A stretch of DNA of 26,437 nt, taken from the IMG/VR virus record IMGVR_UViG_3300025314_000090, positions 1 through 26,437 of that record. One strand, written 5' to 3'. This document shows, piece after piece, positions 1 to 26,437 of this stretch. Each line of letters starts with the position of its first letter. Positions within the stretch are counted from its first letter, which is position 1. The stretch comes from a virus. The position numbers and the translations under genes were made by a program. The notes under the pieces are model-generated. The model saw only the letters and a program-made list of their open reading frames with translations, was not told the origin of the DNA and ran no database searches.

Positions 1-182
1 GTGTTCAGCGAGTCCTCGCGGAACACCTCGTCGGGTGGCCGGAGCTCGCGCACGGTCGTACCGTCGGCGCGTCTGTAATTGAAGACGCCTACGCGAGTCG
101 GATGGCCGTCGACGCGCAGGAAGCCCTGCGAGGTGCGCCGGCCCTTCGTCGGCAGACGCGAGAAGTCGTAGCGCGCGGGCAC
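1..182 (-). CDS. DUF2213-like phage head protein, N-terminal part only
   Basis: The minus strand reads from a GTG at 182 to the window edge without a stop, giving 60 residues that begin VPARYDFSRLPTKGR and include TRVGVFNYRR and ELRPPDEVFREDSL. This pattern (Arg/Tyr start, T-R-x-G-V-F-x-Y, then E-L-R-P-x-E-x-V-F) is typical of the DUF2213 proteins that sit between the MuF-type gene and the capsid gene in many tailed phages; a role in head maturation or scaffolding is usually assumed. A TAA lies four codons upstream in frame, so no earlier start is possible; the ribosome site is weak. The gene follows the 77-residue protein after a 34-base gap. The rest of the gene lies left of the window. Confidence 0.75.
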   Translation of the reverse strand, partial: MPARYDFSRLPTKGRRTSQGFLRVDGHPTRVGVFNYRRADGTTVRELRPPDEVFREDSLN

Positions 183-216
183 GCCTCGACCTTAGAGGTC
201 GGTGAGGAGGCCCGCT

Positions 217-450
217 CTACTGCCAGCCGCCTGCGTACTTCGGCGCCTCGATGCCGCGGGCTCGGAAGTGCTGCTCGCGCAGCCCGAGCAGCCGCTTCCA
301 CATCGCAGACTGGTCGCGCTGCAGGGCACCGAGCGAATACCAGACGTTCTCGGGGAGCTCGCCCGTCTCGTCGAGGTAGGCGAGCGCAATCGCCTCCGCG
401 CCTGCGGGGTCGTCTTTCTGGACGTTGTCGTACAGCTCCACTGCCCTCAT
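217..450 (-). CDS. hypothetical small head-module protein (77 aa)
   Basis: I do not recognise a family. The ATG at 450 overlaps the stop of the MuF gene by four bases (ATGA), which selects this start over a longer upstream reading that would lie inside the MuF gene. The product is acidic in its first half (MRAVELYDNVQKDDPAGAEA) and basic at its C-terminus, with a predicted all-helical character and no membrane segment. Its place between the MuF protein and the DUF2213 protein suggests a head-assembly accessory role, by position only. Confidence 0.65.
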   Translation of the reverse strand: MRAVELYDNVQKDDPAGAEAIALAYLDETGELPENVWYSLGALQRDQSAMWKRLLGLREQHFRARGIEAPKYAGGWQ

Positions 451-2144
451 TTTATCGTCCAGCCAATGCGCTCGAGCTCGGTCGCCAGGACCGTACGCTC
501 GTAGGCTTTCAAGCCTGGCACGACGTCGGCAAAAAGACGAGCCGCCGACGCGGGGCGGGGCACCGAGTCCGTGCGGCGTTTGTAGGCGATAGCCGTCTCT
601 TCGAGCACGCGCAGCACCTTGGCCTCCGACCATCCGGTCAGCACCTGCAAGCGCGAGCAGACCACGGCGATCATGTCGTCATAGGACCGCAGAAGGTTGC
701 TCACCGGCGCCCACTGGCCTGTCTTCTTCGACACTTCTGGCAGTCCAAGCACGTCGCTTCCCTGGGGGCGGCCCTTGATGCCGAGCAGCTTCCGGGTAGT
801 ACGGCGGGAGAGGACCTCCGTCACCACCTCCTCCACCAGCAGGCCGGACAGCGCGTAGAAGATCTCCGGCCCGTGGCCATGAATGGTCTCGTGAAAGAGG
901 GTGTTTATGGACTTTCGGTGTAGGTCCGTGAGCTGGGCGCCGCTTCCCTTGGCGAGCTCTGCCGTGGCCTCCGACAACTGCTGCGCGACTACGGGGTCGA
1001 TGGTCATCTCTCCGGTGTCGGTCTTCCACGATGCCCGGATGCCAGGACCAGGACTCGCAACCGTCACCACGTCATCGCTCGGAAGTGCTGGCTTTTGGAC
1101 AGCGCGCAGGCTGCGTTGCACGAAAGACCGCGCCGCCGCCCGAGCGGCCTTGCCACCGTCCTTTGCCTGCCAGCCCTTGGCGATTGACGCCCGGGCGCCG
1201 CGCGCACGCGACGTCGTCTGCTGCGGCGTAGCGGCCGGAGCGGCGGCCGGTGCAGCCGCCGGCGGCTGCACGCCCATCGCCACGAGCAGCTTGTCGACCA
1301 CGGGGATCGCCGAGCACCTGCAGCGCACGTCGCCGCCAGGGTGGTTGTGGCCGCCGGCCGCGTTGGTGACCGGCGCCGAGTCCCAGCGGCAGCGCTGGCC
1401 ATCGAGCACGCGGTGATGCGGGCGCACCCGCTCGTCCTGCGAGGTGCTCCAGTCGTACTCCGCGATTCCGAGGCGCGTTTGCCGCACGCGCGTGAGCTCG
1501 CCGTTCAGCTTGCCGACCTGGTCGACGGCGATCAGGTTCGCGCGCGAGCGTGCGAGACCGAGCTCGCGTTGCAGGTCCCTCGAGATGTCCTCGACGCGTC
1601 GACCCTCGCGCACGCCGCGCAACGCAGCGGCCTCGATCCGTGCGAGCGCCTCAGTGCCGAGCGATCCAATCAGCTTCACGTTCTGCTTGGCGAACGCTTC
1701 GAGCTGCGCCTGCTGGTCCTCGGCGACGGGCAGCGGGTTGAAGCCGGTCTGTAGCTTGAGCGTGGCGCCGAGCTCGGCCTTGTTGCGTGCCGCGACATCG
1801 ACGGCGATCGTGCGCACGGCCGTGTCGATCCGCTGCTCGTTGACACGGGCCTCGTAGTCGGCGACCGCACGCGCCATCGCGTGCTCGACGTCGTCGGCAG
1901 GCGCGTCACGGCGCTCGAGCTCGCGTGCGTGCGCGAGGATCGCCGGCATACGCGGCAGCAGGTGCTCGCGCACCGCGGCCCCGAGCTCCGCCACCATGCC
2001 GCGCAGCAAGATCGAGTAGCGCAGCGCCGCGGCGTTGGGGAACGCTGGCGGACGCACGCGAGTACTCGGCCGGCGTGCGAGGCCGCGCTCGCGTGCAAGC
2101 TCGCGCCGCATCCGCAGCTCGAGCGCCTTCTCGGGCCGCAGCAC
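447..2144 (-). CDS. MuF-type (SPP1 gp7-like) head morphogenesis protein with a C-terminal HExxH domain
   Basis: 565 residues, GTG start two bases after the portal stop. Residues 1-225 are long helices. Residues 230-282 carry the MuF signature: a DWSTSQDERVRPHH segment, LDGQRCRW, then HNHPGGDVRCRCSAIPV, as in SPP1 gp7 and Mu gpF, minor head proteins carried in the virion and possibly ejected with DNA. After an Ala/Pro linker (about 293-310) lies a second domain of about 250 residues. It contains LFHETIHGHG (H418, E419, H422) and, about 16 residues on, LLVEEVVTEV, so a zinc metalloprotease (gluzincin-like) fold is plausible. MuF proteins with variable C-terminal toxin domains are known from temperate phages; this may be one, or a capsid-processing protease. 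The MuF assignment is strong; the protease call is inference. Confidence 0.85.
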   Translation of the reverse strand: MLRPEKALELRMRRELARERGLARRPSTRVRPPAFPNAAALRYSILLRGMVAELGAAVREHLLPRMPAILAHARELERRDAPADDVEHAMARAVADYEARVNEQRIDTAVRTIAVDVAARNKAELGATLKLQTGFNPLPVAEDQQAQLEAFAKQNVKLIGSLGTEALARIEAAALRGVREGRRVEDISRDLQRELGLARSRANLIAVDQVGKLNGELTRVRQTRLGIAEYDWSTSQDERVRPHHRVLDGQRCRWDSAPVTNAAGGHNHPGGDVRCRCSAIPVVDKLLVAMGVQPPAAAPAAAPAATPQQTTSRARGARASIAKGWQAKDGGKAARAAARSFVQRSLRAVQKPALPSDDVVTVASPGPGIRASWKTDTGEMTIDPVVAQQLSEATAELAKGSGAQLTDLHRKSINTLFHETIHGHGPEIFYALSGLLVEEVVTEVLSRRTTRKLLGIKGRPQGSDVLGLPEVSKKTGQWAPVSNLLRSYDDMIAVVCSRLQVLTGWSEAKVLRVLEETAIAYKRRTDSVPRPASAARLFADVVPGLKAYERTVLATELERIGWTIK

Positions 2145-2146
2145 CG

Positions 2147-3586
2147 CTACTCCTCTGGCTCGAGATCAGGCTCGGGCTTCGGTGCGTTCGGATCGATCGG
2201 CTCGGGTGGGTTCTCGAGGCGGTCTACGGCGTTCTCGACGCCCAACTTGAGCATGGTCTCGCGCGCCTCGACGTCGATGCGGGTCTCGGCAGACCAGCCC
2301 CCTGGACCGAAGCGCGAGAGCGCTACCTCTTCGGGAAACAGCACCTGCGCGTGGACATAGGCCACATCGGATTCTGCCTTCAGGTTCTCGATCTCGGCCT
2401 GCTCCTTCGCGGTCGGCGTCCAGAGGGGCTTGAAACAAATGTCCCACGACTCCGGCTCGCCGCCCTGCTCGTGCCACAGCATCGCGAAGAGCTTGCGGAG
2501 CTGCGGCTTGACCTGGGCCTCGCGCTCGGCTGCGCACTGGTCGCGAAACCATCGCAGGTCCGACTCGCCGGTGGCGTTCAGGCCCGACGGTGATTGCCCG
2601 AACGCGATGGTGGCCGGCATGCGGGCCGCGGCTGCGAAGCGCAGCACGAACATCTGCATCACCTCCGGCACGCCGGTCAACGGAGTCGGCTTGCGCTCGA
2701 ACTCCTCGCCGTCCGCGTCGAGCAGCACCGCCCGCACGGTCGAGCGGGCGAGGTCCATCATTTCCATGCGGGCGTGGATGACGTCGCCGCCGCCCGCTGC
2801 CATCTGGTCGGCGAAGCCCCGCATCTTGAACACCGCCTGCGCGACGTCGGCCATCAGGTGAGCGACCGAGCCCCACGTGGTCTCGAAGTCTTGCAGCACC
2901 TCGTGCACGCGCTGCAGCACCGACTGGTCCCAGCCCATCAGCGTGCGACGCTTGGTGGGAGTCGTGCGAGCTCCGCGGAAGATCAACATTCGCGATTCGT
3001 GAATCGCGAATCCGCCGGCGGCCGAGGAGGTGACGGGCCCGGACGAGGGCACGCGCGTGATGCGGTAGAGCTGCGGTCGGCCGTACTTCGGCGCGCGCGG
3101 GTCCTCGTAGTAGCTCAGGACCTGCATGTCGCGCCGATCGAAGGCGGTCAGGAACGTGACCTTCTTGACCTTCGCGGGATCGAGCGGATCGATCTCCCCG
3201 AGCCCGTCCTCGACACCCACATACACGCCCCCACCACCGAAGAGCCTTCCCCAAGTGAGGCCTTCGACGAAAGCCTCGTGTCCGCCGAGCTCGCACCAGC
3301 GAGCCATTAGGGCGTTTGCCTGCTGCGAGTCGTCGCAGGTGAGCTCGAAGCCCGAGCGCATCATTTCGTCGACGGGCAGCTCACAGACGCGCGCCGCGAG
3401 GTCGTTGCCGTCGTAGAGGTTCTCGAGCTCGGAGTCGCTCAGCGGGATCGACAGCGCGAACGCCTGGCCGCGGCGCTTGTCCCGCAGCACGTTACCGAGA
3501 CCGGTGATGGTGTTGATCCAGCCGTCGTGGCGGATCTGCCGCCACACGTGCTCGACAGTGGATCGACTCAGTACGCCTCGCTGCAT
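2147..3586 (-). CDS. phage portal protein, DUF1073 (Phage_portal_3) type
   Basis: 479 residues. The portal forms the dodecameric ring at the head vertex through which DNA is packaged and ejected. The N-terminus (WINTITGLGNVLRDKRRG, then LYDGNDLAARVCELPVDEM) and the later MGWDQSVLQRVHEVLQDFE and GLNATGESDLRWFRDQC segments match the DUF1073 portal family, as does the length. Start: ATG at 3586, five bases after the terminase stop; an open frame continues further upstream but runs inside the terminase gene. The C-terminus is Pro/Asp/Glu-rich. The position directly after large terminase and before MuF is the standard order. Some databases attach an anti-CBASS (Acb1) label to this family; gene order here supports portal. 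Confidence 0.9.
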   Translation of the reverse strand: MQRGVLSRSTVEHVWRQIRHDGWINTITGLGNVLRDKRRGQAFALSIPLSDSELENLYDGNDLAARVCELPVDEMMRSGFELTCDDSQQANALMARWCELGGHEAFVEGLTWGRLFGGGGVYVGVEDGLGEIDPLDPAKVKKVTFLTAFDRRDMQVLSYYEDPRAPKYGRPQLYRITRVPSSGPVTSSAAGGFAIHESRMLIFRGARTTPTKRRTLMGWDQSVLQRVHEVLQDFETTWGSVAHLMADVAQAVFKMRGFADQMAAGGGDVIHARMEMMDLARSTVRAVLLDADGEEFERKPTPLTGVPEVMQMFVLRFAAAARMPATIAFGQSPSGLNATGESDLRWFRDQCAAEREAQVKPQLRKLFAMLWHEQGGEPESWDICFKPLWTPTAKEQAEIENLKAESDVAYVHAQVLFPEEVALSRFGPGGWSAETRIDVEARETMLKLGVENAVDRLENPPEPIDPNAPKPEPDLEPEE

Positions 3587-3590
3587 TCGA

Positions 3591-5099
3591 TCACCGGTTC
3601 TCGAGCGCCTTGCGCCAGCGCTCCATCCCCACCGTATCCAGCTCTGAGAAGGCCCGGGACGCGGCGTCGATCTGGTCGGCGTGCTTGCCTTCCGGGAAGG
3701 CCTCGGCCTCGGAGAAGAAGCTACCGTTCCACTCGCCCCGCACCACCTTGACGTTCTGGGCCTCGGCCTGCGTGCTGAGCGGGCTCGCGTAGGTGATCTT
3801 GTCCTCCTTGGCGACGAGCGTGCGGACCACATGGCCGGGCAGCATGCGCTTGAGCTCCTGCGCCTGCGCCTTGCCGGCCTGGCCTGGGTCCTGCCAGCAC
3901 GCCTGCACTACCTTCGGGCCGTCCTGCTGGGCTGTGGTCTGGATCAGCGCCCGCACCTGCCCCGGCGAGCCCCGGAGGCTCACGACGTCCTCGAGCCAGA
4001 ATCCTCCGTCCGAGTCGATGGCCATCAGGACGCCGCGCGTCCACGACGGGTCGGGGTTCTCTGGTGTGGGCTTGCTGGCCGCGAGGTCCCAGCCACGCGC
4101 GCGCCTGATCACCTTCGCCCGTGGGCACGGCTTGTCGACTACCTCGAAGAAGCCGCGTTGGAAGTACAGGCCCGCGGCCGGCGCGATGTTCCAGTTGCCC
4201 TTGCGCAGGCGCAGGCGCTCGACGCTCTGCAACGAGTGCAGGTTCGCCTCGTAGCCGGGATCACCGTCACGCAAGATCTTGTTGTCGTCGAGGGTTGCGG
4301 GGATGAAGGTGAAGCTCTTGGGCGGGATGCGACGGCCGTTGGTGTCGACCATCTCGGGGTGCTGCGCCTCGAGCTCCTCGCGGCTGTCGCTCCAGTGCAG
4401 CTGATCGTCGCGGCGGTAGAACCACCGCACGACGCCGGACCGCTCGGGGATGGCGTAGCCGTCGGCGTCGATCCACCAGTCGACGAGCCTGCGCACCCAA
4501 CCGCCGACGGGATCGCTCGCCGGGACCGGGTTCATGGTGGCGCGCACGTACGCGCGCACGTGCGACAGCGAGCGAGAGCGGCTCAACAAGTACCAGAACT
4601 GCGACTCGAGGAAGTGCGGCAGCTCTTCGAAGTGGATGCCCGCGTACGCTTTGCTTTGGTGTTGTTGGGTGTTGAGCGCGTGTTGCAGGTGCGAGAGCTT
4701 GACCGATCCCCCAGCCGGCAGCGCCCAGGACAGCTCGGTCGTGTTGGAGCGCGCACCGAAGCGCGGATAGTGGGCGAGCGTCTCGGACCAGATCGACTCC
4801 GCGCCTTTGAGCTCGCCGGTCGTGCGCCGAAAAATGATCGCGTTAAAGCGCGGATCGTCGAAGTAGCGGGTCGGGTAGATGGCCTGCGACCAGCTCTTGC
4901 CGCCGCCGGCGCCGCCACCGAAGAACACGATGTCGGCGTCGGACGAGAAGAACGCTGTCTGGGGGCCTTGCTGCGGCGCGATGCCGACCGACCACCAGTG
5001 CTTGCCGCAGGTGCAGATGTGTTCGCAGGCCGAGAGTCCGTCGTCGAGCAGCCTGCGCGCGTAGACGGCAACGCGCTCGGGCGGATGCCCGCACCTCAC
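3591..5099 (-). CDS. terL: terminase large subunit
   Basis: 502 residues, the ATP-driven packaging motor and head-full/cos nuclease. The ATPase domain shows a glycine-rich Walker A (GGGAGGGKS, residues 61-69) and a Walker B ending in Glu pairs (AGIHFEEL, E158/E159). The RNase H-like nuclease domain shows GWDLA (D338), a second acidic strand (CWQDPG, D404) and HADQIDA (D475/D478), the expected acidic triad. The GTG start at 5099 overlaps the upstream gene's stop (GTGA). An unusual feature is an N-terminal extension of about 40 residues with Cys/His residues (C3, H5, C25, H27, C29, C31, H34) that could bind zinc before the ATPase begins. Confidence 0.95.
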   Translation of the reverse strand: MRCGHPPERVAVYARRLLDDGLSACEHICTCGKHWWSVGIAPQQGPQTAFFSSDADIVFFGGGAGGGKSWSQAIYPTRYFDDPRFNAIIFRRTTGELKGAESIWSETLAHYPRFGARSNTTELSWALPAGGSVKLSHLQHALNTQQHQSKAYAGIHFEELPHFLESQFWYLLSRSRSLSHVRAYVRATMNPVPASDPVGGWVRRLVDWWIDADGYAIPERSGVVRWFYRRDDQLHWSDSREELEAQHPEMVDTNGRRIPPKSFTFIPATLDDNKILRDGDPGYEANLHSLQSVERLRLRKGNWNIAPAAGLYFQRGFFEVVDKPCPRAKVIRRARGWDLAASKPTPENPDPSWTRGVLMAIDSDGGFWLEDVVSLRGSPGQVRALIQTTAQQDGPKVVQACWQDPGQAGKAQAQELKRMLPGHVVRTLVAKEDKITYASPLSTQAEAQNVKVVRGEWNGSFFSEAEAFPEGKHADQIDAASRAFSELDTVGMERWRKALENR

Positions 5100-5527
5100 G
5101 GCGCCTCGTCGCGCACCCGAATGCCCGCCTTGCGAAGAAATTCAGCGGGGCTCAGGCCGTGGTTGAAGCGTGCCTTAGTGAGGATGGCGTTGACGACCCG
5201 CAGGCTGCGACGGAACCGGCTGTGCCGCTTGGCGCACGCCTTGGCGCAGTAGTCGTGGTTTCCGGTGCGGCGCACAAACATCTTACTGCACCCGGGGCAC
5301 TGCGCGGCGCCGAAGTTCCGCCGGCGCAGCGCGTGCACGTCGAAGACGGGACGCTCGCTGCTGAACGTCGCCGGCGTCGGCTCGCCTCGCGCGTGGGCGG
5401 CGCCGACGTTGCAGCCTTGGCAGGGTCCCAGCTGCGAGGGCCGCTGCTGCGCGTGCTCGTGCCGGCGCACGCACGCGGCGCGTGTCAGCACGCACCGCAG
5501 GGGCACGCACCGGAAGGTGTCAGCCAC
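5096..5527 (-). CDS. small protein with two Cys-rich, probably zinc-binding modules
   Basis: 143 residues from a GTG at 5527 that overlaps the end of the small terminase gene by eight bases; the frame stays open upstream but only inside that gene. The first module has C7, C19, C36 and C39 in the arrangement C-x11-C-x16-C-x2-C, followed by a conserved G and H. The second, residues 77-98, is C-x2-C-x13-C-x3-C (CPGCSKMF ... YCAKAC), resembling small treble-clef zinc fingers that bind DNA or sit in HNH-type proteins. The basic C-terminal third is helical. The first module recurs in the gene at 6083-6652. It lies between the two terminase genes, so a packaging or late-regulation role is possible. 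Confidence 0.7.
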   Translation of the reverse strand: MADTFRCVPLRCVLTRAACVRRHEHAQQRPSQLGPCQGCNVGAAHARGEPTPATFSSERPVFDVHALRRRNFGAAQCPGCSKMFVRRTGNHDYCAKACAKRHSRFRRSLRVVNAILTKARFNHGLSPAEFLRKAGIRVRDEAP

Positions 5528-6086
5528 CGTCGGCCTTTGGCTTGACCCGGCCCGCGCCCGGATAGTGGTAGTGCACGACCGCGCCCGTCGCCGGCAGCGG
5601 CGCGCCGTCCTTGCCGGTGTGCTCGTGCTTCTCGACCACGAGCCCGACGATCTTGGCCAGCAACGCCAGCGCGCCGAGCTTGTCGTGCTGCTTGACCGCC
5701 TGGCCGTGCCGGCCATCGCTGCCGAAGATGTCCCGCACCTCAGCGACCGCGTACAGCTGATCGGCGGTGAGGCTCTTTGAGGCCTTGAGGCTCACGCGAT
5801 CGGAATCCCACTGCGCCACCTGCCCGACGTCCGAGGTCGCCAGCACGAGCAGCCGCCCCACTACGCTCTCGAGGCTGACCCCGAGCTTCGAGCACACGTC
5901 GCTGGCGCGCCTCTTGAGCTCGGCCTGCAGGTCGGGGTCGCGCAGCATCTCGTAGGCGCGCTCTCGAGCGCTACGCGCCGGAGCCCCGGCCGCGCGGGCC
6001 GCACGCGCGCCGTTGAAGTCTTTGAGGTACTCGAGCACGAACACGTCGCGCTTGAACGTCGATCGCTGGCGGCCCTTCTTCTTCAC
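5520..6086 (-). CDS. terS: terminase small subunit (Terminase_2-like)
   Basis: 188 residues; the subunit that recognises the packaging site and recruits the large terminase. The N-terminus is very basic. FVLEYLKDFNGARAARAAG followed by ARERAYEMLRDPDLQAEL is the helix-turn-helix and 'cut' helix pattern of the Terminase_2 family. The middle (DVGQVAQWDSDRVSLKASKSL ... AVAEV) and KQHDKLGALALLAKIVGLV also match that family. The GTG at 6086 overlaps the upstream stop (GTGA), which I prefer over an in-frame ATG at 6143 inside the neighbouring gene. It precedes the large subunit by one small gene. Confidence 0.85.
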   Translation of the reverse strand: MKKKGRQRSTFKRDVFVLEYLKDFNGARAARAAGAPARSARERAYEMLRDPDLQAELKRRASDVCSKLGVSLESVVGRLLVLATSDVGQVAQWDSDRVSLKASKSLTADQLYAVAEVRDIFGSDGRHGQAVKQHDKLGALALLAKIVGLVVEKHEHTGKDGAPLPATGAVVHYHYPGAGRVKPKADGG

Positions 6087-6652
6087 CCTGCGACGCCTCC
6101 GAACCGAGCGGCGAGCTGCTCGACGGCCTCGAGGCTTGCGCACTCGATCTCGAGCCTACCGAGCCGCACCAGGAAGGGCGCCGGCGGCAGCTTGCCGGTC
6201 AGCGTCACGACCTCGAAGCTGGCTGTGCAGTCCTGGCAGGTGGCGGTTCTTGTCTTGGGCATAATCGGCTCCTCGGTGGTGGGCTCGGGCTCGGCGGCCT
6301 GGGTGGGGGTCGCAGTGGTGATGGGCGGGGCAGGTTCCGGCACAGCAGCCGCAGCGGCGGCAGCGGCAGCCGCCTTGCGCGACTTCTGAAACCCCCACGC
6401 GATGTGGCCGCGCTTCTTTGGAGCGGCGATCGGGATCGAGGCCGGCACGGGTGAGCCGATCGCGGGCGCGTCATGGTGCGGCTCGCCGCGCCGGTGCGAG
6501 ATCCCGATCGGGCACTCGGTGCAGGGGGTGCGGCCGTTCTTTCGATCGGCGCCGTTGTCGCGCACGTACCGTAGCGCGCAGGTCGAGCGCGAGAGCTTGA
6601 TGCGCAGCCGATCGCAGCGGAAGTGCTCGGCCATGTGCAGGGCGAAGGTCAT
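6083..6652 (-). CDS. Cys-cluster protein with poly-Ala linker, paralogous module to the 5096-5527 gene
   Basis: 189 residues, ATG at 6652 in an ATGA overlap with the methyltransferase gene. Residues 11-55 contain C13, C25, C44 and C47 (C-x11-C-x18-C-x2-C) with FRC, LSR, C-x-x-R, PC-x-x-C-x-x-G and H-x-R-G-E-P in the same order as the 143-residue protein, so the two share a domain. Then follow a basic region, ten consecutive alanines, a Pro/Thr/Glu-rich linker, and a C-terminal CxxC region (TCQDCTASFEVVTL). The function is unknown; zinc binding is inferred. The spacing and shared module suggest two adaptors around the small terminase. Confidence 0.65.
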   Translation of the reverse strand: MTFALHMAEHFRCDRLRIKLSRSTCALRYVRDNGADRKNGRTPCTECPIGISHRRGEPHHDAPAIGSPVPASIPIAAPKKRGHIAWGFQKSRKAAAAAAAAAAVPEPAPPITTATPTQAAEPEPTTEEPIMPKTRTATCQDCTASFEVVTLTGKLPPAPFLVRLGRLEIECASLEAVEQLAARFGGVAG

Positions 6653-7578
6653 GCGGCCAGCACCGGACCCAGCGGCCCGAACACCTTGCGGAACAGCGGC
6701 AGCTTGGGGCCCGAGTAGAAGATGGCCTGCGCGTAGCGGTTGCCGCTGTGTGGCGAGCCGTCGTGGGCCAGGAACGAGATGCGGGGAGGGAAGCAGACAG
6801 GGAGCTTCCCCAGCAGCGCGCGCTGCCACGCCGTGTCCGTGCAGGCGTTGACGAGCAGCACGCCGGCGCTGAAGTCGAAGCCGGCGCCCTCGAGGAAGCG
6901 GCGCGCGAACTGCTCGCACAGCGGATCGCTGTAGGGCGGGTTGAGAAAGAGCGTCGAGGACTTCCACGGCTGCGTGAGGCCGTTCTGCGCGACCGTGTAG
7001 TAGCGCTGCGCCCCCACCACCGCCTGCGCGCGATCGTTGCTGGCGGGGTCGAGCTCGATAGAGCCCAACACCCGGCGGACCATCTCGATGATCGCGGGCG
7101 GGGTGCCCCAAGCGTCGCCGTCGAAGTCGCTGGCGGACGTCACGGCGGCGAGGTCGGGGGCGCGCTTGCCGGACTCGACGCGTGATCGAGCGGTCTCCAG
7201 ACGCGCGGACCACTCACCGGCATCGAGCTTGGCCATCTTCTCGTATCGCGCGACGTCCTGTCGCGTAAGGCCCAAGCGTTTGAGCTCGCGAGACTTCGAC
7301 GGCGGCAAAACCTGTTCGGTTTCCGACAGGTTCTTGCGCGGCCTGCCACCTCCGGTTGGGTGCTGCTCCATCTCGAGCGTGAACTCGCCGATCCTGCGTT
7401 CGTAGCGGCGCCCCAGCACGTAGGTGTCGGCGTGCGCGATGCCCACGACCCTGTGGCGCCGGGTGTACTCCTCGATCGCCTTCACCTTGTCGCGAATCTC
7501 GACGGCTTCGTCGACGCTCTTAACCTCGGACAAGAGCGCGCAGGCCTTCTCGAGCGAAGCCGTGATGGCGAGCGTCAA
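6649..7578 (-). CDS. phage DNA N6-adenine methyltransferase (Dam, PF05869-like) with extra N-terminal module
   Basis: 309 residues. The C-terminal half (about 150-309) matches the phage Dam family: DAWGTPPAIIEMV, IELDPAS (177-180, part of the SAM site), NDRAQAVVGAQRYYT, the catalytic NPPY motif at 213-216, and a conserved tail (CFPPRISFL ... AIFYSG). It would methylate adenine in DNA, often to evade host restriction. The N-terminal ~135 residues are a separate helical module (ERRIGEF, then LGLTRQDVARYEKMAKL) that the next gene shares. The start appears to be TTG at 7578 within a TTGA overlap; no ATG is available nearby. Confidence 0.85.
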   Translation of the reverse strand: MTLAITASLEKACALLSEVKSVDEAVEIRDKVKAIEEYTRRHRVVGIAHADTYVLGRRYERRIGEFTLEMEQHPTGGGRPRKNLSETEQVLPPSKSRELKRLGLTRQDVARYEKMAKLDAGEWSARLETARSRVESGKRAPDLAAVTSASDFDGDAWGTPPAIIEMVRRVLGSIELDPASNDRAQAVVGAQRYYTVAQNGLTQPWKSSTLFLNPPYSDPLCEQFARRFLEGAGFDFSAGVLLVNACTDTAWQRALLGKLPVCFPPRISFLAHDGSPHSGNRYAQAIFYSGPKLPLFRKVFGPLGPVLAA

Positions 7579-8432
7579 GGCACGGCCTCCATGACCAGAC
7601 CGAATGGACGCATGCCTCTCGTGAACGCCTCGCCGCGGTCGCCGACGTAGAAGACCGCGATGTCCTCGCGAATCGGGATACCGTTGCAGTCAACGTCCTG
7701 GCGCCCCTCTGCGAATAGCACCTTGGCCACACGCCCCAGCCGCTGAAACCACTCGGACCCAGTACCTGGGCGACTGATCACCGCGATACCCTGCCGAAAC
7801 GATCCTGCTGCGAACTCGGCCACGAGCCTGGAGAGCAGCCCCCTCCGGCTCGCGGAGACATGCACGATCACCGTCGACGCGCTCCATCGATCCGGCTCGT
7901 CTCCCGTGATTACGAGGGCATCGGGTCCTGCTAGCTCTAAGAGCGCGCTGAAGACGGGCCCGTGGATCCCAAGTTTTTCGCGACTGTACTCCGGATCCCA
8001 TGACGGGCTTGCAACCAGTGGTCCTTCGGCTCTCCGAAGAATCCTCGCCTTCCCAAGCGCGATCCGTTCGGCAAACTCGACGCTCGGAACCTTGGCCAGC
8101 CGCTCAGCTCGATACACTTCTTGATTAGAAAATCCGTAGTTCCTGATCGTGTCTTGCTTGGTCACCCTGGTAGCGCTTTGCGTCTTCGGACTTGGCCCGG
8201 GCTTCGCCAGGGCGATGCCAATGGTTATTTCCCCAATTCTGCGCTTCGCGATTTGCACTAACTCCCAGGCGGCCGCATGAGCTTCTCCCCCGCGATCACG
8301 TGCTTCGGCATATGAGCGCAGTGCCTCCGCCTGTGATTGCATCTCCCTAAGCTCCCAAAGGTCACTGCATTCGACCAGCGCCGTGCGCGCTGACTCGATT
8401 TTTTGAAGTGTGGTGATTTGCATCTGCGTCAT
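7575..8432 (-). CDS. degenerate methyltransferase-like paralogue of the Dam gene, catalytic motif absent
   Basis: 285 residues from an ATG at 8432 (ATGA overlap, GGAGG-type ribosome site; an ATG at 8423 is a possible alternative). The N-terminus has the same module as the neighbouring Dam: IAKRRIGEITI and YGFSNQEVYRAERLAKV line up with its ERRIGEF and LGLTRQDVARYEKMAKL. The C-terminus also aligns: SASTVIVHVSASRRGLL with the Dam SSTLFLNPPYSDPL, and AEGRQDV ... IAVFYVG with PPRISFL ... QAIFYSG. The NPPY position reads HVSA (191-194), and the SAM-binding DPAS is not seen. It is therefore probably a non-catalytic partner or regulator. Stretches around 8100-8260 are AT-richer than neighbours, which suggests separate acquisition. 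Confidence 0.7.
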   Translation of the reverse strand: MTQMQITTLQKIESARTALVECSDLWELREMQSQAEALRSYAEARDRGGEAHAAAWELVQIAKRRIGEITIGIALAKPGPSPKTQSATRVTKQDTIRNYGFSNQEVYRAERLAKVPSVEFAERIALGKARILRRAEGPLVASPSWDPEYSREKLGIHGPVFSALLELAGPDALVITGDEPDRWSASTVIVHVSASRRGLLSRLVAEFAAGSFRQGIAVISRPGTGSEWFQRLGRVAKVLFAEGRQDVDCNGIPIREDIAVFYVGDRGEAFTRGMRPFGLVMEAVP

Positions 8433-9007
8433 GCCTCCTCCCTCGCCGACTGCGGCAGCACAGCGCCGACCTCGCCCGCTCGAGCCGCCCACGAGCCGAT
8501 AAGGATCGCCGGCGCCGACTCTTGCCCGACCACGGGCCCGACCGCTCCGCTGTCCTGCACGACGAGGCGCGCGCGCACGAGCTCGGCCGCCTTCGCGGTT
8601 TCACGTGACACGCGACCGATACCGACAGCGTCGCGCCAGCGCTGCGGATCGACGGTGAGGCGCCGCGTGTTGGGCTGCCGGCACGACACCCACGCAAGCC
8701 GCCAGCTCGCACGCGTCTCGCCTGAACCGAGCAGGCTCGCGAAGCTGCGCTTGCCACCTCGGTGATGCACGGGCGGCCGCTCGAGCACGAGCACGCACGG
8801 CACGCTCGCGAGTGCGAAGAGCTGCACGGCCGCGGCCACGACTGCGCGGACGGCCTCGAAGTCGAGCCCGTCGACCTCGCCCCACTGCACGAGCCGGCCC
8901 TGCCCCCAGATGGCCCAGCCGGCGTGGCGGCCGGGGTCGACCGCCAGCACGACGCAGCGGTGCGGTCGGTAGCTCGCCTGGCGGCGTGGCTTCTTGGGCC
9001 GCTTCAT
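8429..9007 (-). CDS. RuvC-like Holliday junction resolvase / RNase H-fold nuclease
   Basis: 192 residues, ATG at 9007 (ATGA overlap). VVLAVDPGRHAGWAIW (D24) is the first strand and metal-binding Asp of the RuvC/YqgF fold; CVLVLERPP (E76) gives the second acidic residue; ESAPAILIGSWAAR near 163-176 matches the last helix with its acidic ligand and small residues. Such phage enzymes cut branched DNA made during replication and recombination before packaging. It lies in the replication block next to the helicase loader. One caution: the last motif has Pro where the family usually has an acidic residue. Confidence 0.75.
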   Translation of the reverse strand: MKRPKKPRRQASYRPHRCVVLAVDPGRHAGWAIWGQGRLVQWGEVDGLDFEAVRAVVAAAVQLFALASVPCVLVLERPPVHHRGGKRSFASLLGSGETRASWRLAWVSCRQPNTRRLTVDPQRWRDAVGIGRVSRETAKAAELVRARLVVQDSGAVGPVVGQESAPAILIGSWAARAGEVGAVLPQSAREEA

Positions 9008-9462
9008 GGGCAACACCCGGCTGCTCTTGCCTCCTCTTCGAGCTGAGCGGCGCTCACCTCTCCGAATGCGCGCTTCCTTTTCCCCAGCTCTTCGGCTGGC
9101 CACGGAGACCGGCGCACGACCAGCACGCGCGCCATCGCGCCGGGCAACTGCACGTAACGCAACGCGATGTCGGTGCGTGTCGAGCACCAGCAGCACACCG
9201 TTGCGCGTCGCCGCACCGGGTTTCCGTGTTGGCCGAAGGTCCGTTTGCCCGCGTCGTCGAGCACTTCCTCGTGCAGGACCGCCGCAGCGCATCCGCATGC
9301 CGGACAATGCACGACGGTGCCGGCGGCGAACGATGCGTCGATCTGGGCCTGCAGCGCTTTCGCAGCCGCGAGCCCTGCGGCGGCAAGAGCAGCGGTCGCG
9401 GTGACGGTTTGTGACGGCTCCGGGGGCGCGAGCGCGAGCTCAAGCGGCACTGGCTGCGTCAT
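9004..9462 (-). CDS. hypothetical Cys-rich protein (152 aa), probable zinc ribbon
   Basis: ATG at 9462 within an ATGA overlap. After an Ala-rich helical N-terminus (about 50 residues) come two Cys knuckles, HCPACGC (C53, C56, C58) and VCCWC (C90, C91, C93), consistent with one zinc ribbon. A C-terminal Lys/Glu-rich helix follows. I recognise no family. It is located between the resolvase and the helicase loader, so a role in DNA replication is suggested by position only. Confidence 0.65.
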   Translation of the reverse strand: MTQPVPLELALAPPEPSQTVTATAALAAAGLAAAKALQAQIDASFAAGTVVHCPACGCAAAVLHEEVLDDAGKRTFGQHGNPVRRRATVCCWCSTRTDIALRYVQLPGAMARVLVVRRSPWPAEELGKRKRAFGEVSAAQLEEEARAAGCCP

Positions 9463-9614
9463 GCGGCTCCTTGGGCGTCCACACGCTCTCTGGCGGCTGC
9501 CAGCTGCCGGCGGAGGCCGTCCGCTTGCTGCGCGTAGCGAGGCGCCTCGGCGAGCTGGTCCGCCACCTGCTCGCGCGTCGAGGGTGGGCGGGGCTGCTTG
9601 GTTGCCTCGCTCAT
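9459..9614 (-). CDS. hypothetical 51-residue protein sharing a repeat with the initiator-like gene
   Basis: ATG at 9614, ATGA overlaps at both ends. The segment PPSTREQVADQLAE near the start is identical at protein and DNA level to the C-terminus of the initiator-like protein (10276-11067). The rest is a single predicted helix (YAQQADGLRRQLAAARERV). It could be a duplicated tail fragment left by recombination that kept a start and stop; expression is supported only by the overlaps. Confidence 0.5.
   Translation of the reverse strand: MSEATKQPRPPSTREQVADQLAEAPRYAQQADGLRRQLAAARERVDAQGAA
9549..9587. repeat. 39-bp perfect direct repeat, copy 1
   Basis: Bases 9549-9587 are identical to 10309-10347. 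The two copies lie 760 bases apart in the same orientation and flank the helicase loader gene. This copy encodes the STREQVADQL segment of the 51-residue protein. Confidence 0.95.
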
Positions 9615-10279
9615 CCCGCACCCCGCAGGTCTGGGCCGGTGTCCCGAACCCACGCCACGACCTTGAGCCGCGATTCGATCCGCGGGTCTCGGTACGCCTC
9701 GATGGCCTGCTCGCGCGCCAGGTTGGTGGTGATGAGCGTTCGGGCGCCTTGCCGGGCCTCGAGCAGCTCGCGCAGTGCCAGCACCATCCACTCTCGGTCG
9801 CGGCTGTGCTCCGTCCCGAGGTCGTCGAGCACCAGCAGGCGCGTCGCGAGCATCCGCTCCTGTTCGGCCGTTGCGTCGAGAGCCCGACTGGCGAAGGCCC
9901 GCACAACCGACGCGGCGGGGCGCTGTAGGCCGCCGAACTGTGCGAGCGCCATTGCGGCCGCGACCGTCTTGCCGCAGCCGGCTCCGCCCTGAAGCACGAG
10001 CACGGGCGGCTTGCCGGGCGCGAGCCAGCGCTCGGCCGCCCGCTGTGAGGTGCCGCGCGGCTCGAGTCGCCCTCGCACGAGAGCGTCCATGACCGGACCT
10101 GTGAGTGCCAACGCGACCCCCGAGACCCGGATCCGTTCGCGACGCTGGTCGCGCTCGATGTTCTGCCTGGCCTCGTGCTTGCCGCGCTCATGCTCGAGCG
10201 CGGCCTCGTCGTCGACGGCGCCTGAGCGCTCGACGCGCGCCAGCACGTCCCGCAGTGCATCTCCGAGTCGAGCGGTCAC
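9611..10279 (-). CDS. DnaC/IstB-like AAA+ helicase loader
   Basis: 222 residues. Loads the replicative helicase at the phage origin, as lambda P or DnaC do. Walker A GGAGCGKT at 98-105, Walker B LLVLDDLG at 148-155, sensor-1 TLITTN at 181-186 and an arginine-finger-like DPRIESRL (R204) are all visible. The N-terminal 75 residues are helical and probably contact the helicase. The GTG at 10279 lies in a GTGA overlap with the initiator-like gene; an ATG at 10291 is an alternative four codons upstream. The order initiator then loader mirrors lambda O-P. Confidence 0.85.
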   Translation of the reverse strand: MTARLGDALRDVLARVERSGAVDDEAALEHERGKHEARQNIERDQRRERIRVSGVALALTGPVMDALVRGRLEPRGTSQRAAERWLAPGKPPVLVLQGGAGCGKTVAAAMALAQFGGLQRPAASVVRAFASRALDATAEQERMLATRLLVLDDLGTEHSRDREWMVLALRELLEARQGARTLITTNLAREQAIEAYRDPRIESRLKVVAWVRDTGPDLRGAG

Positions 10280-11067
10280 GCGTCCACCCATTCCGGGTTT
10301 GGCTCGCGGGCGAGCTGGTCCGCCACCTGCTCGCGCGTCGAGGGTGGCAGGATGCCGCTCGCGCGCTGCGGCTGTGGCTCCGGCGCGTCGTCGACCCACT
10401 GCTCGAGCTGGGCGAGCAGCACCGCGAGACCGAGGTGGCGCGCCCGGACCTGCGAGTCGCGCTTGAATCTCTGGCAGGCCGCACGGAAGAGCTCGAGCGC
10501 CGTGGTGCCGCGCTCGGCCGCGAGACGCTCGAGCAGCGGAACGACGGCTCCAATGCGAGTCCGCATGACCCCGCTCGTCGTCAGCCCGCCAGCGCCGTCC
10601 CATGCGTCGGCCAGCTCGCGCTGGGACTGGGACTGGGTGGGACTGCGTGGGACTGGGACGGGGTGGGACTGCGTGGGACTGGGACTGTGGGACTGGTGGC
10701 CCGCAGGCGCGCGCGCGTTCTCGCTCTCTTCTGGTAAGATTGCGTATTCATTTGAGATCTTAAAGTCTTGAGGAGAGGATTCAGAGATCGCGCGCGGAGC
10801 AGTCCCACCAGTCCCACCCGGTTTTGGTACCGATTTTGGGGTGGGACTGGGGTGGGATTCCGTCGTGGGACTGGGGTGGGACTGGGGTGGGATTCCGTCG
10901 TGGGACTGGTGGGACTGGGACTGCGTGGGACTGGTGGCCGCGAGCTGGCGGGTCACGGCGCCGAGTAGCTCCACCTCGGGACCGAAGCCGGGCTCGCGGC
11001 AGAGTCGTGCGCGTACGACCCCGAGCGCGGCGATCGCGGTCTCGAGCGATTCTTGCCGACGTGCCAT
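10276..11067 (-). CDS. replication initiator-like protein (lambda O-type organisation) with origin repeats in its linker
   Basis: 263 residues, ATG at 11067. N-terminal helices (residues 1-45), then a long low-complexity linker rich in Ser, Pro, Gln, His and Thr (about 48-145), then a helical C-terminal domain containing LERLAAERGTTALELFRAACQRFKRD. The linker is encoded by arrays of TGGGACTG repeats interrupted by an AT-rich segment, like an origin placed within an initiator gene. The helicase loader follows directly. I do not recognise a specific family, and the N-terminal domain is short for a DNA-binding domain, so the initiator role rests on the layout. An alternative is a DnaD/DnaT-like accessory protein. 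Confidence 0.65.
   Translation of the reverse strand: MARRQESLETAIAALGVVRARLCREPGFGPEVELLGAVTRQLAATSPTQSQSHQSHDGIPPQSHPSPTTESHPSPTPKSVPKPGGTGGTAPRAISESSPQDFKISNEYAILPEESENARAPAGHQSHSPSPTQSHPVPVPRSPTQSQSQRELADAWDGAGGLTTSGVMRTRIGAVVPLLERLAAERGTTALELFRAACQRFKRDSQVRARHLGLAVLLAQLEQWVDDAPEPQPQRASGILPPSTREQVADQLAREPNPEWVDA
10309..10347. repeat. 39-bp perfect direct repeat, copy 2
   Basis: Identical to 9549-9587. Here it encodes the STREQVADQL segment near the C-terminus of the initiator-like protein. Confidence 0.95.
10622..10933. other. candidate phage replication origin: iteron arrays flanking an AT-rich element
   Basis: The 8-mer TGGGACTG occurs eight times between 10622 and 10695 (starts 10622, 10628, 10638, 10648, 10664, 10674, 10680, 10688) and seven times between 10842 and 10933 (starts 10842, 10866, 10877, 10901, 10910, 10916, 10926). 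It occurs twice in inverted orientation, at 10800 and 10809. Degenerate copies (TGGGATTC) lie at 10853 and 10888 within a 35-base tandem period. Between the arrays is an AT-rich stretch (10734-10770). This arrangement inside an initiator-like gene next to a helicase loader matches the lambda ori plan. The repeats are direct observation; origin function is inference. Confidence 0.65.
10734..10770. other. AT-rich segment, possible DNA unwinding element
   Basis: Only 12 of these 37 bases are G or C, against about two thirds in the surrounding sequence. It separates the two iteron arrays and contains the short palindrome AGATCT. It still encodes protein (linker residues including FKISNEYAI), so its composition is not due to loss of coding. 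Confidence 0.6.
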
Positions 11068-11117
11068 CACCAGTCCCCCAGGCGGCGTTTGTTGGTGCGG
11101 ACCAAGGGCGCCTCCGA

Positions 11118-11627
11118 TCAGGAAGGTTCGACCGTGGGGGGCTCGTCGGTGTCGAGGTCGTCGTCGCTCTCGTCGCGCTTCTCGGGCAGGCGTCGGCTCT
11201 TGGGTGTGCGTGGGCGCTGGAATTCGGGCTGCGAGAAGCCGGCCTGGCACTCCTCGGCCGTCATGGTGCGGGCTGCGACGGCCTCGCCGGTGTCGTCGCG
11301 GCGGAGGATCATCGACTTGCCGATCCAGTCCGCGTACCAGGTGCAGGACACGATGCGGTCCTCGCTCTGTCGGCGCACGACACCGGCGAGCTCAACGCGC
11401 TCGACGGCGAGGCCGTCGATCTTCCCTTTGTAGTGATCGCTCTGGCGCTTCTTCTCTGCCTCGAGCGCCGAGAGGTCGTCTTCGATCTTCGCCAAGCGCA
11501 TCGCGCGCTCGTTGAACTCCGTTTGGGTGAGCCTGCACGCGAGTACGCGCGACTCGGTCTGGTTGGTCTGTTGGATGGGCTCTTCGCCCGGGCTGCTGGC
11601 TGCGTTCGACGGTGGCTTCTTGGGCAC
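11118..11627 (-). CDS. coiled-coil phage protein of unknown function (169 aa)
   Basis: GTG at 11627 preceded by an AGGAGGA ribosome site at about 11634-11640. After a polar N-terminus, residues 40-85 form a coiled coil (LTQTEFNERAMRLAKIEDD then LEAEKKRQSDHYKGKIDGL). A small beta domain follows, with the conserved string ILRRDDTGEAVAARTMTAEE, then an acidic tail. I know this architecture from a widespread, unnamed family in the early regions of temperate phages; the function is not established. 50 bases with no evident gene separate it from the initiator-like gene, and 62 bases from the gene upstream. Confidence 0.7.
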   Translation of the reverse strand: MPKKPPSNAASSPGEEPIQQTNQTESRVLACRLTQTEFNERAMRLAKIEDDLSALEAEKKRQSDHYKGKIDGLAVERVELAGVVRRQSEDRIVSCTWYADWIGKSMILRRDDTGEAVAARTMTAEECQAGFSQPEFQRPRTPKSRRLPEKRDESDDDLDTDEPPTVEPS

Positions 11628-11689
11628 GGTGGGTCCTCCTCCGGAAGCGCGTGCGTACTGACTGCGCGGGGTGTTGAGATACGGGCGAG

Positions 11690-11905
11690 TCAGAACCTCC
11701 CTGCGCCGCCTGCGCGGGCAGCGGCGTCGTCGCTCTGCGGGGGGGTGCAGAGCGCGGCTGCGTCGGGCTGCGACGCAGGGAGCGGTGGCGGGGGCGCGGC
11801 GTAGTAGCAGGGCATGCACAGGCCGCGCGTCTGATCGAGGTCGAGGCGCTGCGTTTGCGTGCTTGCGGGCAGCAGGCAGCGCTTGCAGCGCTCGAGCGGC
11901 TTCAC
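11690..11905 (-). CDS. small CxxC/CxxC protein (71 aa)
   Basis: GTG at 11905 in a GTGA overlap. Two knuckles, CKRC (7-10) and CMPC (30-33), spaced by 19 residues form a probable zinc ribbon of the type found in small phage regulators. The C-terminal half is Pro/Ala-rich and probably disordered. No named family is recognised. Confidence 0.6.
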   Translation of the reverse strand: MKPLERCKRCLLPASTQTQRLDLDQTRGLCMPCYYAAPPPPLPASQPDAAALCTPPQSDDAAARAGGAGRF

Positions 11906-12045
11906 GCGGCACCTCGTTCGGCGCGCCGCATCACCGAGACAGCGCTCGCAGCGTCGTGCGAGTAGCCGTAGGACGGCGCTCCGCGCGTAGGCGCAGCAGA
12001 GGCGCCGCAGCCGTCGAGCAACGCGACATAAAGCGCACGGATCAT
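11902..12045 (-). CDS. hypothetical 47-residue protein
   Basis: ATG at 12045, with four-base overlaps at both ends (ATGA upstream, GTGA downstream). These overlaps are the main support. The sequence (MIRALYVALLDG, then a Gly/Ala/Ser-rich middle and basic end) shows no recognisable domain. Confidence 0.45.
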   Translation of the reverse strand: MIRALYVALLDGCGASAAPTRGAPSYGYSHDAASAVSVMRRAERGAA

Positions 12046-12380
12046 GACGTCGTCTCGATGCGGTCGAGAAAAAGGTCCGCGCCCCCACGTGCGTCGGCTG
12101 GCTCCGAAGGGGCAGAAGAGGCAGCCCGGAAGGGCGCGGATCTTTGGACGCCGTCGAGCGCGCGGCACAACTCGCGCAGCACTGGCGATGCGCTCGCGAG
12201 CGCATCGGTTTCGCCGACAGGCACTCTCACCGAGCACTGCGACCGGCAGCGCGCGCACAGTCCGCGCGCGTATTCGTGCGGGAGCATCGTCTCTCCGCAG
12301 ACGCACACGATCCTGGCAGGAGCGGGCGCTGGGCGCAGTTCGACGATGCGGTCGAGCAGCTCGGGGGACGAATCGATCAC
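12042..12380 (-). CDS. Cys-rich small protein (112 aa), probable zinc finger
   Basis: GTG at 12380 in a GTGA overlap, with a GGAGG ribosome site seven bases upstream. Cysteines at 26, 28, 42, 45 and 49 (IVCVCGE ... GLCARCRSQC) form a compact knuckle suggestive of one zinc site. A helix (PVLRELCRALDGV) and a disordered Ala/Ser/Glu-rich tail follow. It belongs to the run of small early genes downstream of Cro; function unknown. Confidence 0.6.
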   Translation of the reverse strand: MIDSSPELLDRIVELRPAPAPARIVCVCGETMLPHEYARGLCARCRSQCSVRVPVGETDALASASPVLRELCRALDGVQRSAPFRAASSAPSEPADARGGADLFLDRIETTS

Positions 12381-12664
12381 AACGCGCCTCCGCTTCGGAT
12401 CTGGGCCCGCTGTTGCGGGCTGAGCCCGTCTTCTGGACGCCGAGCGCACAGCAGATCGATCGTCCGCGAAGCGCTCTCGACCGTGGCGCGCCGCACCGAC
12501 TCGCCGATCAGGTGCGCGAGCAGGTCGGAGCGGTGAGGCGCTGCGGGCTCTCGTGCTGCGAGCGGAAGGCCATCGATCGGCATCGGCCCGCGCGGCTGCC
12601 GAGAGAGCAGGTCGGCGCGCAGGAAGAGCGAGAGCGGCGAGGGCGAGCGAGCGAGCAGCGTCAA
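12377..12664 (-). CDS. hypothetical early protein (95 aa)
   Basis: The frame ends at 12377 in a GTGA overlap. The start is uncertain: a TTG at 12664 makes a TTGA overlap with the upstream gene, as in the Dam gene, while the first ATG is at 12583 with a poor ribosome site. The conserved-looking part is helical and amphipathic (RSDLLAHLIGESVRRATVES, then TIDLLCARRP). No domain is recognised. Confidence 0.5.
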   Translation of the reverse strand: MTLLARSPSPLSLFLRADLLSRQPRGPMPIDGLPLAAREPAAPHRSDLLAHLIGESVRRATVESASRTIDLLCARRPEDGLSPQQRAQIRSGGAL

Positions 12665-12876
12665 GGCGCACCTCCGTCGGCCACGCCGGCGTCGCCGGCG
12701 TCGTCTTCGTCGGCCAGGTATGACCGGCACCAGTCCCGCACCTGGTCCGAGCGCGGGGTCGTGGAGTCGGCCGCGTACGCAGCGCGCGCCAGCAGGTACA
12801 CGCAGCCGGTCGCGATCCCGATCGCGACGCTCAGCCCGAAGCGCTCGAGTGGTGAGACGGGGCGATGCGTCTTCAT
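12661..12876 (-). CDS. small exported or membrane-anchored protein (71 aa)
   Basis: ATG at 12876 (ATGA overlap). Residues 13-35 (FGLSVAIGIATGCVYLLARA plus AYA) form one hydrophobic helix after a basic N-terminus, and AYA followed by AD could be a signal peptidase site. The remainder is short and acidic (Asp/Ala/Gly-rich). It may be an anchored small protein or a secreted peptide; function unknown. An envelope protein inside an early regulatory operon is unusual. Confidence 0.55.
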   Translation of the reverse strand: MKTHRPVSPLERFGLSVAIGIATGCVYLLARAAYAADSTTPRSDQVRDWCRSYLADEDDAGDAGVADGGAP

Positions 12877-13367
12877 CGCGGCCTCCCGCGCTCGATCGTC
12901 CTGCGCGCCCACGCCGCCGCTTCGAGCGCCGCGTCCGCGAGCTCGAGGGCTTCGTGCTCGATCGCCTCGAGGTCCAGCGTCGACAGCTCGCCGTCCTCGA
13001 GCGCGCGCGCAATCTCGCGCGGCACGTCGGCGGCCTGGTCGGCGACGGCCGCGATGCGGGCCACGTGGTTATCGGCGTGCAGCACCGCGGCATCGAGCAG
13101 CACCTGCGCGCCGTGCGCGGCGGCCTGCCAACGAATCAGCTCGAGCGCCCAAGCGCGCGGACCCGCGGCGACGTGCAGCACCGACGGCGCGTGAGGCTCG
13201 TGCATGTGCCCCCAGCGCGACACGTGCGGACGGTCGGTGCCGGTGGCGTCGGCGAGCTGCTCGTGTGTCAGCTGCGCGCGGTCGGTGGCGAGCCGCTGCG
13301 CGCGCGCCAGTGAGGGCTTTAGGTGCTTGGGCCGCAGCACGGCGGGGCGCAGCTTGGGAGCGTTCAT
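12873..13367 (-). CDS. CII-like / phage regulatory HTH protein (164 aa)
   Basis: ATG at 13367 in an ATGA overlap. A helix-turn-helix is visible near residues 33-52 (LTHEQLADATGTDRPHVSRW), followed by a long helical C-terminus (EIARALEDGELSTLDLEAIE then LADAALEAAAWARRTIERG). This resembles the Phage_CII (PF06892-type) regulatory family, which acts after Cro in the early leftward operon and influences the lysis-lysogeny choice. The gene order Cro-like, one small gene, CII-like fits. The family match is my inference from pattern and length. Confidence 0.55.
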   Translation of the reverse strand: MNAPKLRPAVLRPKHLKPSLARAQRLATDRAQLTHEQLADATGTDRPHVSRWGHMHEPHAPSVLHVAAGPRAWALELIRWQAAAHGAQVLLDAAVLHADNHVARIAAVADQAADVPREIARALEDGELSTLDLEAIEHEALELADAALEAAAWARRTIERGRPR

Positions 13368-13891
13368 GGCGTCGGCTCCTCGGTGTCGATCTCGTGCACC
13401 CCGAGGCGGCGCGGTGGCAGCGGGCCCGCAAAGCGGCACGCCTCGCGCAGCTGATCGAGGTGGTAGGCGAGTAGCCCGAGATCGCCTGCCTCACCCACCA
13501 CCGCGCCGAGCATCCGCTGAGCGCTCGACTGCACGCGCTCGAGTACTTCGAGCCGCTCGTGCAGCCAGCTCGCGATCGGCTTGGCGGTGTCCTCGTCGTA
13601 GCCGTGGCGCTCGCAGGCCTCGACGTGAGTGGCGATCGTGGTCTGCTCTTCGGTGAGCAGGAAGCGCTTGAGCCGCAGCTCCTCGATCAGGGGAGTGAGG
13701 CGGTCGACCAGCGCAGCCACGATGCCGTCGCAGTGATCGCAGTCGTCGTGGTAGCCGTCCTTGGCCGACCGCAGCGCGTCGAGCACGATGGTCGCGGCGT
13801 CGTCCCTGCACGACCGCGCAGGCACGGGCTCGGGCGCGTCGGTGGCTTCCGCGAGCTCGGGGCCCGCGGTATCGATCGGGCATGTGGTCAT
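13364..13891 (-). CDS. hypothetical helical protein (175 aa) between Cro-like and CII-like genes
   Basis: ATG at 13891 overlaps the Cro-like stop (ATGA). The N-terminal 45 residues look disordered; then comes YHDDCDHCDGIVAAL with a CxxC and a His/Asp cluster that could bind a metal. A long helical region follows (LIEELRLKRFLLTEEQTTIA, WLHERLEVLERV, LAYHLDQLREACRF). I recognise no family. Its position suggests an early regulatory or host-interaction role. Confidence 0.6.
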   Translation of the reverse strand: MTTCPIDTAGPELAEATDAPEPVPARSCRDDAATIVLDALRSAKDGYHDDCDHCDGIVAALVDRLTPLIEELRLKRFLLTEEQTTIATHVEACERHGYDEDTAKPIASWLHERLEVLERVQSSAQRMLGAVVGEAGDLGLLAYHLDQLREACRFAGPLPPRRLGVHEIDTEEPTP

Positions 13892-14136
13892 GGCGCGAGG
13901 CGCTCCGTTGTCGCGGGACGTCGCGTCCGTCTTGGCCAAGCACCCGGATCGATCCCGATGACGTCACGAATCTTGAGCGCGAGCCCGAGTCCTGGGCCGC
14001 GCTCTCCCAGCTCGAGCGCTGAGAGCATCGATTGCGAGGTTTCGAGCTGTGGCGCCGCCGCTTCCTGGCTGAGGCCTTGAGCCTCGCGCCAAGCCAGTAG
14101 CAGGAGCCTCGGATGCGCAGGATCGTCACGTTCCAC
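13888..14136 (-). CDS. Cro-like XRE-family regulator (82 aa)
   Basis: GTG at 14136, the first gene of the long leftward operon. The helix-turn-helix is LLAWREAQGLSQEAAAPQLE followed by SQSMLSALELGERG (residues about 13-47), the standard XRE/Cro fold, with little beyond the DNA-binding domain, as expected for Cro. It faces a second XRE gene across 73 bases of operator DNA. The probable promoter (14144-14172) overlaps the repeated operator sites, so repression by the divergent regulator is likely. Confidence 0.8.
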   Translation of the reverse strand: MERDDPAHPRLLLLAWREAQGLSQEAAAPQLETSQSMLSALELGERGPGLGLALKIRDVIGIDPGAWPRRTRRPATTERLAP

Positions 14137-14143
14137 GCCCTTC

Positions 14144-14172
14144 TAACTACTTCCGTGGGTGCCCAAAGTCAA
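14144..14172 (-). promoter_or_regulatory. candidate leftward early promoter (PR-like) for the Cro-like operon
   Basis: On the minus strand a TTGACT -35 (14172-14167), a 17-base spacer and a TAGTTA -10 (14149-14144) precede the GTG at 14136 by about seven bases. The -35 is one mismatch from consensus; the -10 is weak. Transcription would start almost at the start codon. Confidence 0.5.
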
Positions 14173-14183
14173 CACTTCCGTGG
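14149..14183. promoter_or_regulatory. paired operator sites, ACTTCCGTGG twice
   Basis: The decamer ACTTCCGTGG occurs at 14149-14158 and 14174-14183, same orientation, 25 bases apart; a weaker match (AGTCGTGG) lies near 14200. The sites flank the leftward -35 and the right-hand one lies where the -35 of the rightward promoter would be. This fits cooperative binding by a CI/Cro pair. Confidence 0.65.
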
Positions 14184-14196
14184 TTGAGGTCAAAAC

Positions 14197-14202
14197 TATA
14201 GT
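14197..14202 (+). promoter_or_regulatory. -10 element of a PRM-like rightward promoter, probably leaderless
   Basis: TATAGT matches the -10 consensus at five of six positions and lies seven bases before the ATG at 14210. The region where a -35 should be (about 14174-14180) is not consensus but is the operator copy. This suggests a promoter needing repressor contact and an mRNA starting at the start codon, as for lambda cI from PRM. Confidence 0.5.
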
Positions 14203-14209
14203 CGTGGTC

Positions 14210-14590
14210 ATGGACTCGTTGGCCACGAAACGATTGGGCTACTTGCTGCGGTGGCTGCGGCAGCGTGACGGCCTGAGCCAGAAGGCGATGAGCAAGCGGA
14301 TCGGTTGCTCGCAGGCGCAAGTCGACAAGCTCGAGAACGGCAAGACCGACAAGGCCGGCGTGCTGTGGATCGAGCAGGTCTGCGAGGAGTTTGAAATCCC
14401 GTGGGGCTACTTCGCAGAGCCCGGGCAGGCGCAGCTTGATCCGGCCGCGTACATGCGGGAGCACGCAGGCGCGGGGCGCCTCGAGGCGGTTGCGCGCGAG
14501 GTCGCGAGGGTGAGCGCGGGGCTCGAGGAGCTGAAGGCTCAGAAGCGCGACGAGCCGCCAAGCTCGACACGCAAGCGCACAGGCAGGTGA
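14210..14590 (+). CDS. CI-like XRE repressor (126 aa)
   Basis: The helix-turn-helix (LRQRDGLSQKAMSKRIGCSQ, AQVDKLENGK) is at about residues 17-46 and is followed by WIEQVCEEFEIPWGYF, typical of XRE regulators. The C-terminus is a charged helix, and there is no S24 protease-like LexA domain, so RecA-dependent self-cleavage is not expected. I chose ATG 14210 over a GTG at 14159, which would place 51 coding bases across the operators. There is no ribosome site, so a leaderless message is likely. It probably keeps the lysogenic state by repressing the Cro operon. Its stop is four bases from the convergent lipoprotein stop. Confidence 0.75.
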   Translation: MDSLATKRLGYLLRWLRQRDGLSQKAMSKRIGCSQAQVDKLENGKTDKAGVLWIEQVCEEFEIPWGYFAEPGQAQLDPAAYMREHAGAGRLEAVAREVARVSAGLEELKAQKRDEPPSSTRKRTGR

Positions 14591-14594
14591 GCGC

Positions 14595-15260
14595 TCAGGG
14601 AATGACCAGGCGCACGCTGTTCCAGCGATAGCCGGACTCAAAGGTCATCGTGCCGTCCTGCATGTTGAACGAGCGCGCTCCGCAGGTGGTCGAGACCGCG
14701 CTTCCGCGGACGTCCATGTAGCTCTGGACGTAGCAGTCTTGGGCGGGACGAGCGGTCCCGACGGGCGTGCACGTCAGGTTCGCCCCGCACGCCCCAGGCG
14801 CGAATGGATCCTGTCCGAAGATCTCGCGGTCGCAGAAGATGAACACCGCGCCCGCGAGGTCGGTGATGGGTCGGTCTCCGATGTCCACCTCGGCATAGAA
14901 GACGGTCGACGTGGAGAAGCCAACAGGGTCCGTGTAGTCGACGCGACGGCCCGCCTCGATGTTGCACGTTGTCTGCAGCACGGTGGGCTCAGCGGGCTCC
15001 TGCGCGGCTGCGTCGCCCGGTCCGCCGTCGGCGCTTGCGGCATCGACCATCGCGTTGCCAGCGTCCTGCAGGGCGCCGCCTACGCCCGCGGCAGCGTCGG
15101 CGATGATGCTCCCAATCCCGCCCGTTTCCATCCCGGCGCCTGCGTCAGCGATCACCTCACCAGCGTCCATCATCGCGCCACCCACCGCGTGCGTCGCTGG
15201 CTCCGAACACGCGACCACGACACCAGCAATGAGACCGGCCACCAAGGTTCGCTTGTCCAT
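14595..15260 (-). CDS. predicted lipoprotein, probable lysogenic-conversion cargo (221 aa)
   Basis: ATG at 15260 with a GGGGAT site upstream. A short basic N-terminus, a hydrophobic stretch (LVAGLIAGVVVAC) and a lipobox ending at C18 mark a type II signal peptide. An Ala/Gly/Asp-rich linker with repeated DAG motifs (about 30-95) follows, then a C-terminal domain of about 125 residues with six cysteines (including QTTCNIEAG, FIFCDRE, GACGANLTC, QDCYVQ, STTCGARS) that probably form disulfides. The product should sit in the outer or inner membrane facing the periplasm or surface. It lies between repressor and recombination genes on the opposite strand, as phage moron genes do. No enzymatic domain is recognised; superinfection exclusion is one possibility. 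Confidence 0.75.
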   Translation of the reverse strand: MDKRTLVAGLIAGVVVACSEPATHAVGGAMMDAGEVIADAGAGMETGGIGSIIADAAAGVGGALQDAGNAMVDAASADGGPGDAAAQEPAEPTVLQTTCNIEAGRRVDYTDPVGFSTSTVFYAEVDIGDRPITDLAGAVFIFCDREIFGQDPFAPGACGANLTCTPVGTARPAQDCYVQSYMDVRGSAVSTTCGARSFNMQDGTMTFESGYRWNSVRLVIP

Positions 15261-15281
15261 CGAGATCCCCTCTGCTGTTCG

Positions 15282-15926
15282 CTACGGACTGATGCTCTCG
15301 CTCTTGCCGAAGAGCGCTGCCAAGTGCCCGCGCTCCTGCATCCAAGTCAGCTGGCCGTCGCCATTGCGCTGCGCGTAGCTCAGTAAGAAGCCCGACTTGG
15401 CCACCGGTGCCTTGTAGCGGTTTTCCTTCCATGCACGGTAGGCCGCCTCGGAGCTGTACACGTCGATGACTACCGGGTCACGGCCCCGGGCGAGCAACAC
15501 GATTAGCGCGCGGAGCTCGTCGGCCGTGGGGGTCTTCGCCTCGACGACCACTCGCGCGCCGTACGCGGTCTCGGCGGGCCTCTCGCCGGCTGAGTGCGGC
15601 TTCCAACTCTCAAGGACGACCGCGGACAGAGCTGACGCAGGCGCGACCGCGGGACGCGACACCCTCGGGCCGACGGCGGACGGTAGTGGGCCGGGCGCGG
15701 ATCTGCATTGAAGCCACCCTATGAACACGATCAGGAACAGCAGGGCGCCAGAGAACGGGCGGAGACACCCTGAGCGCTTCGGCGCAGGCGAGGCAGCTTC
15801 CGACAGCCCCGCGCCGGCGATGGTCGGCGCCGCGGTCCGCTGACGCATCGGACGGCCGCACTGCGGACAGCTCGCCGCCGCATCGCTCACCTTGCGGCCG
15901 CAGTCGCCGCACTTGACCAGCGCCAT
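15282..15926 (-). CDS. zinc-ribbon membrane protein, probable cargo gene (214 aa)
   Basis: ATG at 15926; an in-frame upstream reading from 16043 exists but lacks this clear zinc-ribbon start. Residues 6-24 form a zinc ribbon (CGDCG ... CPQCG), common at the N-terminus of small bacterial membrane proteins. A single transmembrane helix follows at about 58-74 (FSGALLFLIVFIGWL). The C-terminal ~110 residues contain a mixed alpha/beta stretch (RVVVEAKTPTADELRALIVL, VVIDVYSSEAAYRAW), likely periplasmic. It is 21 bases upstream of the lipoprotein gene on the same strand, so the two form a pair. Function unknown; expression in the lysogen is likely. Confidence 0.7.
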   Translation of the reverse strand: MALVKCGDCGRKVSDAAASCPQCGRPMRQRTAAPTIAGAGLSEAASPAPKRSGCLRPFSGALLFLIVFIGWLQCRSAPGPLPSAVGPRVSRPAVAPASALSAVVLESWKPHSAGERPAETAYGARVVVEAKTPTADELRALIVLLARGRDPVVIDVYSSEAAYRAWKENRYKAPVAKSGFLLSYAQRNGDGQLTWMQERGHLAALFGKSESISP

Positions 15927-16057
15927 CGAAACCGTCCCCCGCCCGGCAGCCCGGACGGCGGAGATCTGCCTCAGGAGCGGATGCCCGGTCAACGAACGCG
16001 GAACAATCAACCACAAAAGTATTGACAGCGCGGCGAGCGACAACTACGTTTGTGTTC
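15927..16057. promoter_or_regulatory. divergent intergenic region
   Basis: These 131 bases separate the leftward zinc-ribbon gene from the rightward recombination operon. The right half (about 15999-16057) is AT-richer than its surroundings and contains the promoter at 16022-16050. A six-base inverted repeat (CACAAA at 16012-16017, TTTGTG at 16049-16054) brackets that promoter and may be an operator. No convincing leftward promoter is seen. Confidence 0.5.
16022..16050 (+). promoter_or_regulatory. rightward early promoter with consensus -35
   Basis: A perfect TTGACA at 16022-16027, a 17-base spacer and TACGTT at 16045-16050. The first start codon is at 16058, so the mRNA would begin at or next to it (leaderless). 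It would drive the operon of recombination genes ending in the integrase. Confidence 0.6.
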
Positions 16058-16303
16058 ATGCCCTCGTCACTCACCCCCATCCCGCCCCTCCTCCCGGTCC
16101 CCTCCGCCACGCCTCACCTGCGCGACCTGCTCGAGCAGCAGAAGCGCGAGGCGGTCGCCCGCAGCCTCCGCGAGCACAGCGCCGCGTGGGCGGCCGCGCA
16201 GGCGTTCGCACCGCCGGTCGAGTGGCCCGAGCCCGCCGGCTGCTCGCGCGACTGGGCCTGCTACCTGGCGGACGGCCACAGGGGCGGGTGCTGCCGTGAC
16301 TGA
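16058..16303 (+). CDS. hypothetical protein, first gene of the rightward operon (81 aa)
   Basis: ATG at 16058, eight bases after the -10. Pro-rich N-terminus, then an amphipathic helix (LRDLLEQQKREAVARSLREH) and a C-terminus with four cysteines (CSRDWACYLADG, GGCC). There is no named family. Its start agrees with the promoter position. Confidence 0.6.
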   Translation: MPSSLTPIPPLLPVPSATPHLRDLLEQQKREAVARSLREHSAAWAAAQAFAPPVEWPEPAGCSRDWACYLADGHRGGCCRD

Positions 16304-16493
16304 GCGCGCGCGCCGCCCCGTGATCGTCTTCCGCACCGCGCGTGCGCCCAGCTTCGCCCGCTGCTCGTGCGGCTGCGGGTCCTCGCTCGCTGGCCTGCGC
16401 TGCTGGTCGTGGCTCGAGCGCGACGGCAGCCCCGCCTACGGGTCGATCGGCTGCGTGTTTCCCGAGCGTGCGCTGCGCATCTCGGTGACCTGA
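16296..16493 (+). CDS. hypothetical Cys-rich protein (65 aa)
   Basis: GTG at 16296, overlapping the previous gene by eight bases. CSCGCG at about 23-28 plus further cysteines at about 36 and 52 suggest a small metal-binding fold. Beta-rich, basic. Function unknown. Confidence 0.5.
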   Translation: MTERARRPVIVFRTARAPSFARCSCGCGSSLAGLRCWSWLERDGSPAYGSIGCVFPERALRISVT

Positions 16494-16505
16494 CCTGAAA
16501 GGACC

Positions 16506-16781
16506 ATGGACGTGAACGAACATCTACAGGCAGTCCAGGACGCTGCGTGGTCGCTCAAGGACCTCTGCGACGACCTCGCACCGCGCAAGCTTGGCGAGCG
16601 CGACGTCGCGACGCTGCAAAGCGTGCTGCGCGACCTCGGTCGGCTCGAGCAGAAGCTGGTCGGTATCCGCGACAAGCGCAAGCGCGACAAGGGCGACGAG
16701 CCCGAGCCGCAGAGCAACGGCAGCAGCAGCACGGAGCCCGCGCAGCGCGCGCTCCAGACGGAGGATCCCAATGTCTTCTGA
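16506..16781 (+). CDS. hypothetical helical protein upstream of the Gp157 gene (91 aa)
   Basis: ATG at 16506 preceded by AAAGGA. Residues 1-60 are helical and charged (LQAVQDAAWSLKDLCDDLAP, LQSVLRDLGRLEQKLVGIRD); the rest is polar and disordered. Its end overlaps the Gp157 start by eleven bases. Small coiled-coil proteins of this kind often accompany Gp157-family genes, but no specific function is known. Confidence 0.6.
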   Translation: MDVNEHLQAVQDAAWSLKDLCDDLAPRKLGERDVATLQSVLRDLGRLEQKLVGIRDKRKRDKGDEPEPQSNGSSSTEPAQRALQTEDPNVF

Positions 16782-17313
16782 GACCACCACCACCACCGAG
16801 GCGCTCGCGGCGCACAAGCCGCGCATGCCGCTGTTCGAGCTCGTAGCCCGCACGCTCGACGTGCTGGCCGAGATCGACCTCGCGGACGGAGAGGTCAGCG
16901 CCGCCGCCGACGACGTGCTGCGCGAGCTCGGGGTGTCGCTCGAGGAGCGCGCCGAGGCCTACGCGGCGGTGTGCCGACTGCTCGGCGAGGAGGCGGAGGC
17001 CTGCGATCGCTTCGTCGAGACCTACCAGAAGCGCGCGAAGCGCAAGCGCGCCCACGCCGACGCGCTCAAGCACCGGCTCTTCGAGGCCATGCTGTCGCTG
17101 GGCATCAAGAGGATCACGGGCCCGACCGCCACGGCGGCGATCCAGAAGAGCGCGCCATCGCTCGAACTGCTGGTCGCTGAGACCGAGGTGCCCGACCGCT
17201 TCGCGCGCACGCGACGCGAGGTCGACAAGGCCGCGATCAAAGATGCGCTCAAGGGCGGTGAGGCCATCGACTGGGCGCGTCTCACGCAGTCCGAGCATCT
17301 CAGGTTCAGGTAG
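16771..17313 (+). CDS. Siphovirus Gp157-family protein (180 aa)
   Basis: ATG at 16771 with a GGAGG site. The N-terminal 110 residues are helical, with the pattern of regularly spaced acidic and basic residues seen in the Gp157 family (PF05565). The C-terminus carries the diagnostic part: LGIKRITGPTATAAIQKSAP, then a P-x-x-F (VPDRF) and DKAAIKDALKGGEAIDWA. Members occur in early operons of many temperate siphophages beside recombination genes, and have been linked to phage resistance, but the mechanism is not settled. Here it directly precedes the putative annealing protein. Confidence 0.85.
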   Translation: MSSETTTTTEALAAHKPRMPLFELVARTLDVLAEIDLADGEVSAAADDVLRELGVSLEERAEAYAAVCRLLGEEAEACDRFVETYQKRAKRKRAHADALKHRLFEAMLSLGIKRITGPTATAAIQKSAPSLELLVAETEVPDRFARTRREVDKAAIKDALKGGEAIDWARLTQSEHLRFR

Positions 17314-17343
17314 TCAGTGTCAGTCAGGAAAGAGAGAACAGCC

Positions 17344-18426
17344 ATGCAGACCGCAACCGCAACCATCGCAGACCCGACCGACGCCGGAGCACCGGCAACG
17401 CTCGTCCACACGCCGCAGAGCGCCGCGCCGCTCGCCACCACGTCACGTGCTGTGCTGATGCGCCAGTACCTGGCCGAGGAGGCCGAGATCCGCGGGTTGG
17501 TCAAGCAGTTCATCGGCTCGCAGATGTCCGAGGGCGACGACTACGGAGTCATCCCCGGCACCAACAAGCCGACGCTGCTCAAGCCCGGCGCCGAGAAGCT
17601 CGTGGCGCTCTTCAACGTCGAGCCGCACTTTGAGGTCACCAACCGCATCGAGCAGTGGGAGGGGAGCGGGCTCTTCCACTACGAGCTCACGGTGCACCTC
17701 AAGGAGCGCTCGACCGGCATCGTGCGCGCGGTCGGGCTCGGCAGCGCCAACAGCCGCGAGGGCCGCTACCGCTGGCGCAACGGCGAACGCCTGTGTCCGA
17801 GCTGCGGCAAGGCCACGATCATCAAGGGCAAGGAGGAATACGGCGGGGGATTCGTCTGCTTCGCCAAGAAGGGCGGCTGCGGCGCGAAGTTCCGGGACGA
17901 CGACGCCGCCATCACCGAGCAGCAGGTCGGCAAGGTCGAGAACGACGACACCTTCACGCTCGTCAACACGATCCTGAAGATGGCCAAGAAGCGCGCGCTG
18001 GTGGACGGCGCGATCGCGCTCGCGCGGTGCAGCGACATCTTCACGCAGGACGTCGAGGACCTCGGCGACCACCTGCCAGAGGACCGCAGCGTCAAGCCAC
18101 GTGGCGCGCAGCAACCGCAGCGCGCAAGCAAGCCCGAGAGCAAGCCGACCGCCAAAGAGCCGAAGCGCCCGCTCTTCAGCAAAAACGCAAAATGGTCAGG
18201 CGCCGAGCAGTGGGCGGGCAAGCCGCTCGACACCGCGCCGCTCGACGCGCTGCGCGAGTACTTCGAGGCCTACCGCGCAGCACACGAGGCCTGCGAGGAC
18301 GCACGGATCGGCCTGATGATGCGTGAGCACATCGGCCTCATCGAGGCCGCGATGGCGTCCAAAGAGCCGCGCGTCGAACCCGACACCGCGAACGGTGAGG
18401 CCTTCGACGTCGAAGTGGTGCGGTGA
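17344..18426 (+). CDS. putative single-strand annealing/recombination protein with zinc ribbon insertion (360 aa)
   Basis: ATG at 17344 with an AGGA site (17328-17331); a GTG at 17317 would add nine residues. The core has DYGVIPGTNKPTLLKPGAEK (67-84), a family signature I know from phage early regions. A zinc ribbon is inserted at 151-179 (C151, C154, C172, C179), followed by TLVNTILKMAKKRALVDGAI and SDIFTQDVEDL. The segment with KMAKKRALVD resembles the conserved helix of RecT/Erf/Rad52-type annealing proteins. The C-terminal ~110 residues are a linker and a helical tail. The neighbours (Gp157, exonuclease, integrase) fit a recombination module. The annealase label is inference; the family itself is clear. 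Confidence 0.6.
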   Translation: MQTATATIADPTDAGAPATLVHTPQSAAPLATTSRAVLMRQYLAEEAEIRGLVKQFIGSQMSEGDDYGVIPGTNKPTLLKPGAEKLVALFNVEPHFEVTNRIEQWEGSGLFHYELTVHLKERSTGIVRAVGLGSANSREGRYRWRNGERLCPSCGKATIIKGKEEYGGGFVCFAKKGGCGAKFRDDDAAITEQQVGKVENDDTFTLVNTILKMAKKRALVDGAIALARCSDIFTQDVEDLGDHLPEDRSVKPRGAQQPQRASKPESKPTAKEPKRPLFSKNAKWSGAEQWAGKPLDTAPLDALREYFEAYRAAHEACEDARIGLMMREHIGLIEAAMASKEPRVEPDTANGEAFDVEVVR

Positions 18427-19070
18427 TGCCGGCACCAGTAGACCTGACCGGTCGGAGATTTGGAAAGCTGGTGGTGCTCAAGCTCGGGGCTAGGCGTAAC
18501 GAGGCACGCGTTTGGATCTGCCTGTGCGACTGCAACACGACCACCTCCGTGATTGGCCGCAACCTGGGGAACGGGCACACGCGCTCCTGCGGTTGCGCTC
18601 GCGTGCATCACGGAGAGTATGCGGGCGACTCGCTTCCATCGCCCGAGCTCGCGGCATGGAGAGCAATGATCGCGCGTTGCTCGAATCCGAAGAACCGCGT
18701 CTGGCACAACTACGGCGGGCGTGGCATTCGCGTTTGCGACCGATGGTCAGGATCGTTCAAAAACTTTCTGTCAGACATGGGGCGTCGCCCGTCTGACCGG
18801 CACTCGATCGATCGCGTCAACAACGACGGCAACTACGAGCCCAGCAACTGCCGGTGGGCGCTCGCCGTTGAGCAGTCGAACAATCGCCGAGGCATCAAGC
18901 GCATCGTCGTTGGCGACGTAGCTCTGTCAGCGCCCGAGTGGTCACGAATCACCGGCATCCACAAGGACACGATCCACGGGCGCATCGAGCGCGGCTGGGA
19001 TCCGGAGCTCGCGGTCAGCGCTGCACCTGATCGCTCAATGAAAGGGAGGCGATATGCTTTCGCTAAGTGA
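18426..19070 (+). CDS. HNH/homing-type endonuclease with N-terminal zinc finger and C-terminal NUMOD-like HTH (214 aa)
   Basis: ATG at 18426 overlaps the previous stop by one base (TGATG). Residues 30-57 hold a zinc site (WICLCDC ... RSCGC). The catalytic region has WHNYGGRGIRVCDRW and HSIDRVNNDGNYEPSNCRWA, as in phage HNH proteins of the AP2/homing group. The C-terminus (APEWSRITGIHKDTIHGRIE, RGWDPELAV) resembles a NUMOD1 DNA-binding motif. Codon use is less GC-biased than in neighbouring genes, as expected for a selfish insert. Its frame covers the ribosome site of the next gene and runs 17 bases into it. Confidence 0.8.
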   Translation: MPAPVDLTGRRFGKLVVLKLGARRNEARVWICLCDCNTTTSVIGRNLGNGHTRSCGCARVHHGEYAGDSLPSPELAAWRAMIARCSNPKNRVWHNYGGRGIRVCDRWSGSFKNFLSDMGRRPSDRHSIDRVNNDGNYEPSNCRWALAVEQSNNRRGIKRIVVGDVALSAPEWSRITGIHKDTIHGRIERGWDPELAVSAAPDRSMKGRRYAFAK

Positions 19071-19740
19071 CCACCTTAAGCCGTGGTCGGAACTCAACAT
19101 TGCTTGCATCGACTTCGAGACCACTGGACCAGACCCGAAGACCTGCGAGCCCGTCGAGCTCGCGGTCGTGCGCTTCGAGGGCGGCGAGGTCGTCTCCCGC
19201 TACTCGACGCTGATCGAGCCCGATGCTGCGATCCCGCCCGAGGCGACGGCCATCCACGGCATCACCGACGAGATGGTGCGCGAGAGAGGCACGGCGGCGA
19301 GCATGGCGTGGGCGGACGCGCAGCATCTACTGCGTGGCGCCATCCCGTGCGCCTACCACGCGCCGTTCGACCGCACGATTCTGCACCGCATAATGGTCGA
19401 CGCGCTCGACGGCCAGGCCGTGGCGCGGTGGCTCGAGCTCGAAACCGCGTGGCCGTGGCTCGACCCGCTCGTATGGGTGCGGCAGCTCGATCGCTTCGTC
19501 GCCGGCAAGGGCCGGCACACGCTCAGCGCTGCGTGCGCGCGGCGCGGCATCGTGCTCGAGGGTGCCCACCGTGCCGCGGCCGATGCCGAGGCGGCGGGGC
19601 GCCTGCTCTTCCATCCGAGCCTTCGCGCGCTCGGCGGCAGCTCGACCATCAGCGAGGTGCTGCGCCGGCAGTCCGCGACGGCCGCCGACCAGCAAGCCGA
19701 CTTCGAGCGGTGGCGTGCCAGCCAGCCGGTGCAGCCGTGA
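19054..19740 (+). CDS. DnaQ-like 3'-5' exonuclease (228 aa)
   Basis: ATG at 19054 with AAGGGAGG upstream. Exo I motif CIDFETTG (D20, E22), Exo II AYHAPFDRTIL, and Exo III with HRAAADAEAAG mark the DEDDh exonuclease fold of DNA polymerase III epsilon. It would trim 3' ends of DNA, in recombination or in proofreading. The C-terminal 40 residues after Exo III are polar and helical. Placed next to the putative annealing protein, it may supply the exonuclease half of a recombination pair, though such pairs normally use 5'-3' enzymes. Confidence 0.85.
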   Translation: MLSLSDHLKPWSELNIACIDFETTGPDPKTCEPVELAVVRFEGGEVVSRYSTLIEPDAAIPPEATAIHGITDEMVRERGTAASMAWADAQHLLRGAIPCAYHAPFDRTILHRIMVDALDGQAVARWLELETAWPWLDPLVWVRQLDRFVAGKGRHTLSAACARRGIVLEGAHRAAADAEAAGRLLFHPSLRALGGSSTISEVLRRQSATAADQQADFERWRASQPVQP

Positions 19741-19958
19741 GCGCTCACCTCGAGGTGGTGCAGGACGCCACCATCGATGCGCCGGCCGTCAGCTACCCGG
19801 TGACCGGCGCCGACATCCGGGCACTGGCCACCCGCTACGCCGGCCTCTCGTGCGACACCCGCGTGGCGCTGAAGGCTTCCGCTCTCGACTACGGTCGCCG
19901 GGTGGACGGTGCGGCGCGCGAGCAGCGCGCCGAGCTGGTGCGGGCGGGTGCACGATGA
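19737..19958 (+). CDS. hypothetical protein (73 aa)
   Basis: GTG at 19737 in a GTGA overlap with the exonuclease gene. The product begins VSAHLEVVQDAT and has a helical core (TGADIRALATRYAGLS, DTRVALKASALDYGRRV). No domain is recognised. Confidence 0.55.
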   Translation: MSAHLEVVQDATIDAPAVSYPVTGADIRALATRYAGLSCDTRVALKASALDYGRRVDGAAREQRAELVRAGAR

Positions 19959-20257
19959 CCGCACGAAGCTACCGGAGCAACGCCGCGGCTTGGGCACACG
20001 CATACTGCAACACTACCGAGCTACTGCTGAGCGGCAGAGCGTGCGCGGAAGCGCTGCGCCGGCCGCACTCCCTAGCAGCCTTCTGTCGCGCGCGCGCCGC
20101 TGGTGGTGATTTTCCACCGACCGCCTGGGCATGGCTGTGGTGGGCCGCTTGGGTGTGGTGCACCGAATTCGCGCGAATCGTCGCGTTGCGCGCACGCGGC
20201 AGCTCACGACCCGCCGCGTCCGAAGAAGCCGCGAAGAGCAAGAAGGCGAGGGCGTGA
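19955..20257 (+). CDS. hypothetical Trp-rich protein, possible membrane-associated (100 aa)
   Basis: ATG at 19955 (ATGA overlap). Residues 55-77 (TAWAWLWWAAWVWCTEFARI) form a hydrophobic, tryptophan-rich helix that could insert in a membrane, between a polar N-terminus and a basic Lys/Arg tail. The function is unknown; it may be a membrane-anchored small phage protein or simply a buried helix. Confidence 0.5.
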   Translation: MTARSYRSNAAAWAHAYCNTTELLLSGRACAEALRRPHSLAAFCRARAAGGDFPPTAWAWLWWAAWVWCTEFARIVALRARGSSRPAASEEAAKSKKARA

Positions 20258-20406
20258 CGCTCGGCAGACCTGGTACCAACGGCGCGCTGCCGCGCATCGC
20301 GTTCGCGAATCTGTGGGACTCGATTCACGGCAAGCGCCCCGGCTGCTCGTGGGACGCCAACCCGTGGGTGTGGGCGATCAGCTTTCAGAGGGTCGAGCAG
20401 CCGTGA
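20254..20406 (+). CDS. hypothetical protein (50 aa)
   Basis: GTG at 20254 (GTGA overlap). The short product contains IAFANLWDSIHGKRPGCSWD and NPWVWAISFQRV; it is aromatic-rich and compact. No family is recognised; four-base overlaps on both sides support expression. Confidence 0.5.
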   Translation: MTLGRPGTNGALPRIAFANLWDSIHGKRPGCSWDANPWVWAISFQRVEQP

Positions 20407-20603
20407 CCCGCGACCTCGCCCGCATCGCCTCCGCGCTCGAGCGCATCGCGGCCGCGCTCGAGCTGGGCTCGCACGCGCGCAAGCGCTCGACGGGCAAGAC
20501 CAAGCGCGCACGTCCGCAGTACCGGCCGCCGGCGCCGACCGTGCCGATCGACGACATCTCGAGAGAGCGCGCCAAGCAGGCGCTGCGGAGGGCGGGGTTG
20601 TGA
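20403..20603 (+). CDS. hypothetical basic protein (66 aa)
   Basis: GTG at 20403 (GTGA overlap). An amphipathic N-terminal helix (LARIASALERIAAALELG) is followed by a strongly basic, Pro-rich region and a final helix. It could bind nucleic acid; nothing specific is seen. Confidence 0.5.
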   Translation: MTRDLARIASALERIAAALELGSHARKRSTGKTKRARPQYRPPAPTVPIDDISRERAKQALRRAGL

Positions 20604-20980
20604 TCGGTGACGGGCTGCACCGGGTGCACGCAGCGCCTGCCGCGGGCAAGGGCGGCAACAGCGTCGACATTGGCGCGGTGAGATGGCGCGGCGAGTCCAG
20701 CGCAGGCGCGCCAAAGCGCGAGATGGCGCATCGAATCGCCACGTGCTGGAACGTGCTCGAGGGTTGGCCGACCGCCGCGCTCGAAGCGGGCTGTCTGCGC
20801 GAGGTGGACGATGCCGCGCTCGCGTTGTTGTCCGCGCTCGAGGGCGAGACCCTGACACAGGAGGGCAACCTTGCGCGCGAGCGTCTGCGCGCAGCATTCG
20901 CCGCGCGTGACCCTCAGCAGGACCTGTCTGGCGGCAGGCCGGCCGACTGCGACGACTGCTACCCGCCGAAAGATGCCTGA
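20600..20980 (+). CDS. hypothetical phage early protein (126 aa)
   Basis: GTG at 20600 (GTGA overlap). The middle (RIATCWNVLEGWPTAALEAG) resembles the 'ACVNAC-G-P-T-x-x-L' pattern of an unnamed but common family of small phage proteins, usually found near recombination genes. A helix and a Cys/Asp-rich tail follow. Its last eight bases overlap the integrase start. Confidence 0.55.
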   Translation: MIGDGLHRVHAAPAAGKGGNSVDIGAVRWRGESSAGAPKREMAHRIATCWNVLEGWPTAALEAGCLREVDDAALALLSALEGETLTQEGNLARERLRAAFAARDPQQDLSGGRPADCDDCYPPKDA

Positions 20981-22655
20981 CCGTCCGCCCAGCTTGCGGC
21001 CACCGGCCGGCCCGCGCGACAAGCGCCCGATGGGCAGCGGGTCGATCGAGGAGCGCGACGGCCGCCACCGCGTGCGGGTAAGGGTCGCGGGCCGCAAGCG
21101 CACGCTCGGCACCTACGCGACCCACGCCGAGGCGGCAGCGGTGCTCGAAGCGGCGCTAGAGCAGCTCTCGGCCGACCGCACCGCAAGCCCCGGCGCCACC
21201 ACGCTGCGCGATTGGATCGCGCGCTGGCTCGAACAGCGCCACCTCTCGGGTGTCGTGCGCTCGGTCTACGACGACGAGTCACGCTTGCGCGCGCACGTGC
21301 TCTCTGAGCCGTGGGCCGACGACGCGCTCGACCAGATCGACCGCCGCACCGTGCGGGCATGGGCGATCTCGATGCTGTCGCGCGAGGGCCGACGCCACGC
21401 CGGCGACGGCAAGCTGGTCAGCACCGGCCGGCGGCTCTCGCGCCACACCGTCAGCCACGTGCTCGCGACCCTGCGGGTGTGCCTGCGCGACGCCGTCGAA
21501 CTCGGGCTGCTCGACGAGAACCCAGCCGCCGGCGTGCGGGTGCCGGCCGCGCAGTACACGCACGAGCCCTGGACGTACCTCACACAGGGCGAGATCGACG
21601 CGCTGCTGTCGTGCGAGCTCGTGCCCGCGCCGTATCGGCTTCTCTACCGGGTCGCCATCTACACCGGCCTGCGCAAGGGCGAGCTCTGGGGCCTGCGCTG
21701 GGGCGACTGCTACCTCGACCACGCGACCCCGCACCTGATGGTGCGCCGCTCAAGGTCCGCAGCCCCGAAGAACGGCAAGATCCGAATGGTGCCGTTGCTC
21801 GGGCAGGCACGGGAGGCGCTCGAGCAGATGAACTCCATTTGTTCAGATTTGGCCCCTGATCGTTCAGCCGAAGGGGGTGATCGTTCAGCCGACCTCGTCT
21901 TCCCGGCACCCGACGGCTCGATGCGCGCGCGCTGGAACGACGCTCGGTGGAAGCAGCGCCGCAAGCCCTACACCACGGCCGACGGCGAGCGCCGCCACAT
22001 CACCGAGCCCGGCTACCGCGAGCTCGCCGGCATCAAGCGCCACGTGCGCTTCCACGACCTGCGGCACACGTGCGCGAGCCATCTGCTGATGGGCACCTGG
22101 GGCCGAGCGTGGCGGCTCGAGGAGGTGCGGGATTTGCTCGGCCACAGCGACACCGCGGTCACGCAACGCTACGCCCACCTGGCGCCCGATCGCCTGCACG
22201 CCGCGGCCGCGGCGACGGTGCTCGAGCGGCCCCAGACTGGCCCCACGGCACACGCTGCGAGCACCGCGGGCAGCGTGATCGGCGCCGACAACGCGCTGCA
22301 ATCGCTGGACATTGCGCGGGGAGCCATCTCCGAGATTCGAACTCGGGACCGACGGTTTACGAAACCGGTCGGGAGTGACGGACGTCATGGTGCTTTCGGC
22401 CCGTTGGGGCTGGCGTGGGGCCACGAAGCGCATGAGCTGGCGATCGACATTCTGCGGCGCGCCGCGCGCGGTGATGCCGTGCCTATCGAGGCAGCACACG
22501 GACTCGCTCAAGCCGTAGCCTCACACAAGGCGTTCAGGCTTGCCGCTGCCGTCCTGGCAGAGCTCGGCCAGCCCACGGCCCAGTCGCTGGCGGTCACACT
22601 CGCCGTGCTCGTTACGGAGGCGCTCGAGCGCACGCCGGAGGCCGGTCATGGCTGA
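20973..22655 (+). CDS. int: tyrosine integrase with long C-terminal extension crossing the attachment site (560 aa)
   Basis: ATG at 20973 inside the previous gene's end. An arm-type N-terminal domain (SGSIEERDGRHRVRVRVAGR) and a SAM-like core-binding domain precede the catalytic domain, which has R234 (TGLRKGELWG), K269 (GKIRMVPL), H361 and R364 (HDLRHTCASHLL), H391 (LGHSDT) and Y400 (TQRYAHL), the complete active set. The frame then runs through the tRNA-like att core (about residues 450-466) and continues 95 residues with GC-biased third positions. This makes the gene about 100 residues longer than usual. Integration at att would separate that C-terminal tail from the catalytic part. Alternatively the real stop usage differs or the tail is a separate product; no good internal start is seen. 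Confidence 0.9.
   Translation: MPDRPPSLRPPAGPRDKRPMGSGSIEERDGRHRVRVRVAGRKRTLGTYATHAEAAAVLEAALEQLSADRTASPGATTLRDWIARWLEQRHLSGVVRSVYDDESRLRAHVLSEPWADDALDQIDRRTVRAWAISMLSREGRRHAGDGKLVSTGRRLSRHTVSHVLATLRVCLRDAVELGLLDENPAAGVRVPAAQYTHEPWTYLTQGEIDALLSCELVPAPYRLLYRVAIYTGLRKGELWGLRWGDCYLDHATPHLMVRRSRSAAPKNGKIRMVPLLGQAREALEQMNSICSDLAPDRSAEGGDRSADLVFPAPDGSMRARWNDARWKQRRKPYTTADGERRHITEPGYRELAGIKRHVRFHDLRHTCASHLLMGTWGRAWRLEEVRDLLGHSDTAVTQRYAHLAPDRLHAAAAATVLERPQTGPTAHAASTAGSVIGADNALQSLDIARGAISEIRTRDRRFTKPVGSDGRHGAFGPLGLAWGHEAHELAIDILRRAARGDAVPIEAAHGLAQAVASHKAFRLAAAVLAELGQPTAQSLAVTLAVLVTEALERTPEAGHG
22322..22368 (-). other. attP core matching the 3' half of a tRNA-Thr (CGT) gene
   Basis: On the minus strand this reads an anticodon loop TTCGTAA (anticodon CGT), an anticodon stem of four good pairs, a five-base variable loop CGGTC, a perfect T stem (CCGAG/CTCGG) with loop TTCGAAT, the 3' acceptor strand AGATGGC and discriminator T. 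The 5' acceptor strand and D arm are missing, so this is not a tRNA gene. Phages that integrate into tRNA genes carry exactly such a 3' half as attP. It sits inside the integrase frame, with phage genes on both sides. Confidence 0.8.
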
Positions 22656-22668
22656 CCCGGAGGGACAG

Positions 22669-22764
22669 CTAGCTCGGCGACGAGAGCACGTCGCCGTCCT
22701 CGCCCGCGATCTCTATCGCGAGGGGCGCATCGGTATCGCCGTATGTGCTGGTGTAGCGAATCAT
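22669..22764 (-). pseudogene. truncated copy of the 105-residue tail protein (31 aa remnant)
   Basis: ATG at 22764 (ATGA overlap with the lectin-like baseplate gene). The first 27 residues (MIRYTSTYGDTDAPLAIEIA, GEDGDVL) are identical to the start of the protein at 25261-25578. The frame then switches to SSPS and stops. The switch occurs at the sequence shared with the GDVLSSP region of the baseplate gene, so this is a recombination scar rather than a normal gene. The integrase gene ends convergently 13 bases away. Confidence 0.8.
22674..22696. repeat. 23-bp repeat shared with 23771-23793, recombination junction
   Basis: Identical to 23771-23793 (the GDVLSSP codons of the baseplate gene). 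Bases 22684-22696 belong at the same time to the 82-bp repeat, so the junction lies within 13 bases common to three sites. Confidence 0.85.
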
Positions 22765-22765
22765 G
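22684..22765. repeat. 82-bp perfect direct repeat B, copy 1
   Basis: Identical to 25498-25579. It covers the start codon and the first 27 codons of the MIRYTST gene and the stop of the upstream lectin-like gene. Confidence 0.95.
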
Positions 22766-24140
22766 CCGCGAGCCCCGTGGTAGCGGTGATGTAGGCGCGA
22801 ATGAAAGCATCCAACTCCGAGGACGCATCCTCGACCATGATCAGTAGATAGAATTTGCCACCCGACACACTCGGGTGCCCGACGTTGATCGCATCTACAC
22901 TGTCGCATCCCGATGTGCCGGTGAACGCCGGCGATATCGCTGCGCCGTCGAGCTTGCCCACAAGCCCACTCGCCAAAAACTCAATGCTGGCGGTATGCCA
23001 GGCTGTGTCCGCAGCCGGGCTCGACAGTGTTATTTGTTGCAGCCCTCCGGGCTCGGGCTCGGCCTCCATAACAAAACTGCCACCACTGCGGTACAGCGCT
23101 GCATCGCCCGGACCACACAGCACGGCGCATGGTGCCATGACGCCCGACGCGTGTTGCGTCACAACGAAATACATTCGAATGCGGCGACCGCTCGACAACG
23201 ATATTGCTGTGTTGGTCAGGATGTCGTCAGCGTCGTTTGGTACCGTGTACGGGAGGTTGTTTGGCCCTCCACTCGCCACATATAGAGGCTGCAAGCTCGC
23301 TGTTGCCTGCGTGCAGTGATAGGTGCCCCATCGATCGTTGAGCTGCGAGACGTTCGCACCGTTTAGCGTGACGTTCGCCGCGGACACCTCGAGCCAGACG
23401 TGCCGCGTGAAGCCAGTGCCATTGGTGACGACGGCATCCCATGTCGCTGCGACGACGATCTCGTCATACGCGGTGGACGCGCCGTCGTGTACGGTGAGCC
23501 GCAGCACAATCGCTGCGGATGGAGCGCTGGGCGTAAATGTGCTGATAAGCGACGTGTCATCGCCGAATACGCCCGCTCCACCACTCTGCACGGTCCACTC
23601 GTACGTATAGCTCCCGGTTCCACCAGACGCTCCCACTCCGGCGAGGACAGCAACCCCGTTGGCCCAAGACGTAGGAGCTAAGCCTGCGTCTACCGTCAGA
23701 CTCACCCCGAGCGTCGCCGCGCCCTCCGAGCGCGTCGAGCATGCGCCGGCCAGCAGCCTCACGACCGCATTCGGCGACGAGAGCACGTCGCCGAATGCGA
23801 TCGGCACCTCGCCGGCCGTCGTGATCGCGACGACTTCCACCGCGCACCGCCGGCGATCGTCCAGCGACACGCTAAACGCGCGCACAGCCACCACCCCTGG
23901 CGTAGCAAGCGCCACCTGTCTGAGCACGGCGCGCGCCAACCGCAGATTCGGGTGCTTGACGAAGACCAGCTGGAACCACGGCACCCCTACCCGTGAGTCC
24001 AAAAACCATTCGCCGAGAAACGTGCGGAATCGGATTCGCAGGCTCTGCACCACAGCATCGGCGCCGACCGCTAGGCTGAGCCGTCCCTGCGTGATCGTCA
24101 GGTCCCCGGTCGCCAGATCGAGCCTAATATCACTACTCAT
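22761..24140 (-). CDS. baseplate W/gp25-like protein fused to PKD-like and lectin (LamG-like) domains (459 aa)
   Basis: ATG at 24140, three bases after the spanin-like stop. Residues 1-118 match the phage baseplate wedge W/gp25 type: DLATGDLTITQGRLSLAVG, AVVQSLRIRFRTFLGEWFLD, GVPW, then LATPGVVAV. Residues 126-144 (VVRLLAGACSTRSEGAATL) are repeat A. Residues 150-235 look PKD/Ig-like (GTGSYTYEWTV, IVLRLTVHDG). Residues 245-459 form a jelly-roll, concanavalin/LamG-like domain (VWLEVSAANVTLNG, DTAWHTASIEFLASG, INVGHPSVSGGKF, YLLIMVED). Such a fusion would place a receptor-binding domain on the baseplate. The lectin part is AT-richer than the W part, suggesting separate origin. Fusion of a core wedge domain to an adhesin is unusual. 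Confidence 0.75.
   Translation of the reverse strand: MSSDIRLDLATGDLTITQGRLSLAVGADAVVQSLRIRFRTFLGEWFLDSRVGVPWFQLVFVKHPNLRLARAVLRQVALATPGVVAVRAFSVSLDDRRRCAVEVVAITTAGEVPIAFGDVLSSPNAVVRLLAGACSTRSEGAATLGVSLTVDAGLAPTSWANGVAVLAGVGASGGTGSYTYEWTVQSGGAGVFGDDTSLISTFTPSAPSAAIVLRLTVHDGASTAYDEIVVAATWDAVVTNGTGFTRHVWLEVSAANVTLNGANVSQLNDRWGTYHCTQATASLQPLYVASGGPNNLPYTVPNDADDILTNTAISLSSGRRIRMYFVVTQHASGVMAPCAVLCGPGDAALYRSGGSFVMEAEPEPGGLQQITLSSPAADTAWHTASIEFLASGLVGKLDGAAISPAFTGTSGCDSVDAINVGHPSVSGGKFYLLIMVEDASSELDAFIRAYITATTGLAA
23709..23767. repeat. 59-bp direct repeat A, copy 1
   Basis: Identical to 26352-26410. It encodes the linker VRLLAGACSTRSEGAATL between the W-like domain and the variable adhesin region. 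Confidence 0.95.
23771..23793. repeat. 23-bp repeat partner of 22674-22696
   Basis: Encodes GDVLSSP in the baseplate gene; the same bases appear at the scar at 22674-22696. Confidence 0.85.
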
Positions 24141-24143
24141 CGC

Positions 24144-24569
24144 TCACCTCTGCCGCACAGGCGGCTGCGCGTCCTGCAGGGCCCGCGCAGCCGCGGCCTG
24201 CGGGTCGAGGCCTTCCCGGCGGGCCTCGTCGTAGGCCATGCGCGCACGCTGGGCGGCCTCCGCTCGACGCCGCGGCTCGGCAGCGTCGGCGGCCGTGAGT
24301 GAGACGTACCGGCGCCAGAGATCGATCTCTCGCGTGCGTACCTCACGCTCTCGCTGCTCTGCAGCGAAGCTGCGCTCTTCAAGCACCCGCAGCCCGCGCC
24401 CAAGAGCCTCCGCGGACGCGCGAATGGGGGTGAGGTCGTCATCTCGCGCGAATCCATCCAGGTACACCCAGGCACCGCCCGCGAGCGACGTGAGCACGCC
24501 GACCGCAGACCAGAAGGTGCCGGAGCTGAGCACTTGCCGCGCTGAGCTCCAGGTGTCTCGTGGCGCCAC
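24144..24569 (-). CDS. small membrane protein with coiled coil, i-spanin (Rz)-like (141 aa)
   Basis: GTG at 24569, two bases after the caspase-like stop. One transmembrane helix at about 19-37 (FWSAVGVLTSLAGGAWVYL) is followed by a long Ala/Arg/Glu-rich helix (ALGRGLRVLEERSFAAEQRE onwards). Length and layout match inner-membrane spanin subunits, which link the membranes for lysis in Gram-negative hosts. A holin or tail-associated protein is also possible; no overlapping Rz1-like lipoprotein frame was recognised. Confidence 0.5.
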   Translation of the reverse strand: MAPRDTWSSARQVLSSGTFWSAVGVLTSLAGGAWVYLDGFARDDDLTPIRASAEALGRGLRVLEERSFAAEQREREVRTREIDLWRRYVSLTAADAAEPRRRAEAAQRARMAYDEARREGLDPQAAAARALQDAQPPVRQR

Positions 24570-24571
24570 AC

Positions 24572-25261
24572 CTAGGTCACTCCTATCGAGATGGTGGCAG
24601 GGCTCGGGCCGAGCAGCTCACGGTGCACTTCGTGCAGCTCGAGTAGCGGGAACCGCAGGCGGAGATCGGTGCTGGCCAGCGCTGCGCGCCACTGCTGCCA
24701 CAGCGGCGAGCGCGGCGCCACGATCCACTGACCGCCCATGCCGCCGACCGGCGAGCCGCGCCCCTCGAAGCGACGAACGTAGGGGTTGCGGGTGGTGTGA
24801 CCGACGGTCGCATGTGCATCGACCACGCAGTCCACGCAGCCGGCGGTGCAGAGCGCATCGCGCAGCCGATCGGCGAGGCCCCCGTCGCCCGCCTCACCAC
24901 GTGACCCGCCGCTGCTGCACGCATAGAGCGCTACTCGCAGCCGCGGCGAGCAGCCGTGGTGGACGAGCGCGCGCGCGAGGTCACGCACAGAGGAGTTGTC
25001 GAAGCCGACCTGCAGGCCGGTCTGGTAGCCGTGGCAGAAGCAGGCCAGCAGATCGATCGGGCCCGCGGCTCCGAGCCGCGACAGGGACTCCAGGACGTGC
25101 TTACGCCGCTCTGGCGCAGTCCGGGTGCAGTCGATGCTCTGCACGGATGTGCTCGGCAGATGATGGAGCTGCGCGAACGCTCGAGCCTCGGGCGCGAACG
25201 CTCCTGAGTAGTCACGGCGGCCGCGCGAATCGCGGTCGGGCGTGAGGATGAGGGCGCGCAT
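24572..25261 (-). CDS. caspase-like (clan CD / CHAT-like) protein, possible cysteine protease (229 aa)
   Basis: ATG at 25261 in a TGATG overlap. The core shows the clan CD dyad: a hydrophobic strand ending in HG (LLACFCHGYQTG, H77-G78) and, after a helix (SVRDLARALVHHG), a second strand ending in AC (RVALYACSSGG, A114-C115). These are the His and Cys used by caspases, gingipains and CHAT proteases. MRALILTPDRDSRGR at the start gives the first strand. The later part (DCVVDAHATVGHTTRNPYVR) fits the remaining fold. Cleavage specificity cannot be read. It lies beside the spanin-like gene and tail-tip genes, so roles in lysis, virion maturation or attack on host defence are all open. Confidence 0.65.
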   Translation of the reverse strand: MRALILTPDRDSRGRRDYSGAFAPEARAFAQLHHLPSTSVQSIDCTRTAPERRKHVLESLSRLGAAGPIDLLACFCHGYQTGLQVGFDNSSVRDLARALVHHGCSPRLRVALYACSSGGSRGEAGDGGLADRLRDALCTAGCVDCVVDAHATVGHTTRNPYVRRFEGRGSPVGGMGGQWIVAPRSPLWQQWRAALASTDLRLRFPLLELHEVHRELLGPSPATISIGVT

Positions 25262-25578
25262 CAGCAGCACCTCGGCGTAACGATCCACTCCACCGCGACC
25301 TCGCGAGTGCCACCCGCGGTCGTGATGCGCCAGGCGACGCAGAAGAGCGCGGGCACGCTCGGTTCTAGGATCATCCCCCAATCGATCACCCACATGAGTC
25401 CGGCCCCGCCATTGATCACGATGGCCGAAAACCCGTCATTGCCACCAAGACACGCGCCCGTTGGTGTGCGCACCTTCAGCGCGCCGCTGGTGACCTCGAG
25501 CACGTCGCCGTCCTCGCCCGCGATCTCTATCGCGAGGGGCGCATCGGTATCGCCGTATGTGCTGGTGTAGCGAATCAT
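25261..25578 (-). CDS. hypothetical tail-region beta protein (105 aa)
   Basis: ATG at 25578 overlaps the lectin-like gene's stop (ATGA). The sequence is beta-rich and acidic (MIRYTSTYGDTDAPLAIEIA, GALKVRTPTGACLGGNDGFS, REVAVEWIVTPRCC). I recognise no family. Its first 27 codons are the 82-bp repeat B, copied as a truncated fragment at 22669-22764. It may be a structural protein of the tail tip or fibre. Confidence 0.65.
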   Translation of the reverse strand: MIRYTSTYGDTDAPLAIEIAGEDGDVLEVTSGALKVRTPTGACLGGNDGFSAIVINGGAGLMWVIDWGMILEPSVPALFCVAWRITTAGGTREVAVEWIVTPRCC

Positions 25579-25579
25579 G
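25498..25579. repeat. 82-bp perfect direct repeat B, copy 2
   Basis: Identical to 22684-22765; in this copy the gene continues intact beyond the repeat (EVTSGALKV). Confidence 0.95.
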
Positions 25580-26437
25580 GCGTCCAGTCCTCTCCGTAGT
25601 AGCTTTCAAGTAGAGCTACCACCGCATCGCGTCGCGCCGCTGTGCCGCCCTTGCACACGACGATCGCCATCATGCGCCCGCCAAACGCATTGCCCGACGG
25701 CAGTCCCATCCTGTGTCCGAGGTTCACCTGCGTGCACTCGTATTCGGTGCGCACCATGCCGCTGGCATCCGGGACGTCATAGGTGCCGCCTCCGGCCGAG
25801 TCTAGGGCCACGTGAAGCAGCCCGTCGGCGTCATCCATCCACCCCGAATACAGGTACGGATTGCTGATGTCGTTGTCTACTGTCGCAGTGCTGCTGCATT
25901 CGCGCACCGTGCTATCACCGTCCACGTAAGCCTGGCAGCGCACGATATTCGACGTCATCACCCGCGCTCTGATCACCTTGCCGGTATCGCCGGAAGAATC
26001 CGAGTAGTCTACTATGGTGCGCGTGGTTGATGCGTCGCTTATGGAAAACACCACGAAGCACGCTAAGGCGTCACTCGATGCAGCGAGCCCAGCGAAACCC
26101 GACGCCAATCGATAATGTTCAGATTCGGCGCGAGTAAAACCTACGTACGCTCGGTTGTTGACGCACATGCCGTCGGGACTCGGCGTGGGCTGATAGCTCC
26201 CCGTCTCTTGCGTCACGTGGTTTGCGTACGAGCTCGAGTCCGACCACTGCGACGCTGTGGCGTTCTCGGCGATCAACAGGTGCACGCAATCTGTCCCGAG
26301 CAGTGTCAGGAGGTCTGACACAAGCGTCTCCCACGCAGGGACATCGACCGTGAGCGTCGCCGCGCCCTCCGAGCGCGTCGAGCATGCGCCGGCCAGCAGC
26401 CTCACGACCGTGAGCGTCGCCGCGCCCTCCGAGCGCG
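25575..26437 (-). CDS. lectin/LamG-like adhesin gene, 5' end outside the window
   Basis: The frame is open to the right edge, so the start is not seen; a GTG at 26405 is probably only the repeat-encoded Val. The N-terminal visible part is a tandem 20-residue repeat (VRLLAGACSTRSEGAATLTV) identical to the linker of the baseplate fusion, so the missing part may well be another W-like domain. The remaining ~260 residues look like a LamG/concanavalin-type jelly roll (HLLIAENATASQWSDSSSYA, ALACFVVFSISDASTTRTIV, VNLGHRMGLPSGNAFGGRMM). The ending parallels the other lectin gene: N-(L/V)-G-H, a Ser/Gly loop, then a helix with an aromatic end. It is AT-richer than the window average. Likely a receptor-binding protein. 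Confidence 0.65.
   Translation of the reverse strand, partial: RSEGAATLTVVRLLAGACSTRSEGAATLTVDVPAWETLVSDLLTLLGTDCVHLLIAENATASQWSDSSSYANHVTQETGSYQPTPSPDGMCVNNRAYVGFTRAESEHYRLASGFAGLAASSDALACFVVFSISDASTTRTIVDYSDSSGDTGKVIRARVMTSNIVRCQAYVDGDSTVRECSSTATVDNDISNPYLYSGWMDDADGLLHVALDSAGGGTYDVPDASGMVRTEYECTQVNLGHRMGLPSGNAFGGRMMAIVVCKGGTAARRDAVVALLESYYGEDWTP
26351..26437. repeat. repeat A, copies 2 and 3 (60-bp tandem unit cut by the window edge)
   Basis: Bases 26351-26410 form a 60-base unit; 26411-26437 repeat its first 27 bases, then the window ends. Bases 26352-26410 are identical to 23709-23767. The sequence may end here because an assembly could not pass this repeat. Confidence 0.9.

Follow-up and report, generated by a model that had tools for sequence, protein, structure and literature searches.

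What becomes of an integrase whose own attachment site lies within its reading frame is the question raised by int, a gene in the 26,437-bp stretch of viral DNA analyzed here (the window; IMG/VR record IMGVR_UViG_3300025314_000090). The gene (positions 20973 to 22655, plus strand, ATG to TGA) encodes a tyrosine integrase of 560 amino acids, corresponding to a long, unintegrated form. Residues 203 to 405 matched PF00589 in Pfam (E value, 1.6e−21), PHROG integrase families were also matched, and the AlphaFold2 model of the protein had lambda integrase as its closest fold in the PDB.

A tRNA core within the integrase gene

The catalytic tyrosine, Tyr400, is encoded at positions 22170 to 22172 (plus strand), and from this codon the frame is open to the TGA at 22653. 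Fifty codons past Tyr400, on the minus strand and therefore antisense to int, lies the attP core, which corresponds to the 3′ half of a tRNA-Thr(CGT) gene from the acceptor stem to the anticodon loop (22322 to 22363, perhaps to 22368). It carries a perfect 5-bp T-stem, a TTCGAAT loop, and an anticodon loop of sequence TTCGTAA (CGT with T33), in which the crossover would be expected to occur. All catalytic residues are encoded upstream of the core, and 95 codons remain past it. The location of attP within int, 3′ of the catalytic Tyr codon, was thereby confirmed. A sequence-only reading of this DNA had proposed the arrangement, and its coordinates, tRNA identity, and codon count were all correct; its end point for the core, 22368, holds to within a few bases, since other phages with Thr-CGT cores diverge just beyond the anticodon loop. 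A host tRNA-Thr(CGT) gene serving as the target would be expected to have the 3′ end ...TTCGTAAACCGTCGGTCCCGAGTTCGAATCTCGGAGATGGCTCC. The core lies beyond the end of the catalytic domain, so the active site must survive integration, which only exchanges the C terminus of the enzyme.

The window is part of a temperate phage genome. It matched IMG/VR contig 3300025164_001013 (42.8 kb, with a 60-bp end overlap) at 100% identity over 26,432 bases; in that contig int continues into phage tail genes, and the window therefore shows the unintegrated attP arrangement. A scan of genome contigs for a host or prophage returned just two weak, unrelated matches. No match at 1e−30 was found in 396 genomes of the Nitrosospira phylum, a scan that had no positive control and so says little. 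The tRNA pattern, when searched in viral contigs, was found only in the window phage and L004, and comparison of the tRNA fragments with plasmids and phages gave generic tRNA similarity only.

Several repeats were noted elsewhere in the window. An 82-bp perfect direct repeat (22684 to 22765 and 25498 to 25579) lies in the phage tail-gene region just 3′ of int, and a 59-bp perfect direct repeat (23709 to 23767 and 26352 to 26410) in the same region. Both lie at the termini of ORFs that are partly duplicated, and the contig ends consist of similar repeats; this repeat-flanked region looks like a duplicated or exchangeable tail-gene cassette. A 39-bp perfect direct repeat (9549 to 9587 and 10309 to 10347) is located in the replication-gene region. 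The nearest relative phage, L009 (IMG/VR 3300037474_000132), encodes tRNA-Gln(TTG) and tRNA-Asn(GTT) at positions 1263 to 1575.

Short repeats flank the core on both sides within int. Two copies of GGCCCCA, starting at 22228 and 22239 and thus 11 bp apart, form candidate left arm sites between the Tyr codon and the core (22228 to 22247, plus strand), and an inverted copy, CGTGGGGCCA, is a candidate right arm site inside the tail-coding part (22414 to 22423, minus strand). Most relatives likewise have pairs of direct repeats 10 to 12 bp apart on the left of the core and inverted copies on its right. In a shuffle test, the repeats of L021, L022, and L037 beat all shuffles, while those of the window taken alone did not (14% of shuffles were as good). 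The flanking repeats are candidate arm-type sites. In the AlphaFold2 model of full-length Int, residues 420 to 481 were predicted to be disordered (pLDDT, <50), and this linker is exactly the part encoded by the arms and core (22230 to 22415, plus strand).

A small ORF lies 5′ of int (20403 to 20603, plus strand) and has relatives in several phages of the clade described below. It encodes an N-terminal helix, a basic linker, and a C-terminal ARAxxALRRxG-like motif, and similar small ORFs precede int in L021, L022, L024, L027, L029, L037, L041, and others. Its position resembles that of uoi in Mx8, and by position only it is a candidate directionality factor.

Occurrence of the layout among related integrases

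Relatives were gathered by scanning viral contigs with catalytic-box fragments; only two loci were recovered when the query was a two-row alignment or the whole protein. The first relative, L004/L021, encodes an Int 62% identical to that of the window and has a core of the same kind inside the ORF, read in a different frame. When a tree was built from the catalytic domains, with the tail columns left out, all integrases with the core inside the ORF, except that of Mx8, fell within one clade of 24 members with 100/100 support. An enlarged set comprised 177 distinct viral integrases, 28 in the clade and 149 outside, to all of which a single T-arm detector was applied. The core was inside the int ORF in 16 of the 28 clade members and in 0 of the 149 others (Fisher's P = 1.4e−15), and at a GC content of ≥0.6 in 14 of 26 compared with 0 of 68 (P = 5.5e−10); as the trait was already known when the clade was delimited and the scans began from the window sequence, these P values describe the contrast and do not represent a blind test. 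L270 and L271 are two further cases with the core inside the ORF that were missed by the counting rule.

The layout is common in the clade but not obligatory, and the fewest changes that explain its distribution on the tree within the clade number four. At least nine members have no tail and stop shortly after the Tyr codon, so this type of integrase can function without one. In L244 the core is within the ORF and the tail is short. L025 has a complete tail (from position 3327) that is out of frame with int, which could reflect a frameshift or other real break, an assembly error, or a separately started protein. The clade also includes L245 (IMG/VR 3300009678_000002), a 91-kb phage with more than 25 tRNA genes clustered at contig positions 16254 to 19080; its int has the canonical layout, with the core after the stop codon.

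A recombination site inside an integrase gene is also found in the SSV-type archaeal integrases (PMC8371274), and integration here could in principle be suicidal in the same way, inactivating the integrase and making excision dependent on an intact copy from a superinfecting phage. In the SSV type, though, the split of the gene separates the catalytic part, whereas in the window the core follows the catalytic Tyr codon at a distance that keeps the entire lambda-type fold. The short-tailed members of the clade show in addition that a tailless enzyme is a normal state. Suicidal integration is therefore highly improbable, and a suicidal integrase was rejected as an explanation because the catalytic domain stays whole.

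The identity of each core was read by position from the T-arm, in some cases by eye. Thr-CGT cores were found in the window, L021, L043, and L049 and, by eye, in L244, L270, and L271. Arginine cores comprised Arg-CCG (L029, L032, and L037), Arg-CCT (L041 and L042), Arg-TCT (L031), and Arg-ACG (L025), and single phages carried Ala-GGC (L022), Val-CAC (L024), Cys-GCA (L039), and, assigned by eye from a sequence with a long variable arm, Leu-CAA (L027). Eight or nine different tRNAs thus serve as cores. Across the clade the antisense tRNA is read in all three frames. Conservation therefore does not extend to the core-encoded peptide but lies in a frame kept open as far as the tail.

The C-terminal domain past the core

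In the window, the tail domain comprises residues 484 to 553 (22422 to 22631, plus strand), has four predicted helices, and would be lost from an integrase encoded by the prophage. At 70% GC, long open reading frames are frequent, and arm-like repeats occur in the first part of the tail. The tail could accordingly be no more than a chance translation of the P′ arm of attP, opened by loss of a stop codon in GC-rich DNA and yielding functionless residues, a reading also favored by the nine or more short-tailed clade members and the out-of-frame tail of L025. Leave-one-out tail profiles gave a different picture: in 10 of 11 phages the frame continuous with int outscored the other five, and in the window it scored 16.6 bits compared with 1.1 for the next frame. 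In six phages the profiles beat every one of 500 shuffles that preserved composition; they were weaker in five, with no detection in L037 and L042. The shared pattern consists of a helix (LAxxxLxxxxxG), a turn, and a second helix (LAxAVL); longer tails have two more helices.

Selection on the tail could be assessed in one close pair, L270 and L271, using a simple Nei-Gojobori count over 68 codons. The dN/dS ratio was 0.29 for the tail and 0.17 for the catalytic part, whereas reading the tail in its two alternative forward frames gave 1.8 and 1.35. GC content by codon position was coding-like in nearly all tails. AlphaFold2 predicted tail helices at residues 484 to 498, 505 to 517, 519 to 530, and 535 to 553 with moderate confidence, and the same four helices were obtained when the tail was modeled alone (mean pLDDT, 71).

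The tail past the core is thus a real coding domain, under purifying selection in the one testable pair. Against chance read-through stand the frame-specific homology between phages, the selection in L270/L271, the coding-like codon positions, the predicted folded domain, and the lack of any such extension in the 68 GC-rich integrases outside the clade. We consider that reading unlikely, and chance ORF extension as a full account was rejected on the frame homology of the tail, the contrast between the clade and other integrases, and the L270/L271 dN/dS values. The proposal of the sequence-only reading that the frame downstream of the core is coding was upheld by the tail homology, the dN/dS values, and the predicted fold, and the opposite case, in which int ends before the core and the frame beyond is noncoding, does not apply to most clade members.

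Prophage forms and comparison with known systems

Integrated relatives were represented by L031, which is one end of a provirus. An intact antisense tRNA-Arg(TCT) lies within its int ORF, which continues into flanking host DNA and stops just inside an apparent neighboring tRNA, with no tail domain following; the contig is trimmed, and its other end carries no attR. The L031 int is a natural prophage form. In L039, int ends at a stop codon within the tRNA-Cys core, which is how a provirus would look if trimming stopped where the gene ends; L039 is thus a candidate provirus. The expectation that a long form is made from the free phage and a short form from the prophage was partly supported, in relatives rather than in the window phage itself: those in the attP form encode long integrases, and the L031 int encodes a tailless form with a host-coded end.

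The sequence-only reading had drawn its precedent from mycobacteriophages with integration-dependent immunity, in which attP likewise lies in a coding gene whose product depends on integration; there it is the repressor gene that is cut, whereas here it is int. The fitting precedent is the integrase of the Myxococcus phage Mx8, in which attP lies inside int, and the principle was thus already known. Record D86464 annotates the recombination site inside intP. Integration of Mx8 is reported to replace 112 C-terminal residues with 13 (PMC4701971, PMC6070905); PMC4701971 reports lower activity for the prophage form, and the review PMC6070905 reports changed site specificity or preference for the altered Int. 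As in the window, Mx8 has a tyrosine integrase, an antisense tRNA 3′-half core that the ORF crosses at codon 412 of 533, past the catalytic region and with 112 codons left, as well as repeats to either side of the core and still inside int (annotated in Mx8) and a small gene directly upstream. In contrast, the integrases share only ∼33% identity over 198 residues, the tRNA differs, and the tails have no detectable homology (94 and 89 of 500 shuffles scored as high). A tree that places Mx8 inside the clade was not rejected (p-AU, 0.59); the Mx8 branch is very long, and profile scores lean toward the out-group.

The Mx9 Int (GenBank accession number OQ709411; L311, positions 18795 to 20441) is also long, with an antisense tRNA-Gly (recognized by eye) in its ORF and a further domain beyond. 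It differs from the window Int in scoring with the out-group (122 bits, compared with 55 for the clade), in carrying a tRNA piece that looks like a 5′ half, and in having HTH_17 as its tail (residues 489 to 537; Pfam E value, 3.5e−11). The HTH_17 fold is also found in excisionases. The tail profile did not detect a window-type tail in Mx8 or Mx9. Since Mx9 lies outside the clade and has both a tRNA in the ORF and HTH_17 beyond it, the layout appears to have arisen more than once, with different tails.

The Mx9 domain and the reported change in site specificity of the altered Mx8 Int would also suit a tail that acts as a directionality module, altering which att pairs recombine, perhaps through contact with the arms or with another protein, instead of raising activity in general. 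This is possible but doubtful, as Mx9 Int is outside the clade and the window-type tail had no significant match among Pfam, PHROGs, or PDB folds.

Our preferred reading is that the phage probably makes two forms of integrase according to the location of its DNA. From unintegrated DNA, the 560-amino-acid form would be produced, with lambda-type arm-binding, core-binding, and catalytic domains followed by the flexible linker and four-helix tail. A crossover in the anticodon loop of the host's tRNA-Thr(CGT) gene would cut the int ORF within the linker, leaving a prophage int that is catalytically complete and ends in host-coded residues; the tail would be stranded at the opposite prophage end, and the phage-borne 3′ half would restore the tRNA. 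Excision would restore the long form. By analogy with Mx8, the likeliest use would be that the tail favors integration between attP and attB, whereas its loss would damp recombination in the lysogen and stabilize the prophage. For this phage, the crossover and the two protein products in vivo are what we infer from the layout; that the tailed enzyme would serve integration and the tailless one the lysogen follows from reports that the Mx8 exchange lowers activity and changes site preference. The suggestion of the sequence-only reading that the two forms could set the direction or stability of integration rests on the same Mx8 reports. The tailless clade members (at least nine), the out-of-frame tail of L025, the undetected tails of L037 and L042, and the host and prophage searches that yielded no match for this phage were counted as evidence against two forms.

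For decades Mx8 has been one of very few cases of an integrase gene rewritten by its own reaction (PMC4701971). The same source describes streptococcal ICEs in rumA, in which attR lies inside a serine integrase gene whose length and C terminus differ between the integrated and excised states; these differ from the window phage in their recombinase type and in using a non-tRNA site. The claim in a review that self-gene-disrupting recombinases occur only in archaea (PMC8371274) needs care. What is new here is the extent: no description of the clade-wide conservation, the tail domain, or persistence across many tRNA targets was found in the open-access literature, although an earlier mention is possible.

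Retention of layout and tail across a clade with differing tRNA targets would make selection for the layout probable. As related viruses keep both the layout and the tail domain, the findings suggest that the enzyme records whether the virus has already inserted. Evenly balanced, in our judgment, is the broader proposition that integrases of this clade carry an undescribed C-terminal domain only while unintegrated, forming a general integration-status switch across eight or nine tRNA targets, with the att DNA in a disordered linker, and not a peculiarity of Mx8. Clade-wide retention of layout and tail, if it holds, would open the question of the Mx8 C terminus to comparison, because the same type of enzyme occurs with and without the tail, at several targets, and in proviruses found in nature. 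A further consequence would be an explanation of how targets change while the tail is kept, given that the att DNA encodes only the linker, and the layout would suggest a simple way to design recombinases that are altered after acting.
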